From NCBI GenBank assembly GCA_021803105.1, contig JAJZMC010000006.1, positions 1-64,000 on the forward strand: DNA of 64,000 nt, read 5' to 3'. The notes under the pieces are model-generated. The model saw only the letters and a list, made by a program, of their open reading frames with translations. It made no database searches and was not told where the DNA came from. Origin of the DNA: a bacterium. GTDB lineage: Bacteria > Patescibacteriota > Saccharimonadia > Saccharimonadales > UBA4665. Below are positions 1 to 64,000 of this stretch, in pieces. The translations under genes and the position numbers were made by a program. Numbering within the stretch: position 1 is the stretch's first letter; each line of letters begins with the position of its first letter.

Positions 1-29
1 TTTTGAGATAACCTTATTATTTCTGGCAT
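1..29 (-). CDS. 5' end of a leftward CDS, cut by window edge
   Basis: Only the first nine codons are visible (MPEIIRLSQ), starting at ATG 29-27. The call rests on a perfect Shine-Dalgarno AGGAGG on the minus strand at about 35-40, seven nt before the ATG, one of the strongest in the window. The 14-bp direct repeat just upstream (71-109) resembles the repeated ends of DDE-transposase insertion sequences, so this may be a transposase gene, but nine residues do not allow a family call. Confidence 0.5.
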
Positions 30-70
30 TAAATCCTCCTATTTTTTAAATAGGATCATACCAAAAAACT

Positions 71-109
71 GGACATTTCTATTGAACGCAAATCCGGACA
101 TTTCTATTG
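71..109. repeat. 14-bp direct repeat, possible insertion-sequence end
   Basis: GGACATTTCTATTG occurs at 71-84 and again at 96-109, 25 bp apart. It lies just upstream of a leftward gene with a strong ribosome binding site. Short tandem repeats near a terminus are typical of IS21- and IS481-type elements. No matching inverted copy is visible because the element would extend off the left edge. Confidence 0.45.
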
Positions 110-134
110 GCGAGCAACAATATAACCCCTAACC

Positions 135-174
135 TTGACTTATAAACTTTTAACTGATAAACTTTATCAGTTAA
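135..174 (+). promoter_or_regulatory. Sigma-70 promoter with 25-bp palindromic operator
   Basis: TTGACT (135-140) is followed after 17 bp by TAAACT (158-163). A perfect palindrome with 12-bp arms and one central base spans 150-174 (arm TTAACTGATAAA). It covers the -10 box and start region, so a bound dimer would block transcription. The downstream unit is the 34-codon ORF at 187 ending in a terminator at 306-341. Confidence 0.6.
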
Positions 175-186
175 TTGAGGATATAT

Positions 187-291
187 GTGAGTACCAAAAA
201 AATAGGTATTTTAGACACTTTTCAGTTGTTTTATGAAGAGTTAAACTTTTCAAAACCAACCAACAGAATTCGTCGACTTCGAACTAATTAA
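187..291 (+). CDS. 34-residue basic-tailed peptide in its own transcription unit
   Basis: A GTG-started ORF with GAGG (177-180) six nt upstream. The peptide begins MSTKKIGILDTF and ends in an Arg-rich tail (NRIRRLRTN). It is preceded by a promoter with a palindromic operator and followed within 15 nt by an intrinsic terminator, so the locus looks like a complete regulated mini-gene. I do not recognise the family. It could be a small regulator, a toxic peptide or a leader peptide. The transcript might also act as an RNA. Translation is supported by the ribosome binding site and correct spacing only. Confidence 0.45.
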   Translation: MSTKKIGILDTFQLFYEELNFSKPTNRIRRLRTN

Positions 292-305
292 AGTTCAAAG
301 ACACC

Positions 306-341
306 ATCCCCTAGAACTTATCAGGTTTTAGGGGATTTTTT
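306..341 (+). terminator. Rho-independent terminator of the 34-codon unit
   Basis: ATCCCCTAGAAC pairs with GTTTTAGGGGAT across a 7-8 nt loop, with one G-T wobble in a 12-bp stem. The stem runs directly into a T tract (336-341). This is the clearest classical terminator in the left part of the window. Confidence 0.85.
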
Positions 342-403
342 ATACCCAAAATTATAAATGTTTTCCACTAGATTTTTTAATAGTTGTATGTCAATATATT
401 GAT

Positions 404-802
404 ATGGTTTGTTATTACTGTAAAAATAAAACAATAGTAACTAACAGTAGGTATCAAAAAAATAATAATTCTGTTTGGCGTAGAAGAAAATGTATTTCTT
501 GTCAAAATATTATTACCACTATTGAAACCATCGCTGTTTCTAACATATGGTTAGTGACCCATCAATCTAAATTAATGCCATTTTCTCGAGATAAACTATA
601 TTTAAGTATTTACAAATGCTTAAGTCATAGAACTGATTCAATTAATGATGCGTCGTATATCGTTAGCAATATTATAAATAAACTACTCACTACCCATAAA
701 GAAACAAAAATCAATAACGAAATTATTAAATCAACAGCTTACGTTATACTATCCAGATACGATAAGCTAGCTGCTCAGCAATATTGGGCTCATTATAAAT
801 AA
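404..802 (+). CDS. nrdR: NrdR-like transcriptional repressor
   Basis: A 132-residue protein with the NrdR layout. An N-terminal zinc ribbon has Cys3, Cys6, Cys30 and Cys33, followed by the RRRKC basic stretch, then an ATP-cone domain (MPFSRDKLYLSIYK onward) that senses dATP/ATP. NrdR represses ribonucleotide reductase genes. Family members are usually about 150 residues, so this one is short and divergent in the C-terminal half. No ribonucleotide reductase gene is in the window. There is no good Shine-Dalgarno sequence. Its stop codon lies inside a hairpin shared with the convergent glycosyltransferase gene. Confidence 0.85.
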   Translation: MVCYYCKNKTIVTNSRYQKNNNSVWRRRKCISCQNIITTIETIAVSNIWLVTHQSKLMPFSRDKLYLSIYKCLSHRTDSINDASYIVSNIINKLLTTHKETKINNEIIKSTAYVILSRYDKLAAQQYWAHYK

Positions 803-818
803 ACTACCTATTTATAAT
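792..818. terminator. Hairpin between convergent nrdR and glycosyltransferase genes
   Basis: ATTATAAATA (792-801) pairs perfectly with TATTTATAAT (809-818) across a 7-nt loop and overlaps the nrdR stop codon. There is no long T tract. It probably marks or protects the 3' ends of both convergent transcripts. The same design, with a 7-nt loop, recurs at 27834-27864. Confidence 0.45.
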
Positions 819-826
819 TTAAATAT

Positions 827-2437
827 TTAACTATTTGCCTTGCCATTTTTATCTAAAACAGCTTTTTCAGTCACATCAAATTTAGATAAATATCTTTTAA
901 ACATTAACCTAGTTTGAGAATTAAAGGCCGCTAAAGAGCCATAAACTATACTTGTCACAGGTAAAAATATCCACTGAACTAGCATTAAGACCGATCGATG
1001 TCTTTTATATCTTGCGGGTCTTGGCGGTAAAGTTATTAAACAAACGTAAAGTGATGCTGCTAAACCAATAATTCCATATCTTTGAACCTGGCTGACGACT
1101 ATAGGTAATTCATTAGCTGCTAAGCTTTGTGGATGAAGTAATGAAGGTATAAAGGCCGCAAAATAAATTAATAAAGTACCAGTGGCCCATGTAACATGAC
1201 CTTCAAGTGTTCTTAAAAATTTAGTTAATACATCAAACTTAGGTATAGAATTTTTATGGAAAAATCCTTTATCGGCAATATAAGCAACATCAGAAACTCC
1301 GTAACTCCACCGTCGTAATTGAATAAATTGAGCCTTAAGTGTTTTAATATATCCATCTGCTAGTACTGCATCCTGATAAATTGGAATACTCATAGGATAA
1401 ACCCTATAATCACCATCATAACAAAAATAACTTCGCCAGAAGTGATGTCCATCTTCGACAATCGTTCTAACGCTCCAAAAATCCATCTCAATCAACGATT
1501 GCATACACTGAGCATGTGCTGAAAAATTCCTTTCTAGATGAGGTCTTTGAGTTAATACAATATAAAAAAGATTATTTCCAGTAGCTATAACCCTCATTAA
1601 AGTAGGAGCATCCCAAATATTGTTGGTAAACATAGGAAGAGGCTGAAAAGAGGCTCGACGTGGATTAGGAACCACGCAATACATATAAGTTAAAGCCGCA
1701 AAATAATTTTTATCTGGTCGATTATCAGCATCTAAGGTAGTAACAACGACTTTATTAGGATCAATCTTCTTTTTTTCTAAATATTCTTTTAGTCTTCTAC
1801 CAGCAAAAGTAATATTAGCACCTTTACCGATTACTTCCCCTGGAATATTAGCCGGATGTTTAACAATTAAAAAATCTCGAAAAGATTTTTTATACTCCTT
1901 TGCTAAATTTTTAACTCTCTGTTCACTATCTAAACCAGCTCGTTCTTCATAAGCGATAATGATTATCAATTTAGAACTATCATAAGTATTACTTATGATA
2001 GACTGTATAGTTGGCTCTAATATTTCTCTAGACTCATTAACCGTAGCAATGATAGCCACATGTATTAAATCTTTAGGATTAACTATTTCATCTAAGGTAT
2101 CTAAATAATTAACATTAGAAAGATGCCATTTTGGTCTTTCTATTTTTTTTTCAGTAATACGTTGTTTTTCGATATCATCTAATAATCCCAACCAATCAAG
2201 TTTTAATTGTTGTTTCATTGCAATATAACCACCGATTGCTCGTATATCATAACCAATAGATCTAGCAAAAAAAATTAATAAATAGACTAAAATAAAAATT
2301 ATTGCTGCTGTAACATTAACATAACTCAAAATCAGCGGTAATAAAATAAGACTCCAGCTTATAGCCCCAGGTAAAATTTCAAAAAAACGGTAATGACCAC
2401 GACGGTCTTTTTCATAAGGAATTTCAATTTGTTTCAT
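827..2437 (-). CDS. Processive family-2 glycosyltransferase, membrane-bound
   Basis: This 536-residue protein has cellulose-synthase/hyaluronan-synthase-like motifs. Two membrane helices lie near residues 20-65. The GT-A start motif (VNESREILEPTIQS) is near 133, the TLDADN metal-binding motif near 236, the VED catalytic motif near 328 and QLRRW of the Q(x)xRW type near 375. Several C-terminal helices follow. Such enzymes build and often export a beta-linked polysaccharide across the cytoplasmic membrane from a nucleotide sugar. The substrate cannot be told from sequence. GGAAG lies 6 nt before the ATG. The next gene upstream (2450) encodes a small membrane protein 12 bp away, so the two are probably co-transcribed. 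Confidence 0.8.
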   Translation of the reverse strand: MKQIEIPYEKDRRGHYRFFEILPGAISWSLILLPLILSYVNVTAAIIFILVYLLIFFARSIGYDIRAIGGYIAMKQQLKLDWLGLLDDIEKQRITEKKIERPKWHLSNVNYLDTLDEIVNPKDLIHVAIIATVNESREILEPTIQSIISNTYDSSKLIIIIAYEERAGLDSEQRVKNLAKEYKKSFRDFLIVKHPANIPGEVIGKGANITFAGRRLKEYLEKKKIDPNKVVVTTLDADNRPDKNYFAALTYMYCVVPNPRRASFQPLPMFTNNIWDAPTLMRVIATGNNLFYIVLTQRPHLERNFSAHAQCMQSLIEMDFWSVRTIVEDGHHFWRSYFCYDGDYRVYPMSIPIYQDAVLADGYIKTLKAQFIQLRRWSYGVSDVAYIADKGFFHKNSIPKFDVLTKFLRTLEGHVTWATGTLLIYFAAFIPSLLHPQSLAANELPIVVSQVQRYGIIGLAASLYVCLITLPPRPARYKRHRSVLMLVQWIFLPVTSIVYGSLAAFNSQTRLMFKRYLSKFDVTEKAVLDKNGKANS

Positions 2438-2449
2438 AAACTTCCTTCT

Positions 2450-2806
2450 CTAATGTAAACCTAACAAAGCATTAGAAACTAATAAAGCCTCAATTAGTAA
2501 TAATATACCTAAAAGAAGAATTACTATTGCAAAATGGCGATTTATTAAATAAACTCTAAAACTCAATACACTATTACTGATTACAATAAAAAAAATAAAA
2601 AAAATAAAAGCAATTAAATTAATAGCACTACCTGTTTGAAAAGCATTAAGACCTAATATAGGTCTATATTGAATAAAATAACTAGCATGATTTTGTGATA
2701 TTAATCGAACAATCAATAAACCTATTCCAATAATTCCTAAAAAAATATTAACACTATTTAGTAATAGGATTAAGTGATCATGATAATATTTACGTTTAAT
2801 AGCCAT
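2450..2806 (-). CDS. Small three-helix membrane protein, unknown
   Basis: 118 residues with a basic N-terminus (MAIKRKYYHDH) and about three predicted membrane helices (near 12-35, 58-80, 88-112). No recognised domain. It starts the leftward unit that continues into the glycosyltransferase, so a role in the same surface polysaccharide process is plausible but inferred only from position. Confidence 0.6.
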   Translation of the reverse strand: MAIKRKYYHDHLILLLNSVNIFLGIIGIGLLIVRLISQNHASYFIQYRPILGLNAFQTGSAINLIAFIFFIFFIVISNSVLSFRVYLINRHFAIVILLLGILLLIEALLVSNALLGLH

Positions 2807-2869
2807 TCTGTATAAAAAACTTTTCTATTATTTAATAATAACCGATAAATATATTAATATCTATTAAAG

Positions 2870-2943
2870 TGGTGCGGATAGAGAGAATCGAACTCTCAGC
2901 TCAGTCTTGGGAAGACTATATATTACCATTATACGATACCCGC
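2870..2943 (-). tRNA. tRNA-Gly(CCC)
   Basis: The cloverleaf reads on the minus strand. Acceptor GCGGGTA pairs with TATCCGC. The anticodon loop is TTCCCAA and the T arm is GAGAG-TTCGATT-CTCTC. The discriminator is A, followed by an encoded CCA at 2872-2870. A CCC anticodon reads only GGG, a rare codon in AT-rich DNA. Confidence 0.95.
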
Positions 2944-2953
2944 AAAAACTACA

Positions 2954-3030
2954 TGGAGCCATCTTGGGGAATCGAACCCCAGCCCTCCGCTTTACGAAAG
3001 CGGCGCTCTAGCCAACTGAGCTAAGATGGC
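2954..3030 (-). tRNA. tRNA-Thr(CGT)
   Basis: The acceptor GCCATCT pairs with AGATGGC. The anticodon stem is CCGCT/AGCGG with loop TTCGTAA, giving CGT. The T arm is CTGGGG-TTCGATT-CCCC. CCA is encoded. It lies 10 bp upstream of tRNA-Gly in the same orientation, so the two are likely processed from one transcript. Confidence 0.95.
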
Positions 3031-3242
3031 AGTTAAACTTAAAAAAGCCTAATTATATAATAACAAATCACATCTAACCAAAATTAACGGTTTTTTACAC
3101 TTAGCTACATCACTGACGCATTACATCATAAAATGCCTCAAAGTATTGTGGCTAGAATTACCAAATTTCTTAACAATTTTTAACAAGACGCTAAAAGTTA
3201 TACATAAATAATATTCACACCTAAATTGTACTATCTAGTCAC

Positions 3243-3270
3243 CGTGGTTTTACGAGTTTGAAACTATTTC
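3243..3270. repeat. Decayed third copy of the toxin-flanking repeat
   Basis: 28 nt aligned without gaps to the last part of the 35-bp repeat at 4081 and 4812 match at 19 positions, including the run GTTTGA-CTATTTC. Like the exact copies, it sits at the 3' end of a VapC-type toxin gene, overlapping the stop codon at 3269-3271. Confidence 0.45.
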
Positions 3271-3676
3271 ACTCTAAATTTACCAAAACTATTTGAGGTA
3301 AATGTTTAAAATCGCCATCTAAGGTCAGTAATCTGCCCCCTAGTTGTCTAGTAATAGCTGCTATCCAAATATCGTTGTTTGATAAGGCAATCCTATTTTG
3401 TTTAGCCCAGACGGCAAGCTCAGCGTAGATGAGAAACGTATCCTGATTTGGATATACCAACTCAAATAAGAGCTGTTGAATAACACTATTATACTTATCA
3501 AAATTATCAGCTTGTCGAGACCCATTCATAAATCCAAAACGAATCTCTGCATCGGTGGCAAGTGGGAATACATAACAATCAAAATCTTTGTTAGCCACCA
3601 CCTTAAGTATAGTTTTATCCTCATCTAGAAAACGCGATAAGGCAGTGGTATCAAAAACTAAAATCATTCTCGTCAT
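3269..3676 (-). CDS. vapC: PIN-domain toxin, VapC type
   Basis: PIN-fold ribonuclease with the acidic residues of the family: an early Asp (FDTTALS), a Glu in AEIRFG, and a C-terminal NDIWIAA plus LDGDF pair. Such toxins usually cleave tRNA or rRNA until bound by the antitoxin. I start it at the ATG beginning MTRMILVFDTT. An in-frame ATG at 3667 is equally possible, and a longer frame reaches 3715. The start overlaps the end of the upstream antitoxin by 17-26 nt, which is typical of coupled translation. It is the first of three PIN modules in a row. Confidence 0.8.
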   Translation of the reverse strand: MTRMILVFDTTALSRFLDEDKTILKVVANKDFDCYVFPLATDAEIRFGFMNGSRQADNFDKYNSVIQQLLFELVYPNQDTFLIYAELAVWAKQNRIALSNNDIWIAAITRQLGGRLLTLDGDFKHLPQIVLVNLE

Positions 3677-4037
3677 GCTTTTGCTTTGTCTTAGACGCAA
3701 TATCCATTTCCGCAATAGCTATTTCACTAGTAGCGATATCATGACTACTAATACGGTACCGACGGAGTGTTTCCTGTATTAGATGTAAACAGTCTTCTGT
3801 GGTATTAGTGCCAGCAATCTGTTTTAAAGCTTTCACTATAAGATTATTCAAACTCACGCCTTTGCGAGATGCTATTTTAGTAAGCTGCTGTTTTGTGTGT
3901 AAATCGACACCTCGGATAGTAAGTTGCAGATTTAAATCGTTCTTGCCTACATTATATAGCAGGCTTTGCCTGCATGTTAATACATACATACATACATAAT
4001 AATAATAATTATGCATAATACGACTTGTTTTTATCAT
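3651..4037 (-). CDS. Antitoxin with ribbon-helix-helix-like DNA-binding segment
   Basis: The recognisable part is DLNLQLTIRGVDLHTKQQLTK followed by a helix (SLNNLIVKALKQIAG), an Arc/FitA-like beta-helix-helix. An acidic C-terminal tail would bind the downstream VapC. The N-terminus is doubtful. The frame opens at 4037, but ATGs at 4016 and 3989 also occur, and the leader codons consist of simple repeats and a hairpin (GCAGGC-AAA-GCCTGC). The true protein may be about 100 residues. A four-unit tetranucleotide repeat lies between the possible starts and the conserved domain. Confidence 0.65.
   Translation of the reverse strand: MIKTSRIMHNYYYYVCMYVLTCRQSLLYNVGKNDLNLQLTIRGVDLHTKQQLTKIASRKGVSLNNLIVKALKQIAGTNTTEDCLHLIQETLRRYRISSHDIATSEIAIAEMDIASKTKQKHDENDFSF
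3981..4008. repeat. Tandem simple repeats (TACA)4 and (TAA)4
   Basis: Four TACA units (3981-3996) abut four TAA units (3997-4008) within the 5' end of the antitoxin reading frame. Loss or gain of one TACA unit would shift the frame between upstream ATGs and the DNA-binding domain. Confidence 0.8.
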
Positions 4038-4080
4038 TTTCTATTACAAACATCTCTGAATAAGAAATATTTAAATATAT

Positions 4081-4115
4081 TAGCAGGCCGTAGCTGACCA
4101 GGTTTGAGGCTATTT
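4081..4115. repeat. 35-bp direct repeat, copy 1
   Basis: The 35 nt beginning TAGCAGGCCGTAGCTGACC and ending GGCTATTT are identical at 4812-4846. Copy 1 ends two nt from the stop codon of the second VapC gene. The flanking AT-rich bases (TATAT) are also similar. It is not clearly palindromic and has no integron R boxes. Confidence 0.9.
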
Positions 4116-4117
4116 CG

Positions 4118-4489
4118 TTAACGAATCAAATCAATCACTATATCTTGAGCATACTTCTTAGATAACGACCTATCCAGCGTTACTAATCTACTGCAGCCCT
4201 CTCTGATTGCACAAGCAATTTGCAAAGCATCTTCAAAATCATAGCCTTTAAAGTTCATAAAAGCCCACTGAGCATCAGCATCAGTGACTGGTAGCCAACT
4301 AAAACTCTCCAGAAAACTCTTAACAGGCTCCCAAGGAAGTTTATCTCTTTCGACAAAATACATAACTAAATCAAGAGTTAAAGTCGAAATAGCTTTATTT
4401 TTGTCATTACTTAAGAATTGTTCACAAGATTTTGCACGAATTCGTTTTTGGATAACCTCTAATAGAACATTAGCATCTACAAAAATCAT
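4118..4489 (-). CDS. vapC: PIN-domain toxin, VapC type (second module)
   Basis: A complete 123-residue PIN protein. It opens MIFVDANVLLEV with the first catalytic Asp at 5. There is a Glu in the middle helix (YFVERD), then DFEDALQIA and TLDRSL near the C-terminus carrying the remaining acidic residues. It is predicted to be an RNA-cleaving toxin. Its ATG overlaps the stop of the upstream antitoxin in an ATGA arrangement (4486-4489), the usual coupling of toxin to antitoxin. The gene appears intact. Confidence 0.88.
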   Translation of the reverse strand: MIFVDANVLLEVIQKRIRAKSCEQFLSNDKNKAISTLTLDLVMYFVERDKLPWEPVKSFLESFSWLPVTDADAQWAFMNFKGYDFEDALQIACAIREGCSRLVTLDRSLSKKYAQDIVIDLIR

Positions 4490-4767
4490 TCACTGTACTT
4501 TCTTGAACGTAACTCGGAGATTTGTTCTTTAATACTACGAGGGTCTTGTTGAACTGAATCAGGCACCACTATGTCTTGTAGGCTCCGTAAACCCTGTCGG
4601 ATAGCTTCGGGTGAGCCACGTCGTAATGCCTGATTAGGGGCATCAACTGGCTGCAAAACTCCTATAACCTTATGCCGATAGCTAAGCTGTATAGAGTTTC
4701 CTAGTCCCAAATCATGAATAACTTGAGACATATTATCTCTTAATTGTTTTGTGGTAATCGTACTCAT
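4486..4767 (-). CDS. Phd/YefM-family antitoxin
   Basis: 93 residues opening MSTITTKQLRDNMSQVI, the Phd/YefM N-terminal dimerisation and DNA-binding fold, then IQLSYRHKVIGVLQPVD. The C-terminal half is charged and probably disordered until it wraps the VapC encoded next. The pair would repress its own promoter. The overlap with vapC is 4 nt. Phd-type antitoxins paired with PIN toxins are common. Confidence 0.85.
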   Translation of the reverse strand: MSTITTKQLRDNMSQVIHDLGLGNSIQLSYRHKVIGVLQPVDAPNQALRRGSPEAIRQGLRSLQDIVVPDSVQQDPRSIKEQISELRSRKYSE

Positions 4768-4811
4768 ACTATAAGTTTAACTTAAAGTAAAATATATTGT
4801 CAAGTTGAATA

Positions 4812-4846
4812 TAGCAGGCCGTAGCTGACCAGGTTTGAGGCTATTT
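4812..4846. repeat. 35-bp direct repeat, copy 2
   Basis: Identical to 4081-4115. It overlaps the last codon and stop (4841-4843) of the third, broken VapC gene, so the distal part of that gene sits in the repeat. Its position just 3' of a PIN toxin matches copy 1 and the decayed copy at 3243. Confidence 0.9.
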
Positions 4847-5220
4847 ATCAGCAAAGTACGTCTTTTCTAGAAGGTTATCGAAAGTTACTAGGCCTAATTT
4901 TTCACGACGAGTTCTAGCTAATAAGTAACAATTCGCAAAATCTAGGTTTATTTCAATTAATAAATTAATAATTGTCATAACAAGCTCTTCATTTTCATAC
5001 TTAAAAGCCTCCGTACGACCTACTAAAAGAAGTGCTTCACTGGTTTGTTTTCGATCACGACCAGTGCTACGTAGTACATAAGTAATCTCAACTACAACAA
5101 TGTCCGTTACTAAAAGTGTTGATGATTTTGCCTGCTCTAGTAATTTCTCGGCTTTTGGGCTTAATTCTTTATGATCGCCCAGCAACTACATTAATATGAA
5201 TCAGTATCAACTAACTGCAT
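4841..5220 (-). pseudogene. Frameshifted PIN-domain toxin (third module)
   Basis: The body (LLGDHKELSPKAEKLLEQ ... LGLVTFDNLLEKTYFADK) is a VapC lacking its first strand. That strand is found just upstream in another frame. ATG 5220 reads MQLVDTDSY and then hits TAA, and the body resumes at about 5185 in a different frame. Restoring the frame would give the typical MQLVDT...LLGDHKEL opening. The first catalytic Asp is therefore separated from the rest. Together with the nonsense mutation in its antitoxin, the module is dead or decaying. Confidence 0.8.
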
Positions 5221-5458
5221 ACTTATCTGCCAATTGAGCACCTATAGCCTGCTCCTTTTCGGAAGCTTTACCTTTGAATGTGGGCTTAGTTAATAATGCC
5301 CGTACTTCATTCAAATCTTTAGGTGCAGTTATGACTATCTTATTACTATCGTTAATCCTAAATGTAGTTTTACTAAGTTTATCTAGACCTAATTTTTCAC
5401 GGAATTCTTTAGGTATAGTAATCTATCCTTTACTAGTAATACTGTATGTGTTATTCAT
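5207..5458 (-). pseudogene. AbrB/MazE-type antitoxin with premature TAG
   Basis: From ATG 5458 the frame reads MNNTYSITSKG, stop, ITIPKEFREKLGL and then continues open to TGA 5207 (83 codons). This is the SpoVT/AbrB beta-hairpin antitoxin family, in which the stop position is normally Gln (SKGQITIP). One C-to-T change (CAG to TAG, 5425-5423) explains it. The 3' end overlaps the ATG of the broken toxin by 14 nt, as in a working module. No restart codon precedes the DNA-binding hairpin, so the antitoxin is probably not made. Confidence 0.85.
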
Positions 5459-5504
5459 ATTACTTATTGTATATGAGTAATACCTAAGTGTTAATAGTAT
5501 TACT

Positions 5505-5582
5505 TGGCGGGCCCGACCGGATTCGAACCGGCGATCTTCTCCGTGACAGGGAGACGTGATAGGCCAACTTCACTACGAGCCC
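5505..5582 (-). tRNA. tRNA-Asp(GTC)
   Basis: The acceptor GGGCTCG pairs with CGGGCCC (one wobble). The anticodon stem is TCTCC/GGAGA with loop CTGTCAC, giving GTC. The T arm is CCGG-TTCGAAT-CCGG. Discriminator G, and CCA is encoded. Confidence 0.95.
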
Positions 5583-5607
5583 ATAGCCATAGATTATACA
5601 ATATTTT

Positions 5608-6678
5608 TTAATATTTAATAAAATAATGTGGTGGTTGTTGTTTTGCAATACTATTCGTATAATCATGAACATTATTTAAAATAAACTTAATATGAGATGC
5701 TGTCACACTAGGACCTGATATTGAATCAATTTTTATAATCTCTAAAGTATACCCCGTATTAATAATTGGAGAAATTTGATTTACCTTCAAAGAAAAAAGT
5801 TCTGCCATTACTTGAGGAGCTAAACTACGATCTGTAGCAATAATAGGATTAGGATATTGACCTCCATTATTCTTAGTACTAATATCAGCAGAGTATTTGG
5901 CGGCTAAAGTAGCAAAATTTGCGCCATGCATTAATTGATTATAAACAGACTTAGCTTCATTAACTGTTTGATAATCTAAAGCATAAACAACTTTTTGCTG
6001 TAGTAATTCATTTTTTAATTCACGTTTAAAATCATTTATATTCCAACCCCAAAAATCATGCAAAATATTATTTAAGACACTAGGATTACTACCAAGTCTA
6101 TTTTGTTCTTGAAAATATATTATTTCATTATTAATTTCTTGGTTAGAAACACTAATATGATACTTCTTTGCTAAATATTTAACATAATAATTTAATACAA
6201 CCTGGTTCATAGCTTGAGTTTTTAAATTATTTAATTGTTTAGAATTATTTTTTAAAGAAAAATTAACTTGTTGTTGGGTTTCATAATAATGCATTTCTCT
6301 TCTAAGCTCAAACAGATAACTACTGTATGAAATCCAAGAATTACCTATTTTTGCAACTGGAAATGGGATGACATTAGTAACATCAGCTATAAAACTTGAT
6401 GTTGATTGTAAATCATAAAGCTCAATACTAGAAAACACAAAAAAACCGACAATTAAAATAACGAATAAAATAACTGAAATCCTAACAATATAATGTTGAC
6501 TGTGTTTAAGAGGATAAATATATTTTCTAGCACCCTTTAAAATATCCTCACGATGTTCAGTAAGTGTATCATTGGTAATTTTTGGTACATTCAAAAATGC
6601 ATCTTTCATCCGATCTTCTATTTTCTTTGTACGTCTAAAAATTAAATTAAATTTTAATCTTTTAATCTTCAATTTCAT
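5608..6678 (-). CDS. Membrane-anchored PpiC/SurA-type peptidyl-prolyl isomerase
   Basis: 356 residues. A basic cytoplasmic segment is followed by one membrane helix near 65-85. A SurA/PrsA-like chaperone region comes next (SYLFELRREMHYYETQQQV ...). The parvulin rotamase domain (ATLAAKYSADISTKNNGGQY ... QISPIINTGYTLEIIKI) lies near 240-320. It would help exported proteins fold outside the membrane. Pilins and the large secreted protein in this window are plausible clients, but that is inference. The start overlaps the end of the upstream PH-domain gene by 17 nt. Confidence 0.85.
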   Translation of the reverse strand: MKLKIKRLKFNLIFRRTKKIEDRMKDAFLNVPKITNDTLTEHREDILKGARKYIYPLKHSQHYIVRISVILFVILIVGFFVFSSIELYDLQSTSSFIADVTNVIPFPVAKIGNSWISYSSYLFELRREMHYYETQQQVNFSLKNNSKQLNNLKTQAMNQVVLNYYVKYLAKKYHISVSNQEINNEIIYFQEQNRLGSNPSVLNNILHDFWGWNINDFKRELKNELLQQKVVYALDYQTVNEAKSVYNQLMHGANFATLAAKYSADISTKNNGGQYPNPIIATDRSLAPQVMAELFSLKVNQISPIINTGYTLEIIKIDSISGPSVTASHIKFILNNVHDYTNSIAKQQPPHYFIKY

Positions 6679-7270
6679 TATTATCCTTATTATTTATTTC
6701 ACTCATAAAATCAACATTAGTAATATTTAATTGACGTAAAATACTTTGTAATTTATTCTGAATATTACCTGGATGATGGACGTCGTGAATAATTAAATCT
6801 CCAATATATGTTTGTATCTTAATAGTCCCATAACTAAGTAACGTTTGTTGTAAGCCAGCTATTACATAACTAATTGATTGAATTTGTTCTAGTTTAATAT
6901 CTGCAACGGCTCTATGAAAAAAACCTTTTTGAACAATTTGAATAAATCTCTGATTAGTTACAATAAATAAACTAAAGTACCAACTTACCCAACTAGGTAA
7001 CAATATTATTATACCAAATATAAAACCAACAATCAGTCCACCGAAGAAATAACCAAAACCAAGCTGAGGTTGAATGGCTGCAGGTAAAACCCCAATTAAT
7101 GGACCAAATAAACCTAATACTAGCCCTTTTCTCATAACTACAGGGTGTTTACGAAAAACATATAAAACAGCCTCATCATCAAATTGATCCTTAAAATAAC
7201 GATAACCTGTATTAGCTGGCGTTTTACTAAGGTCCATATCTAAATATTGTATCATTAATTTATAATACAT
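6662..7270 (-). CDS. PH-domain (bPH2/YdbS-like) membrane protein
   Basis: 202 residues. Two long hydrophobic segments lie near 50-95. A bacterial PH domain follows (YFSLFIVTNQRFIQIVQKGFF, then DIKLEQIQSISY and IKIQTYIGDLI), as in the YdbS/YdbT family. The biochemical role of this family is poorly known; it is generally membrane or envelope related. It is translationally coupled to the PpiC foldase gene by a 17-nt overlap, suggesting a shared envelope function. Confidence 0.75.
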   Translation of the reverse strand: MYYKLMIQYLDMDLSKTPANTGYRYFKDQFDDEAVLYVFRKHPVVMRKGLVLGLFGPLIGVLPAAIQPQLGFGYFFGGLIVGFIFGIIILLPSWVSWYFSLFIVTNQRFIQIVQKGFFHRAVADIKLEQIQSISYVIAGLQQTLLSYGTIKIQTYIGDLIIHDVHHPGNIQNKLQSILRQLNITNVDFMSEINNKDNNEIED

Positions 7271-7396
7271 ATTTACCCGATATAAATAATTCGCAGTTAT
7301 TTTTACGAATAATCCAATAATTTGTCAACTAAGTTAATAATCTATCAACACAATAAAAGAAATAATACATCCAAGTAATATATTAAACTTGTTAAA

Positions 7397-7537
7397 ATGG
7401 TGCGCGAGCTGGATAGTAGGTGGAACCGTTTTGAGAGTAGTTTAAGATCATTACAAGTTAAATTAAATAACTTAGGTTTAATACTTAAAGATAATGAGAT
7501 CATTTATCTTGAAGATGAGGTAAATTATCATGTTTAA
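7397..7537 (+). CDS. 46-residue ORF upstream of PLD-like gene, unknown
   Basis: An open frame MVRELDSRWNRFESSLRSL... ending NYHV. Its last codons overlap the ATG of the next gene (7530) by 8 nt, which suggests translational coupling. It could also be the remaining fragment of a longer gene. No recognised domain; a short amphipathic helix near residues 10-25 is apparent. Confidence 0.35.
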   Translation: MVRELDSRWNRFESSLRSLQVKLNNLGLILKDNEIIYLEDEVNYHV

Positions 7538-7838
7538 GTATTTATCTGCCATTAAACGAATAGCAGTACCGGACAACTCAGATCTGTTTGACAGTAATAC
7601 TTTTTACCCTAGACTCTTAAAAAATTTAAAGAAAGCTAACTGCGAACTTATTATAGAAAGCCCTTACCTAACAACTAAAAGATTAGATTACCTATTCCCT
7701 ACTATTCAAATATTAAAAAATAAACGTATCAAAATAATAATTAATACTAAAGACCCAGCAGAGTTAGATAATGAGTATTTAAAATCTGAAGCAAACAAAG
7801 TTATTGCAAAACTATTACATCTAAGGATTAAGGTCTAG
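7530..7838 (+). pseudogene. Truncated phospholipase-D-like protein
   Basis: 102 residues resembling the first half of a PLDc_2 domain: CELIIESPYLTTKRLDYLF, then a helix and KRIKIIINTKDPAELD, with the final strand LRIKV. The catalytic HxK motif that should come right after the last strand is missing because a TAG ends the frame, and no HxK continuation is visible in other frames before 7888. It is probably a gene remnant, though a standalone small protein cannot be excluded. PLD-like domains of this type occur in helicases and restriction enzymes. Confidence 0.5.
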
Positions 7839-7887
7839 TTAAATATGACCTTCGAAAAAATTTATAATACTATCGAACATTGAATTT

Positions 7888-9057
7888 TTATCGTAACAAC
7901 TGTATAGCATTATTTTTTGTAATAATTTCTACTGGGATACCATAGGTATTTGTGAAACTTTTAGAACCAACAGTGGAGCTTTGTTTTGACCATTTAAATT
8001 CGTAGGCTTTGAACATATTCGTACCTCTAACCACTAAATCAACTTCTTTGCCGTCTGTTTTACGCCAAAAATACAAATTGTTCCTGTCTCCTTGCATAAG
8101 ATTTTTTTTGACAATCTCAGTAATAATCCAATTTTCAAATAAAGAACCAATATCACTTCGTAATGGTGATAAAGAAAACTCTTTGAGTAGTGCATTTCGT
8201 ACGCCAGTGTCCCAAAAAAATATTTTATTAGACTTACCGATCTCTTTTCTTTGATTTGTACTAAACCCCCGAAGACGGAAAATTACATAGGATCGTTCTA
8301 ATAAATCTAAGTACCTATCAATTGTTTGACGAGATATATGTAATGTTCTTTGTAGCTCATCAACCACCACTTCGCTACCAGCCTGATAAGCCAATAACTC
8401 AAGTAAACGTTTTACTGGCTCCGGAGATTTAACCAAACCACCTTGTAGTACATCCCGTAATAAATAATCAGAAGTCAGATTTAATAAATATTTTTCTTTA
8501 TCCTCGGAAGTAATTGTCGCAGGATACGAACCATAGACCATTTGTTGCAGCAGAAGAGTTTGAACTTGACCATTAAACTGTTCACTAAGCATTTTTTTTG
8601 TTATTTTAGGAGAATACCAAGGCTGAATACGAAGTACTTCCGAAAACAAAAGTGGAGTTAGATATTGTTTTTCATTTCTACCTGTCAATGGTTCCGATGC
8701 TATATCGAGTAAATCAAGGCTTGATGATCCTAGTAGTACGATTTTTATAGGGAGACGGGCATCATACCAACCTTTTACTATCCTACCAATTTCAGGAAAA
8801 GTTTGTGCTTCATCTATAACTAAGAGTTTTGGATTACCTAAAAATTTAATCGCTTCAGTTGGATTAAGAGTACTAGCGGCAGACAATCTTGCTTTATCTA
8901 CAGATATATCACAATTTAATAAAAGACCCCCAACTTTTTGAACGAAAGGTTCAATCATGGTCGTTTTACCGACTTGCCTTGCCCCTAGTAGAATAATAAC
9001 CTTATTGTCATTTAATAAATCTTGAAGCTGTTTTTCGATATCTCTCGATATATACAT
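7888..9057 (-). CDS. AAA+ ATPase with DUF4143 C-terminal domain
   Basis: 389 residues. Walker A is GARQVGKT (25-32) and Walker B is LLVIDEAQ (about 77-84). A winged-helix-like middle follows (VVDELQRTLHISRQTID), then the DUF4143 part with a restriction-nuclease-like signature (FFWDTGVRNAL ... KTDGKEVDLVV ... AYEFKWS). This AAA_14/DUF4143 family is common and scattered by transfer. Its function is unknown, with proposals of DNA binding or defence. It is monocistronic, next to the PLD-like remnant and a tRNA, consistent with an accessory insertion. Confidence 0.88.
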   Translation of the reverse strand: MYISRDIEKQLQDLLNDNKVIILLGARQVGKTTMIEPFVQKVGGLLLNCDISVDKARLSAASTLNPTEAIKFLGNPKLLVIDEAQTFPEIGRIVKGWYDARLPIKIVLLGSSSLDLLDIASEPLTGRNEKQYLTPLLFSEVLRIQPWYSPKITKKMLSEQFNGQVQTLLLQQMVYGSYPATITSEDKEKYLLNLTSDYLLRDVLQGGLVKSPEPVKRLLELLAYQAGSEVVVDELQRTLHISRQTIDRYLDLLERSYVIFRLRGFSTNQRKEIGKSNKIFFWDTGVRNALLKEFSLSPLRSDIGSLFENWIITEIVKKNLMQGDRNNLYFWRKTDGKEVDLVVRGTNMFKAYEFKWSKQSSTVGSKSFTNTYGIPVEIITKNNAIQLLR

Positions 9058-9200
9058 AATATTTATAGTTTACAATATAACCCGATAATTTGTAAAGTAC
9101 ATTTTATATATTTACTAATCCAACAACTACTAAACTACAAATTCTTAACTCTTACTGTTTAAAATGACGTTCTTTGGCGAAAAAACTTTAAATATTAAAA

Positions 9201-9275
9201 TGGTGCCTCCGAGAGGATTCGAACCTCTAGCTCTTCCTTAGGACGGAATTATTTTATCCATTGAACTACGGAGAC
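9201..9275 (-). tRNA. tRNA-Arg(CCT)
   Basis: The acceptor GTCTCCG pairs with CGGAGGC. The anticodon loop is GTCCTAA on a four-pair stem with one terminal mismatch. The T arm is AGAGG-TTCGAAT-CCTCT. Discriminator A, and CCA is encoded. It reads AGG. Confidence 0.92.
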
Positions 9276-9298
9276 AAAAAATATTTATCCAACTATTT

Positions 9299-9799
9299 TT
9301 AACTTGGTTGAGTAAACTGTTCATGAACGGTTTTATACTCAAAAATTTCCTCATTATTAAACCAATGATTAATTTCAGATACAGCTTCAGTTTTATCAGC
9401 AGAAGCATGAACAATATTCGCAACTCCCCTACCAACTTTAGCGGCAGCTCCATAATTTACATGAGCAAAATCTCCTCTAATAGTTCCCGGCATTGCTTTT
9501 TTAGGTTCAGTTTCTCCAACCATTTTTCGCACCGTCTCAACAGCTTCAATTCCTTCTAAAATCATTGCAATTACAGGACCATCTTGCATACTAGCTAATT
9601 GACTTTCAAAAATTTCTTCTCCTTTTCTAGATTTTAAAGTACCAATTTCTTCATAATGTTTATATAAATGTTGATAATCTGGTTTAACCATTTTCATTGC
9701 TAAAATTTTAAAACCTGCTTGCTCAAATCTTGTCAAAATTAATCCAACAATCCCACGCATTACACAATCTGGTTTAAAAATTACTAAAGTTCTTTCCAT
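9299..9799 (-). CDS. ndk: Nucleoside diphosphate kinase
   Basis: 166 residues that cover the whole family fold from ERTLVIFKPDCVMRGIVG through GTIRGDF to NIVHASAD, whose His (near 130) is phosphorylated during transfer of the gamma phosphate between nucleotides. It keeps (d)NTP pools balanced. It is longer than the usual 140 residues because of a charged C-terminal extension (NNEEIFEYKTVHEQF), also seen in some other Ndk proteins. No Shine-Dalgarno is visible. Confidence 0.96.
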   Translation of the reverse strand: MERTLVIFKPDCVMRGIVGLILTRFEQAGFKILAMKMVKPDYQHLYKHYEEIGTLKSRKGEEIFESQLASMQDGPVIAMILEGIEAVETVRKMVGETEPKKAMPGTIRGDFAHVNYGAAAKVGRGVANIVHASADKTEAVSEINHWFNNEEIFEYKTVHEQFTQPS

Positions 9800-9913
9800 T
9801 TATTATTATGTCCTATTTAATTCATCTTATTTTAACAGACATACTAGATTAACAACAAACCTTAATTTTAAAAGTATCATAATGATAATATTATGTTTTA
9901 TACTTAATCTATT

Positions 9914-10831
9914 ATGCAATTCGATAAACTTAAATATGAATTTTTAGAGTATTTAGAAATTGAAAAAAATCGTTCTGCAAAAACTATTAAAAATTATGAT
10001 CATTATCTAACTAGATTAAGTGATTTTGCTGGTGATATATCAATTAATGATTTAAATGATGAACTAATTAGAAAATGGCGTTTATGGTTAAATAGACTAG
10101 GAACAAATGTTAAAGATGAACTAGATAAATCAACTCAAAATTATCACTTAATAGCTTTAAGAAATTTTTTAAAATATTGTCATAAACGTAATATTGACAC
10201 TTTAGCAGCTGAAAAAATTGAACTTGCGTCGACTATTCGAAAACAGGTTACTTTTTTAACTAAAGATGAACTTAATAGATTATTTAATCAACCTAATGTT
10301 AATAATGTTATTGGTCTAAGAGATAAAGCAATCTTAGAATTATTATTTAGTTCAGGCATGAGAGTTAGTGAACTAGTTAGTGTTAATAGAGATCAAATTA
10401 ATCTTGAACGAGGAGAATTTACTGTTCGAGGTAAAGGACAGAAAGATCGACCCATCTTTATTAGTTCTGATGCAAAAAACTGGCTCATAAAATATATGGC
10501 CAAAAGAATAGATACAGCACAACCATTATTTATACATTATAGTAATGGTCATAAAATAATCGATAATTCAGGTAATTTTAAACGTTTAACAACTAGAAGT
10601 GTTCAAAGATTAGTTAATCACTACGCTCTACTGGCAGGTATCACTAAACATGTTAGTCCTCATGTTTTAAGACATTCATTTGCTACTGATTTATTAATGA
10701 ATGGTGCTGATATTAGAAGTGTACAGTCTATGCTTGGGCATAGTAATATTGCCACTACTCAAATATATACTCATATAACTGATACTCATCTAAAAGAAAT
10801 CCATAAAAATTTTCATAACAAAACAATCTAG
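9914..10831 (+). CDS. Tyrosine recombinase, XerC/XerD type
   Basis: 305 residues. The N-terminal SAM-like domain (FLEYLEIEKNRSAKTIKNY) binds DNA. The catalytic domain has Arg in SSGMRVSE (near 149), the HVLRHSFATDLL box (near 250), MLGHSN (near 272) and the nucleophilic Tyr in QIYTHIT (near 282). All five catalytic positions appear intact. Length and housekeeping context fit dimer resolution of the chromosome at dif rather than a phage integrase. A TATACT box 9 nt before the ATG suggests a very short or absent leader. It is convergent with the pilus operon, with 1 bp between stops. Confidence 0.93.
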   Translation: MQFDKLKYEFLEYLEIEKNRSAKTIKNYDHYLTRLSDFAGDISINDLNDELIRKWRLWLNRLGTNVKDELDKSTQNYHLIALRNFLKYCHKRNIDTLAAEKIELASTIRKQVTFLTKDELNRLFNQPNVNNVIGLRDKAILELLFSSGMRVSELVSVNRDQINLERGEFTVRGKGQKDRPIFISSDAKNWLIKYMAKRIDTAQPLFIHYSNGHKIIDNSGNFKRLTTRSVQRLVNHYALLAGITKHVSPHVLRHSFATDLLMNGADIRSVQSMLGHSNIATTQIYTHITDTHLKEIHKNFHNKTI

Positions 10832-10832
10832 A

Positions 10833-11930
10833 TTACAGACCACCACAAGATATAGGAGCTCTATTAGAAATAGAGCCTGGTCGGGCCGTAAAATCTTTAC
10901 AAATACTATTTTGCGATAATATAGCTTGACTAGGCGCTTGATTATTACAAATTGTACTAATACAAATTCTTTCTTCAATACGTCTAGATACTCCAGATGC
11001 AACACCAGTAGAATCAATTAATGCTTGGGACCCGAAAAAACTAATTTGATTATTTGATAAATTAGAATTAAAAGCTGTTACTGATACATCAGCACTGGAA
11101 TAATAAGGTACTATATGAACATAATACCCAGAACTTTGGCGTGGTGGTGAAATCATAACATTACAAGTAAACTCACCCTGAGCTGTTAAAGTAGAGCTAC
11201 AATTCCCTACTAAAACATGTCCATTAAAGTTATTAACTGCTAAATATCTACCATTATAAGGGAATATAAAATAATTATTGGTACGACTAATAATAAAAGA
11301 AGTGCTATTTTTAACATCATTCATTGGAACAATATCAAGTTCCAATATTGGCGCTGAACAATTAGTATAGTTAGCTATACTAGGAAATTTACCAGGTGGT
11401 GGACAATTAGAAAATGATAAAGCACTATTTAAGTTATGTGTCTGCCAACTTATATTAATCCTTGCGATATTAGTAGCTGAAGTATTTTGTACTGGAAAGG
11501 CTTCTCCAACATTTTGTACTATAGGCTTATACTCTAAAGAATATGGTTCAGGGTTAACCAGTAAACAACTATAACTTGCCGAACTATTAATAGCTGATAT
11601 TGAAGAATTAGTATAAACATTATTATGACTATTATCAACTATGCAATTGTTAGTCTGAACAGGTAAATTAGCTAAATTTTGACCAGCTTTTTCATAGGCT
11701 GTAATAATACTATAGGCAGTATTAATTCCGCTTTCAGCCGCATAATAAGCTTCTGTACTAAGAGCATTATCCAATGTAACTTGTTGATCATGCCTAGTAG
11801 TAGCCGAAAATCCTAAAGCAATTAAACCCACTATCACCATAATTAACATGCTAATGATAATTGCGGCATATCCTGACTCGTTATAAGATTTTATTTTTAT
11901 ATACATCCTAACAGTATTATATAACTTCAT
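10833..11930 (-). CDS. PilX/GspK-like minor prepilin
   Basis: 365 residues, last gene of the pilus operon. The N-terminal region ESGYAAIIISMLIMVIVGLI resembles a prepilin cleavage site (Gly before Tyr) plus hydrophobic helix, but it lacks Glu at mature position 5. That lack is typical of PilX/GspK minor pilins, which sit at the tip and prime assembly. The TEAYYAAESGIN stretch after the helix is characteristic of PilX-N. The rest is Ser/Asn-rich and contains paired cysteines. It abuts the upstream prepilin at 11930. Confidence 0.75.
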   Translation of the reverse strand: MKLYNTVRMYIKIKSYNESGYAAIIISMLIMVIVGLIALGFSATTRHDQQVTLDNALSTEAYYAAESGINTAYSIITAYEKAGQNLANLPVQTNNCIVDNSHNNVYTNSSISAINSSASYSCLLVNPEPYSLEYKPIVQNVGEAFPVQNTSATNIARINISWQTHNLNSALSFSNCPPPGKFPSIANYTNCSAPILELDIVPMNDVKNSTSFIISRTNNYFIFPYNGRYLAVNNFNGHVLVGNCSSTLTAQGEFTCNVMISPPRQSSGYYVHIVPYYSSADVSVTAFNSNLSNNQISFFGSQALIDSTGVASGVSRRIEERICISTICNNQAPSQAILSQNSICKDFTARPGSISNRAPISCGGL

Positions 11931-12589
11931 TAAATATTTCCAATCCTTGATGTTACTGTGGTAGATAAAGAACTAACAGCACATAACGAAACACTAAAAG
12001 CCGAGATAACACATCTATATTTATAAGGTGGAGCTGGATCAGATGCGGTATTTAAAGTCTGTAAAACGCTATTATTACCATAACCAATTGTAAGAGAAAT
12101 ATCATAAATATTATTATTTTGACTTATTGCAAGTTGACCCACTCTCTCATTTTGAGATAAAAGTTGTCTGCTACTACCTATATTAATTGAAGTTGGATAA
12201 ACACAATTTGGTGATAAACTATTTGTAAGCTGTAATAAACCAGCCACTTGATTATTGCTTGTAAACAGCTGGTTTAAACTATAGATATACTCATAACTAC
12301 CAATACAAAAATAATAATTATTAGTAGATGAATTTAATTGTGGTAACACAATATTATTATTACTATTATCATCAAATTTAATCGCGTTAGCTAAATTCAT
12401 TAAAATAGCCTGAGAATTATCTTGATTTTTAATAACAACTTGACCCTCAACATAAGTCTTACTAACATAAATTATAGCAATCGTTGCGATTAACAATATG
12501 CTTGAAAAAACTACGGTTGATATCATTAACTCAATTAACGTAAAACCTTTGCTGTTTACTTTTTTATTATAAATTTTAAACTTTTTCAT
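11930..12589 (-). CDS. Type IV minor prepilin (PilW-like)
   Basis: 219 residues. The class III leader SKG precedes FTLIELMISTVVFSSIL, with the conserved Glu at mature position 5. The leader is short and basic. The globular part is Asn/Ser-rich with a few cysteines near the end (KYRCVISAFSVSLCAV). It would be processed by the PilD homolog in the same operon and assembled in the pilus, probably near the tip. PilW-like is assigned from order and size only. Confidence 0.8.
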   Translation of the reverse strand: MKKFKIYNKKVNSKGFTLIELMISTVVFSSILLIATIAIIYVSKTYVEGQVVIKNQDNSQAILMNLANAIKFDDNSNNNIVLPQLNSSTNNYYFCIGSYEYIYSLNQLFTSNNQVAGLLQLTNSLSPNCVYPTSINIGSSRQLLSQNERVGQLAISQNNNIYDISLTIGYGNNSVLQTLNTASDPAPPYKYRCVISAFSVSLCAVSSLSTTVTSRIGNI

Positions 12590-12602
12590 TATTAACTTGT
12601 TT

Positions 12603-13217
12603 TTAACATTGAATATTTCTAGCCTGTGGTCTGTATGCTAAAGTTACCCTACTATAACTACCAGACAACGATTTATTATAATTTCCAACCAGTAATGATG
12701 GCCAAGTAACATCAACATTATAATTATAGTTACTAATCGTACAACTACTTCCACCACCTAAATTGATAGTAGGAAAAGTTACTGGTTGACTCGTTATAGC
12801 TACTTTATAACAATAATGACCAGCATTTAAACAGTTAGTAGTACTAGTCACACCTTGAGCGATCGCATTACTCAAAACACCGCACTGATTATACGAAACT
12901 GGTACATCAGCAGTATTAAAACAAAAAGAACTATTACTTGTACCACTGACTTGAGCGTTACCACAAATAACACCTAATGTAGCTTCTGGACAACTGTGAG
13001 ACTTGTTATTAATATTAGTATACCAAGCAATTAATGATTCAACTTGAGATTGGGCAATCGTTAAAGCTTCCGCATGTTCTTGTGAATCTCTCAATGTTAA
13101 TGTTGATGTATTAACGGATACATAAGCTCCAACTAAAATGACAGACAATATGGCGATTGATAATAAAACCTCAATTATAGTATCGCCACGCTGTAAATAT
13201 AACTTTTTCATATACAA
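12603..13217 (-). CDS. Type IV minor prepilin (PilV-like)
   Basis: 204 residues with leader YLQRG before DTIIEVLLSIAILSVIL. The first mature residue would be Asp rather than the usual Phe, and Glu5 is present. The helix continues AYVSVNTSTLTLRDSQ, as in PilV/GspI. Multiple cysteines (at least eight) in the globular part suggest disulfides outside the cell. It overlaps the upstream prepilin gene by 10 nt. Confidence 0.75.
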   Translation of the reverse strand: MYMKKLYLQRGDTIIEVLLSIAILSVILVGAYVSVNTSTLTLRDSQEHAEALTIAQSQVESLIAWYTNINNKSHSCPEATLGVICGNAQVSGTSNSSFCFNTADVPVSYNQCGVLSNAIAQGVTSTTNCLNAGHYCYKVAITSQPVTFPTINLGGGSSCTISNYNYNVDVTWPSLLVGNYNKSLSGSYSRVTLAYRPQARNIQC

Positions 13218-14107
13218 TTCTTCTTATTATACAGGATGGTTGTTAAAGCTTTATAACTACTATTTGTCTGTGATCCAATAATTAAATCAGCTGAAATACC
13301 TAAACTACTATCATTAAGACATATTCTAACACCGCTACCAGGATTTATTGGAGCTATGGAATCAGGAATTATAGAATTAGATGTTGGATTAATCATACAA
13401 ATTGACTGCTGTATAGTTTGACAACTATCAGTTAACTGATTAACATTTCTGGTTAAACTTGGAATTGATAAATTACCACTATAATATGGCTCCAGTGGTG
13501 CAATATTAATATATTGAGAACTTGAATTTAATAAACTACTTTGAGTAGAAATATACTGATTAAACTTATTATATAACAAAAAACTATTAATTGGTTTTCT
13601 AGTGCTCGAAGCGAGATAATAAACTGAATAAACCGATAGTCCACTAGGAACATTGTATGTTCGATTTAAAATAGCTGAAGTTATAGGCTCAGCTTGTGCC
13701 AAATTAACTGAATTAGGCTGTAATTGATTAATAGTATTATTTTTAAAAGTATAACCAAATACCGGTAATACATTAAGTGTCCAAGATTGATTATAATTAT
13801 TATTAGTAAAAGACAAAACAGATCCTAAATACATACAATCTGGTGAAGTAGTACTACCACTCGCGATATTTGATATATATAATCGATTTGGACCAGGTAG
13901 ACAATAATAATTATTAGGTAAACTATAATTACCTTCTGCTGTATTATTAATATAAGTTTGTATTTGTGTTTTCAATAAACCTAACCCTACCCTAAATTGA
14001 TCTTCATTTTGCGTTTTTAAAAGATTAGAAATACCAAAAATAAATAAAGCCCCAGCTATCGCTAAAAAAAGCATTAATTCAACAATCGTAAAACCATTTT
14101 TATTCAT
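13208..14107 (-). CDS. Type IV minor prepilin
   Basis: 299 residues. The very short leader MNKNG precedes FTIVELMLFLAIAGAL, with Glu5 conserved. The remainder is a large Asn/Ser/Tyr-rich globular domain with about seven cysteines (for example LPNNYYCLPG and QQSICMIN), larger than a standard pseudopilin. It heads the four-gene minor pilin block downstream of pilD. Its exact counterpart in model systems (FimU, PilE) is not clear. Confidence 0.8.
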   Translation of the reverse strand: MNKNGFTIVELMLFLAIAGALFIFGISNLLKTQNEDQFRVGLGLLKTQIQTYINNTAEGNYSLPNNYYCLPGPNRLYISNIASGSTTSPDCMYLGSVLSFTNNNYNQSWTLNVLPVFGYTFKNNTINQLQPNSVNLAQAEPITSAILNRTYNVPSGLSVYSVYYLASSTRKPINSFLLYNKFNQYISTQSSLLNSSSQYINIAPLEPYYSGNLSIPSLTRNVNQLTDSCQTIQQSICMINPTSNSIIPDSIAPINPGSGVRICLNDSSLGISADLIIGSQTNSSYKALTTILYNKKNCI

Positions 14108-14166
14108 AAAATTTAATATGTTTTCCTCTTAGAGTATAGCATAATAAGCATAACTGTAATGATTAA

Positions 14167-15039
14167 TTATGGTAATAAATAATAATTTTTAGCGAAATGA
14201 ATAATAACTACTCCAAAGAGTTGAATGATAAAAGTAGCTAAAATTAAAAAAGGGCCAAAAGGAATTATTGAGTCTTTATGATATTTTTTAAAAACTAACA
14301 ACGGAATACTAACTAAGCTACCTAGTAAAGAAGCTAAAAACAAAAAAATTATACTATCAAGAGGTCCACCAATTAAAACACCAATTAAAGCACCAAGTCT
14401 GATATCTCCATATCCAATCCACTTACCTTTTGAAATTAAATAAATAAAATAGAATAACCCACCACCAATAATTATTCCCCAAAAAATATTAAATAATGAA
14501 CTAAGTACTTGGTGTTGCCATAATATTAAAACTAAACGATAGATTATAATAAAAATTAAAGTTGTATAAATAATTCTACTAGGTAAAATAAACCATTTTA
14601 AATCATAAATTGCTAGTGCAATAAATCCGACTACTATCAAAAGAGATAGAATAAATAATATTAACCCATATCCAATTAATGTATAAGGCCAAAATAAATA
14701 ATAACCTGCAAATATTACAGCTGTTAATATTTCTATAACTGGATATTGCCAACTAATTTTAGTTTTGCAATATCGACATTTACCACGTAAAATAACCCAA
14801 CTAAAAACTGGCACTAAATCTCGAGGAGACAAAATATGCAGACAATTAGGACAAATTGAACGACCAGATATTATCGATAATGACACCTTATTTTTGCTAT
14901 TATTTTCCTGTTTTGATTTTAAACCCAAAGAAGAAGACACATCCTGTTGATGTATTCGCCAAATAACAGCATTAATAAAACTGCCAAATATTAATCCATA
15001 AACAATTATTGCTATCAAAGTAAAGATCATCCAAAACAT
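14167..15039 (-). CDS. pilD: Prepilin peptidase/N-methyltransferase
   Basis: 290 residues, about eight membrane helices. Two CxxC pairs (CPNC near 62, CRYC near 83) form the cytoplasmic zinc loop. The catalytic aspartates are in YDLKWFILPS (near 145) and GYGD (near 210). The enzyme removes prepilin leaders after Gly and methylates the new N-terminus. Substrates are the five prepilins in this operon. The first loop domain (PF06750) is present, so both activities are expected. Confidence 0.94.
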   Translation of the reverse strand: MFWMIFTLIAIIVYGLIFGSFINAVIWRIHQQDVSSSLGLKSKQENNSKNKVSLSIISGRSICPNCLHILSPRDLVPVFSWVILRGKCRYCKTKISWQYPVIEILTAVIFAGYYLFWPYTLIGYGLILFILSLLIVVGFIALAIYDLKWFILPSRIIYTTLIFIIIYRLVLILWQHQVLSSLFNIFWGIIIGGGLFYFIYLISKGKWIGYGDIRLGALIGVLIGGPLDSIIFLFLASLLGSLVSIPLLVFKKYHKDSIIPFGPFLILATFIIQLFGVVIIHFAKNYYLLP

Positions 15040-15091
15040 AATATCATGTCCTGAAATAACTTTATTGCATTATACTCTAAAATTTTATTAA

Positions 15092-15667
15092 CTATTCAAT
15101 ACAATTAGAACTAGAATAACTTTCACCAGAACTAGTTTGAACAGGATAATAAATTGCAATTGATCTAGTATCTGGATTACCAGAACAAGTTATACCAATC
15201 TCTACTAATATTGGATTACCAGCTGGTGCTGGATTTAAAGTAGGCATAGAACCAGTTGAAGCAACTTGAATTTTATCTGCACTTTGAACTTTAGCAGTTG
15301 ATGCTATATCACTATTAGATGAGGCTGAAGTCGAACCAATAGTAACAACACCATTATTATTAGCATTCGTTGACGCAGATGACCCAAAATTAGAGACTTG
15401 AGGAACATAACCACCATTATTAGATTCAAAATCACTGATAGCCGAAGCAATAGCATTAGCATCACTTTTAATATTCGAGTTATTAGATTGTCGTTGTAAT
15501 GCTGGAACAGCCAAAAGAACAATTAATAAAATAAGACCAGCTATAGCTAATACTATCATTGTTTCAACTATAGTAAAGCCTCTGTATTTATAGCTTTTAA
15601 TTACATTTTTTTTCATGTGCCGCTTTTTTGCCCCCTTTTTATGAAAACCTCTATCAATAATAACCAT
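15092..15667 (-). CDS. pilA: Major type IV pilin candidate
   Basis: 191 residues. The leader ends KYRG, then FTIVETMIVLAIAGLILLIV with Glu5. The ORF N-terminus up to the leader is about 29 residues, longer than typical, and an internal ATG (MKKNVIKSYKYRG) may be the true start at about 15616. The C-terminus has two cysteines (ITCSGNPD and SSNCIE) that could form the D-region disulfide. It sits between pilC and pilD, is the smallest full prepilin and has the most canonical helix, so it is the best candidate for the main subunit. Confidence 0.85.
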   Translation of the reverse strand: MVIIDRGFHKKGAKKRHMKKNVIKSYKYRGFTIVETMIVLAIAGLILLIVLLAVPALQRQSNNSNIKSDANAIASAISDFESNNGGYVPQVSNFGSSASTNANNNGVVTIGSTSASSNSDIASTAKVQSADKIQVASTGSMPTLNPAPAGNPILVEIGITCSGNPDTRSIAIYYPVQTSSGESYSSSNCIE

Positions 15668-15701
15668 AAACGTTTAAATGTGCAAATACTATACTAATCT
15701 A

Positions 15702-16928
15702 CTAACCCCCAGCTGAACTAATAGCACCAGATCCAGCTAAACTATAAATTGGTAATAATACTGCTGCTACAATAACCAAAGCCATTATGCCCAGTAATAC
15801 CATCATAATTGGCTCAATTATACTTGATATGTTTTTAATTGCTTGATCAACTTCATTCTCATAATATGATGCTGCTTTATCGAGCATTGATTCCATCGCT
15901 CCTGACTGTTCACCAATTTTTATCATATTAGGTACTAAAGGTAAAAAATAAGGATCACCTGTTAAAGCCTCACCTAACGATGTTCCACCTTTTACTTTTT
16001 CACCTGCCTTATTAATAGCTTGAGAGACTAATACGTTAACAACATTTTTTGAACTTATCTCAAGTACTTGTAACAACGGCACCCCAGCGGATACTAAAGT
16101 TGCGGCAGTACGAGCAAATCTTGCCATATATAATTTAACAAATAAAACATTAATTGGTGGTAATTTAATTTTTAATGTATCAAAAAATATTCTTCCAGAT
16201 CTTGTTTTTCTGAAAAAATTAATAAATATAATTAATCCTATTAATAATAAAATTACGATCCACCAAAATTTCGTCATAATACTTGATAAGCCTAATAAAA
16301 GTCTAGTTTCAATTGGAAGACTTGCTCCAGGAAAACTAGCATATAATAACTGAACTTGTGGTAAAACTTTAACTAACATAAAAATAACTATCGCTATCAT
16401 AACTACTAAAACTATAATTGGATATGTCATTGCACCTCGAATTTTGGATGATATATCTGCATCTTTCTCTTGTTGAATAGCTATTCGTTCTAAAGCTTGA
16501 TCTAAAGTTCCAGAAGTTTCTCCGGCAGCAACTAAATTAACAAAAATCTGATTAAAGACATTAGGAAAATTAGACAACGAACTCGAAAAAGTTTGACCTG
16601 ATTCTACATTACTAATAATTTTAGATAATATAGCTTTAAGAGGTTTTGAAGTAGTTTGATCACTTACACTGCGTAGGGCTTGTACTAATGGTAAACCTGC
16701 ATTAATAAGAGTAGCTAATTGCCTGGCAAACAAAACTCTGTCTTTAGCACGAACTTTATTAAAAAATTTAAATGTACTCGATCCACTACTAATTTTTTTT
16801 ATTACTAACGGAGAAAGACCCTGAGCTTGTAAAATTGTGGCGACTCCCTTTTCATTATTTGCCTCAACCACTGACTTTACTAACTCACCTGTTTTAGAAT
16901 TTCTTGCAGTATATTGAAAACTTATCAT
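15702..16928 (-). CDS. pilC: Type IV pilus inner-membrane platform protein
   Basis: 408 residues with two GspF/PilC domains (about 70-190 and 270-395), each with FARQLATLINAGLPLVQAL or FARTAATLVSAGVPLLQ, and three to four membrane helices near 170-190, 220-240 and 375-400. It couples the motor ATPases to pilin addition and removal. It directly follows pilT. Confidence 0.95.
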   Translation of the reverse strand: MISFQYTARNSKTGELVKSVVEANNEKGVATILQAQGLSPLVIKKISSGSSTFKFFNKVRAKDRVLFARQLATLINAGLPLVQALRSVSDQTTSKPLKAILSKIISNVESGQTFSSSLSNFPNVFNQIFVNLVAAGETSGTLDQALERIAIQQEKDADISSKIRGAMTYPIIVLVVMIAIVIFMLVKVLPQVQLLYASFPGASLPIETRLLLGLSSIMTKFWWIVILLLIGLIIFINFFRKTRSGRIFFDTLKIKLPPINVLFVKLYMARFARTAATLVSAGVPLLQVLEISSKNVVNVLVSQAINKAGEKVKGGTSLGEALTGDPYFLPLVPNMIKIGEQSGAMESMLDKAASYYENEVDQAIKNISSIIEPIMMVLLGIMALVIVAAVLLPIYSLAGSGAISSAGG

Positions 16929-16930
16929 GA

Positions 16931-17998
16931 TTATTCTCTCATTAATCGATCTAACTCATCATTATCTACAGCAAAATTTCGAGCTTCGTCATACACTATT
17001 TTTCCAGTTTTTATCATATTAACTAAAGTTCTATCCATTGACTGCATTCCGAACTCAGCACCAGTCTGAATTACCGCTTCTAGTTGATGAGATTTACCTT
17101 CCCTAATAATATTTCTAACAGCTGGAGTTACTATTAAAATTTCAGCGGCCGCAATACGACCTCCACCAATCATTGGAACTAATCTTTGAGAACAAATCGC
17201 CATTAATATATTAGACAGTTGTGCTCTTATTTGAGATTGTTGATGAGGCGGAAAAACATCTATCATACGGTCAATCGATTGACTAGCAGAATTAGTGTGA
17301 AGAGTTGCAAAAACTAAATGACCAGTTTCTGCTATCGTGATTGCACTTGCTATTGTTTCTAAATCACGCATCTCTCCTAAAAGTACGACATCAGGATCTT
17401 GTCGTAAGGCAGATCTCAAAGCAGCACTAAATGAATAAGTATCATAATGAACCTCTCTTTGAACAACAATTGATTTATTAGATATGTGAGTATATTCAAT
17501 CGGATCTTCAATAGTAATAATATGCTTAGACTGTTCTAAATTAATTTTCTTGATCAAAGAAGCAATCGAAGTTGATTTACCAGAACCAGTTGGACCTGTG
17601 ACTAATACTAATCCATGAGGATATTCAGTAAACTTATTAACAATTACCGGTAAACCAAGCTGTTCTATAGTAGGAATATCATTGTTTATATACCTAAAAG
17701 CAGCTGCAAGATTTCCGCGTTCATGAAAAGCATTAACACGAAATCTGCCCAAATCCCCAAAAGCAAAACTAAAATCAAATTCTTTATCTTTTAATAAAAT
17801 TTGTTTTTGATCATCATCAAGAATTGCAAATATTAAACTCTCAACTGCTTCTTCATTTAAAACTTCACTATTAGAAAACGCAACTAAATTACCATCTACT
17901 CTAAGCATTGGTCTTAATCCAACCTGTAAGTGTAAATCAGAGGCTTTTTGTTTAACAACTCCTTCTAATAATATTTCGATTCTTACGTTTTCTTTCAT
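16931..17998 (-). CDS. pilT: Pilus retraction ATPase
   Basis: 355 residues. A PAS-like N-terminal domain (KASDLHLQVGLRPMLRVDG) precedes Walker A GPTGSGKST (near 133-141). The Asp box/Walker B LRQDPDVVLLGEMRDLETI and the His box TGHLVFATLHTNSA follow. The closing LIREGK-like region and the KIVYDEA... C-terminus match PilT. It powers depolymerisation and hence twitching or DNA uptake. It lies between pilB and pilC. Confidence 0.95.
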   Translation of the reverse strand: MKENVRIEILLEGVVKQKASDLHLQVGLRPMLRVDGNLVAFSNSEVLNEEAVESLIFAILDDDQKQILLKDKEFDFSFAFGDLGRFRVNAFHERGNLAAAFRYINNDIPTIEQLGLPVIVNKFTEYPHGLVLVTGPTGSGKSTSIASLIKKINLEQSKHIITIEDPIEYTHISNKSIVVQREVHYDTYSFSAALRSALRQDPDVVLLGEMRDLETIASAITIAETGHLVFATLHTNSASQSIDRMIDVFPPHQQSQIRAQLSNILMAICSQRLVPMIGGGRIAAAEILIVTPAVRNIIREGKSHQLEAVIQTGAEFGMQSMDRTLVNMIKTGKIVYDEARNFAVDNDELDRLMRE

Positions 17999-18006
17999 GA
18001 TATGCC

Positions 18007-19791
18007 TTAAACTTTATCAGAAGAAGCGACTCTATCAACTTCTTGTAATGTAGTCAGTCCTTTCAATGCTTTTAAATAACCATCCTGTCTCATTGTAATC
18101 ATTCCTTCTTCTTGAGCTTTATTTTGAATCTCGGTACTAGTTGCCCTTTTTAATATTAAATCCTGAATAGTTGGGGTTACTTCGAACGCTTCAAAAATCC
18201 CCGTTCTCCCTTTAAATCCATTAGGACTGTCTGGACTATCAATCCCTCTTGATAAAGTATAAGCGTTTTGAGTTGATAATGGCAAGTCTTTATAACCTAA
18301 ATCATTACTAACATTATCAACTTGTTCTTTACTACTAGGCAATAATTTACCAACAGTTTGAGTAATAGCAGCGTTTTCAACTTCATTAGATGAATACTCT
18401 TCTTTTTTTTCACCAATTGTCCGAATAAGTCTTTGACCAATAACAGTTTTAATTGTACTCGCTATCAAAAACGGCTCAATTCCCATATCTAATAAACGAG
18501 GTAAAATTCCAGCTGCTGAATTAGTATGTAAAGTACTAAAAACTAAATGACCTGTTAACGCCGCCTGAATTGCAAGTTCAGCAGTTTCGTTATCTCTTAT
18601 TTCTCCAACCATCACAATATCAGGATCTTGTCGTAATATAGATCTCAAACCAGATGCAAAAGTTAAACCAACTTCTGGATTAACTTGAATCTGATTAATA
18701 CCACTAATTTTGTATTCAACTGGATCTTCCATAGTTACGATATTAACAGCATCTGATTTTACTTCTGATAATAGGGCATATAATGAAGTTGTTTTACCAG
18801 AACCAGTTGGACCAGAAGTTAAAATCATTCCATTAGAAGCCGATATACCTGATCTAATAGCTCTTAAAGCCCGACCTGTATATCCCATATCATCTAATAA
18901 TAGACTAATCCCAGTTTTATCTAGTAATCTTATAACAATTTGTTCACCCCAAACTATTGGTGAAATAGATATTCTAAGATCTATTTTTTTCTCAGATACC
19001 AAAATACTAAAATCACCATCTTGCGGAATTCTATGCTCATCAATTTTTAGATTAGCTAAAATTTTAATACGTGATACCAAAGCAGGCTCAATATTTTTAG
19101 GTAATTGCATAATTTCTCGTAATATACCATCAACTCTAGCTCTAATACGTAAAATATGCTCAGTTGGTTCAATATGAACATCACTAGCTCTATTATTAGC
19201 AGCGTATTCCAAAATAGAAGTTAAAATTTTACTTACTGGCGAATCTTGAGGTATAGTTTTAATTTTACTGTTAGCGATAATATTATTCTGGTCTTTGTTA
19301 GTAGTCTCATTATCTTCTGTAAATTGATTTATAACTTTATCAGTAATATTAACCTTATATTGTTTTAAAATATTCCTAATTCCTTCTTCACTAGCTGAAT
19401 AAACATCAATTGGACGTCCTATTTTAGTTGTTAAAAAATCAATCGCCTGAATATTGTCAGCTTCCAACATAGCTACTGCCAACTTACCATCAACAATACC
19501 AATTGGTACCGCCATATAATTCTGTGCTAAATCTTGAGGTATATAATCTAATATTTTTTCATTAACATAAACTTTTGTTAAATTAACGTATGGAACTTTA
19601 TTAATTAAAGCCAAGTATTTAGTCAATAATTCATTATCTAAATAGTTATTTTTAATTAATAAGCTAACAAAAGACTCGCCTTGTTTAGTAGCGTCAGCAG
19701 TTATTTTATCTATATCAGATTGATTTAAAATATGTTCATCAACTAAATACTTCTTTAGTTTAGTCTGCGACGTATCAGATAATAAACTCAT
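18007..19791 (-). CDS. pilB: Pilus assembly ATPase
   Basis: 594 residues. MshEN-type N-terminal repeats (near 10-150) are followed by RASDVHIEPTEHILRIRARV. Walker A is GPTGSGKTT (near 322-330), then DPVEYKISGINQIQVN, the Asp box with LRQDPDIVMVGEIRD and the His box TGHLVFSTLHTNSA. It drives pilin polymerisation. The usual PilB tetra-Cys metal site is absent: the region after RLIRTIGE is instead a roughly 60-residue Ser/Asn/Asp-rich insert with no CxxC. Confidence 0.95.
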   Translation of the reverse strand: MSLLSDTSQTKLKKYLVDEHILNQSDIDKITADATKQGESFVSLLIKNNYLDNELLTKYLALINKVPYVNLTKVYVNEKILDYIPQDLAQNYMAVPIGIVDGKLAVAMLEADNIQAIDFLTTKIGRPIDVYSASEEGIRNILKQYKVNITDKVINQFTEDNETTNKDQNNIIANSKIKTIPQDSPVSKILTSILEYAANNRASDVHIEPTEHILRIRARVDGILREIMQLPKNIEPALVSRIKILANLKIDEHRIPQDGDFSILVSEKKIDLRISISPIVWGEQIVIRLLDKTGISLLLDDMGYTGRALRAIRSGISASNGMILTSGPTGSGKTTSLYALLSEVKSDAVNIVTMEDPVEYKISGINQIQVNPEVGLTFASGLRSILRQDPDIVMVGEIRDNETAELAIQAALTGHLVFSTLHTNSAAGILPRLLDMGIEPFLIASTIKTVIGQRLIRTIGEKKEEYSSNEVENAAITQTVGKLLPSSKEQVDNVSNDLGYKDLPLSTQNAYTLSRGIDSPDSPNGFKGRTGIFEAFEVTPTIQDLILKRATSTEIQNKAQEEGMITMRQDGYLKALKGLTTLQEVDRVASSDKV

Positions 19792-19805
19792 ACTTAATTC
19801 TATCC

Positions 19806-20051
19806 TTAATTAGTAGCTGGAGAAAAAGGATTAGGGTTATTATTAGTATTAATGGTCGTATATGGTGTGTAATCTAAAGATTGTTTATTAAAATATAAAG
19901 TACTAGGCTTTGGAAAATTAGAATGAATAATTGGAACGCTTTCTATTTGATCATTATAGTTAGTTACAAAAATTAATTTAGGAACAAATAAAGCAAATAT
20001 TAAACTAAAAACAACAACAATTAATAAAGTTAAATAATTAGATTGCTTCAT
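19806..20051 (-). CDS. Small single-pass membrane protein of the pilus operon
   Basis: 81 residues, one N-terminal membrane helix (LTLLIVVVFSLIFALFVPKLI) and a Pro/Asn-rich outer tail ending NPNPFSPATN. It sits between pilO and pilB where diderms have pilP. There is no PilP lipobox or domain, and a Gram-positive-type envelope would have no secretin to connect to. Co-transcription suggests a structural role in the pilus base, which is inference. Confidence 0.6.
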   Translation of the reverse strand: MKQSNYLTLLIVVVFSLIFALFVPKLIFVTNYNDQIESVPIIHSNFPKPSTLYFNKQSLDYTPYTTINTNNNPNPFSPATN

Positions 20052-20055
20052 AATA

Positions 20056-20712
20056 TTAATTAACCGTTTCCTTTAAAATTCTAAAATTAATAGCTGGCTG
20101 ATAATAAGTTTCTCCAGAAATAGTAACATTAAGATTTGTTTGATCTCCAGATATACTAATTTTTAATATATTAATCGGCCTAATAGATTTTTCCATAGCA
20201 TTAATTAAATTTTCAATACTAGTGTAATTACCGCTTACAGAAACTTGAAATGGTATGGTATTTATACCATTTAATTGATTAAGAGTAGCGCTTGATTGAT
20301 CAACTCCTGAAATACTATTAATTGTGACACCTTGACTAGTTAATAAATTCTGTAACGTAGAAACTAATTCTGGAAAATCATAACTACTAGGTAAAGCATC
20401 TAAAACAATTTTTGAATTATCGCCACCTTTAACAGAATTAGCGTTTTTACTATTGCCACCAATTATATTTATAGGTGGACTAATAAATTTTTTAAATGAC
20501 GTAGTTAAATTTTTACTAACTCTAATATCTCTATTTAAATTAACTAAAGCTGCATTCTGATCATTGATTACTTTTGTTTGATATAGATACTTACTCCACA
20601 ATATATTAATCGAAAAAACAAAAAACAAAGTTAAAAATATACCAATACTAAGAGTAGTCGTAATAACACTAGCAAAATGTTTAATTTGAGTTTGTTTAAT
20701 GTTATTTTCCAT
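20056..20712 (-). CDS. pilO: Pilus alignment protein PilO
   Basis: 218 residues with one membrane helix near 20-42 and a coiled-coil segment (NDQNAALVNLNRDIRVSKNL). The ferredoxin-like domain contains LVSTLQNLLTSQGVTINSIS and IPFQVSVSGNYTSIENLI, the typical PilO beta-helix pattern. With PilM and PilN it forms the inner-membrane alignment complex. Order M-N-O is as in other type IVa systems. Confidence 0.85.
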   Translation of the reverse strand: MENNIKQTQIKHFASVITTTLSIGIFLTLFFVFSINILWSKYLYQTKVINDQNAALVNLNRDIRVSKNLTTSFKKFISPPINIIGGNSKNANSVKGGDNSKIVLDALPSSYDFPELVSTLQNLLTSQGVTINSISGVDQSSATLNQLNGINTIPFQVSVSGNYTSIENLINAMEKSIRPINILKISISGDQTNLNVTISGETYYQPAINFRILKETVN

Positions 20713-20720
20713 AATATTTC

Positions 20721-21452
20721 CTAATTAATTGAACTACCTGAAACTAAATTATTATTTTTTTTAAATAAATTATTAACAGCACTAGTACTAGGCTGACCTA
20801 AAATAGATCTTGTTGTCACCAAATTAGGTACATAAAGTTTTATTGAACTAGTACTGTTAAATATCGTAGGATCAAAACTAAAATTTATACTATAACTTGC
20901 AGGACTAGTATTGGTAGCAGACGAGTTATAAGAAAAAGAACTTAAAACAATATTAGAAAATGCTGGTTTTTTTTGATTGGACTTTATATTATTAGCATCG
21001 ATATAATCAGTAAATTTTAGAGTATCTATAAACTGATTAACAGTTTGTAAATTATTAGCAGCTCCACTAATGGCAACTGTTTGTTGTCCAAAATCTAGGT
21101 TAATTGATGAAATAGTAACTGTGGTTGGAGTTAATTGATTAATAAAGTTAAATAATCTAGAAACAACCGGTGGTTTAGATTCAATAGAAGGTAAGGTTTG
21201 TAATTGATTTTGGATAGTTAAAATTTTATTTAAATTACTATTACCAATTAACGTGGCACTTTTAGACTGAACTACTTGATCAATTTTTGCGAGTTTATTG
21301 TTTTGAAAAAACATCACGTAAATAAATAAAGTTACAAAAACCAAAAAAGACAATCCCGTTACAATAATCGTAATCGTAAAGACAATCTTTTTTAAAAGTA
21401 AAACCCGTAAAAATTCTTTTTTTATCGAAGGTATTAAATTAAATTGAACCAT
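20721..21452 (-). CDS. pilN: Pilus alignment protein PilN
   Basis: 243 residues. It starts MVQFNLIPSIKKEF, matching the conserved NLLP-type N-terminal peptide of PilN that docks in PilM. A membrane helix near 25-50 follows, then a ferredoxin-like domain (TPTTVTISSINLDFGQQTVAISG, AANNLQTVNQFIDTL). Ends in a low-complexity tail. Its ATG overlaps the pilM stop. Confidence 0.85.
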   Translation of the reverse strand: MVQFNLIPSIKKEFLRVLLLKKIVFTITIIVTGLSFLVFVTLFIYVMFFQNNKLAKIDQVVQSKSATLIGNSNLNKILTIQNQLQTLPSIESKPPVVSRLFNFINQLTPTTVTISSINLDFGQQTVAISGAANNLQTVNQFIDTLKFTDYIDANNIKSNQKKPAFSNIVLSSFSYNSSATNTSPASYSINFSFDPTIFNSTSSIKLYVPNLVTTRSILGQPSTSAVNNLFKKNNNLVSGSSIN

Positions 21453-22495
21453 TAGTATCTCTCCGCTAAGCCAACAGCGACCGAAAATTGATTAGATATA
21501 GCCATTAATTCAGCTCGAATCGTTGGATTATAATTTACATTAGTCCAGGCGTTCCCTATTTCAACACTAATACCGAAACGATTAGCTATAAATACTGGAA
21601 ATTCGGGTATAATAGCTCCAGCACCAGCAATGATTATTTTATTAACTTTTTTATTCTCATAACGCTCGTAAAAAAATTTAATAGATTTATCAACTTCAAC
21701 CATTAGACTTTCAACAGTAGCAATTACTGCTTGATAAACCTGTCCTTCAATTTTATCTTTACTAAGTCCAAACTTATACAAAAATTGTTCAGCTTGCGAG
21801 AGTTCACTATTTAAATTCTGTGCAACAGCTCGCGATAAAGCATCACTTCCAGTTGCAATAGATCTAGCTAAATGAGGTAAATTATCAAAAAGAATAACTA
21901 GATCAGTACTTCTCGCTCCAATATCGATTATAACGATCGACTCTGTATCTGATGGTGGAACTAATGATCTACTTATCGCCATAACATCTGGTTCAAAAGC
22001 AATTACATTTAAACCAGCACTCTCAATTAACTCTAGTTGAGAAATTGCAAAATCTTTAGTTGTACTTGATAATAACAGATCCAATTTAGTCTTATCTTTT
22101 GGTGATTCACCAAGTACTGCCCAATCTATAATTGAATCTTCAATTGAAGTAGGAATAAAAACATCCGCTTGATAATTAATTGATTTAGCGAGTTCTGAAT
22201 CCTTTAATTTATCAATGTCAACAACCGCTGTAAAAACTTTACTTGAATCAATACCAACTGCAACATTCTTAGTATTAATATTAGCTTTAGTAACTAAATC
22301 TTTTATATTTTGTACTAATCTTGAACGATCAACTTTAGATTCACTAAAAACCAACTTACTATCGATTGGGCTGTAAGCATAACGTATTAAATCTTTAGGT
22401 TTAGATTTATCACTACCACTTAATTGAACAATTCTAATAGAATTTGTTCCTATATCTAAACCAAAGAAATTATTATTATTAGAAAACAGTTTCAT
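21452..22495 (-). CDS. pilM: Actin-like pilus protein PilM
   Basis: 347 residues of the FtsA/PilM actin-like fold. The phosphate-1 motif is FFGLDIGTNSIRIVQLSG, then SIVIIDIGARSTDLVI (phosphate 2) and IIIAGAGAIIPEFPVFI (adenosine motif). It is cytoplasmic and binds the PilN N-terminal peptide. It overlaps pilN by a single base, so translation is likely coupled. Confidence 0.92.
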   Translation of the reverse strand: MKLFSNNNNFFGLDIGTNSIRIVQLSGSDKSKPKDLIRYAYSPIDSKLVFSESKVDRSRLVQNIKDLVTKANINTKNVAVGIDSSKVFTAVVDIDKLKDSELAKSINYQADVFIPTSIEDSIIDWAVLGESPKDKTKLDLLLSSTTKDFAISQLELIESAGLNVIAFEPDVMAISRSLVPPSDTESIVIIDIGARSTDLVILFDNLPHLARSIATGSDALSRAVAQNLNSELSQAEQFLYKFGLSKDKIEGQVYQAVIATVESLMVEVDKSIKFFYERYENKKVNKIIIAGAGAIIPEFPVFIANRFGISVEIGNAWTNVNYNPTIRAELMAISNQFSVAVGLAERY

Positions 22496-22542
22496 ATCTT
22501 ATCTAAATTATAACATAAGCTCTTTATAATTTAGTCTATTAT

Positions 22543-25482
22543 TCACTGAATAATTGGTGATAAACTAGTTATAGATTGAATGATCGGAGTAGTTGACTGA
22601 TGAGTTAAAAGACCTGTACTATTTACTGTCAGCCATTCTAAAGCCGAAAAATTAACTACTTCACTGGCAGAACTACCAATTGAACAGCTTTCATCTAAAC
22701 TACTACATTGATAATAACTAGAGGTTCCATTATTTTCATTAACATTATTCGTATCATTATTACCTGCCTCATATAGTGAATCATAAGTTCTATCAAAATT
22801 GATTTGATTTGCTTCTAGTGATCCATTAACTACCAACTGTTGGCCACAACTATTAGACATATTATTATTCCTAATATCATTAAACCAAATTTGTGTACCG
22901 GGAACATTGCCTCCTATTGTACAGTCGTTGATTGTTCCATTCTCGGCAATAAATGTCCCATCAAGCTGTGTAACTTTATGTGAAATATTAATTACGTTAT
23001 TATTGTTGACTATCATAAGCGACGGTAATTGTACCGGATTAGAGGTATTCCCAATAGAATAAGTAATATTGCCATTTAAATAAACTGGCCCGGTGCCAAA
23101 TAAAATAACATGACTATTTTGTCCAATATTCATATTACCTAAGACTAGTGGATTTGAACCAAAATTATAAATACAAGTTTCATTATTAATTACACTACTT
23201 AAACATTGACTACTAGTACGGCTCGCATAAACACTATTAAATTTCTCATAATATCCAGTCGAGTGACTGGTGGTGATACCTGAATATTGATTACAAAAAC
23301 TACTACCGTATGTATTAGTAGACGGATAATTTGAAAATATTAAACCATTACCGGGTCGACTAAAACCTTGATCACTAGCAAATCCATTATCAACACCACT
23401 TAATATAGCAGCTAGTGTTGTTCCTGAGCCATTAAAACTTGAGCTAGTCTGATTCCAAGCATAAATACTACTATTTAAAGAACAAATTGATCCTATACTA
23501 GTGGTATTAGCACCCGATATGACATTACCGCCAAAAACTTTTATATATGGCTTAGTGTGCACAAAAGATGTCTTAGATGGGCCATAAGATCCTGTAGAAC
23601 TAGGTGATACAGCAAAATTTGATACCCCCGGTTGTATAATTGTTAATTGCCCGGCTGTATAATTTATATTACCAGTAAATTGAGCATAATCACCTGCAAC
23701 AAAATCTGATAAATTATCATCATTTGTTGTTATATGACAAGTATATGTATACGGTGTTTGTGACGATGAACTAATAATACTATTACCAGCCTCAAACATT
23801 ACAATAGGAGATGTTCCAGTACAGTTAGTTAATAAACCTATTGGGAACGATACACCATTAGCAAATTGATGTAACTGTTGTGCCACAGAATTAATTGAAA
23901 CACTAACCGAAGACGGAATTCTAACATTAGTAATTGGACCACCTGGCGAGTTATAAAAATTAGCTATTAAACTAAACGTCACCTGAGCAGCATTTGGACT
24001 TTCGTTATTATTCAGTAACCTGGCCAGAACATTACTTGGTGGCTGAACTTGAAAAGTACGATTAAAACAAGCTGGCATTTGAATACCCGAAACATAGTTA
24101 GCAACATAATATTCTTGAGATGGTTGTCCAGGAGACCAACTATAATTTGCAGAAGCAACATAATTATAAGTACACTGAGTACCATTAACTAATGAACCAC
24201 CAGAAGGACAATAATAATTATATTGAGGAGAACCTTGATAAAGTTGACAAGGTAAAGTAGCCCACGTAGGGCAAGCTCCACCGTAATAATATTGCGCTTG
24301 ATAACATCCATAAGGATTACCACCGCCACCATTAAGATCTAATCCTCCAGAGCAATAAGCAGAACTACTTGCAGAATAAGTTACAGTACAAGTAATACCA
24401 GATAAACTTCCACCAGAAGGACAAGAATATCCAGAAAAGTTCGGATACCAAATAGTTGTCGTATAGTAACTATCATAATTAATAGCTGGCTGATTAAAAT
24501 CATATGGGTATGTTTGAACATATGGTGAATAATTAAGAGTTATACTACCATTAGGGTTACCAACAGAACCATCAAATTCTGCAACTTCAGTTGGTATCAC
24601 CCTATTACCACCTAAACTTATATCTTGTATATATCCGTTAGGTGCCCCTTGCATCTTAACTCCTTGTGGAGTATATTGCGCATAAATACTAGGTGCTGGC
24701 AAATAAGGCGACTGACTAGTTATACTTGAATGAGGTCCACTATTAGGTCCACTATATGGCATTGATGTAGTAACACTAGAATAATTAGGAAAAGTAGGAC
24801 AAGAAGCATTTGATGGAGACCCATTAACAATCACTGTAAAAGTAAATGTATCTGGTTGTGTCGAACAAGGAGGAGGTCCATTAAAATTATATAAACTCCC
24901 CCTGCCGCCACCTGGACCACCATTAATAGTACCACCCACACAAGCAAATTGATAATAAGGGTTACTATTTTGAAATTGATTAATCGCTTGCCAAGTAGCA
25001 TTAACTGTTATAACCGTCGATGTGGCTGGTATATATACTGGGAAAGCTTGAGAACTATTTTGAGTCCAAGTACTTGGAGTATAATAAAGTAAATCTTGTT
25101 CACCAATTAAATTTTGTACATTAGCATTTTCGGAAGTAATACTATGAACAACAAAATTTGTTGCAACAGTGTGAGCTGGAGGATATCTCGGATGTGGACA
25201 ATGATAAATAACCATATTTAATTGAAGATCCACACTACTAGTACCACTAGTAACCGTTTCAGACTGAGCATTAGGGTTGCCCGCTTGAGAAAGCCACTCT
25301 AATTGTGCAACGGTATAACCAGTTACTGCACATTGATAATTGGCTTCAGCTTCAATACTAGGTGGCGGAGGATTATTACTAGTAGCATAAACTTGATGAG
25401 TACCAAAAAAACTTATAGCTAAAAATAGAAAGAGGAAAAAAGAAATATACTGTAATACTATAAATTTATTACTTTTTAACAT
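22543..25482 (-). CDS. Large secreted protein of the pilus operon, candidate tip adhesin
   Basis: 979 residues with a clear signal peptide (hydrophobic core near 13-28, cut about VYA/TSNN). The middle is very rich in Pro, Tyr, Ser, Asn and Gly. It contains two related Cys modules near 350-440, YSCPSGGSLSGITC and YYCPSGGSLVNGTQC. A C-terminal third with beta-solenoid-like strands (GNMNIGQNSHVILFGTGPVYL) follows. It has no membrane anchor at the C-terminus. Position next to pilM in the operon and its size recall PilY1-like tip proteins, but no PilY1 beta-propeller is recognised. For an epibiont such a protein could mediate host contact. Function is inferred from context only. Confidence 0.7.
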   Translation of the reverse strand: MLKSNKFIVLQYISFFLFLFLAISFFGTHQVYATSNNPPPPSIEAEANYQCAVTGYTVAQLEWLSQAGNPNAQSETVTSGTSSVDLQLNMVIYHCPHPRYPPAHTVATNFVVHSITSENANVQNLIGEQDLLYYTPSTWTQNSSQAFPVYIPATSTVITVNATWQAINQFQNSNPYYQFACVGGTINGGPGGGRGSLYNFNGPPPCSTQPDTFTFTVIVNGSPSNASCPTFPNYSSVTTSMPYSGPNSGPHSSITSQSPYLPAPSIYAQYTPQGVKMQGAPNGYIQDISLGGNRVIPTEVAEFDGSVGNPNGSITLNYSPYVQTYPYDFNQPAINYDSYYTTTIWYPNFSGYSCPSGGSLSGITCTVTYSASSSAYCSGGLDLNGGGGNPYGCYQAQYYYGGACPTWATLPCQLYQGSPQYNYYCPSGGSLVNGTQCTYNYVASANYSWSPGQPSQEYYVANYVSGIQMPACFNRTFQVQPPSNVLARLLNNNESPNAAQVTFSLIANFYNSPGGPITNVRIPSSVSVSINSVAQQLHQFANGVSFPIGLLTNCTGTSPIVMFEAGNSIISSSSQTPYTYTCHITTNDDNLSDFVAGDYAQFTGNINYTAGQLTIIQPGVSNFAVSPSSTGSYGPSKTSFVHTKPYIKVFGGNVISGANTTSIGSICSLNSSIYAWNQTSSSFNGSGTTLAAILSGVDNGFASDQGFSRPGNGLIFSNYPSTNTYGSSFCNQYSGITTSHSTGYYEKFNSVYASRTSSQCLSSVINNETCIYNFGSNPLVLGNMNIGQNSHVILFGTGPVYLNGNITYSIGNTSNPVQLPSLMIVNNNNVINISHKVTQLDGTFIAENGTINDCTIGGNVPGTQIWFNDIRNNNMSNSCGQQLVVNGSLEANQINFDRTYDSLYEAGNNDTNNVNENNGTSSYYQCSSLDESCSIGSSASEVVNFSALEWLTVNSTGLLTHQSTTPIIQSITSLSPIIQ

Positions 25483-25509
25483 GTATTAATCCTATTTTAC
25501 TAAATATTT

Positions 25510-26007
25510 TCATTTTTTTGTTTCTAATTGAACTACTTGCTGATTGAGACCTAAAACACCAGGAATATCAGGACCCAACATCGGACTTAAAAGAACCTTT
25601 GGATTATAATACTGATTTAATTTTGCCAAATAAAATTTTGCCTTAGCTAAATTACTAATATTAGTATTACTAGCATTAACATAATAACTAGTTATGACAT
25701 ACAAGCAATTTGGATCTCGCTGATAACCTGGCAGTTTTTCGATATTTTGAACAATATCATAAAGTTGAGGCTGTTCTGTTCCAAAAAGAGGTATTTGAGC
25801 TTGTTGTAATAAAGTACCCGCTTTTTTACTAGTACAAACATGTGTTACGTTCATACTGCTTGAGATATTTTTATGAACATTATTATGAAAACGAACTGCT
25901 AATAAATATCCTAAAACCATAAAACCAATAATAAGTACAACTAACAGTAAGATCTTTTTTTTTGAGAATATTTTTTTATTAAAATGAATGAGAATATTTT
26001 TTTTCAT
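25510..26007 (-). CDS. Single-pass membrane protein heading the pilus operon
   Basis: 165 residues. A Lys-rich N-terminus, a helix near 20-41 (ILLLVVLIIGFMVLGYLLAV) and an outer domain with two cysteines (THVCTSKKAG and RDPNCLYVI) and helical repeats (ISNLAKAKFYLAKLNQYY). No recognised family. It is the first gene of the operon, directly behind the 18-bp palindrome. Confidence 0.65.
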   Translation of the reverse strand: MKKNILIHFNKKIFSKKKILLLVVLIIGFMVLGYLLAVRFHNNVHKNISSSMNVTHVCTSKKAGTLLQQAQIPLFGTEQPQLYDIVQNIEKLPGYQRDPNCLYVITSYYVNASNTNISNLAKAKFYLAKLNQYYNPKVLLSPMLGPDIPGVLGLNQQVVQLETKK

Positions 26008-26010
26008 AAT

Positions 26011-26028
26011 TTATACTAATTAGTATAA
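26011..26028. promoter_or_regulatory. 18-bp perfect palindrome at the head of the pilus operon
   Basis: TTATACTAATTAGTATAA is its own reverse complement. It lies 3 bp upstream of the first pilus-operon ATG on the minus strand and contains TATACT and TATAAA-like -10 boxes, so it covers the probable promoter. A dimeric regulator bound here would control the whole 15-kb operon. The divergent transposase fragment starts about 100 bp away and is unlikely to use it. Confidence 0.6.
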
Positions 26029-26129
26029 TACTATAAAACCTTAAACATTTTAAGAGTCGCATTAGATAATAAATACTGTTAACGAAATAGTGTCGGTTAG
26101 ATAGTAATAGTGTTACTGTAATTCTCACT

Positions 26130-26396
26130 ATGAAAAGAATTATGAAGCACGAAATTATTAGAGATAAACTACCAGAATATATTAAAGCTACCAAAAAAGA
26201 AAAAGGTATTATTCTTAGTAATGTTATGGCAATTACCAAAATGCCATCTAAGTCACTTATTAGAGCTTTTAATAGAGAACAAAAAAGATCTCACTTAAGA
26301 TCACCACCTCATTTAGGAAGACCCAAGTTATTTACAACTGAAACTGAAGCAGCTCTAGCTTTTATCTGGGAACAGTTTCATAGTCTGTCTAAATAA
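26130..26396 (+). pseudogene. N-terminal fragment of a DDE integrase-type transposase
   Basis: 88 residues. The pattern is KHEIIRDKLPEYIKATKKEK, then a helix-turn-helix (VMAITKMPSKSLIRAF), HLGRPKLFTTETEAALAFIW and a truncation. This is the DNA-binding head of an rve/IS481-like transposase known in Patescibacteria. The catalytic DDE domain (some 250 residues) is absent. The frame ends inside the 3' part of an antitoxin gene on the other strand, so the insertion or deletion joined the two. Confidence 0.7.
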
Positions 26397-26665
26397 GACA
26401 TCATTTCTTCTACGCTAAAGTAAGGTTCACTAACGTTTTTGCCCTGTTTAGCTTCCTCCGCTGCGTTGTTGAGTCTTTTCACAGCAACTTGGCTTGGTTC
26501 ACCCCAGTCATCATTATCAAAACTCAAAATACGATTTTCTGCCTCCGCTTTAGCCCAGACTCGTATATAAGCCTGAGCTGAATCAAAACCTAATCTTTTA
26601 GCTTTAGATTCTAGTTTTTCACGGATAGTTTTATCTATGGGTATGTGAAGTGTAGTAGTATTCAT
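26378..26665 (-). CDS. Orphan RelB/DinJ-like antitoxin
   Basis: From MNTTTLHIPIDKTIREKLE, a ribbon-helix-helix N-terminus continues with AKRLGFDSAQAYIRVWAKA, as in RelB/DinJ antitoxins. A charged C-terminus (EEAKQGKNVSEPYFSVEEMMSYLDRL) follows. An earlier in-frame ATG lies two codons upstream at 26671. No toxin gene follows. The 3' end runs 19 bp into the transposase fragment, so the partner was probably lost through the insertion. It may act as an anti-addiction factor or be neutral. Confidence 0.65.
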   Translation of the reverse strand: MNTTTLHIPIDKTIREKLESKAKRLGFDSAQAYIRVWAKAEAENRILSFDNDDWGEPSQVAVKRLNNAAEEAKQGKNVSEPYFSVEEMMSYLDRL

Positions 26666-26741
26666 AATCATAAGTATGAGAAACATATTTTATTATGTCA
26701 AACTGTTGTTGCATATACTTCTGTCTTTTATCCTAATCTGT

Positions 26742-26747
26742 TATACT
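26742..26747 (+). promoter_or_regulatory. -10 box of ychF, leaderless start
   Basis: TATACT is followed by exactly 6 nt and then the ATG at 26754, which places the expected transcription start at the first base of the start codon. There is no Shine-Dalgarno. This also decides the start, since upstream in-frame codons would lie outside the transcript. Confidence 0.7.
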
Positions 26748-26753
26748 CTATTT

Positions 26754-27836
26754 ATGTCAAAAGGTCTTGAAATTGGTATAGTCGGCTTACCTAATGTCGG
26801 TAAATCTAGTTTATTCAATGCTTTAACTAAAAATAATGTCCTAGTGGCTAACTATCCATTTGCAACTATTGAACCTAATATTGGTGTTGTTAATGTACCC
26901 GATAAAAGATTAATTAATTTAGAAAAATTATATCAAGCAGATAAAGTCACTCATGCTACCATTAACTTTATTGATATAGCTGGTTTAGTGGCTGGAGCTA
27001 GCACTGGTGAAGGACTGGGCAACCAATTTTTAAATCATATACGACAAACTGATACCATTATTCAGGTTGTTAGAGCTTTTAAAGACACTAATATAACTCA
27101 CATTAACGATAATCATAATCCTAAAGATGATATTGATATCATTAATACTGAGCTTGTTTTAGCCGATTTACAATCAATTGAAAAGCAAATTCCAAAAATA
27201 GAAAAAGAAATTAAAAGTAACCCTAAATTAAAAGTTGTTTTGGAAAACGCTAACCTAATTAAATCCTATTTAAATAATAACGAACCCTTATGGCAAAAAT
27301 CTGGTATCGACTATTCAATCGTTAAAAATTTTCATTTAATAACTACAAAACCTGTTATTTATTTATTTAATTTAGATGAAAATGATTTAACAAACAATGA
27401 ATTAAAGCTTAGTTTAACTAATTTAGTAAAACCATCACCTGTTTTATTTTTATCAGCAAAATTAGAGACTGAATTAACGATTCTTGAAAATGAAGAAGCT
27501 AGTGAATTATTAAAATTATATTCTCAAAATGAATCAGGTCTTGAACAATTAGTTAAATCAGCCTATCAAACATTAGGATTACAAAGTTTTTTGACTGCTG
27601 GGAAAAAAGAAGTGCGGGCTTGGACTATTCATCAAGGATCAACTGCTCCAGAAGCTGCTGGAGTTATTCATAATGATTTTCAAAGAGGATTTATTGCAGC
27701 AGAAATAATAGATTATTTTGATTTAATTAAATTTGGTTCATACTCCGCTGTTAAACAGGCCGGGAAGATAAGATTAGAGGGTAAAAATTATATTATGCAA
27801 GAAAATGATATTGTTGATTTTAAATTTAATGTCTAA
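26754..27836 (+). CDS. ychF: Redox-regulated ATPase YchF (OLA1)
   Basis: 360 residues from MSKGLEIGIVGLPNVGKSS. The P-loop is GLPNVGKS (11-18), G3 is DIAG, and the G4 position reads NLDE, the NxxE form that gives YchF ATP rather than GTP preference. The C-terminal TGS domain ends with AAEIIDYFDLIKFGSYSAVKQAGKI-type motifs. It binds ribosomes and modulates stress responses. The frame is open further upstream to 26676, but the -10 box inside that stretch and family length favour 26754. Confidence 0.95.
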   Translation: MSKGLEIGIVGLPNVGKSSLFNALTKNNVLVANYPFATIEPNIGVVNVPDKRLINLEKLYQADKVTHATINFIDIAGLVAGASTGEGLGNQFLNHIRQTDTIIQVVRAFKDTNITHINDNHNPKDDIDIINTELVLADLQSIEKQIPKIEKEIKSNPKLKVVLENANLIKSYLNNNEPLWQKSGIDYSIVKNFHLITTKPVIYLFNLDENDLTNNELKLSLTNLVKPSPVLFLSAKLETELTILENEEASELLKLYSQNESGLEQLVKSAYQTLGLQSFLTAGKKEVRAWTIHQGSTAPEAAGVIHNDFQRGFIAAEIIDYFDLIKFGSYSAVKQAGKIRLEGKNYIMQENDIVDFKFNV

Positions 27837-28588
27837 TTATTAACAAACCTACTGTTAATAATTAATTTGCCAAGTATAACAGGCATCTTTTTAGTATCTG
27901 TATAAATATGAGAGACCTTATTACTGTCATCAAAAACCGATGGTAATGCAAATTGATTATCTTGTTTTAATAATAATTCATTTCTTCCAAGTTGTAATAA
28001 TGTCTCTTCATTATTGATATTTGTTAACCCAGAGAGATTATCATTTTCAACATAACTTGGCTTAACAGGAAGTGTATTAACAGAAATAGGCTGCGAAATA
28101 ATGTCATCATTTTTTTGTCTTTCAAGATATAACTTTAAGTGTTCATTAATATCCTCTAAGTGTTGTTGTTGTTTTTCAGATTGAATTGACTGTACTTGTC
28201 TTATTTGCGTAATAAACATTTGGATATGATTTACTAATTTTCTAAGTCTAGTTTTATTTAAACTAGTAAACTTCAAATTCTTTAACCCAGCATTGACATT
28301 AATATAAGCCCCTATCAAACGATAACTATAATCAATTTGATTAATTCTACTAAATCTCATATCTTCAACTGTCAAAAACTGAAACGGCTTTTTGTCAATC
28401 AATAATAATCTTTCATCCGTAACGACAAGCAATGCAAAACCACCTTCATAACTACCAGAAACACATTCACAAATTTCTTCATCAGGCATTAATATATTCA
28501 CTAGCTCATCTAACTCAGCTTGTCCCCAAAAACGTCTACGGAAGTTAATCCTCTTTAACTGTTGATCAACATATTGTTTTGTGACCAT
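27833..28588 (-). CDS. Bacterial PH-domain protein (YokE-like)
   Basis: 251 residues, soluble. A PH-like domain occupies about 35-125 (ECVSGSYEGGFALLVVTDERLLLIDKKPFQFLTVEDMRF, shown here by its first part CVSGSYEGGFALLV and TDERLLLI). A coiled-coil (near 125-160) and a disordered C-terminus follow. The fold matches bPH_4/YokE domains of unknown ligand. Convergent with ychF. Confidence 0.7.
   Translation of the reverse strand: MVTKQYVDQQLKRINFRRRFWGQAELDELVNILMPDEEICECVSGSYEGGFALLVVTDERLLLIDKKPFQFLTVEDMRFSRINQIDYSYRLIGAYINVNAGLKNLKFTSLNKTRLRKLVNHIQMFITQIRQVQSIQSEKQQQHLEDINEHLKLYLERQKNDDIISQPISVNTLPVKPSYVENDNLSGLTNINNEETLLQLGRNELLLKQDNQFALPSVFDDSNKVSHIYTDTKKMPVILGKLIINSRFVNN
27834..27864. terminator. 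Hairpin between convergent ychF and PH-domain genes
   Basis: TAATTATTAACA (27834-27845) pairs perfectly with TGTTAATAATTA (27853-27864) across a 7-nt loop. It contains the stop codon of ychF and the last codons of the opposing gene. No strong T tract follows on either strand. Same layout as 792-818. Confidence 0.45.
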
Positions 28589-28725
28589 GAGTTTCTTCCC
28601 TTCAATCTAACAATTTAATTATAAAACGGTCAGTATTTAAAATCTGTGTTATCAATCACGAATAAAAAATAACTTTTATCACAAAAAACTAGACAATATT
28701 ACTTAACTACATCATAATTTAAATT

Positions 28726-29379
28726 ATGTTATCAACACTCAAGCAAACAGCTGAGTTAGTGGAACTGTTTAAGAGTGCTGGAAAAAAACAAATATACAAT
28801 AAAAATGAATTTATAATTTCTCCTAATTCGATTCCTAATGGAGTATTTTGTATCGAAGAAGGATTAGTAAAAGCCTATGATATTACAAAATATAATGAAG
28901 AAAATTTATTAATTATTCGTAAACCTGATGAAATATTTCCATTAATATGGGGACTAACAGGTCAAGAAAGACAAGTTATATATCAACCCTTAATAAAGAC
29001 TGTCACTTGGCGATTAGATCGTCAAGTATTTATAAATAGTATAACGAATAAACCAAGTTTAATGACGCCATTACTTGATATGACAGTAGAAATGTATCGA
29101 TTACACAGTGAGCGTATTTTAAACTTAGAATATCGAACCGTACGAGAAAGAATAATATCGTATTTATTTACTATGTCTAGACGTTTCGGACAAGAGACTA
29201 AAGATGGTATTAAAATTGATTTACCGCTAAGACACCAAGACATCGCTAGTTCAATTAATTCATCACGAGAAACCACTTCTCGAGAAATAGCAGCACTTAC
29301 AAAAAAAGAATTAATTGAACACAAAAGAAGTTATATACTATTAAAAAAAGTGGTTGAATTACATAAATATATCAGTTAA
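28726..29379 (+). CDS. Crp/Fnr-family transcription regulator
   Basis: 217 residues. The cyclic-nucleotide-binding beta-roll (NEFIISPNSIPNGVFCIEEG) is followed by the dimer helix and a winged helix with recognition segment DIASSINSSRETTSREIAAL. The cAMP phosphate-binding RxS signature of true CRP is not obvious, and there are no Fnr-type cysteines, so the ligand is unknown. Target genes cannot be deduced. Monocistronic and convergent with the phosphoribosyltransferase. Confidence 0.85.
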   Translation: MLSTLKQTAELVELFKSAGKKQIYNKNEFIISPNSIPNGVFCIEEGLVKAYDITKYNEENLLIIRKPDEIFPLIWGLTGQERQVIYQPLIKTVTWRLDRQVFINSITNKPSLMTPLLDMTVEMYRLHSERILNLEYRTVRERIISYLFTMSRRFGQETKDGIKIDLPLRHQDIASSINSSRETTSREIAALTKKELIEHKRSYILLKKVVELHKYIS

Positions 29380-29383
29380 ATTT

Positions 29384-30040
29384 TTATTTCCAATTTAATA
29401 TAATATTATGAATTATTTTGTTTATTGTTTCCTGATCTGGTACATCATTTTTATCAAAATACCTATTTATTTCAAAATCATTATCAGCTACCCATAAACA
29501 AAAAATCTTATCAGCCATCATATGCATCCAATCAACTGCTTTAACATCTGCTATAGGAGTAGCTACAACTAATTTATTAATCTTCAATGGTTTTAAAAAT
29601 TCATATGCCACATTTAATAAAATATCACCACTAAATCCATCACTAACCAAAATTACTGATCTATGTTCAACCATTTCTTTTTTTATCAATCCCTCATGTC
29701 CAACTATTTTAGTCATTTCTCTTAATTTAGTGACTTTTTGTTCTTCAATTGATCCACGATACTCTTCTAAAAGCTCACTAGCATCTCCGGCGTTTAAAGC
29801 ATTATTGATTAAAAATTCACCATCTGATGTAATTGTACCAACCGATACCGGTTCATGGGGTAAAAATATTTCTTCTGCTAAAATCATTAATAAAGCCGAA
29901 TGTAAATATTGTGCAATTTGAGCACCAACAACTACACCACCAGCACTAAGGGCTATAACAACACTATCCTCATAACGAAAATCAGGAACTAATTGTCTAG
30001 CTAAAATTCTACCGGCATGAGCTCGATTTACAAAATGCAT
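29384..30040 (-). CDS. Phosphoribosyltransferase-like protein
   Basis: 218 residues with a type I PRTase core. An early segment is VVIALSAGGVVVGAQIA, then a flexible loop with EEIFLPHEPVSVGTIT, and the PRPP-binding region is replaced by SVILVSDGFSGDILL, where DDG or DDxxxTG is usual. The acid pair is weak (SDG), so catalysis is uncertain. Related predicted phosphoribosyltransferases are widespread and uncharacterised. Confidence 0.65.
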   Translation of the reverse strand: MHFVNRAHAGRILARQLVPDFRYEDSVVIALSAGGVVVGAQIAQYLHSALLMILAEEIFLPHEPVSVGTITSDGEFLINNALNAGDASELLEEYRGSIEEQKVTKLREMTKIVGHEGLIKKEMVEHRSVILVSDGFSGDILLNVAYEFLKPLKINKLVVATPIADVKAVDWMHMMADKIFCLWVADNDFEINRYFDKNDVPDQETINKIIHNIILNWK

Positions 30041-30076
30041 AATAATAGTTTAACTAAAAATTAAAATTAACAGAAT

Positions 30077-30799
30077 TTAATTTTTGAATATTAATTGTAA
30101 TAAATAAAATCTTTCTAAATTACCACTTTGTCCAGTAATTAATGAATCAGCTTTATTAATTATTTTAAAATTTTTACTTATAAAATTTTCAAAATCTTTC
30201 AAAATATGCCTTCTAATAGTATCGTTTTTAACTACCCCATCTTGTCTTAAATTATCTTTTACAGTTTCAAATTGAGGTTTAACCATAGCAATAACTAAAG
30301 TTTTTTTATTTGCAAGTTGACTAATCTTAAACATTATATTTTTTAATGATATAAATGAAACATCTATTAAAATTAAATCAAAAGAAAAATTAGAATTAAA
30401 ATTCCTAATATCAGTTTTTTCATATAAAATTACCTTAGGATTTAATCTTAAGCTACTATGTAACTGGTTAGTTCCAACATCCACAGCAATAACTTTTTTA
30501 ACACCATGTTGCAGCGCATAATCAGTAAAACCACCTGTACTACTACCAACATCTAACATTATTTTTTCTTTGAAATTTATTTGAAATTTATTTGAAACAG
30601 AATCTAATTTTAAAGCAGCTCGACTAACATATTGATTATCTAGATTTAACTTTATTTTTGGATTATCTACCATAACACCAGGTCGAGTAATAATCTTTTC
30701 ATTAACTAAAACATAACCTAATTTAATATAATTTGATGCTTGTGATCTTGATGATACCAATTTAAGTTCGTATAATTTTTGATCTAAACGAGTTAACAT
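30077..30799 (-). CDS. tlyA: TlyA-type rRNA methyltransferase
   Basis: 240 residues. An N-terminal S4 RNA-binding domain (RLDQKLYELKLVSSRSQA ... GYVLVNEKIITRPG) is joined to an FtsJ/RrmJ-type SAM methyltransferase (MLDVGSSTGGFTDYAL, then VDVGTNQLH, IDVSFISLKNI, VMVKPQFE as AMVKPQFE). TlyA proteins 2'-O-methylate 16S and/or 23S rRNA cytidines. Upstream of it (minus strand) lies efp, 21 bp away, so they may share a transcript. Confidence 0.92.
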   Translation of the reverse strand: MLTRLDQKLYELKLVSSRSQASNYIKLGYVLVNEKIITRPGVMVDNPKIKLNLDNQYVSRAALKLDSVSNKFQINFKEKIMLDVGSSTGGFTDYALQHGVKKVIAVDVGTNQLHSSLRLNPKVILYEKTDIRNFNSNFSFDLILIDVSFISLKNIMFKISQLANKKTLVIAMVKPQFETVKDNLRQDGVVKNDTIRRHILKDFENFISKNFKIINKADSLITGQSGNLERFYLLQLIFKN

Positions 30800-30820
30800 A
30801 ATAAAAACCTTAATTTTAAA

Positions 30821-31387
30821 TTATGATTTAACCCTTTCACGATATTCAGTTGTAGTAGTATCAACAGAAATTATGTCATTAATTTTAATAAATGCTGGAA
30901 CCTTAATAATTAAACCCGTCTCCAAAGTAGCATTTTTCGAAATTGCACTACTAGTGTCTCCTTTAACGGCTGTCTCAGTATAAACTACCCTTAAGTTAAC
31001 ATTTTTTGGTAATTCAATGGTAATTGGACGGCCATTAAATAACTGGATTTGAACTGGATCACCAGCCTTAATAAAACTAACTTTGTCTTTAATTAATTGT
31101 TCATTAATTTCAAATTGTTCAAAAGTTTTATTATCCATAAAATAATATACTTGATTATTTTCATATAAGAAATCAGCACTTTGATTAATAATATCTGCCA
31201 TAATAATTTGCTCATTTCCCTTAAAAGTTCTATCCCGTACCTTACCATCAATTAAACTCTTTATGCGAACATTAACAATAGATCCACCTCGACCCATAAC
31301 TTTCTGATTATAACTTACAACTCTAAACGGCTCATCTCCTAATTGAAAAATGGTCCCTTTTTTTAAATCAGTAATTCCTAAAATCAT
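30821..31387 (-). CDS. efp: Elongation factor P, Arg-tipped
   Basis: 188 residues, three beta-barrel domains. It relieves ribosome stalling at polyproline. The tip loop of domain I reads KVMGRGGS, which puts Arg33 where E. coli has the lysine (Lys34) modified by EpmA. Arg is used in the EarP-rhamnosylated class, but the surrounding prolines of that class are absent. No earP, epmA or ymfI gene is in the window. A clear AAGGA precedes the ATG. Confidence 0.95.
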   Translation of the reverse strand: MILGITDLKKGTIFQLGDEPFRVVSYNQKVMGRGGSIVNVRIKSLIDGKVRDRTFKGNEQIIMADIINQSADFLYENNQVYYFMDNKTFEQFEINEQLIKDKVSFIKAGDPVQIQLFNGRPITIELPKNVNLRVVYTETAVKGDTSSAISKNATLETGLIIKVPAFIKINDIISVDTTTTEYRERVKS

Positions 31388-31713
31388 TATTTATCCTTTA
31401 CATACATTTTGACTAACGAATGTAATTTATTAATTAAATCTTCTGATTGCTTAGCCGTTATTTGTCCGAAACTTTGTTGAGATAGAACTAATCCCTCAAG
31501 ATTATCTGCAAGCAACAAAATTTTATTATTATCTAAAATCTTAATAGCCTCGACAAATTCCATAGTTAAACGATGTATCTTTAATTTTAAAATATCAGAT
31601 GAACCGGTCATTCCAAACGAATAAACTATATTATTAACAGAAGTATTGCCAGCAACATATAGCATTTGTCTAACAAAGTCATCAAGATTACTGACAGACT
31701 TCTTAGTTACCAT
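31387..31713 (-). CDS. Hypothetical helical protein between efp and rpsR
   Basis: 108 residues, predicted mostly helical, no membrane segment (SNLDDFVRQMLYVAGN ... EDLINKLHSLVKMYVKDK). Shares one base with efp and lies 4 bp from rpsR, so it belongs to the ribosomal/efp operon. NusB is sometimes found near efp, but no NusB motif is seen here. Unrecognised. Confidence 0.6.
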   Translation of the reverse strand: MVTKKSVSNLDDFVRQMLYVAGNTSVNNIVYSFGMTGSSDILKLKIHRLTMEFVEAIKILDNNKILLLADNLEGLVLSQQSFGQITAKQSEDLINKLHSLVKMYVKDK

Positions 31714-31717
31714 AAAA

Positions 31718-31921
31718 TTAATTAGTTGCTAGAAATGGTAATAAAGCTAAATGACGAGCTCTTTTAATAGCTACTGCTAAATGTCTTTGTTGACTTTCAG
31801 AAAGGCCAGTTTTTTTTCGACTTTCAATCTGTCCATAAATATTAATATATCGTTGAAGTGTCTTAAAATCTTTATAATCAAAATAAGCAACTTCAGTAGA
31901 ATGTCTAAATATTTTTGCCAT
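31718..31921 (-). CDS. rpsR: Ribosomal protein bS18
   Basis: 67 residues with the conserved core [47 protein letters not shown] (core given in parts: [18 protein letters not shown]). Part of the classical rpsF-ssb-rpsR order, read leftward. The N-terminus is short and without zinc cysteines. Confidence 0.97.
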
Positions 31922-31945
31922 AGTATCTCTCCTTATAAACTTATA

Positions 31946-32425
31946 TTAAAATGGTATATCATCTAAATTAATTGGTTCATCACCAATTTCTTCAACTGAT
32001 TTATCCGTAGCTTTCTTATTTTTTTTGTTATTCTCCACAGAATCTTTTTGATCTACGGCATTATCATCAATGGTACTACTATCAGTTTCACTAGGTCTAG
32101 AATCCAAAAATGTAACATCAGCCGCTAACACTTCTACTTTACTACGTTTTTGACCATCTTGCTCCCAATTTCTACTCTGTAAACGACCCTGAACTAAACA
32201 ACGTCTACCTTTAAATAAATATTGACTAACTCGTTCAGCTAAAGGCCCCCAAGCAACAATATCAACATAATCTGTTGCCTCTTGCCATTCACCAGTACTG
32301 TCCTTATAGCTTCTATTAAGTGCTAAACTAAAACTAGTAACACTTTGACCCGATGGAGTCTGTCTTAATTCTGGGTCTCGTGTAAGATTACCCATTAAAG
32401 TTACTTGATTTAAACTACGTGCCAT
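31946..32425 (-). CDS. ssb: Single-stranded DNA-binding protein
   Basis: 159 residues. The OB fold is MARSLNQVTLMGNLTRDPEL ... ATDYVDIVAWGPLAERVSQY, then an acidic disordered linker and the canonical C-terminal tip NLDDIPF that docks partner proteins. Between rpsF and rpsR as in most bacteria. Confidence 0.97.
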   Translation of the reverse strand: MARSLNQVTLMGNLTRDPELRQTPSGQSVTSFSLALNRSYKDSTGEWQEATDYVDIVAWGPLAERVSQYLFKGRRCLVQGRLQSRNWEQDGQKRSKVEVLAADVTFLDSRPSETDSSTIDDNAVDQKDSVENNKKNKKATDKSVEEIGDEPINLDDIPF

Positions 32426-32512
32426 ATGGCATCCTCCTTATAAGACATATGTCTTTTCTTTAATTGATATAACATTTTTAAAATACAACTATCCTACTAT
32501 TTTTGTCAAGTT

Positions 32513-32893
32513 TTATACTTCTTCTTCAGTTCGTTCAGTTTTTGAAACATCAGCTGAATCAAGTTTTAATTTTTTCTCTTTTTTTAATTTTTCTGCCTTT
32601 TCTATTGCTTTTAAATCAAGTTTAATAATTGAAAATCTGATAATTTCAGTAGTAATATTAAGAATAGTTTCAACTTGTTTTACTACAGTAGGTTCAAATT
32701 CTACAGTATAGAAAACATATAATGCTTGTTCGTGACCTTTAATTGGATATGCCAGTTTACGCTTTCCCCAATTATCTTGATTTAACAATTTTCCTTTATT
32801 ATCAGAAAATATCTTTAAAACTCGATCCTCTGCTTTACTAAGATCGACCTCTAAACCTGGGTCGTACAAAATCGCAACCTCATATTGAGCCAT
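32513..32893 (-). CDS. rpsF: Ribosomal protein bS6
   Basis: 126 residues; ferredoxin-like bS6 core (MAQYEVAILYDPGLEVD, KRKLAYPIKGHEQALYVFYTVEF) with a charged C-terminal extension. First gene of the rpsF-ssb-rpsR block; 87 bp separate it from ssb, so there may be a regulatory site in the gap. Confidence 0.96.
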   Translation of the reverse strand: MAQYEVAILYDPGLEVDLSKAEDRVLKIFSDNKGKLLNQDNWGKRKLAYPIKGHEQALYVFYTVEFEPTVVKQVETILNITTEIIRFSIIKLDLKAIEKAEKLKKEKKLKLDSADVSKTERTEEEV

Positions 32894-33034
32894 TCTTACT
32901 CCTTCTTTCGGTTAAAGCCCGCATACCTATTGTCGCGAGCTGAAGTTAATAAAGTACTACTATACCTTAAAAAGTTAAAAATGTACAGAGTAGAAAATTT
33001 TTATTTCAACTAAATTATATATGATTTTCAATTA

Positions 33035-35263
33035 TTAAACTTCATCAATATTGTTTTCATTATTAACAGGACTATCATCACCAACACCACTTCCTGAACC
33101 AAAAACATCTTCTAGACTACTAACCAACACCTCCCTAGGTCTAGATCCATCAGCTGGGCCAATAATACCTTGATCTTCCATATTCTCCATTATACGCGCA
33201 GCTCGACCGTAACCAATTCTAAGTCTTCGTTGTAATAAACTAGTACTCGCTTTACGATTTTCAATTACTACTCCAACAGCATCTTTCCATAAATCATCAT
33301 CACCAACACCACTTCCTGAGGAACTATAATCAGCCACCATACTACCCTTTCCAAGCATAACAGGTTGAGAAATTATTTCATCATCATATGATGGAGCTTG
33401 TTGAGATCTAATAAAATCAGTTACTAAAGCCGTTTCTTCATCCTCTATTAAGGCAGCCTGAATTCTTTTTGGCTTATTCATTTCTGAAGTAAGTAATAAC
33501 ATATCACCTCTACCTAATAATTTTTCTGCACCCATTTGATCAATAATAGTCCTTGAATCAATTTGACTGGCAACAGTAAACGCAATTCTAGCGGGAACAT
33601 TAGCTTTAATAAGGCCAGTAATTACATCAACACTTGGCCTTTGAGTTGCTAAAACTAAGTGTATACCAACTGCTCTAGCTTTCTGAGCTAACCTAACAAC
33701 CAAAGCTTCAACTTCTCTAGCTGCCATCATCATTAAATCGGCTAACTCATCTATAACTATTACAATATATGGCATACCTTCTTGAGCTTTAAGATTATTA
33801 TATTCAGCAATATTTCTTTTGCCTTCTTCAGCCATTGTTCTAAGTCTTCGTTCCATCTCCGCCACAGCCCACTTTAAAGCACTAATACACTTTTCCGGAT
33901 CATTAATTACTGGTGATAATAAATGTGCTATACCATTATATGGTGCCATTTCTACTTGTTTTGGATCAACCAATATTAATTTTAAATCTGAAGGACTATT
34001 ACGATAGAGTAAGCTAGTTATTAAAGTATTAATCATAACTGATTTACCAGATCCTGTCTGACCAGCTATTAATAAATGTGGCATTTTTGTTAAATCAGCC
34101 ACTACGGCATTACCGGTAATATCTTTTCCTATCACAAAACCTAGTGGACTACTCATTTCGGCCCACTCTAGAGAAGTTAAAAGACTACTAATTCTTACTG
34201 TTGATGCTTTAATATTTGGAACCTCTATACCAACTGCTCTTTTACCAGGAATTGGAGCTTCCATTCTAATTGAATGTGCCGCTAAATCTAAAGCTAAATT
34301 ATTTTCTAAAGCCGTTATTTTAGTTAACTTTACATTAGCTGGAGGCTTTAGCGTATATTGCGTAACCCTAGGACCAATATTAGCTCCTTCCATTTCAACT
34401 TCTATTTTAAAATTAGCAAAAGTATCATGGATATGTTTAGCATTTGTATTAACATCTCCAGCATCTGCTTTATCTTGTTTTTGATTTAATAAAGTTATCG
34501 AAGGAAATTGCCAAAGATTATCTTTGGTAGTAGTTAAAGCTTCATGCATTTGAAAAGGAGTTAATTTTTCAGCAGTATTTTTTAAACTAGATAACTTCGA
34601 CGAAGATTCTGCATTTATTTTCGTTGGATTATGATGAACAACCGGTACACCTTCGTTTAAACGAAAGCTATGTTTATCACCAGCATTAGATTTTAGTCTG
34701 GCAATCTCACCATCAACGTCGTTATCAAACTTAATTAATGAAAATAATTTTAAAATAATTTTTGGAGATAAAGAAAATGCAAAAAAAATAGATAAAATAC
34801 TTGCTATAGTAAATAAAATAAAAGCTGGTATTTTAGTTAAGAATTTTAAAACAAAAGCTGCAAAAAAATGACCAATTATACCACCATGACCAGCTACTAA
34901 ATGACTAGCTTGATAATAAGCAAAACTTACTTCAAACAAAATAGTGATCAAAAATAAAGTAACAAAGATATTGATTAATTTCGCTAGTGGAACCCTACGA
35001 TCTTCTGTTAAAAATTTATAGGCTCCTATGTATATCCAGATAAAAGGTAGTATATATGCTGCCCACCCTAATACATCATATGAATATTTAAATAGTCCTA
35101 CTGGTAAACTCCCGCCACTATTAAAACCACCTATTAAAATAAATAAAGCTAGTAAAAATAAAATGATTGCACCGACATAAGCCCAAAACGATGAAGAGCT
35201 ACTATAACTGTTCTTTAATTTAGTTATTTTTTTAGTTTTTTTAGATTTTTTTTTAGTTGCCAT
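33035..35263 (-). CDS. ftsK: DNA translocase FtsK/SpoIIIE
   Basis: 742 residues. Basic N-terminus, four membrane helices (near 30-170) and a linker. The motor has Walker A AGQTGSGKS (near 400-408), Walker B IVIVIDELADLMM and QRPSVDVITGLIKANVPARI. The C-terminal winged-helix gamma domain (RLRIGYGRAARIMENMEDQG) recognises KOPS-like sites. It clears DNA from the septum and activates Xer recombination, which fits the XerC/D-type gene at 9914. Contains two direct SGSGVGDDD segments near the C-terminus. Confidence 0.95.
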   Translation of the reverse strand: MATKKKSKKTKKITKLKNSYSSSSSFWAYVGAIILFLLALFILIGGFNSGGSLPVGLFKYSYDVLGWAAYILPFIWIYIGAYKFLTEDRRVPLAKLINIFVTLFLITILFEVSFAYYQASHLVAGHGGIIGHFFAAFVLKFLTKIPAFILFTIASILSIFFAFSLSPKIILKLFSLIKFDNDVDGEIARLKSNAGDKHSFRLNEGVPVVHHNPTKINAESSSKLSSLKNTAEKLTPFQMHEALTTTKDNLWQFPSITLLNQKQDKADAGDVNTNAKHIHDTFANFKIEVEMEGANIGPRVTQYTLKPPANVKLTKITALENNLALDLAAHSIRMEAPIPGKRAVGIEVPNIKASTVRISSLLTSLEWAEMSSPLGFVIGKDITGNAVVADLTKMPHLLIAGQTGSGKSVMINTLITSLLYRNSPSDLKLILVDPKQVEMAPYNGIAHLLSPVINDPEKCISALKWAVAEMERRLRTMAEEGKRNIAEYNNLKAQEGMPYIVIVIDELADLMMMAAREVEALVVRLAQKARAVGIHLVLATQRPSVDVITGLIKANVPARIAFTVASQIDSRTIIDQMGAEKLLGRGDMLLLTSEMNKPKRIQAALIEDEETALVTDFIRSQQAPSYDDEIISQPVMLGKGSMVADYSSSGSGVGDDDLWKDAVGVVIENRKASTSLLQRRLRIGYGRAARIMENMEDQGIIGPADGSRPREVLVSSLEDVFGSGSGVGDDSPVNNENNIDEV

Positions 35264-35269
35264 TTTTTT

Positions 35270-35275
35270 AGTATA
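35270..35275 (-). promoter_or_regulatory. -10 box of ftsK, leaderless start
   Basis: On the minus strand TATACT is followed by AAAAAA and the ATG at 35263. The 6-nt gap predicts transcription starting at the start codon. No Shine-Dalgarno is present. Confidence 0.65.
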
Positions 35276-35337
35276 TCATTTTATTACACAACCGAAATTT
35301 AGTATGATCTATATTTATTATATAATTATATTAACAT

Positions 35338-37368
35338 TTAGTCAATTCTTGCGTCTTGAGTTAATAATCTAGCTCTCATTTCTTGAAATCTTTTTTGTTG
35401 TTCTAAAGCTATAACTTCTGGGGTTTGAAGTTTAGTTGGATGATCATTTTTGAAATCTTTTTTAGCAGTACCAATGATATTAATTACTGGTATTACTATT
35501 GGACTTCTTTGAGTCTGATCAAACAAATAATGAGTAATATGATCTTTAAGTTCGGCTTTAAACCTATCTAAATCAATTCGCTTAAAACGTTGTAAAACAG
35601 CTCGCTTTAATTCATTTCTTAAATTATTCATTAAATCTTCATTATCTCTCATATAAATAAAACCTCGACTAATGATATCTGGACTAGTCATTAAACTGCC
35701 AGACTTTTTATCAATCGTTAATACTACAGCTACTAATCCCTCTTCGGCCAATAAAACACGATCCTTAACAACAATATTACTTACAATCGAACCAGTCTGG
35801 TCAACTAAAATAGTTCCATGAGGAACCTCTCCAATAACTTCCATTTTATTATCTGTTAAACCAATTACAACACCATTTTCAACATTCAAAGTATTACTTC
35901 TAGGAATACCCTGCTCTATAGCTATATCAATATGATATTTTTTTGCTGTGTAATCTCCATAAATCGGTATAAAAAATTTTGGTTTTAGTATATTAATCAT
36001 ATCCGCATACTCATCCCTCGAACCATGACCAGACACATGTAACGGACCTATCTTATCTAAAATATGAGTTTCATGACGAAAAACATGAACACCTTTTTTT
36101 AAAAAATCATCAGTCATTGTTCTAATATGTGCATCGTTACCTGAATACGGTATAGGTGTACTAGATAAAATAACTGTATCTTGTTCTTTCAATTTAATAT
36201 GTCGGTGTTCGCCATTACTCATTCTTTGCAAAGCTGAGCTAGGTTCACCTTGCGATCCTGTACAAATAACAACCACTTCATTGTCTTTCATATTAGCTAC
36301 AGATGCGATAGGTACAAAAGTACCTTTTGGAACCCTAACAAAACCATGTCGAACAGCCATTTCTAAAGTAGAAATCATACTACGTCCATCCATAGTAACT
36401 TTTTTATTATGATAGACTGCAGCATTTATAATCATTTGAACACGATTCATATTAGTTGAAAACAAACCCACAAAAATTCTTCCTGGAGCTTGTTCCATAA
36501 TATCTTTAAAACTATTTTCAATAGTTGATTCTGATGGCGTACGTCCTAATCTTTCAGTAGAAGTACTTTCACTCAATAATGCTAAAACTCCGTCTTTACC
36601 AATCTGTTCTAATCTTTCAATATCACTTTTTTCGTGATCAAGTGGTTGAGGATCAAAACGAAAATCACCAGTATTAACAATCTTACCAAGTGGCGTATCA
36701 ACAACAATCGTCGTACTACCTGGAATAGAATGAGTAATTCTAATTAATTCAACAAAGAATTCACCAAGTTTTAATTTTTCATGTGTATTTTCATTCATTG
36801 TCACAGTTCTAAGCTCAAAACCATCTGGCATAGGTAAACCAAAATTTTCAAAAATTTCTTCAACTCTACCAATCGTAAACTTAGAGCCATATATTGGGGC
36901 TGGTATTTTAGGAACAATATGAGGCAATCCACCAATATGATCCAAATGACCGTGTGTTATAACATAACCTCTTAATTTTGTTTTAATAGATTCTAAATAT
37001 GTTATATCAGCAATACCATAATTAATTCCCGGTAAATCAACTCCCAAATCGTTACCACAATCAAGTACTAAAGCATCATTTTGGTATTCAACAACTATCA
37101 TATTTTTTGAGCCACCACCATCCATACCTCCTAAACCAATAATTTTTAATCTAGGTTTATCGTCAATAACATTAGCTCGTTGATAGTCTGTTTGATCAGC
37201 TGCTTGATATTGATTAGCTATTCTTTGAGCATCTGCTTGAGAACGCCTTAAAGCACGAACCGCTTCACCTCTAGAAGAAGTCATCTTAGTACCAACGATA
37301 GCAGTTGGTTTCTGATTATTATTAACTTTCTTTTTATGAAAATTTTTTGGTGATTGATTTGGGTTCAA
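35338..37368 (-). CDS. rnj: Ribonuclease J
   Basis: 676 residues. A basic disordered extension of about 75 residues precedes the metallo-beta-lactamase/beta-CASP core: THGHLDHIGG near 139-148, NTGDFRFDP, GSRDEYADM (beta-CASP), then the C-terminal domain. RNase J is both a 5'-3' exonuclease and endonuclease that replaces RNase E in RNA turnover. Together with PNPase encoded next in the same direction it would form the core of a degradosome. No RNase E is seen. Confidence 0.94.
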   Translation of the reverse strand: MNPNQSPKNFHKKKVNNNQKPTAIVGTKMTSSRGEAVRALRRSQADAQRIANQYQAADQTDYQRANVIDDKPRLKIIGLGGMDGGGSKNMIVVEYQNDALVLDCGNDLGVDLPGINYGIADITYLESIKTKLRGYVITHGHLDHIGGLPHIVPKIPAPIYGSKFTIGRVEEIFENFGLPMPDGFELRTVTMNENTHEKLKLGEFFVELIRITHSIPGSTTIVVDTPLGKIVNTGDFRFDPQPLDHEKSDIERLEQIGKDGVLALLSESTSTERLGRTPSESTIENSFKDIMEQAPGRIFVGLFSTNMNRVQMIINAAVYHNKKVTMDGRSMISTLEMAVRHGFVRVPKGTFVPIASVANMKDNEVVVICTGSQGEPSSALQRMSNGEHRHIKLKEQDTVILSSTPIPYSGNDAHIRTMTDDFLKKGVHVFRHETHILDKIGPLHVSGHGSRDEYADMINILKPKFFIPIYGDYTAKKYHIDIAIEQGIPRSNTLNVENGVVIGLTDNKMEVIGEVPHGTILVDQTGSIVSNIVVKDRVLLAEEGLVAVVLTIDKKSGSLMTSPDIISRGFIYMRDNEDLMNNLRNELKRAVLQRFKRIDLDRFKAELKDHITHYLFDQTQRSPIVIPVINIIGTAKKDFKNDHPTKLQTPEVIALEQQKRFQEMRARLLTQDARID

Positions 37369-37414
37369 AATATTATTCCTTTCATTTTTAATAATTATTT
37401 TATTTATTTACGAC

Positions 37415-38068
37415 TTAAATTAAATATGGGATTCTTAAAAAATCTTTTACTAAAACATCTTTCAAATTACGATTGTATATAGTAGCGGCTGGATGATAAA
37501 TTGGTAATAAATTAAAAACTGTATTCAACGAAATTTTTTTAAATATATTAATCTCTAATTCTTTTAAATCAATTCTTAAAATTTTACCATGATAATCCTT
37601 AATTAATCTATTAGGTAATAAACTATTAAAACTATGTCGGCCTAATGTAACTATTAATTTAGGTTGAATGATTAATATTTGACATATTAAATATGGTAAA
37701 AATATTATCTTTTCTTCTGGAGTTGGATCTTGATTATTAAATGGTCGATACTTAACTATATTAGTAATATATACATCTTCTCGTTTGATTGATATTCTAT
37801 CTAATAAATCTGTTAATATTTTACCAGAACTACCAACAAATGGTTTTCCTAATTTATCTTCATTTTTTCCTGGCGCTTCTCCAATAAATAAAATGTCAGC
37901 GTTTATATTACCATCACCAAAAACTAAATTAGTAGCGAAGGGGAATAATTTAGTGTTATTAATATTTCTTTTAATCATATCGTTTAAATTCTTTAGTTGC
38001 TGTTGTTTATCTTTCAAATTTAAAACTTGAAATAATTCTTGATAATTAAATTGTTCTTGATTTACCAT
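37415..38068 (-). CDS. Family-4-like uracil-DNA glycosylase without Fe-S cysteines
   Basis: 217 residues. Motif 1 is [17 protein letters not shown] (near 62-78) and motif 2 is HPAATIY (near 193). It would remove uracil from DNA. Family 4 enzymes normally hold a 4Fe-4S cluster with four cysteines. Here the N-terminal CxxC region reads [16 protein letters not shown] and the only Cys is in YLICQIL. The cluster is therefore lost. Structural integrity without it would need compensating changes. Confidence 0.85.
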
Positions 38069-38234
38069 TACGATGTATTAATGTAACAATTATTCGATTT
38101 ATTGCACTTCCAAATGAAATAAAACCAGCCAAATAATAAAGTGGATTCCCTCTACTAATTGCTAATGTAATTAATAAATAAGACGCACCAAATTCCAGTA
38201 CAATAATTATTAAATTCAGTAATTGTTTACTCAT
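38046..38234 (-). CDS. Small two-helix membrane protein
   Basis: 62 residues from MSKQLLNLIIIVLEF; two membrane helices separated by a short loop (ISRGNPLYY). A longer frame reaches 38291 but would overlap pnp, so the internal ATG is chosen. Its stop overlaps the UDG start by 23 bp. Unknown function; sits between pnp and the UDG gene. Confidence 0.55.
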   Translation of the reverse strand: MSKQLLNLIIIVLEFGASYLLITLAISRGNPLYYLAGFISFGSAINRIIVTLIHRNGKSRTI

Positions 38235-38241
38235 AAAAATA

Positions 38242-40368
38242 TTATTTATTATTAACAGCCTTAATTGATAACTGCAATCTACCTTTATCATCTATAGCAA
38301 TTAACTTAACGGTTACTTTATCACCTTCTTTTAAAACATCACTGGGCTTATTAACCCGTTCGTTGGCTATTTCAGATACATGTACTAAACCATCTTTTCC
38401 GGGTAAAATCTGAACAAATGCACCAAAATCTAAGACGCTGACAACTAAAGCATCCTCATAAATTTTACCAACCTCTGGTTCAGCAATAATACTTTCTATC
38501 CAATGCTTAGCTGCTAAAATACGTTCGTTATCTGGACTAGCTATCATAACTGTACCGTCATCTTTAATATCAATAGATGTATTGGTTTCAGCCGTAATTT
38601 TTTGAATCATTTCACCGCCCTTACCAATAATCTCTCGGATTTTATCTGGGTTAATATGCATAGATTCAACTCTCGGAGCATAATTACTTATACTACTTCT
38701 GGGTTTATCTAAAGTAGATAACATATGTTGTAAGATTGCAAAACGTCCCTTTTTAGCCTGCAATAACGCCTTTTCTAAAATTTCTATCTTTAATCCAGGA
38801 ACTTTCATATCCATTTGTAAAGCTGTTATGCCTTTAGTAGTTCCTGTCACCTTAAAATCCATATCACCAGCAAAATCTTCAGCATCTGCAATATCACTTA
38901 ATATTATAGGATTATCACCATCTAAAATTAATCCCATAGCAATACCGCTAACCGGTGCAGTAATAGGTACCCCAGCATCCATTAAAGCTAAACAACAACT
39001 ACAAGTTGCTGCCATAGATGTTGATCCATTTTGAGACATTATCTCAGTCACTGATCTGATAGCATACGGAAAATCAGTTTCAGTTGGTAAAACTGGTAAT
39101 ATTGCCCTCTCTGCTAAATAACCATGTCCTATTTCTCGTCGACCAGGACTACCAAGTCTTCTAATCTCACCTACTGTATACCCAGGTGCATTATAATGAT
39201 GGAAAAATCTTCGTTCTCCATCTTTTTCCATTGTATTTAAAACCTGAGAAAAGCTAAGTGGAGCTAACGTTACAATATTTAATGCCTGAGTTATACCTCT
39301 AGTAAATAAACTAGAACCATGCACTCTAGGTAATAATCCAACTTCTGAACTTAATGGTCTAATTTCATCTAATGCTCGACCGTCAGGTCTAATCTTATCT
39401 TTAATAATTCCTTTACGAACATCTTTATGAAGAACTTTCTCAAATGCTTCAATATAATCATTCTTTTTTAATATAAATTCATCATCACCTAATTTATCAG
39501 TAAAAAATAACTTCATTTCATCTCGAAGTCTTTTAATAAGATCATTTCTTTCTGGATAAGGTTTACGTAAATTTTGTCCTAATTTATTTTCTAACCATTT
39601 TTCAACTTCAATTTCAATACTTTCATCAAGTTTAACTACACTGAATTCCTGCTTTAAGGTTTTAGCTTTTTTTAAAAGTTTTTTTTGTAATATAATCGCT
39701 GGTTGAAGTTTTTCAAAGGCAAAATTAAGAGCGGAGACTAAATCAGTTTCAGATATCTCATTAGCTCCAGCTTCAACCATCATAATACCATTTTCAGTAG
39801 CTGCAACCACTAAATCAAGAGGGCTAGTAACCAAATTTTCGGGTGTATCAAAAGCTAACCATTCATTATCTTTCTTACTTATGCGAAGTCCCGCAATCGG
39901 ACCATCAAAAGGTGCACCACTTAACATAAATGCAGCGCTAAGAGCTATCATCGCTATCATGTCTGGTCTAAAATTAGGGTCCATACTTAATACTGTTGCT
40001 ACACCCTGTACTTCATGGCGATAGCCTTTTGGCCATAATGGTCTAATTGGTCGATCAATTAAACGACCAATCAAAACAGCATCATCAGATGGTTTGCCTT
40101 CTCGTTTAACAAAACGACTGCCACTAATTTTACCTGAAGCATACATTTTTTCTTCATAATCAATACTAAGAGGGAAATAATCTAAATTTTCAATTACATT
40201 AGGACTAACCATAACAGTACCCAATACTACCGTATCACCATATCTAGCTAAAACTGATGCTGTGGTACGAAATCCAACTCGATTAATTTCAAGACTAAGG
40301 GTTCGTCCTAAAAATTCTGTTTCTACACTTATAATGGCTTTTCCTTCTGGGTTTATGGTATTTGCCAT
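38242..40368 (-). CDS. pnp: Polynucleotide phosphorylase
   Basis: 708 residues. Two RNase PH domains (near 15-230 and 320-550) are joined by a helical linker. KH (SMHINPDKIREIIGKGGEMI) and S1 (VVSVLDFGAFVQILPGKDG) domains follow. It degrades RNA 3'-5' using phosphate and pairs with RNase J nearby. AAGGA lies before the ATG. It directly follows rpsO, the conserved order, with a 142-bp gap rich in hairpins. Confidence 0.97.
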   Translation of the reverse strand: MANTINPEGKAIISVETEFLGRTLSLEINRVGFRTTASVLARYGDTVVLGTVMVSPNVIENLDYFPLSIDYEEKMYASGKISGSRFVKREGKPSDDAVLIGRLIDRPIRPLWPKGYRHEVQGVATVLSMDPNFRPDMIAMIALSAAFMLSGAPFDGPIAGLRISKKDNEWLAFDTPENLVTSPLDLVVAATENGIMMVEAGANEISETDLVSALNFAFEKLQPAIILQKKLLKKAKTLKQEFSVVKLDESIEIEVEKWLENKLGQNLRKPYPERNDLIKRLRDEMKLFFTDKLGDDEFILKKNDYIEAFEKVLHKDVRKGIIKDKIRPDGRALDEIRPLSSEVGLLPRVHGSSLFTRGITQALNIVTLAPLSFSQVLNTMEKDGERRFFHHYNAPGYTVGEIRRLGSPGRREIGHGYLAERAILPVLPTETDFPYAIRSVTEIMSQNGSTSMAATCSCCLALMDAGVPITAPVSGIAMGLILDGDNPIILSDIADAEDFAGDMDFKVTGTTKGITALQMDMKVPGLKIEILEKALLQAKKGRFAILQHMLSTLDKPRSSISNYAPRVESMHINPDKIREIIGKGGEMIQKITAETNTSIDIKDDGTVMIASPDNERILAAKHWIESIIAEPEVGKIYEDALVVSVLDFGAFVQILPGKDGLVHVSEIANERVNKPSDVLKEGDKVTVKLIAIDDKGRLQLSIKAVNNK

Positions 40369-40415
40369 ATGATCCTTTCTGTAATATTTTTCTATAATGA
40401 ATCACTAAATAATAA

Positions 40416-40495
40416 TTTAGCTTGTGCTGACATAATAATTTTTATTTCAAAGCACTTAATTCTGCACAAGCTAAACTCTTTAAAACTTAAAGAGT
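40416..40495 (-). promoter_or_regulatory. Large hairpins in the rpsO-pnp leader
   Basis: Two stem-loops. TTTAGCTTGTGC (40416-40427) pairs perfectly with GCACAAGCTAAA (40464-40475), a 12-bp stem with a 36-nt loop. ACTCTTTAA/TTAAAGAGT (40475-40483, 40487-40495) forms a 9-bp stem with a 3-nt loop. In E. coli a long stem in the same place is cut by RNase III and lets PNPase repress its own mRNA. A similar RNA-based control is plausible here. Confidence 0.65.
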
Positions 40496-40510
40496 AAAGT
40501 CTGAGCATTA

Positions 40511-40777
40511 TTAACGACGAATACCTAGTTGTTTAATTAAACTAAGATATTTATTACTATCGTCAGTAGCAATATATTTTAATAATCTTCTTCTTCTACC
40601 TACTAATTGCAATAATCCTCTTCGAGCCATAAAATCATGTTTATTTGATTTTAAATGCTCAGTCAACTCTTTAATTCTTTCCGTTAAAATAGCGACCTGA
40701 ACACTAGCACTACCAGTGTCTTTGGCATGAAGTTTAATATCTTTAATAGCCGTGTCTTTTTTAGCTGTTGTTATCAT
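40511..40777 (-). CDS. rpsO: Ribosomal protein bS15
   Basis: 88 residues with the family core DTGSASVQVAILTERIKELT, HLKSNKHDFMARRGLLQLVG and RRRRLLKYI. Binds 16S rRNA at the central domain. Upstream of pnp as in most bacteria. Confidence 0.98.
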   Translation of the reverse strand: MITTAKKDTAIKDIKLHAKDTGSASVQVAILTERIKELTEHLKSNKHDFMARRGLLQLVGRRRRLLKYIATDDSNKYLSLIKQLGIRR

Positions 40778-40914
40778 AAATCATTTTTATTCTATCAGAT
40801 AAAGTAACAATATGCAAACAGCAATCTACACACTCTACTAACAATAGCTCTAAATCATTATTTATTAAAAAATACTAATTCTGATTTAAAATTTAAACAA
40901 TAAAGTATTTATGG

Positions 40915-41610
40915 TTAGATCAACATTAAATTACTCTGTATATTCAATATATTAAGATCTTCAAGTTTAATAGCATCTTTTATATCATAATCACCTATTT
41001 TAGTTCTGCGAAGTTCTTTAGTATAAGCTCCGGTTTTTAATCTATCTCCGATATCAGAAACTAACGACCTAATATAGGTTCCAGAAGATACGTTAGTTAT
41101 AAAATTAACATACGGATAATTATATTCTTGTAAATCAAGATTATAAATTTGAATATTCTTTACAGGCATATCAGGAATAGCCCCAGCTCTAGCTATTTTA
41201 TAAGCTCTTTGTCCATTAATTTTAATAGCTGAATAAATTGGCGGTAATTGTTTAATTTTTCCCTCAAATAGAGAAAAAGTTTGAATAATTTTATCTTCAG
41301 TTGGTCGATTAGATGAAATATTTTTAATAATACCCTCAGTATCACCCGTACTACTTTTTTGACCCAACCGCATAACAACCTGATATGTCTTATCATATTT
41401 TAATAAATCAGATGATTTTTTAGTATAACTTTTTCCAACTAAGATGATGAGTAAACCTGTAGCAAACGGATCTAGAGTTCCAGCATGACCTACTTTAATA
41501 AAACGACTTTTAACATTAAGTGATTTGGCGATTAAACCCCTTAAATAACCAACAACATCAAATGACGTCCAATTAACTGGTTTATCGACCAGTAATACAC
41601 CCTCATACAT
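40915..41610 (-). CDS. truB: tRNA pseudouridine-55 synthase
   Basis: 231 residues. GVLLVDKPVNWTSFDVV, then the catalytic Asp in GHAGTLDPFATGLL, and the closing RTKIGDYDIKDA. It isomerises U55 of the T loop. The C-terminal PUA domain is short or absent. Partner gene upstream is a DHH-like protein with 12-bp spacing, a pairing also seen in firmicutes. Confidence 0.95.
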   Translation of the reverse strand: MYEGVLLVDKPVNWTSFDVVGYLRGLIAKSLNVKSRFIKVGHAGTLDPFATGLLIILVGKSYTKKSSDLLKYDKTYQVVMRLGQKSSTGDTEGIIKNISSNRPTEDKIIQTFSLFEGKIKQLPPIYSAIKINGQRAYKIARAGAIPDMPVKNIQIYNLDLQEYNYPYVNFITNVSSGTYIRSLVSDIGDRLKTGAYTKELRRTKIGDYDIKDAIKLEDLNILNIQSNLMLI

Positions 41611-41622
41611 AGATCAACAATT

Positions 41623-43215
41623 TTATGGATTAGTATTAAATTGCATTGGAATAGGTGGTGGAACAGGCGGAGGAGAATTATCATTAATATCCGTCAAATT
41701 TTCATCAGAAAGTAAATTCTTTTTTGTTAAATCATGTAATGGTTCAATTCTGAGTTCATGAGGTTTTACTCCGTCATCTTTAACTTCTGATTTAGCTATT
41801 ACTTCTCCAGTATTTTGATCAATACTTATTTCACTATCATTTTTATCGGATTCTATATGTGACAATTCAACCAAAGGTTTTGCATTTAAAGCTTTAATAG
41901 GTTCTAAACGTTGTTCACTTTTATCATCAAGTAGTGCTTTTGATACTTCGTCTCGGGCTTCATCAATTTTATTTTGAGGAGAATTATCATTTTCAGAAGA
42001 AGAAATTGGTAATACATTATTTGTTGTTAAAGTTTGACCTTCATTAGTTTCAGTATTAATTACTGGAGGTAAAGTCATATCTACGTCGGTTGATGGTGTA
42101 GAAAGACTGCTTAAATAATTTCCACTCAAAGGATCTATTGATGGATCTAAAGATTCAGGGCTAGCATTAGCCGTAATAGGATTATTAATAGCTGGTGGTT
42201 CAGTCATGAATTTAGCTGTTGGTAAATCAGTTTTTGATTTAGATGTAACTGAAAATAAATCAATATCCGATTTACTTCCAATTTCATTAGCTTCTTCTAA
42301 GTTAGCTACTATGTCACTATTACTTTTTGAAGGATTATTAATTGATGTTTTACTATCTTCATTATGTTGAATTGATAAATCACCAAAATTAGACGAATTA
42401 TCATTGGGTTTATTTTTATCATCTGGTTTATTATCTTGTTTTTCTTGTTTAGATACGGATTCAGTATTATTTTGATTTTGAGATAATTTATTAACTACTA
42501 ATTGTTGATTAGCTCCAGCTGCCATTAATTTCGACCCGATAGATAATGTATTTGATGTAGTTTTGTCATTACTAAACCTATCTGTCGATGCTACGATACC
42601 AGTTAATAGAGCAGTAGCAATTTGATTATCTAATAAATTTTCCCCTAATTCAAAAGATAGCTCAGTAATTAGCTCACTTAGACTACTACTCTCATTATTA
42701 ACAAAATTAATTGTACCAAGATCACTAGTATTGAAAACGCTGATAGTTGCAACAGTTGCATCATGTAAAATTCTACCATGAGAAGTAATAGCCTGATCTA
42801 AATCTTCTTTTAAACTAACACCTAAGGCTATAACCATTTCAACATTAAAATCACCTTTTGAAAATTCTAAATCAGATTCATTAATCGATGTTTTATAAGG
42901 TGTAATATAAATCTTTACTTGGTCATTTTCTTGTTTATAGCGCAATTTGTCTGCCTTATTTTTATCTAAAGCAATAATAAAATCCCTTAAGCTATCCGTG
43001 TTTTTTTCAATTGTTTCATCTGGTTGTAAAAAATCTAAAGTTGACGGTATAACACCACTAAAAACAGCTGTACCGTGTTTATTTAATTTATTAATTAATA
43101 ATGTAAGTCCAATACAACTAGCTAATTGATCAACTGATGGATTTTTACTAACAGTTACTAAAATATTATTAGCAGATCGGATTTTTTCAATTAATTCTGT
43201 TCTTTGATTATTCAT
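41623..43215 (-). CDS. Degenerate DHH-like phosphoesterase with long disordered tail
   Basis: 530 residues. The N-terminal 240 resemble NrnA/DHH proteins (RSANNILVTVSKNPSVDQLA, RILHDATVATISVF, LLTGIVASTDRFS), but the metal ligands are replaced. The first DxD is NPSVDQ and the DHH motif is not recognisable. The remaining ~290 residues are Ser/Asp/Asn/Pro-rich, acidic, and end PPPVPPPIPMQF. It is probably a non-catalytic scaffold or nucleotide binder derived from NrnA. Family known by context with truB. Confidence 0.6.
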   Translation of the reverse strand: MNNQRTELIEKIRSANNILVTVSKNPSVDQLASCIGLTLLINKLNKHGTAVFSGVIPSTLDFLQPDETIEKNTDSLRDFIIALDKNKADKLRYKQENDQVKIYITPYKTSINESDLEFSKGDFNVEMVIALGVSLKEDLDQAITSHGRILHDATVATISVFNTSDLGTINFVNNESSSLSELITELSFELGENLLDNQIATALLTGIVASTDRFSNDKTTSNTLSIGSKLMAAGANQQLVVNKLSQNQNNTESVSKQEKQDNKPDDKNKPNDNSSNFGDLSIQHNEDSKTSINNPSKSNSDIVANLEEANEIGSKSDIDLFSVTSKSKTDLPTAKFMTEPPAINNPITANASPESLDPSIDPLSGNYLSSLSTPSTDVDMTLPPVINTETNEGQTLTTNNVLPISSSENDNSPQNKIDEARDEVSKALLDDKSEQRLEPIKALNAKPLVELSHIESDKNDSEISIDQNTGEVIAKSEVKDDGVKPHELRIEPLHDLTKKNLLSDENLTDINDNSPPPVPPPIPMQFNTNP

Positions 43216-43314
43216 TTTTTTATTTTAGTTTTAATAATTTAACTCTATCATAAATAATGACATTTGTACATAATAATAATGATACAGTTCATCAAAAATC
43301 TATTCATAATTCTT

Positions 43315-43458
43315 ATGTTTAGTGCAGCAAGTGAGAAAAGTTTACACCTTATTACAGACGAGATGGTCCGTTGAAGGAAAGTTTTAGAAGAACGACAATC
43401 AAAATTACTTACTCTACAAATAAAAGCCGGGAATTACACCCCACTAGTATATTTATGA
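43315..43458 (+). pseudogene. Decayed relative of the 55-residue ORF at 44186
   Basis: From ATG 43315 the frame reads MFSAASEKSLHLITDEMVR, stop (43372), then RKVLEERQSKLLTLQIKAG to TGA 43458. It aligns with the ORF at 44186 around SLHLI(T/R)DE, then R and LE. The nucleotide runs GAGAAA, GTTTACA-CTTAT and AATTTTAGA-like blocks are shared. It lies in the convergent position downstream of the 226-residue gene. Confidence 0.5.
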
Positions 43459-44133
43459 TAGAGTAAATGGCTGAAGTGCAGTAAACCCAATCCTACGTAC
43501 ATTTTCTAAGAGTCGTTCGTGTTGTTTCTTATATTTTTCATTAAACACTTCAAGATCTCTATATTCGATTTCGAATACACCATTTTTAAAAGTCGGGCAT
43601 TCAACTAACATTCTTCTTGTATGCTCAAATGTTAATAAGTTATCTATCGCCAACTGTTTGTCTTTACGTTTTTTATTTTCATATTCAATAGTCACGTCTC
43701 TGTTTATTATTTCTATAAACGAACTCCACAATTGCCTTAGTTCAACTTGGTCTTTTATATATTCTGTACCGACTAATCGTCCTTGATAATTAATTTTATA
43801 ACACCTTCCTTCAATCGCTTCTTTATTGATAAATATCTGCCAAATTATTCTTGCATCATTATTAGATCGACTTAATTGCCATAAATAAATATCTTCACTT
43901 TGCCTAGTTGCATCAAATATTAAAGTATCGATGGATGGTAGTGTTTGGAGATCTTGATATTCATATTGAAATTGCTGGATAACAACACCATATCCCTCAC
44001 TCATTAATTCTTGTCGGGATTTCCAGTAATATTCAGAAAAATTAAATGCATTGGTTATAGTAGATTCTGACGGTATTAAAAAAGCGACCTCAGGTCGCTT
44101 ATCTGCTTCATCTATATTTTCTAGTATGTGCAT
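43453..44133 (-). CDS. Unknown 226-residue protein with terminator in its 5' codons
   Basis: A soluble, charged protein (RPEVAFLIPSESTITNAF, FDATRQSEDIYLWQL, MLVECPTFKNGVFEIEYRD, KKQHERLLENVRRIGFTALQ). No recognised family. A strong rho-independent terminator lies within codons 8-16 (44088-44110), so most transcripts from its own promoter should stop unless antitermination or a downstream start is used. An internal ATG begins MSEGYGVVIQ. It is flanked by an intact small ORF (44186) and a decayed copy of it (43315), which looks like an accessory cassette amid housekeeping genes. Confidence 0.6.
   Translation of the reverse strand: MHILENIDEADKRPEVAFLIPSESTITNAFNFSEYYWKSRQELMSEGYGVVIQQFQYEYQDLQTLPSIDTLIFDATRQSEDIYLWQLSRSNNDARIIWQIFINKEAIEGRCYKINYQGRLVGTEYIKDQVELRQLWSSFIEIINRDVTIEYENKKRKDKQLAIDNLLTFEHTRRMLVECPTFKNGVFEIEYRDLEVFNEKYKKQHERLLENVRRIGFTALQPFTLS
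44088..44110 (-). terminator. Intrinsic terminator inside the 226-residue gene
   Basis: On the minus strand AAGCGACC pairs perfectly with GGTCGCTT across the 3-nt loop TGA and is followed directly by a run of T (total six with the stem end). The codons read DKRPEVAF. GC-rich stem in AT-rich surroundings. Confidence 0.75.
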
Positions 44134-44185
44134 ACTAAGTTTTCATTTTAACATAATTTGTCGAAATCTAGCAATCTAAATTTTT

Positions 44186-44353
44186 ATGATGAATGTAGTA
44201 TGTGGAGAAAGTTTACATCTTATCAGGGACGAACAACTAGCTCGTTTGAGGCAAATTTTAGAGATACTGTTAAATTCAATGTTACCATATATTGAGGCAT
44301 TGTTTTCATTCAGTTTCATACAATCAAATAATTGGAACAAATTACAAGCATAA
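44186..44353 (+). CDS. 55-residue ORF, unknown, paralogous to decayed ORF at 43315
   Basis: MMNVVCGESLHLIRDEQL, then a Leu-rich helix (ARLRQILEILLN) and a hydrophobic end (YIEALFSFSFIQ). It is divergent from the 226-residue gene with about 50 bp between the starts. It has no clear Shine-Dalgarno. The similarity to the pseudo-ORF at 43315 is the main argument that it was a coding sequence under selection. Confidence 0.45.
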   Translation: MMNVVCGESLHLIRDEQLARLRQILEILLNSMLPYIEALFSFSFIQSNNWNKLQA

Positions 44354-44437
44354 TCTTTTATATAAAAACATAAGTACTTTACAATCTATAATTTCAGCTA
44401 TATAGTTAACATAAAGATTATAAAATGAAGGAATAAT

Positions 44438-44770
44438 ATGCCAATTATTAAATCAGCTAAAAAAAGAGTTAAAACAGCTCATAAAGCTGCTGTTCGTAAC
44501 AGTAAAACCAAAAGATCTTTAAAATCTGCACTCAAAAACTTTCAATCTGCTCTCAAAACAAACAGTAAATCAGTTAAAAAGACTCAAACTCAATTACAAA
44601 GTGCTATTGATAAAGCCTCAAAAAAGAATGTTATCCATAAAAATAAAGCCAATCGTTTAAAAAAACGAGCAGCTAAAACGGCTAAGGCTCAAACAAAAAC
44701 AGTCTCTTCAAGTAAAAAAACAGTCAAAAAAACTAGCCCTAAATTAAAAAGTAAAAAAACAGTCAAATAA
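44438..44770 (+). CDS. rpsT: Ribosomal protein bS20 with Lys-rich tail
   Basis: 110 residues. Core PIIKSAKKRVKTAHKAAVRN, then helices with LQSAIDKASKKNVIHKNKA and NRLKKRAAKTAK. Family length is about 85-90; the extra 20 residues are a repetitive Lys/Ser tail (SSKKTVKK ... SKKTVK). AAGGA lies 6 nt before the ATG. Monocistronic and convergent with holA. Confidence 0.95.
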   Translation: MPIIKSAKKRVKTAHKAAVRNSKTKRSLKSALKNFQSALKTNSKSVKKTQTQLQSAIDKASKKNVIHKNKANRLKKRAAKTAKAQTKTVSSSKKTVKKTSPKLKSKKTVK

Positions 44771-44782
44771 TTTACTTTTATA

Positions 44783-45700
44783 TTAAGTCAAATCAAGAAA
44801 AAAAATCTCCATCGACTTATCGATATCAATAAATAACTTTTTTGATTGATAATCAATTAACGTAAGATTATTAATTATTCTTTTAAGCTGAATGAAGCTA
44901 ATCATGGATGCCATTTTCTTACTAGAGACTAAGCTTTGGTACTTCAAACCAGATTCTTTAGCTAACTCATCAAGTGATTTATTTGTTGCTAATTTAACTA
45001 AACTGATATTAGCAAGTGACCAACTAATAGTTGAAATAATTTTAAGTGCTGGCTCGTTTTGTTGCCTTAAAGAACGATAAATTGACAACGCTAACGCTGG
45101 TTTTTTACTAAACATTGCGTCAATTAAATCAAAAATATTACGATCAAATGATAAATTCGAAAGTAGCTTAATATTCTCTATCTTAATATCGGCATCATAT
45201 AATAATAACTTTTTAATTTCATTTGATAACATTAATTGGTCTGATGAAAAATTATCAATTAAATAATCAGCACTTTCTGAGTCAATATGACCACTAAATT
45301 CATGAACATAATCAATTAACCATTTTTTTAACTGATATTTAGCTAAACTCTTAAATTCCATAACTGTAGTTTTTGATTTCAGTAATCTGGCTAAACTTGT
45401 TTTATTATCAAGTACGGTGAAATTTAATATAATATCAGCGACTAAATAATCACTGTTTAAAATTGTTTTTAAAAAATTATCTATTTCAATATTTAAATCA
45501 TTAATTAAAAAAACATATAACACATGCTCAGTAAATAAACTCGAACTAAATAATTTTTCCTGAATTAATAAAGAATCGCAATTATCAAGTTCTATAACTT
45601 CAACCGAATATTGGCCATATTTCGATTTATCTTGATTTATTTTATTAGTCAAATATAAATTACGGGCAAAACTATTCTCACCAACTAAAGTAGTTATCAT
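44783..45700 (-). CDS. holA: DNA polymerase III delta subunit
   Basis: 305 residues with the clamp-loader delta layout: N-terminal MITTLVGENSFARNLYL, a degenerate AAA+ region (VLYVFLINDLNIEIDNFL), and the C-terminal collar (RNIFDLIDAMFSKKPALALSI, LISWSLANISLV as TISWSLANISLV). It opens the sliding clamp. Identity is supported by the domain pattern and by the common placement next to rpsT. A TAAAAT box 6 nt before the ATG suggests a leaderless mRNA. Confidence 0.88.
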   Translation of the reverse strand: MITTLVGENSFARNLYLTNKINQDKSKYGQYSVEVIELDNCDSLLIQEKLFSSSLFTEHVLYVFLINDLNIEIDNFLKTILNSDYLVADIILNFTVLDNKTSLARLLKSKTTVMEFKSLAKYQLKKWLIDYVHEFSGHIDSESADYLIDNFSSDQLMLSNEIKKLLLYDADIKIENIKLLSNLSFDRNIFDLIDAMFSKKPALALSIYRSLRQQNEPALKIISTISWSLANISLVKLATNKSLDELAKESGLKYQSLVSSKKMASMISFIQLKRIINNLTLIDYQSKKLFIDIDKSMEIFFLDLT

Positions 45701-45729
45701 AATTCTATTTTACCAATAAAATTTAAAAA

Positions 45730-46608
45730 TTATTTTAATATCTGACAATTTAAACAAATATGAGTCCCTCTTGAGGCTACCCTAATTTTAATAATTGGCT
45801 CACCGCACTGTGGACATAATTGTCCTTCTCGACGAAAAACATTAGCAAATTTTAAATAATTACCTTTATTACCATAGGCATCGACATAATTTTTATCTGT
45901 TGACCCACCAGCTCTAAGACTCAAATTTAAAACTTCTAAAATAGCTCTGTGTAATCTAACAAAATCTTTATCGTTTAAATTACTTATTACACTCTTTGGA
46001 TGCAATTTAGCTAACCATAAGCTTTCGTCAGCATAAATATTACCAATACCAGCAATAATTGATTGATTTAACAAAGCAGCTTTAAGCATAGTATTTTTAT
46101 GTTTTAAAAGTCTATTTTTAAAAACGTAACTTGTAAAATTTTTCTGAAGTGGCTCAGGTCCATGATGTCTAAAAAAATCTTTATCGTTTAATATAGTCGT
46201 TGGTAGTAATTTAATCCAACCAAATTTTCTTTGATCATTAAAATAAAGCACTCCCTCGTCTTTAAATTTAATACTAATTCGTGTTGAATTATCTGGTAAC
46301 CTGTTAACCAAAGAATCATTAGGATGACCAGCACCAAAGCGATATTTACCGTCTACAAAAACTAATTGACCAGTCATTTTTAAATGAATTACTAACGAAT
46401 AAGCGGTGGATAATTCAATAATTAATATTTTAGCTCGACGTCGTAACGCAACAATACGTGCATTTAACATAAACTTATTTACATCAAACTGATTATTAGG
46501 AAAACTCTTTAAACTATTATCACTGACAATCACTTTAATAATTATTTTACCTATTAATAATTTTTCTAGTCCTAATTTAATTGTTTCTACTTCAGGTAAC
46601 TCTGGCAT
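45730..46608 (-). CDS. mutM: Formamidopyrimidine-DNA glycosylase
   Basis: 292 residues. Catalytic N-terminus PELPEVETI (Pro2 and Glu3), a helix-two-turn-helix with NQSIIAGIGNIYADE, and the zinc finger CPQC ... CLNC at the C-terminus. It removes 8-oxoguanine and ring-opened purines and cuts the strand. All catalytic residues are present. Confidence 0.96.
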   Translation of the reverse strand: MPELPEVETIKLGLEKLLIGKIIIKVIVSDNSLKSFPNNQFDVNKFMLNARIVALRRRAKILIIELSTAYSLVIHLKMTGQLVFVDGKYRFGAGHPNDSLVNRLPDNSTRISIKFKDEGVLYFNDQRKFGWIKLLPTTILNDKDFFRHHGPEPLQKNFTSYVFKNRLLKHKNTMLKAALLNQSIIAGIGNIYADESLWLAKLHPKSVISNLNDKDFVRLHRAILEVLNLSLRAGGSTDKNYVDAYGNKGNYLKFANVFRREGQLCPQCGEPIIKIRVASRGTHICLNCQILK

Positions 46609-46614
46609 GATATT

Positions 46615-46620
46615 ATTATA
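46615..46620 (-). promoter_or_regulatory. -10 box of mutM, leaderless start
   Basis: On the minus strand a consensus TATAAT precedes AATATC and the ATG at 46608. The 6-nt gap predicts a transcript starting at the ATG. No Shine-Dalgarno. Confidence 0.7.
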
Positions 46621-46645
46621 CTTAAGATTAAGATTAAAAAATATT

Positions 46646-46885
46646 ATGGAATCAATTAAATCTATCCTTCAAACACGACAATTCGATGAACCATCTTCAA
46701 TAATAGCTATTAAAGATTACATTTTTAAAAATTTTAATTATGAAGCAAATATCAAAATATCTGATAAAACTTTTATCGTTAGTGTAGCTAGTGCACCTTT
46801 AGCTAATACTTTAAAAATGAGACAATTAGATATTATTAAAAGATGCGACTTAAAAAATTATAAGTTAATTTTTAGAGTTCTTTAA
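46646..46885 (+). CDS. DUF721/DciA-like small protein
   Basis: 79 residues from MESIKSILQTRQFDEPSSI. The alpha plus beta pattern with IKISDKTFIVSVASAPLANTLKMRQLDIIKR resembles the DUF721 fold of DciA, the ancestral loader of the replicative helicase. In that family, a strand is followed by the S-APLANTL-MR...I helix. An earlier in-frame ATG at 46607 would overlap the mutM start and its promoter, so the shorter form is chosen. If correct, it links to the replication genes around it (holA, polA, dnaG). Confidence 0.6.
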   Translation: MESIKSILQTRQFDEPSSIIAIKDYIFKNFNYEANIKISDKTFIVSVASAPLANTLKMRQLDIIKRCDLKNYKLIFRVL

Positions 46886-46887
46886 CT

Positions 46888-47496
46888 TTATAAATTCAAA
46901 TTACTAACATCTGAATAATAATTAGGTACCTGAGCTTGAAACAGACTAACAGTAGCATTAAAATTACCATTAAAAGTATGTGCTACATTATAACAATTTG
47001 TTTGCCAAGAATTAACTATATTTTTAGAATATAACTTCATCTTAAATTCATACGTATCTCCACCAGAACATAAGCCTACTGGACTCGTTAAAGTTGTAGC
47101 TGAAGAATTTGAAAGATTAAAACCATTAATAGCTAAAGCTCTCAAAAAAGCATTATAACTATTTTGACTATTTAAATAAGTTTTATTAATAATAATGTTG
47201 TTATTATAACCAGAGATAGCAATAAGGTTAACATCAAACTTAGAAACCCTAATAATAACCTCATTATGCTTAGTACTAGCAACAATTGGACCATTAATAA
47301 TTAGTTCGCTTTCAGCAGATGAGGTTGAATATTTAGCGAATTTATTAATTTGCTGTCCATAACTAATACCGGATTTATTAACACCAGTTAATAATAAAAT
47401 AACCACCAAGATTATTAATATCAAAGCAAAAATAAATCCTAACAAATACCTAGTCATACGTATGTAAATATTAACATTAATTGGTGTTTTTTGCAA
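46888..47496 (-). CDS. Single-pass membrane-anchored protein, unknown
   Basis: 202 residues; one N-terminal helix (LLGFIFALILIILVVILLL), then a beta-rich extracellular domain with two cysteines (GLCSGGDTY and TNCYNVA). Start is uncertain: ATG at 47460 (MTRYLLGF) gives a standard anchor. No family recognised. Lies between the DUF721-like gene and polA. Confidence 0.6.
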   Translation of the reverse strand: MQKTPINVNIYIRMTRYLLGFIFALILIILVVILLLTGVNKSGISYGQQINKFAKYSTSSAESELIINGPIVASTKHNEVIIRVSKFDVNLIAISGYNNNIIINKTYLNSQNSYNAFLRALAINGFNLSNSSATTLTSPVGLCSGGDTYEFKMKLYSKNIVNSWQTNCYNVAHTFNGNFNATVSLFQAQVPNYYSDVSNLNL

Positions 47497-47520
47497 ACAA
47501 AGTAGTTAATACCATACTTA

Positions 47521-50175
47521 TTATAATTCACCCCAATTATTACCGGTTGTAATATCTACCTTTAACTTTACAGGGAAAGAAATAACATTTTCCATAACAT
47601 TCTTCAAAATTACTATGAACTTATCTGTTTCAACTTCTTTACATTCTATCAACATTGAATCATGAATTTGTAATAAGATATGGCAATCTTTTTTAGAGTC
47701 TTTTATTGTCTGATCTACTTTTATCATTGCCATTTTCATTAAATCTGCCTCTGTACCCTGAATTGGCATATTAATTGCGGCTCTCTCAGCAGCTTGTCTT
47801 ATAATAAAATTACTCGAATTAATATCAATCATAGGTCTACGTCTACCAAACATTGTTTCAACATATCCCAATCTACGAGCCGATTCCATGGTTTCAGCCA
47901 TATAATCAAAAAGTGGTTTTCTAATAGTTTTGTATTTTTCAATAAAATCAACTGCTTCGATATAAGGTATATTAATAGCTCCAACAAGACCATGAGGACT
48001 CATACCATACAAAATACCAAAATTTACAGCCTTAGCAACTCGTCTCATTGCTTTTGTTACTTTATCAGGCGAAATATTATAAATTGATGATGCTGTAGCT
48101 GTGTGAATATCTAAATCTTCCTCATTAAATAAATCAATTAATTCTTGATCTTTGGCTAAAACAGCAGCAATTCTAAGCTCAAACTGAGAATAATCAGCAG
48201 AAATTAATTTATAACCTTCTCTGGCGATAAAAGCAGTTCTAATCCTTCGACCAAGATCAGTTTTAATAGGTATATTTTGAAGATTTGGATCACTACTTGA
48301 TAATCTACCAGTCTGAGTCATTGTTAAATTAAAAGTGGTATGTAATACATTGCTACTATCAACCATTTTAGGTAAAACATCCAAATATGTGTTTTTTAGT
48401 TTTATAAGTTCTCGGAACTGAATAATAAATTTAATTATCGGATGTTTATCATATAGTTTTTCTAGTTGTGAAGAATCTGTTGAATAATCATTCTTACCTT
48501 TTTTAATCCCGACTGTTGATAATTTTAATGAATCAAATAAGACTTTTGATAACTGTCTTGGGCTAGCTATATTAAATTCTTCGTTAGCATAGCCAAAAAT
48601 AGTTTGTTTTAATCGTAAAATTTCGTCATTTATTTCTTCGTTAAAATCATTTAAATAATTAGTGTTCAATTTTATTCCTCTAAATTCCATATTGGCTAAA
48701 ATTGGAATAACAGGAAGTTCAAAATTCATAATTAATTCTAAAAATTTCGGAGTTTTAACAATTAATGCTAGCTGTTTTTTATAAATATTATTAATAATTC
48801 CTAAAATCTCAGCAGCTCTCATAATAAATTCATTATCATCCAATTCTTCATACGATGAACCAGTATAATCCAAATATTCAGTTGCCAAACCAGTTAATGA
48901 TTGATCCTTAATTAAAGGATTAATTAAAAACGAACCTATTAAAATATCATGCTTGATGATTGGAATTAGAGTTTTGTAATTTAACAACAGTTTAATAATT
49001 CGTTTAACATCAAACCCAACTAAGCCATTAATTAAGAATTTTTGACGAATAAACCATTCAATAAAATATTTTTGACCGAGCTTATTAATATCAAAAGCAT
49101 AGCCTCTCAATCCATCAGATATCAAAACAACGTTAGGGTTAATACTATACTTATCGCTAAATCTGATATAAATATAAACTAATCCAGTTAGTTTTATATC
49201 TTTAGTTAATTGATTAGATTTAGTAACTACTACTGTTTCAGGCAAATCAATTTTCCAAATTAAGTTTGACGTTTGATTTAAGACATTTATATTAAATACT
49301 TCACTTGTTGGTTTAATTAAACTTTTAAATTCATATTTTTGTAATAATTTTAATATTTCGTCTTTATTAGCATTTAAAACTGTTCCCTCTTTTGGATTAA
49401 ACTTAACAGGCGCATCAAGCCATATTCGAGCTAAATCTTTACTTAAATAAGCCATATCTTTACCACTGATTAATTTATTGGCTATCGAATCTTTAATTAA
49501 GGTAAGATTATCATAAATATTATCAAGAGTTTTAAATTGTTTTAAAAGATCAATAGCGGTTTTTTCACCGATCCCAGCAACACCAGGAATATTATCAGAA
49601 CTATCTCCTTTTAAAGCTTTTAAGTCTAAAAACTGGTGCACATCTAAACCATATTTAGTATAAAAAGTTTCAGATGAGTACTGTTCAATATTACTTAAAC
49701 CTGTTTTTAATATATATATATGAACCTTAGGTCCGATTAACTGTAGCATGTCTAGATCTGATGTAACTAAATAAGTTTCAATTGATAATTTACTTGCTTG
49801 AACAGCTAAACTACCCATAATATCATCAGCCTCATAGTCATCAAATTCATAAAGCGGCCAGCCAAAAGCTTTTAGTAAATCTTTTAATAATGGTAGTTGA
49901 AGATAAAAATCAGCTGGAGCAGGTTTTCTATTAGCTTTATATTCAGCATACATTTGACGTCTTTTACGAATATTAGTTTTAGATTTATCCCATGCTACCA
50001 CAACATAATCCGGTTTCAGTCGTTTCATAATCTCTAATGCCATACTCGCAAAACCATAAACACCACCAGTTGCTAAACCCTCTTTATTAGACAAATTTGG
50101 CATAGCATAATAACCTCGATAAAAAACACTTTTACCGTCAATAATAACCAATCTTTTATTAGTATCTGCTACCAT
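47521..50175 (-). CDS. polA: DNA polymerase I without working proofreading domain
   Basis: 884 residues. The 5'-3' FEN-type nuclease (1-290) has KRLVIIDGKSVFYRGYY, YEADDIMGSL and LKGDSSDNIPGVAGIGEKTA. The middle 3'-5' exonuclease fold (about 300-480) lacks the DxE and other acidic ligands (YIYIRF, GFDVKR). The polymerase has motif A DYSQFELRIAA near 663, motif B RRVAKAVNFGILYG and motif C QIHDSMLIE near 840. It removes primers and repairs gaps but should not proofread. Confidence 0.96.
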   Translation of the reverse strand: MVADTNKRLVIIDGKSVFYRGYYAMPNLSNKEGLATGGVYGFASMALEIMKRLKPDYVVVAWDKSKTNIRKRRQMYAEYKANRKPAPADFYLQLPLLKDLLKAFGWPLYEFDDYEADDIMGSLAVQASKLSIETYLVTSDLDMLQLIGPKVHIYILKTGLSNIEQYSSETFYTKYGLDVHQFLDLKALKGDSSDNIPGVAGIGEKTAIDLLKQFKTLDNIYDNLTLIKDSIANKLISGKDMAYLSKDLARIWLDAPVKFNPKEGTVLNANKDEILKLLQKYEFKSLIKPTSEVFNINVLNQTSNLIWKIDLPETVVVTKSNQLTKDIKLTGLVYIYIRFSDKYSINPNVVLISDGLRGYAFDINKLGQKYFIEWFIRQKFLINGLVGFDVKRIIKLLLNYKTLIPIIKHDILIGSFLINPLIKDQSLTGLATEYLDYTGSSYEELDDNEFIMRAAEILGIINNIYKKQLALIVKTPKFLELIMNFELPVIPILANMEFRGIKLNTNYLNDFNEEINDEILRLKQTIFGYANEEFNIASPRQLSKVLFDSLKLSTVGIKKGKNDYSTDSSQLEKLYDKHPIIKFIIQFRELIKLKNTYLDVLPKMVDSSNVLHTTFNLTMTQTGRLSSSDPNLQNIPIKTDLGRRIRTAFIAREGYKLISADYSQFELRIAAVLAKDQELIDLFNEEDLDIHTATASSIYNISPDKVTKAMRRVAKAVNFGILYGMSPHGLVGAINIPYIEAVDFIEKYKTIRKPLFDYMAETMESARRLGYVETMFGRRRPMIDINSSNFIIRQAAERAAINMPIQGTEADLMKMAMIKVDQTIKDSKKDCHILLQIHDSMLIECKEVETDKFIVILKNVMENVISFPVKLKVDITTGNNWGEL

Positions 50176-50211
50176 CTATCAATATAGTATAGCGTTCTTA
50201 GCCAAGTATTG

Positions 50212-50799
50212 TTAATTTTGAGATAAAAATTTAGTTAATTCTAACTTTAAATGATTACGTGAATATTCATTAATAATGATAATATCAGCTTGATTTTTAA
50301 CATTAATCATATCTAAAGTAGTATTATTAGCGGATAATTGCATTTCTTCCTTCTCATCGGCCAAAAATTTTTGATAAGATATTTTATCATTTGCTATTCT
50401 AGACCGATTAACCAAATTAGCCTGAATACGATCATATCGAAATCTTGGATTAGCGTCTACCCAAATTATCAAGCCCTTCAATTCATGTATCTTAATAGCT
50501 TCTGAGGAATTACGAATAGAAGAAACAACTAATCCATTAAAGTCATTTTTATGTTTTAAATAATCTTCAATAGCACGATCAACTAAAACAGTTGGCCCAT
50601 ATTTTTTACGCCATTCGCCGCTAATTAATCTTGTATTACTCCTATCAATTGTTAATCCCCTTCGACTTGCTTCATCTCTTAAAATTGAAGTGACTGAAAT
50701 AAATTGAAAATTAAAAATAGTTGATATCATTTCTGACACCGTATCTTTACCAGCACCATTAGTACCACTAATACCGATTAACCAACTTTTAGAATTCAT
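50212..50799 (-). CDS. P-loop nucleotide or dephospho-CoA-type kinase
   Basis: 195 residues with Walker A GTNGAGKDT (12-20) and a lid Arg region (RFRYDRIQANLVNRSR). The fold and GTNGAGKDTV form match small AAA_18/CoaE-like and dCMP-kinase-like proteins. CoaE usually has HPxxR or similar, which is absent, so the substrate is uncertain. It overlaps the rpoD stop by one base and lies between rpoD and polA in a replication/transcription operon. Confidence 0.7.
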   Translation of the reverse strand: MNSKSWLIGISGTNGAGKDTVSEMISTIFNFQFISVTSILRDEASRRGLTIDRSNTRLISGEWRKKYGPTVLVDRAIEDYLKHKNDFNGLVVSSIRNSSEAIKIHELKGLIIWVDANPRFRYDRIQANLVNRSRIANDKISYQKFLADEKEEMQLSANNTTLDMINVKNQADIIIINEYSRNHLKLELTKFLSQN

Positions 50800-51944
50800 T
50801 AACTAATATAATCATGTAATTTTTTAGCATCACGGTGTTTACGTAGTTTAGCTAGAGCTTTAGCTTCAATTTGTCTAATTCTTTCTCTTGTTACACTAAA
50901 TTCTTGACCAACTTCCTCTAAAGTATGACTCTTGCCGTCTTCAAGACCAAACCGTAATTTAATAATTTTTTGTTCGCGATCAGTTAAAGCAGATAACATA
51001 TCTTTAACTTGCTCTTTTAATAATTGACCAGTCGCAGATTCTTCTGGACTAATTGTATCTTCATCTTCAATAAAATCCGATAACACAGAATCTTCTTCAT
51101 CATCACGAATTGAAGCATCTAGTGAAGTAATATCTTGTTTTATTTTCATTATGTGTTCAACTTTATCAACATCAAGTTCCATTGCTTTAGCGATTTCTTC
51201 ATTACTAGGCTCACGATTCAATTCCTGAGTTAAACGACGTTGAGTTCTTAAAAGTTTATTAATTGTTTCAAACATATGCACCGGTATCCTAATTGTACGT
51301 GCTTGATCAGCTATAGCACGAGTTATAGCTTGACGAATCCACCAAGTTGCATAAGTCGAAAATTTAAATCCTTTATCGGGATCAAATTTTTCAACTGCTC
51401 TTAACAATCCAGTATTACCTTCCTGAATCAAATCTAATAAATCAAGTCCTCGACCAACATAACGTTTGGCAATACTAACCACCAATCTCATATTAGCTTC
51501 TGCCATTTCATCTTTCGCTTTTCTTTCACCCTTAACTACTCGTTGAGCTAAAGACAATTCTTGATCAGAAGTTAATAAAGGAATCTTACCAATTTCTCTT
51601 AAATAAAGTCTCACTGAATCATCGGCTATATCATCATCTAAGTAAATACCAGTGTCTTCGGTTACTAAATCATCTTCATTATCATCAATAATCCATTCAT
51701 CAGAAAAATGACTATTATCTGGTGGATCAGACGTCGTTATTTCAACATTAGCATCAGCTAATTCTGTAAATAAACTATCCAATGTTTCAGCATTTTCAGG
51801 AATATCTGGTATAACATCAGATATGATTTTTTGTGAAATATGACCATCTTTTTTAGCTTTAATCAGCAACTGTTCCTTAGTCATTGTTGAAGGTGAATTT
51901 TGATTAATAGTTGAATCAACTTGTTTTTTTGGCTTTCTACCCAT
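50799..51944 (-). CDS. rpoD: Primary sigma factor (sigma-70/RpoD)
   Basis: 381 residues. An acidic N-terminus and region 1.2 ([20 protein letters not shown]) are followed by regions 2.1-2.4 ([37 protein letters not shown]), region 3 and region 4.2 ([36 protein letters not shown]). It directs RNA polymerase to TTGACA/TATAAT promoters, which match those seen in the window. SD GGAG precedes the start; start overlaps dnaG by 8 nt. Confidence 0.97.
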
Positions 51945-53721
51945 TGATATTTGCTCCTTTAAATCGATTTAATAATGCATTTAATTTATTTACTCTGGAG
52001 AGAATATTAACAACCTCATCTTCTGACGCGGAAGAAAATTCTTTTTTTATTTTTTCTTTTTCAATTTTGACATAATATTCGACCAATCTAAGTCTTAAAA
52101 AACTTGCTTCATAAAATAAATCATTTAAATCAATTTTAGAATAAAGTTCTTCATATAATAATAGTTCTATTTTAACATAATTTTGAGAAATATCTATCTG
52201 AGAAAAAAGAGATGCATCGGTAGTTAAATTATTTAAAGCAAAACTTAAGTTTTTTCTTAAAAATTTAAACAAATTAATAGACTCTTTTTTATAAAACATT
52301 GCTTGTTTCATAGACTGCATTAAATCTCTCAAAGTTGGTCTCATAAGCATCAAACATAAAAAATTATCTTCAATTTTTGATAATTCCTGAACATCTCTAT
52401 TAATTACTTCATTGTTTTTTTTAATTTTTTTTAATATAGGATTAACATTACTATAATTAGCACTTTTTTTATCTAAAGCTTGTCGGTCAATTTGAATAAT
52501 TTCAGATATTTTAACAAGATAATGTTCTTTTTCCACCTCATCTTTTAAATTTTTTATGACCGGTAACAAAACATCAGTAAATTTTTTTTTACCTTCAGCC
52601 GAATTTAAATCATATATTTTTTGATAACGATTAATTAACCAATCCACCACATAAATATTATTATTAATTGACTGTAACCATTTTTCTTTATCATTTTTAA
52701 TTAATTCATCAGGGTCTTTACCACTAATTAAATTAACTATACTAAGATTAACCCCGGCATTACTGGCGATAGCAATAGCTCTTTCACTAGCATTAATTCC
52801 TGCTTGATCAGCATCAAAACTAAGTCTAATATCAGTGGTAAACCTAGCTAATGTTTTTAAATGATAGGTGGTTAAAGCTGTTCCAGCAGTTGCAACTACA
52901 TTTAAAATACCACCCTGATGAGAGCTTATAACATCCAAATTACCCTCCACCAGTACAGCAAAGCCATGTTTTCTGATAGCATTTTTAGCAAAATGTAATC
53001 CAAAAACATGACGACTTTTATCGTATAGTATTGTCTGAGGAGTGTTAATATATTTGGGTAATTTAGGATTATCATCTAGTATACGAGCTGTAAAACCAAT
53101 CACTCTACCTTTATCGTCTTGTAACGGGATCATCAAACGATGATGAAACATATCATTATCTCCCTTATAACCGGCCACTACTAAACCAGTTTGTTTTATT
53201 TCTTGAAGTTGATAACCCTTCTTTAACAAAAACTGTGATAATTCATTACCATTAATTGGTGAATAACCAAATCGCCATAGTAAGGCTGTTTCTTTAGTAT
53301 ATTTTCTAATTTTGAAAACATAATTTAAAGCCATTTGATTATTTTTAAATTGAACCTGATAAAATTTGGTAGCTAATTCAAGTATTTCATATAGTCGTTC
53401 TTTATTAATTGAAGACTTACGAGTTATATTTCGGGTATTTAATAACTTTTCTTCAAGGCCAGCCTTTCTAGCAAGTACTTCTAAGGAACCCTTAAAATCT
53501 ATACCTTCCATTTCCATAATAAAACTAAAAATATCACCACCTTTACCAGAACTAAAATCATGCCATATTTGTTTTTCTGGACTAACAATAAAACTAGGAG
53601 ATTTTTCATGCGTGAAAGGACTTAACCCCCGCCAATTACGACCAGCTCTTTTTAAAACAATATATTCACCAACAACATCTTCAATATTAAGTCGGGATTT
53701 TATTTCTTCAACAATATCCAT
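51937..53721 (-). CDS. dnaG: DNA primase lacking the zinc-finger cysteines
   Basis: 594 residues. The N-terminal CHC2 fold is recognisable ([31 protein letters not shown]), but every zinc ligand is replaced: CPFH reads SPFTH and CxxCG reads DFSSGKG. TOPRIM is intact ([16 protein letters not shown] near 258; LSFDADQAG near 305). A C-terminal helicase-interaction region follows. The zinc domain normally positions template and helps sequence choice, so initiation may differ. A TATACT box 8 nt upstream of the ATG suggests a near-leaderless start. First gene of the dnaG-rpoD operon. Confidence 0.95.
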
Positions 53722-53823
53722 ATAAGTTAAGTATAATAGCTATTGAAAGATAATCTACATTAGTTTTTAAAATTATTAAAAAAATAATTAAGTTTAAATA
53801 AATATTTATGGTTAAATATTTAA

Positions 53824-54444
53824 ATGGAACCAAACAATACACCACCAACCGAATCAAATCCATATGATTTTATTCTTAACAGTAAATCATCTAAAAAATC
53901 AATAATTAATTTTAAAGATAAGAAATCATTTTTGTTAATATTAGTGGTTTTACTACTCATTGTAACGATTTTGCTGGTCATTATAAAAAACTTACTAGCA
54001 GGACCAAACATCATTAATATCACATCGTATAATAAAGTTCTAGCAAATCAACAAGAAATAATTCACTTAACTAGTGAAGTTAATAATGGTACATTCGGTA
54101 ATCTTACATTACCTAATAACTTAACTAACGCTACAATCACAACAAATTTATCTATTATATCTCAACAAACCGCAACAGAATTATATTTAAAATTAAATGG
54201 TTATAATATTAACCAAGCTCAAATTAATTCTGAAATTAATTTATCGCTTGATAATCAACTAAAGAGCGATTATCAAAATAATAATTTTACTAATAATTAC
54301 CAACAAGCCTTACAGAATAATCTAAATTCTTATTTAAATAGTTTATCTAATGCCTATAAATTATCATCTGGTAAACACGGTCGGAATATGCTAAATTCTG
54401 ACTATAAAGAAGTCCTTTTATTAGTAAAGCTATTAAAAAGTTAA
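53824..54444 (+). CDS. Single-pass membrane protein with Asn-rich outer domain
   Basis: 206 residues. Short Pro-rich cytoplasmic start, a helix near 40-58 (LLILVVLLLIVTILLVII), then a soluble Asn/Gln-rich helical domain. No family recognised. Its last codons overlap the convergent MmcQ-like gene by 4 bp. Confidence 0.6.
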   Translation: MEPNNTPPTESNPYDFILNSKSSKKSIINFKDKKSFLLILVVLLLIVTILLVIIKNLLAGPNIINITSYNKVLANQQEIIHLTSEVNNGTFGNLTLPNNLTNATITTNLSIISQQTATELYLKLNGYNINQAQINSEINLSLDNQLKSDYQNNNFTNNYQQALQNNLNSYLNSLSNAYKLSSGKHGRNMLNSDYKEVLLLVKLLKS

Positions 54445-54770
54445 CCAGCTACTAATTCATAAGCGTGTCTGATTAAATCTTTAATTTCAGAATATTCTAG
54501 CTGACCTGTTAATAAAATTGTGATCCATTTTTTTTCATCAAGCTTAACACCAGGTAAAACTTCTTCATATTTAGATTTTAATAAATTACTTAACCGCCAA
54601 TCACAACGTAAACTTATTTTAAACGGCAATTTTTCATCATTAACAATAGCAAACATCTCTTCTTTATAATAAAAAACAGATTGTTTTTTAGAAAACGGGT
54701 ATTTAACAGTAACTTTGTCTAGTGTTAAGATTGTTTTTTTTAAATCTGTAACGTTTATTGGATTAATCAT
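54441..54770 (-). CDS. MmcQ/YjbR-family protein
   Basis: 109 residues with the YjbR double-wing pattern (YYKEEMFAIVNDEKLPFKIS, then CDWRLSNLLKSKYEEVLPG, WITILLTGQL). Members have a CyaY-like fold and a proposed DNA-binding role. Start overlaps the orn stop by 8 nt. Confidence 0.82.
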   Translation of the reverse strand: MINPINVTDLKKTILTLDKVTVKYPFSKKQSVFYYKEEMFAIVNDEKLPFKISLRCDWRLSNLLKSKYEEVLPGVKLDEKKWITILLTGQLEYSEIKDLIRHAYELVAG

Positions 54771-55320
54771 TTTTATGAACTAACAACCAGTCTAAATAAT
54801 ATTTAAGTTCATTAATCGAATCTTTAACATCTAAAATTGCTCGGTGATTATTGATCTTTGAAAATTCAACTTGATATTTCCCGCTCATTAATATTTTAAA
54901 AGAACTAACGTCAAGCATCCGATAATGTAACCTTTGATCTAGTTTTGGTAAATAACGAACGATAAATTTGCGATCTGAATGGATACTATTACCTGCTAAA
55001 TAAATAGTTTCATCATTTGCCGTCTGGTTAATAACTTCCAGTAATTCAGTTTCTATTTGGTCTAAACTCTTCCCTTTGACAGATTCTTCTAAAAATATCT
55101 TTTTATTATCAGGGTAATCTTGCCACCAGTTGTTATTATTAAATTGTTTTAATAATTCATCTGTTTTATTTTTAACTTTAGCAGTATATTCAGTTATTTC
55201 ACTAAAATTATAATCCGTAATAATAACAGCAACTTCCAAAATTAAATCTTCAATCGGATTAAGACCAGTCATTTCAAGATCAAGCCACAACAGCTTAGAT
55301 GGCTTTGTATCGCTTATCAT
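54763..55320 (-). CDS. orn: Oligoribonuclease
   Basis: 185 residues, DEDDh exonuclease: Asp14 and Glu16 in LLWLDLEMTGLNP, Asp in GNSIHSDRKF, and HRAILDVKDSI near the C-terminus. It finishes RNA decay by degrading 2-5-mers. With RNase J and PNPase it completes a turnover pathway within this window, and it may compensate for the degenerate DHH (NrnA-like) protein at 41623. Confidence 0.93.
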   Translation of the reverse strand: MISDTKPSKLLWLDLEMTGLNPIEDLILEVAVIITDYNFSEITEYTAKVKNKTDELLKQFNNNNWWQDYPDNKKIFLEESVKGKSLDQIETELLEVINQTANDETIYLAGNSIHSDRKFIVRYLPKLDQRLHYRMLDVSSFKILMSGKYQVEFSKINNHRAILDVKDSINELKYYLDWLLVHKND

Positions 55321-55357
55321 TACAAATCATTATAGTATTTATATTTAAAAATCTAAA

Positions 55358-55936
55358 CTATCTAGCTGCCGATAATGCATCCGAGTACCAAATAAGTTCT
55401 TTTAGCAAATTATCAAGATGAATTTTTGGTCCATAAGGATTAGCCAACAATTCGGCTGATAATTGTCCATTTTCATCAACAGCATTTGTCATACCAACAT
55501 TCATTAAGGTTGCTGTTTTAGGAATAACAACCGATTGACTTTCAGAAAGTATTTCTTTCAAATCAGTGGCAGCCCTAACACCACCTACACTACCGTGTGA
55601 TACTACAGCTGATGGTTTGTGTACTAATTCGACAGTCAAATAATCAATCGCATTTTTTAAAACACCCGGAATTGAATGATTATATTCAGGCGTTACAAAA
55701 ACATATGCATCAAAACTAGCAATCTTATCCAACCATAACTTAACTGCTGGATCAATTATTCGATTCGGATTATAACGTGGCGAGATTGCTTCGTTAAAAA
55801 ATGGCATTGGGTAGTCCTTAAGATCTACTATCTCGGCCTGTATATCTATTGCTTTAGCTGATAATTCTACCCATTTAGCTACCTTATCACTTTGACGACC
55901 TTGTCTCGTAGTACCAATTATAATTGCTAACTTCAT
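55358..55936 (-). CDS. NAD(P)H-dependent FMN reductase/quinone reductase
   Basis: 192 residues of flavodoxin-like fold. FMN phosphate loop GTTRQGRQSDKVAKW, then FVTPEYNHSIPGVLKNAID, the characteristic YN stretch, and SHGSVGGVRAA. Reduces flavins, quinones or nitro compounds. A strong AAGGAG precedes the ATG. Divergent from hxlR with the probable operator between them. Confidence 0.92.
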   Translation of the reverse strand: MKLAIIIGTTRQGRQSDKVAKWVELSAKAIDIQAEIVDLKDYPMPFFNEAISPRYNPNRIIDPAVKLWLDKIASFDAYVFVTPEYNHSIPGVLKNAIDYLTVELVHKPSAVVSHGSVGGVRAATDLKEILSESQSVVIPKTATLMNVGMTNAVDENGQLSAELLANPYGPKIHLDNLLKELIWYSDALSAAR

Positions 55937-56000
55937 TTTTACTCCTTATTTATTATCAATATTTTTTAATTCCAGTTTTTTAATGATATCAAATATGCTA

Positions 56001-56014
56001 TACTTTGTAAAGTA
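56001..56014. promoter_or_regulatory. HxlR-type operator candidate
   Basis: TACTTTGTAAAGTA has 6-bp inverted arms around two central bases. It overlaps the TATACT box (55999-56004) in front of the HxlR gene, and lies in the divergent intergenic region with the flavin reductase. The sequence resembles sites reported for HxlR/YodB regulators. Confidence 0.6.
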
Positions 56015-56025
56015 AATTAAAGATT

Positions 56026-56364
56026 ATGTCAACAATTATATCTTCCTCTCATAAAATAGAATCAACGATTGGTTGTATCGCTCAAGCTATGAAAATTATA
56101 GGTAATAAATGGACAGCTTTGATACTACGTGATTTATTTAATGGCCCCCAACGATTCTGTCAACTTGAAAAATCTATTCCAGAAATTAACCCTCGAATAT
56201 TAAGTCAACGATTAGATCAATTAGAGCTAGAAGGAATAATTAAAAAATCTTTTATTAACCAAACAAATAATCGAAATGAATATACTCTCACTCAAAAAGG
56301 TTACGATCTTTTACCTATTTTAAGACAAATGGCTATCTGGGGGAAAAATTACACTAATTCTTAG
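56026..56364 (+). CDS. HxlR-family winged-helix regulator
   Basis: 112 residues. Core CIAQAMKIIGNKWTALILRD, GPQRFCQLEKSIPEINPRIL as helix-turn-helix and a wing (YTLTQKGYDLL). Cys17 occupies the conserved N-terminal position used for redox sensing in YodB/HypR relatives. It most likely represses the divergent flavin/quinone reductase and itself, lifting on electrophile stress. Confidence 0.92.
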   Translation: MSTIISSSHKIESTIGCIAQAMKIIGNKWTALILRDLFNGPQRFCQLEKSIPEINPRILSQRLDQLELEGIIKKSFINQTNNRNEYTLTQKGYDLLPILRQMAIWGKNYTNS

Positions 56365-56383
56365 GTAAAATTTTTAAAATTAA

Positions 56384-58042
56384 CTACATTTTATCAGGAG
56401 TATTAATACCAAGACTAGATAAACCAGTTTTAAGAACTTGAGCGTATAATTTTACTAAATATAGCCTAACCACTTCTCTGTTTGTACCAATTACTTTATT
56501 ATTCTCATAAAAACGATTAAACTCTTGAGATAATTCATAAAGATAATTGCAAAGATAGTGTGGTTTTAATTGAGATATACTTCGATTCATTACATCTTTA
56601 AAATCTGACAATTTAATCAGTAAATTACGTTCATTATCTTCAAAACTATAATCATTAATTTTTATGTTATCTGTTTTATCTAATTTATTGATAATTGAAT
56701 TAGCTCTAACGTATGCATACATCAAATAAGGACCACTATTTCCTTGTAAACTAATCGCTTGTTTAATATCAAAAACAATATCACTACCAAGCTTAACTTT
56801 TAAAAATTGATATCTAATTGTTCCAATGACTAAATCACTAGAAACCAGATTATTATATTTTTTAAGTTCTAATATTACTTCATCAATTAACCAATTAATA
56901 TCTATCACATCTCCATGTCTAGAACTCATTTTGCCAGTAGTTAATTTAACAATTCCTGTAGTAATGTTTTTGGTTTCATTTTTATTTTCAATCTGACATA
57001 GTTCACTAACTTTAGTAACAACTTTAAAATAATCTTTTTGCTCTGATGCTGTTATAATAAAACTTTGATCCGGATGAAAATCTTTTTGTTTTAAATCAAT
57101 TAATCCAAGATCTCTAGCTGCATATAATCCTCGACCAGAAGAAGACACAAAAACCGTTGTAAATAAACCATAATCTTCTCCTCTAAATATTATAGCTCCA
57201 TTACTAAGAAAAAAATATTTATTAATATAATTTTTAACTATTTTTACTCCTGTTTTTTCTACTTCGCTTTCTAAGTATCTTCTCTCAACCACTTTAGAAC
57301 CAAGAGATTGTAAAATTTTATCTATCTGATCAAAACTCCAATTACGGCAAGTTAAATAGACTTCTTTGTATATTGGATCATCTAATTTATAAGATTGATC
57401 TGTTAAGATATCTATGGCTTGTTTAGTGTCTTGATTGTTTTCATAAGCCTTTACGCCTTTTACGTACATATCAGATAAAAAATTACCTCTTTTGTTAAAA
57501 TCAATTTTATTTAAGTTATTAGGGTCATTATCAATCTCATCTAAAATAGCCCACATAATTTTACCAACATGGCTACCAATATCACCGTGATAACTAACTC
57601 GATGTACTTTAGCACCACCAATTTCTAGTAAATTGGCCAAACTATCACCAACAATAGCATTTAAAGCATGCCCAATATGCATTAATTTAAAAGGATTAGG
57701 GTTATTAGTCTCGATAACAATATTTTTATTAAACAGTTCAGGAATATTAAACTCAAAACTATTAGCTGATAATAAAAAATTATCAAGCATAATAAAGTTT
57801 AAAAATCCTGGACCAGCTACATTGATAGTTTTGAAAATATCAGTGTACTTTATACGCAATTCATCAGCTATTTCATTAGCTAAAGTAATCGGAACTTCAT
57901 TAGTAATCTTAGCTAACTTTATTGCAATATTAGTTGAAAAATCTCCAAATTTAATATTTGGGCGAAATATTTCAACTTCAAAAGTTTGATGATATTTTTT
58001 ATATATTAAACCAGAAATAATTTTTTCAAGATCGGTTTTCAT
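56384..58042 (-). CDS. argS: Arginyl-tRNA synthetase
   Basis: 552 residues. Arg-specific N-terminal additive domain, HIGH motif as HIGHALN near 122, and KMSSRHGD near 371, the KMSKS variant seen in many ArgRS. The C-terminal DALR anticodon domain has LQGNSGPYLMYAYVR and SLGINTPDKM at the end. It charges the two tRNA-Arg species seen here. Confidence 0.97.
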   Translation of the reverse strand: MKTDLEKIISGLIYKKYHQTFEVEIFRPNIKFGDFSTNIAIKLAKITNEVPITLANEIADELRIKYTDIFKTINVAGPGFLNFIMLDNFLLSANSFEFNIPELFNKNIVIETNNPNPFKLMHIGHALNAIVGDSLANLLEIGGAKVHRVSYHGDIGSHVGKIMWAILDEIDNDPNNLNKIDFNKRGNFLSDMYVKGVKAYENNQDTKQAIDILTDQSYKLDDPIYKEVYLTCRNWSFDQIDKILQSLGSKVVERRYLESEVEKTGVKIVKNYINKYFFLSNGAIIFRGEDYGLFTTVFVSSSGRGLYAARDLGLIDLKQKDFHPDQSFIITASEQKDYFKVVTKVSELCQIENKNETKNITTGIVKLTTGKMSSRHGDVIDINWLIDEVILELKKYNNLVSSDLVIGTIRYQFLKVKLGSDIVFDIKQAISLQGNSGPYLMYAYVRANSIINKLDKTDNIKINDYSFEDNERNLLIKLSDFKDVMNRSISQLKPHYLCNYLYELSQEFNRFYENNKVIGTNREVVRLYLVKLYAQVLKTGLSSLGINTPDKM

Positions 58043-58048
58043 TTTGTT

Positions 58049-58054
58049 ATTATA
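58049..58054 (-). promoter_or_regulatory. -10 box of argS, leaderless start
   Basis: On the minus strand TATAAT is followed by AACAAA and the ATG at 58042, a 6-nt gap. No Shine-Dalgarno. Predicts transcription starting at the start codon. Confidence 0.7.
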
Positions 58055-58062
58055 TCAATAAT

Positions 58063-58737
58063 TTAAAATTGAACTATTTTATCTGTTATCTTTACAATCT
58101 TATTAAAACCAACATATAAAGAAGTTAAAATTATAAAATAAGAAATAACTAGTATTAACATTGAAGGATAACGGGAAAAAGTAGTCAATCGATGAAAAAC
58201 ATCTAAAAATAATCCAGCTGGGTTAATAACTATATCCCAGCTATTCCATCTAAGATCTCGGCCAATATAAATTCCAAAACTAGAAATTAAGAAAATAGCT
58301 TCAACTACTGTAAAATAAATAATCTTAGAGAATCTTTTTCTAATCTCTGAGGTTATTAAAGCTATACTACTAAAACCCATAAAAACTCCTGTAAAAATAA
58401 TTATAGTAAATAATAAACTATTAAATAATATACTGTTGCTGTTTGCTGTTTGCAAATGAATATAATCACTTAATAAATAAAAACTGTTTGGTATAAAAAT
58501 TAACCAAATGAGTCCAATAATCATTGATTCCCAAGAAGAAAGTAATTTTTTAGTCAAAATTTTTTTTAAATAAAATGCAATAATTAATGGTATCCAAGCT
58601 AAAAATAAATTCCAAAGCAAATAATAATAATTACCTAAATGATAATAAAAATTACCAAATAGAAAAAAACAAATAGCTACTACAGTCAAATATAAATAAA
58701 CTCGAAATAATTTAAAATACTGATTTAACACAATCAT
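58063..58737 (-). CDS. DUF1361 membrane protein
   Basis: 224 residues, six to seven membrane helices, with the DUF1361 hallmarks LFLAWIPLIIAFYL, IWLIFIPNSFYLLSDYIHL and SFGIYIGRDLRWNSWD. The family is found in many bacteria and its function is unknown. A TATAAT lies three nt before this ATG, so a slightly later start or a different promoter register is possible. Confidence 0.85.
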   Translation of the reverse strand: MIVLNQYFKLFRVYLYLTVVAICFFLFGNFYYHLGNYYYLLWNLFLAWIPLIIAFYLKKILTKKLLSSWESMIIGLIWLIFIPNSFYLLSDYIHLQTANSNSILFNSLLFTIIIFTGVFMGFSSIALITSEIRKRFSKIIYFTVVEAIFLISSFGIYIGRDLRWNSWDIVINPAGLFLDVFHRLTTFSRYPSMLILVISYFIILTSLYVGFNKIVKITDKIVQF

Positions 58738-58860
58738 TTTATTATACCAATTAAACCTTATATTGAACTTGTCTATTTTAGTTGTACTAAAGTACTCTAT
58801 TTTGTTATAGTTTTATAGTAGTAGATTTTGATTTATATAATTTTAAAGAGAGGTGGGGTT

Positions 58861-59241
58861 ATGTTTAACAAAACAGATGATCAACAAGATCAAGATATTT
58901 TTTCTAATGACGACAATAACGATGATGACGTATCACAAAATAAATCAACGGATGACACAAATAATTCAAACGATTTAGTAACTCCAAATAATACGGATGA
59001 ACTTTTAGATATTAAACAACAAGCTTTATTAGAATTATCACCACTAATTGATCATCTAAATCAGACTCCAGAAGAAAAATTTAAAACTACTATGATGATG
59101 ATTCAAGCTAGTGATAATAAAGATTTATTAAAAGATGCTTTTACAATCGCAAAAACTATAACAGATGATAAAACTCGAGCTGAGGCTTTACTTGATATCA
59201 TTAACGAAGTAAACTATTTCACTCAAAAAAATTTAAGTTAA
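58861..59241 (+). CDS. Acidic small protein, unknown
   Basis: 126 residues from MFNKTDDQQDQDIF. The first half is disordered Asp/Asn-rich; the second half is helical (FKTTMMMIQASDNKDLLKDA, ARAEALLDIINEV-like end). The strong GAGGTGG just upstream fixes this start over the earlier in-frame ATG at 58828. No family recognised. The stop overlaps the convergent membrane gene by 9 bp. Confidence 0.6.
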   Translation: MFNKTDDQQDQDIFSNDDNNDDDVSQNKSTDDTNNSNDLVTPNNTDELLDIKQQALLELSPLIDHLNQTPEEKFKTTMMMIQASDNKDLLKDAFTIAKTITDDKTRAEALLDIINEVNYFTQKNLS

Positions 59242-59730
59242 ATCGTTACGCAAATATAACCAACTGCCTACTATCAGCATAATAAATGATGCTACTATTG
59301 GTGTTATAACTGGCCCTATCCATGGTACAGGAATTAGAAAATAAATATCCTTTGTCATTAATGATGTAGGCCAATTATCCAAAATTTTTAAAAAAACATA
59401 ATACATAATATCCCAGCAAGCAAAACCAACCAAAAAACCTCCTATTCTTTGTTTCGCATTTTTACCTGCTATAAATGCAACGGCTATTAACATAACAATA
59501 GTAGCTGTTTCACGTGCTAATTCAACTATTGTAATATTATTATTTATTAAAAGAGAATGAACTGGTGAAATAAAGGTAATAAATCCTAAATTTAGTAATA
59601 CTTTGTAATGAGTAATAACGTAATTAGTATGAAAATTAATTAAAGTTCGTAAATAATAAACTACTGCCGCTTCAACATAGCCAAATGCTGTACCAAAAAT
59701 TATTAAAAAAAGTAAATTAATTTTTGTCAT
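59233..59730 (-). CDS. Multi-pass membrane protein, unknown
   Basis: 165 residues, about five helices (LLFLIIFGTAFGYVEAAVVY, VMLIAVAFIAGKNAK, GFLVGFACWDIMYYVFL, ITPIVASFIMLIVGSWLYL). Charged motif YLRTLINFHTNY after the first helix. GAGGAG lies 12 nt upstream of the ATG. Unrecognised. Confidence 0.6.
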   Translation of the reverse strand: MTKINLLFLIIFGTAFGYVEAAVVYYLRTLINFHTNYVITHYKVLLNLGFITFISPVHSLLINNNITIVELARETATIVMLIAVAFIAGKNAKQRIGGFLVGFACWDIMYYVFLKILDNWPTSLMTKDIYFLIPVPWIGPVITPIVASFIMLIVGSWLYLRNDLT

Positions 59731-60212
59731 ATTTCTACTATCTCCTCATGTAATTATGTCACGTATTCCTTAAATATAACTGATATAATTTCTTCATCAA
59801 TATATTTAATATTACTTTATAATCGCAACTATACTTACCTTTTCTCATATCTAATGTATAAATCTTATATATAATTAATATTAAAAACTAATATTTGCCT
59901 TCATGAACTTACACAATCACAATCTGTAAATTGTTGGTACAGCGCAATCAAGGAAATCCAAACCTATTTATATAGCTAAAACTGTATACCGCAAGTTACA
60001 AATATAGCCCCACCATTAACTTCCTTGGTAATATCGGTATTAGAGACTAATTTTCTGTGTGGTACGCCTTCCCGTTTCCGCTTGGAACCGCCTCAAGAGT
60101 TAACTATTGTGGTGTCACGAGACATTTGAAGTATCTTCTCTTCCAAGTCTAGTACACTAACTACCGTGATGGATTAGAACCGTTTTGGCTCAACTTACTC
60201 TCATGAAACATA
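59731..60212. other. Gene-poor stretch left of the Fic gene
   Basis: About 480 bp without a convincing gene. The right half (roughly 59985-60180) is less AT-rich than its surroundings. On the minus strand it reads as a coding-like stretch (LDLEEKILQMSRDTTIVNS, stop, GGSKRKREGVPHRKLVSNTD) interrupted by a stop. It may be a gene remnant carried in with the Fic gene. No RNA gene is seen. Confidence 0.35.
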
Positions 60213-60250
60213 TTGACAACTTTATAAAGTTTTAATATACTTATAAAGTT
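60213..60250 (+). promoter_or_regulatory. Consensus promoter with two operator palindromes before fic
   Basis: TTGACA (60213-60218), 17 bp, TATACT (60236-60241), the best sigma-70 promoter in the window. AACTTTATAAAGTT (60218-60231), a perfect 14-bp palindrome, fills the spacer. A second copy matching 11 of 14 (60237-60250) covers the -10 box and start. Centres are 19 bp apart, about two helix turns, which suits cooperative binding by the HTH domain of the encoded protein. Only 9 nt separate the -10 box from the ATG. Confidence 0.8.
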
Positions 60251-61168
60251 ATGAATCACTCCAAACAACTAAAAGCTATATTAGACGCAAGTGGTTGGAC
60301 ACAGGAAGACCTTGCTAAACATTTAAGCGTTTCGTTTGTAACTCTCAACTCATGGGTTAATGCCAAATCTAAACCTCGTAAAAAAGCACTCGAATCTATA
60401 CGCCTACTGTATTTTGATGTGTTAGGTGCTGACAGTTTAGATATTGGATATCTTGAAAAACTGAAAGAAGATGTTGAACACCTAAATATTAAAATTTCTC
60501 AAATCACTGAAAACGAGGAAGTTTTTGATAATCTCATACTCTATCTGACATATCACACAAATGTTATAGAGGGTAGCACTATGACGCTTGACGACACGAG
60601 AGAAGTCCTTTTTGAAAACAGAACACTAACTAACAGAACGCAAGTTGAGCAAGCTGAAGCTAGGAATCATAAGGCTGCACTAGTTTGGCTTCTAAGCGAA
60701 TTACAAAGCAAAAGTTTTGTAATTGATGAGGATTTAATAAAAGGTCTACACCTTAGACTCATGAATGGTATTATAGAAAATGCTGGGGTATATCGGAATC
60801 ATTCGGTTCGCATAATGGGTGCGCATGTTACGGTTGCCAACTACCAAAAAATACCTGAATTAGTACAGAAGCTGCTAATGAAAATCAATGTCAACGTTGA
60901 AAAAAAAGAGATTATAGAAAAAATGTCTGAAACTCATGCAATCTTCGAAAAGATACATCCTTTTAGTGATGGGAACGGGAGAGTGGGCAGGCTATTGATG
61001 CTTGCCCAAGCCCTACAAACAGGTATTGTGCCACCTTTAGTGCTAAAAGAGAGAAGACGGGCATACTATAAGTACCTTGAGATTGCACAGACTCAAGATA
61101 ACTTAATGCCTCTACAGTTGTTTATCGCCGAGTCTGTAGTTGCAGCCAATGAGTTGCTATTTAAGTAG
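60251..61168 (+). CDS. HTH-Fic protein (predicted AMP transferase)
   Basis: 305 residues. An XRE-type helix-turn-helix (GWTQEDLAKHLSVSFVTLNS, within 1-60), a linker, then a Fic domain. The inhibitory motif TNVIEG (near 103) matches (S/T)xxxE(G/N) placed N-terminal to the Fic core, i.e. class II self-inhibition. The catalytic loop HPFSDGNGRVGR (near 236) is complete. It should transfer AMP to a Thr, Ser or Tyr of an unknown target. Its own DNA-binding domain and the operator palindromes suggest autorepression. The gene ends next to a tRNA-like fragment, consistent with acquisition at a tRNA gene. Confidence 0.93.
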   Translation: MNHSKQLKAILDASGWTQEDLAKHLSVSFVTLNSWVNAKSKPRKKALESIRLLYFDVLGADSLDIGYLEKLKEDVEHLNIKISQITENEEVFDNLILYLTYHTNVIEGSTMTLDDTREVLFENRTLTNRTQVEQAEARNHKAALVWLLSELQSKSFVIDEDLIKGLHLRLMNGIIENAGVYRNHSVRIMGAHVTVANYQKIPELVQKLLMKINVNVEKKEIIEKMSETHAIFEKIHPFSDGNGRVGRLLMLAQALQTGIVPPLVLKERRRAYYKYLEIAQTQDNLMPLQLFIAESVVAANELLFK

Positions 61169-61170
61169 TA

Positions 61171-61191
61171 GGTGCTTGCAGGATTCGAACC
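61171..61191. repeat. tRNA 3'-end fragment beside the Fic gene
   Basis: CAGGATTCGAACC at 61179-61191 is identical to the T-arm part (61292-61304) of the intact tRNA-Arg(GCG) about 100 bp away. The acceptor part does not match and no full tRNA can be folded. It may be an attachment-site remnant left by integration, or the end of another broken tRNA. Confidence 0.4.
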
Positions 61192-61279
61192 ACTTCAAAG
61201 AAGTAAATTCTCTTTATTTTCTATAATCATTAATTATTTAGAACTGCAAAACAGAGGTCTATAATCGTGTTAGTCAGAA

Positions 61280-61356
61280 TGGTACACCCGACAGGATTCG
61301 AACCTGTGACCTTTGGCTCCGCAAGCCAACACTCTATCCAGCTGAGCTACGGGTGC
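61280..61356 (-). tRNA. tRNA-Arg(GCG)
   Basis: The acceptor GCACCCG pairs with CGGGTGT (one wobble). The anticodon stem is TTGGC/GCCAA with loop TTGCGGA, giving GCG. The T arm is ACAGG-TTCGAAT-CCTGT. CCA is encoded. Most bacteria use ACG (deaminated to ICG) for CGU/CGC/CGA; a G34 form does not need the TadA deaminase but cannot read CGA. Confidence 0.93.
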
Positions 61357-61511
61357 TAATCAACAGATCTAATATTATCATAATTTAAACATTTAACTAA
61401 TCAAAGGTATATTTTTTTAAATTAAACTATGAATTTAAATAAATACCATAAACCCTCAATACAAATACATTAACTTAATATTACTTAATTATGGTCTGAT
61501 TTAGTTTTCAT

Positions 61512-61847
61512 TTATGAATGAGTTTGTGGAAGAGCTGATTTATCAGGAATAAACCCTATAGCCCGTAAGTCAACGTTCTGACTTGATTTATCAGAATTAA
61601 ATCCAACTGCTGTTTTATTAGTAGGTGAAGTTGAAGAATCAACTTTATCAGGAATAAACCCTATAGCCCGTAAGTCAACGTTCTGACTTGATTTATCAGA
61701 ATTAAATCCAACTGCTGTTTTATTAGTAGGTGAAACTGGAGGAATAGCTTCATTATGAGTTGAAGGAACTGATACTTGATTTCCTTGCTCAGACTGCACA
61801 ATACTAACAGGGCCACTAGAAGCAGTTAGTATCACCATATTGATCAT
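61512..61847 (-). CDS. Small protein with exact internal duplication
   Basis: 111 residues. After an N-terminus MINMVILTASSGPVSIVQ comes a unit TNKTAVGFNSDKSSQNVDL plus RAIGFIPDK, repeated with a 35-residue period. The DNA repeat is exact over 91 bp, so the duplication is recent. No signal peptide or membrane helix, and no recognised family. Directly downstream of a 23-codon ORF at 61859. Confidence 0.5.
   Translation of the reverse strand: MINMVILTASSGPVSIVQSEQGNQVSVPSTHNEAIPPVSPTNKTAVGFNSDKSSQNVDLRAIGFIPDKVDSSTSPTNKTAVGFNSDKSSQNVDLRAIGFIPDKSALPQTHS
61539..61734. repeat. 91-bp exact tandem duplication
   Basis: 61539-61629 and 61644-61734 are identical over 91 bp with a period of 105 bp (35 codons), so the reading frame is kept. 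The 14 bp between them differ from the flanks. It lies inside the 111-residue gene. Confidence 0.95.
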
Positions 61848-61858
61848 AGCAAGTCGTC

Positions 61859-61930
61859 TTAAGAATCGTATTTTGGATTATCGAAAATATGCCGTATCGT
61901 TTCATCTGCTTTGTTTATTGTTTCTTTCAT
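61859..61930 (-). CDS. 23-residue ORF with leaderless promoter
   Basis: MKETINKADETIRHIFDNPKYDS. On the minus strand TATTAT (61942-61937) is followed by exactly 6 nt and the ATG, the same layout as established genes in the window. The stop is about 12 nt before the ATG of the repeat-containing gene at 61847, so it may act as a leader ORF for it. No homology recognised. Confidence 0.4.
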   Translation of the reverse strand: MKETINKADETIRHIFDNPKYDS

Positions 61931-62011
61931 GATTGTATAATAACATAAGCATGATAATTTATCAAGTATATTATAAAATACAGACTATACTATCTGCTAC
62001 AATATTTTAAT

Positions 62012-62103
62012 GGAGAGGTCGCATAGTTGGTCTAGTGCGCTGCACTCGAAATGCAGTATGGATATTTTTTCCATCGAGGGTTCAAATCCCTCCCTCTCCG
62101 CCA
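62012..62103 (+). tRNA. tRNA-Ser(CGA)
   Basis: Class II tRNA with a long variable arm (GTATGGATATTTTTTCCATC, forming ATGGA/TCCAT). The acceptor GGAGAGG pairs with CCTCTCC. Anticodon stem CTGCA/TGCAG with loop CTCGAAA, giving CGA. CCA is encoded at 62101-62103. Confidence 0.95.
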
Positions 62104-62109
62104 AAAAAA

Positions 62110-63180
62110 TTATTGAATTAAAATATTACGATCAGAATTTTTAAACTGTATATCAGGTTCTTGGTGTGGTGATTGATGATTATTATTTTTATTTTTATGT
62201 TTAGGAATAATTTTTCTTAATATCCACAATAAAATCATTAAGCCAGCAAATACAATATAACCTTTAATAAAGCTTATGTTAGTAGCCGACAAATCTTTAC
62301 CTGCACTGCCAATAATACTTACTATAACTTGAGATGCTTGATTGTTTTTTATAACTGAAAGATTTTCAATCCATTTCAGCAAATTATTATTTAAGAACGT
62401 TAATAATAGTAAAACTATAGTTGAACTCAATACTACTTTGATTACTAACTTTATTAACCGAAAACTAATACCAAATATAAACAGACTTAATAATAGTAAA
62501 GCCACAACTAAACCTACCATAATAAACGGCAGTTTTAGCATTAACTGGTAATCAGATGGTAAGTAACTATATCTTTGATAATAAGGTTTAGTAGATAACT
62601 TATGTGATGAACTTAAAAAATTATTAATATTATTTTGATTAATATTAGCTTGGTTTAACAACAAGAAATTTTTAGAAATACTACCAACACTCAAATTAAA
62701 AACTTGAGCTATTGGCAAACATTCATTACTTGGATAACCTGGTTGAGATAAGCAAATCGGAGAAGATTGAATATTAACGCTCAAATTTTGGATAAAACTA
62801 GATTGAATTTGTGATAAACTAACTGAAAAATTAGGCTGATTACTATTACCTGATAGCCATCTGAAATTAGCATTTGTGACAGTATCAATTGTCTTATTAA
62901 AATAAGACCTAGATATTGTTTGACGTAAAGTACTTGCTATCGTGCTAGATAAGGATTGTTTATCACTTTTGCTTAGACCTGCTACTTTAAAGCTAGTCAT
63001 TCCCTGCTCTGTTAAATTATTAATAACAAGTTGGTATAAACCGCTTTTAGATACCCAACCCTCAATCTTGTTAGGCGTTTTCAAATCTTGATACAAGAAA
63101 AAACTAAATGACAAGAAAATTAACAAAATAATTAATAACCACGAAATAATTATTGATAACAATTTTTTAATTATAATCAT
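62110..63180 (-). CDS. Multi-pass membrane protein with large outer domain, unknown
   Basis: 356 residues. N-terminal helix near 7-30, an outer domain of about 180 residues with two cysteines (SSPICLSQPGYPSNECLP), then helices near 215-240, 245-265 and 305-325, and a charged His/Asn-rich C-terminal tail (KHKNKNNNHQSPHQEPD). The layout resembles integral-membrane proteins of unknown function found in CPR genomes. A TATAAT 10 nt before the ATG suggests a short leader. Confidence 0.6.
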   Translation of the reverse strand: MIIIKKLLSIIISWLLIILLIFLSFSFFLYQDLKTPNKIEGWVSKSGLYQLVINNLTEQGMTSFKVAGLSKSDKQSLSSTIASTLRQTISRSYFNKTIDTVTNANFRWLSGNSNQPNFSVSLSQIQSSFIQNLSVNIQSSPICLSQPGYPSNECLPIAQVFNLSVGSISKNFLLLNQANINQNNINNFLSSSHKLSTKPYYQRYSYLPSDYQLMLKLPFIMVGLVVALLLLSLFIFGISFRLIKLVIKVVLSSTIVLLLLTFLNNNLLKWIENLSVIKNNQASQVIVSIIGSAGKDLSATNISFIKGYIVFAGLMILLWILRKIIPKHKNKNNNHQSPHQEPDIQFKNSDRNILIQ

Positions 63181-63255
63181 ATTTCAAAAAATTATATGCC
63201 TTACTATTTTGAAAACTTTATTAAATTAATTTTTAAACTAAAGCCACACTTGTAC

Positions 63256-63261
63256 TATACT
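63256..63261 (+). promoter_or_regulatory. -10 box of the HIT gene, leaderless start
   Basis: TATACT is followed by ACAATT and the ATG at 63268, a 6-nt gap. The box lies inside an earlier open stretch beginning at 63196 and so rules out that longer start. No Shine-Dalgarno. Confidence 0.7.
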
Positions 63262-63267
63262 ACAATT

Positions 63268-63684
63268 ATGAAATCTGATAATAATTTAAATCAAAAAACA
63301 GTTTTTGAAAAAATTATCGACAATGAAATTCCTAGTTATAAAATTTATGAAGATAGTAAAACTATCGCTATTTTAGACATTTTACCAATAAATCCTGGCC
63401 ATACTTTAGTTATATCTAAAAAAGCTACTGAAAAATTTAACCAGTTATCAGAAACTGATTATTTAAGTCTCATGAAAACAGTTAAAAAAATAGCTAATAA
63501 AATATCTCAAATTTACCATCCACCTCGTGTAGGTGTCATTATTGAAGGTTTTGAAATTCCACATACTCATGTTCATGTTTTCCCAGCTTACTCGGTGGAC
63601 GATTTTCATAAAAAAACAGAAAACAGAAAACAACTATCATCTGAAGAAATGAAACTTATAAATAACAAACTAAAATTATTTTAA
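63268..63684 (+). CDS. HIT-family nucleotide hydrolase
   Basis: 138 residues from MKSDNNLNQKT. TVFEKIIDNEIPSYKIYED opens the HIT fold, DILPINPGHTLVISKK follows and the catalytic triad HTHVHVFP (near 113-120) closes it. HINT/Fhit-like enzymes cleave AMP from amines, dinucleotide polyphosphates or aminoacyl-adenylates. In this context it could also remove AMP linked to proteins, but that is speculation. Confidence 0.93.
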   Translation: MKSDNNLNQKTVFEKIIDNEIPSYKIYEDSKTIAILDILPINPGHTLVISKKATEKFNQLSETDYLSLMKTVKKIANKISQIYHPPRVGVIIEGFEIPHTHVHVFPAYSVDDFHKKTENRKQLSSEEMKLINNKLKLF

Positions 63685-63861
63685 ATGCATGATATATATA
63701 TTTCACTATTAATTGGTTTAGTTAGTTGTGGTTTTATTTATTCAAAATTTATTAATCAACGTCACATTGACGGCAAACAACTGGCTCAAATGCTCGCTTT
63801 AATATTTCTGATGACAACAATTTTGACCTATACTATATTAAAATTTATTTTAAAGATTTAA
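63685..63861 (+). CDS. 58-residue two-helix membrane protein
   Basis: MHDIYISLLIGLVSCGFIYS, a basic loop (KFINQRHIDGKQ) and a second helix (LALIFLMTTILTYTILKFIL). Its ATG follows the HIT stop codon without any gap, which suggests translational coupling. Unrecognised. Confidence 0.55.
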   Translation: MHDIYISLLIGLVSCGFIYSKFINQRHIDGKQLAQMLALIFLMTTILTYTILKFILKI

Positions 63862-63920
63862 ATAGCCCGATTATACATTTTGATCTTCAATTTTAAATCA
63901 TTTACTGATATTATAAGGCT

Positions 63921-64000
63921 ATGGTTGGTGGAAATAGTGTTATTGATGAGCGTGCTTTAGGAAAACGTCTACAAAAGGCACGACAGCATGCTGGATTAAC
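63921..64000 (+). CDS. Start of an XRE-family HTH regulator, cut by window edge
   Basis: 26 codons visible: MVGGNSVIDERALGKRL, then QKARQHAGLT, the first helix and turn entry of an XRE/Cro-type domain (LGKRLQKARQHAGLT). TATTAT (63909-63914) precedes the ATG by exactly 6 nt, suggesting a leaderless mRNA. Confidence 0.65.
   Translation, partial: MVGGNSVIDERALGKRLQKARQHAGL

Follow-up and report, generated by a model that had tools for sequence, protein, structure and literature searches.

A hairpin followed by a run of T residues lies within the first codons of a 226-codon gene of a Saccharimonadales bacterium, and raises the question of how a gene may carry a terminator in its own reading frame and still be expressed. 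The same locus raises a second question, that of the nature of the two related small open reading frames that flank this gene. Both are considered here from a window of 64,000 nucleotides, the whole stretch of DNA that was analysed (contig JAJZMC010000006.1 of assembly GCA_021803105.1, positions 1 to 64,000), and from related genomes. Saccharibacteria are tiny host-dependent bacteria, and literature searches on them returned almost nothing about mechanisms of this kind for regulating or capturing genes. The putative attenuator and the repeat described below point to modes of gene control, and of gene exchange, that have so far not been described for these organisms.

The gene, its locus and its homologs

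According to the ORF list, the gene occupies positions 43453..44133 on the minus strand (44133->43453) of a genome of 810 kb in 11 contigs. Its neighbours are rpsT (44438-44770, plus strand; named from sequence) and a gene for a DHH-family protein (41623-43215, minus strand; weak Pfam match). With its own promoter and attenuator, both predicted, it is a one-gene cassette placed between two copies of a 121-bp repeat. The gene is absent from six other genomes of the genus and scarce in the family and order; this distribution rests on profile searches of genomes, because a pattern scan of GTDB contigs for the 226-residue protein found none.

The protein belongs to no family in Pfam, NCBIfam or PDB sequences, gives only weak matches to PHROGs, and its predicted fold yielded no significant match in a structure search. 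CapZ and Rad50, which recurred as weak matches (TM about 0.2), were not used as fold relatives. Profile searches, each sampling only about 400 genomes, identified homologs in G038 (locus L002), G087 (L003), G176 (L036), G324 (L037), G435 (L081), G439 (L082), G357 (L085; a longer protein of 512 residues) and G078 (L114; found among tilS loci). The set of nine, including the window gene, is a small sample; identities are about 18-29%, and in these searches the family was found only in Saccharimonadales.

In six of these loci (L003, L037, L081, L082, L085 and L114), tilS lies downstream of the gene and in the same direction, and ftsH comes after tilS wherever enough of the locus is available (both named from sequence). 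At L081, an antisense phosphatase gene separates the homolog from tilS. In the window's genome, tilS (C9:2317) adjoins a phosphatase gene and the 226-codon gene is not there, so that the latter appears to have been relocated.

A hairpin and T-run within the early codons

The candidate intrinsic terminator, a putative attenuator covering codons 12-19, is located at 44075..44100 on the minus strand and reads AAGCGACC TGA GGTCGCTT TTTTAAT. Read in the direction of the gene (44100-44075), it consists of a perfect 8-bp stem with five GC pairs and a TGA loop, and then TTTTAAT. The sequence-only reading had noticed this perfect GC-rich hairpin and its T residues, and was right as to their presence; it had assigned them to codons 8-16, which has to be corrected, the stem corresponding to codons 12-17 and the T-run to codons 17-19. 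A terminator scan of positions 43200-44500 returned two sites, compared with 0.3 (sd 0.7) in shuffled sequences, the early-codon hairpin being the stronger one. An Rfam search gave chance-level snoRNA matches only.

The homologs provide the main evidence. A hairpin followed by a T-run is found at codons 10-31 in eight of the nine, namely, the window gene and seven of the eight others, and none of the eight hairpins extends past codon 31; L003, which has no early-codon hairpin, is the sole exception. The stems of the relatives are AGAGGC-aacaagaa-GCCTCTTTTTTT at L002, GACCTCC-caatc-GGAGGTCTTTTAATTTT at L036, ACCACC-gcaa-GGTGGTATTTTTTT at L037, GAGTCC-gagca-GGGCTCATTTTTTTT at L081, CGGCC-gac-GGCCGTTTTTTT at L082, ACACCAG-tgcaagag-CTGGTGTTTTT at L085 and AGCGGCT-gag-AGCCGCTTTTTTT at L114. 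The eight stems differ from one another and are unrelated in sequence, while their position is equivalent. A conserved terminator in the 5' codons of related genes, proposed beforehand as a check, was found in silico in eight of nine cases.

Could such hairpins arise by chance, as a by-product of FF- or GG-type residues near the N-terminus? A motif of the G-x-F-F type does recur in these proteins. This possibility was evaluated by synonymous shuffling, in which the protein was held fixed, codons were drawn from the same gene, and a terminator was sought in the first 40 codons over 2000 trials. A terminator appeared in 489 trials for L037 and 216 for L114 (24% and 11%, respectively), two cases that taken singly would suit a chance origin, but in only 6 trials for the window gene, 1 for L002, 16 for L036, 5 for L081, 38 for L082 and 32 for L085, that is, 0.05-2% for these six. 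The product of the eight per-gene chances is about 2e-16, calculated from the counts with the homologs treated as independent, an assumption that their unrelated stems support. The genomic background of early-codon terminators is also low: a strict scan of the 381 ORFs of the window's genome detected six sense-strand intragenic terminators, and that of the window gene alone fell within the first 40 codons. Under looser settings, the same genome contained seven sense terminators in 381 ORFs, three of them in the first 40 codons versus 0.9 expected, and the complete genome of a relative, G081, contained 23 in 904 ORFs, of which six lay in the first 40 codons versus 2.8 expected. Chance is thus a very improbable explanation, and for the set of eight hairpins as a whole it is already refuted. 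The early-codon hairpin is almost certainly real and under selection at the RNA level, and its form, a stem followed by T residues, indicates that it probably acts as a terminator.

Predicted promoter, transcript start and protein N-terminus

A putative promoter, TTGCTA-18-TAAAAT (44145..44174, minus strand; 9 of 12 positions matching, with TG before the -10 box), precedes the window gene, whose ATG lies 11 nt past the -10 box. This layout, TAxxxT followed by 11 nt and ATG, is common to all nine homologs, and most of the eight that bear the hairpin have YYAGT or YYAGA directly before the ATG. With transcription starting 6-8 nt after the -10 box, a leader of 3-5 nt is predicted and the mRNA would be near-leaderless. 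Counted from the promoter at 44174-44145, an RNA terminated at the hairpin would measure about 60 nt, which replaces the earlier estimate of about 45 nt. In the complete genome G081 (L136-L186), -10-like hexamers are enriched before the ATG of ORFs, with a peak at 6-11 nt, and near-leaderless mRNAs therefore seem common in the Saccharibacteria lineage, as far as we can infer from such enrichment.

The hairpin could alternatively be the terminator of an upstream unit, whether a gene or a cassette that precedes this one, in which case the true start codon would be located further downstream. Such a placement has precedent in other arrays, where terminators are frequent at 24-60 nt past the repeat, counted in the gene direction; overall, 18 of 48 repeats have one within 100 nt beyond their left edge in this direction, compared with 1.8% expected by chance, and here the hairpin is about 90 nt beyond repeat copy 2. 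However, the promoter and ATG precede the hairpin at conserved spacing in all hairpin-bearing homologs, including homologs that lie outside arrays, and no in-frame start is consistently found after the hairpin, the next ATG of the window gene being codon 44, inside the predicted fold. Moreover, the upstream neighbour is divergent at the window gene, L002 and L036, which excludes a terminator of an upstream unit at these three loci. We consequently judge this explanation to be quite improbable. The sequence-only reading had held that homologs lacking the N-terminal segment would assign the terminator to such a unit; what was found is an independent hairpin at equivalent codons in eight of the nine homologs, and attenuation was not refuted on this account.

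The protein models are in keeping with a role of this segment in the RNA. In the AF2 model of the window protein (pLDDT 81, pTM 0.73), residues 1-21 fall below pLDDT 50 and form a disordered N-tail, followed by a helix, six beta strands and further helices; the first helix starts from residue 22, directly after the T-run codons. In the AF2 model of the L082 protein, residues 1-32 are disordered and the fold begins at residue 34, while the hairpin ends at codon 28-31. Since the tail is disordered in both models, they indicate that the conserved element in this segment, for which no fold is predicted, is the RNA feature.

A conserved RNA feature could also be a binding site, perhaps for the gene product itself in an autoregulatory circuit, or a site for an RNase, with an incidental T-run. 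Many leader elements are autoregulated, the position of the hairpin is conserved, and the protein has no assigned function, all of which would suit such a role. Against it, the stems have no sequence or loop motif in common, and the sole property that unites them is that of a terminator, namely, a GC-rich stem with T-rich sequence after it. A binding or processing site hence seems unlikely to us, and we retain termination as the preferred function of the hairpin.

A terminator proposed to be relieved by the leading ribosome

How, then, would the full-length mRNA be made? We favour, with somewhat more confidence than doubt, an attenuator embedded in the ORF and relieved by the leading ribosome, in a manner resembling pyrL. 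RNA polymerase would start 3-5 nt before the AUG and, after about 50-95 nt, would have transcribed a hairpin and U-run which, within codons ~10-31 of the same ORF, would constitute an intrinsic terminator, and many transcripts would be expected to stop at this early-codon U-run. A ribosome loading at once on the 5' end and following closely would hold the hairpin open and allow the polymerase to continue, so that full-length mRNA would be produced only if initiation and early elongation were fast enough. In the arrangement seen in six homologs, the attenuator would gate a gene upstream of tilS-ftsH. The position-conserved hairpins, the near-leaderless layout, the disordered tail, and the repeat family with its placement come from in silico analysis, while termination at the hairpin in vivo and its relief by the ribosome are what we infer from them. 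The attenuation hypothesis put forward at the outset gains in silico support, through independent hairpins and T-runs at equivalent early codons in eight of nine homologs.

In E. coli, a terminator that falls within the initial 100 bp of a coding region can work efficiently, whereas later ones are repressed (PMC4824070), and the pyrL terminator is prevented only under close coupling across pyrL (PMC5021804). The pyrL/pyrBI system resembles the present one in having an intrinsic terminator within a translated leader, blocked by a closely following ribosome (PMC5021804). It differs in that the terminator here is part of the structural gene itself and in frame with it, at a distance of 10-31 codons from a start that is near-leaderless. 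Instead of encoding a distinct leader peptide, leader and gene form one ORF with no stop codon between them; this ORF is open across the terminator, and the N-terminal codons are open in all homologs. Attenuators of the trp/his type likewise have an early terminator under translational influence, as proposed here, but in the present leaders no alternative hairpin was established and no run of regulatory codons was seen. A 5' hairpin that would pair the start region (CTAGTAT/ATACTAG) occurs in several leaders at a frequency not beyond that of synonymous shuffles (Fisher p = 0.06) and is suggestive without reaching significance. Inspection of the leaders by eye showed no codon signature for a specific amino-acid signal, and sensing of AUA codons in relation to tilS was discarded, as several leaders contain no AUA (read from sequence). 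If the proposal is true, a terminator kept by selection within the opening codons of a near-leaderless gene would represent a simple sensor of translation, and would offer a direct test of transcription–translation coupling in a reduced lineage.

The 121-bp repeat and its cargo

The flanks of the gene had been described as an intact 55-codon ORF at 44186 and its broken relative at 43315. Alignment reverses this description, both being copies of a 121-bp repeat. Repeat copy 1 (43319..43439, plus strand; nhmmer 4e-23) is full length, with its peptide frame broken by a frameshift and stops, and its right end lies about 14 nt from the stop codon of the gene. A weak terminator-like hairpin, detected by the terminator scan at the 3' end of the gene (43428..43443, minus strand), is formed partly from this right end. 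Repeat copy 2 (44190..44268, plus strand; nhmmer 1e-7, Infernal 7.6e-8), the upstream border of the cassette, corresponds to the degenerate first two thirds of the element: the 55-codon ORF (44186-44353) resembles its relatives only over 44190-44268 and then continues into unrelated sequence.

Two more copies are present on contig 8 of the window's genome. A sequence-only model of the repeat matched 45 of 93 family genomes at E <= 1e-3, with at least 60 bits in 21 of them, the weakest matches being uncertain; among named records, matches are almost exclusively to Saccharibacteria or Patescibacteria MAGs. The ends of the element, GGTGCAGCAAGTGGGTAAAAGTTTACACC and GGGAGTTACAC, are conserved, and it encodes a conserved 34-residue peptide in the frame VQQVGKSLHLIRDEIxRWRKILEVPYQEYLLSK. 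Codon differences among intact copies are synonymous in 55% of cases in the peptide frame compared with 8-41% when any of the other five frames is read. A coding-like pattern, as expected of a peptide frame under purifying selection, is therefore seen in the middle of the repeat, whereas the left end, where no codon pattern is found, looks conserved as DNA. A 3' end of a longer parent gene was dismissed as the origin of the repeat, as the DNA searched contains no long ORF with the peptide, and so was a viral origin, given that IMG/VR and phage records yielded no match.

For 33 of 48 distinct full-length repeats, a gene on the opposite strand ends at a stop codon that lies within -20 to +60 nt of the right edge (4.2% expected). 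Between copies lie PIN/AbrB, PIN/Phd and BrnT/BrnA toxin–antitoxin pairs, and genes for NUDIX, methyltransferase, HAD, VOC and peptidase E proteins (named from sequence), which is typical accessory cargo. We can state with little room for doubt that the flanks of the window gene are members of a family of repeats bordering cassettes. The proposed duplication around a cassette thus survives in a wider sense, the two flanks being members of one dispersed family of repeats found at the borders of single-gene cassettes. The idea of a two-gene accessory system does not, as the small ORFs are repeat copies found beside many dissimilar genes; nor does the same gene pair recur in relatives, the homolog loci (L187-L195) holding no repeat. 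As a marker, the 121-bp repeat would give access to the accessory cassette pool of Saccharibacteria.

One such array is found in the window's genome itself (L023; G000 contig 8, 45000-58519). Over 7147-13231 of this locus, genes for a glycosyltransferase, PIN/Phd, a HAD hydrolase, NUDIX, PIN/AbrB, a SAM methyltransferase and BrnT/BrnA pairs are aligned on one strand with two repeat copies, and the peptide frame of the copy at 9108 is still open. Elsewhere, a cluster of divergent peptide or repeat copies with weak matches (L057; G037 contig 2, about 3500-8400) may represent a further subfamily of this repeat.

Is the repeat a recombination site?

That the repeat serves as a recombination site is a candidate explanation with rather less than an even chance. 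A competing explanation, which we also place somewhat short of even, is that the repeats represent a mobile peptide gene, or a 3'-end element, whose presence beside genes reflects no more than its spread. The latter would account for the purifying selection on the peptide frame (55% synonymous against 8-41% elsewhere), and agrees with the structural searches: the single-strand fold energy of the repeat is no better than that of shuffles (z -0.2 to +1.3), which gives no attC-type folding, and its consensus contains no visible RYYYAAC...GTTRRRY pair. Neither a dedicated nor an IntI-type integrase was found near the arrays, and the single tyrosine recombinase that most array-bearing genomes possess lies at a distance from the repeats. 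A search for dif in the complete genome G081 gave chance-level matches only, and the G081 array is not at the terminus.

Simple spread of a peptide gene fits poorly, on the other hand, with the placement of the repeats at the stop codons of cassette genes in opposite orientation. For cassettes common to L044 and L051, and to L028 and L038-L040, homology stops at the repeat edge. Furthermore, L129 (3365-5144) has, between repeat copies, an extra cassette with a 500-residue gene, plus a repeat, that is absent at the same site from L133 (6001-6112), the two genomes being otherwise collinear. An upstream segment of ~40 nt (GTGCGGG..GAAGAGG) is duplicated in L129 along with the extra cassette. The breakpoints are mosaic, which leaves a strictly site-specific exchange not proven.

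Two known systems are of interest here. Integron cassettes (attC/IntI) resemble the present arrays in consisting of single-gene cassettes in one orientation, with an element of ~120 bp just past the stop codon and with toxin–antitoxin and enzyme genes as cargo; they differ in that the repeat here has no attC fold, encodes an antisense 34-residue peptide and has no integrase near its arrays. In the dif/pdif modules of Acinetobacter, adaptive or toxin–antitoxin genes are flanked by short sites in an Xer-mediated system (PMC6449649), and most array-bearing genomes here have the host's own Xer as their single tyrosine recombinase, but the site is 28 bp long (11-6-11) in that system compared with 121 bp here, where no dif-like match was found in the complete genome G081. 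The repeat suggests that genes are exchanged along a route distinct from that of classical integrons. We can propose, as a rather doubtful synthesis, that Saccharimonadales possess an integron-like cassette exchange operating through a 121-bp peptide-encoding repeat, with no dedicated integrase and possibly with the single host Xer, and that one of the cargo genes would be controlled by an in-frame early terminator, its near-leaderless mRNA reaching full length only when a ribosome follows without delay.

With regard to recombinases, the only tyrosine recombinase of the window's genome is Xer-like (~307 codons) and is located at about 10253-10786, in the region 9700-11200 on the plus strand. 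In another genome (L025; G034 contig 26, 13874-16295), a large serine recombinase gene and a terminase-small-subunit-like gene are present 2.5 kb from an array of four repeats.
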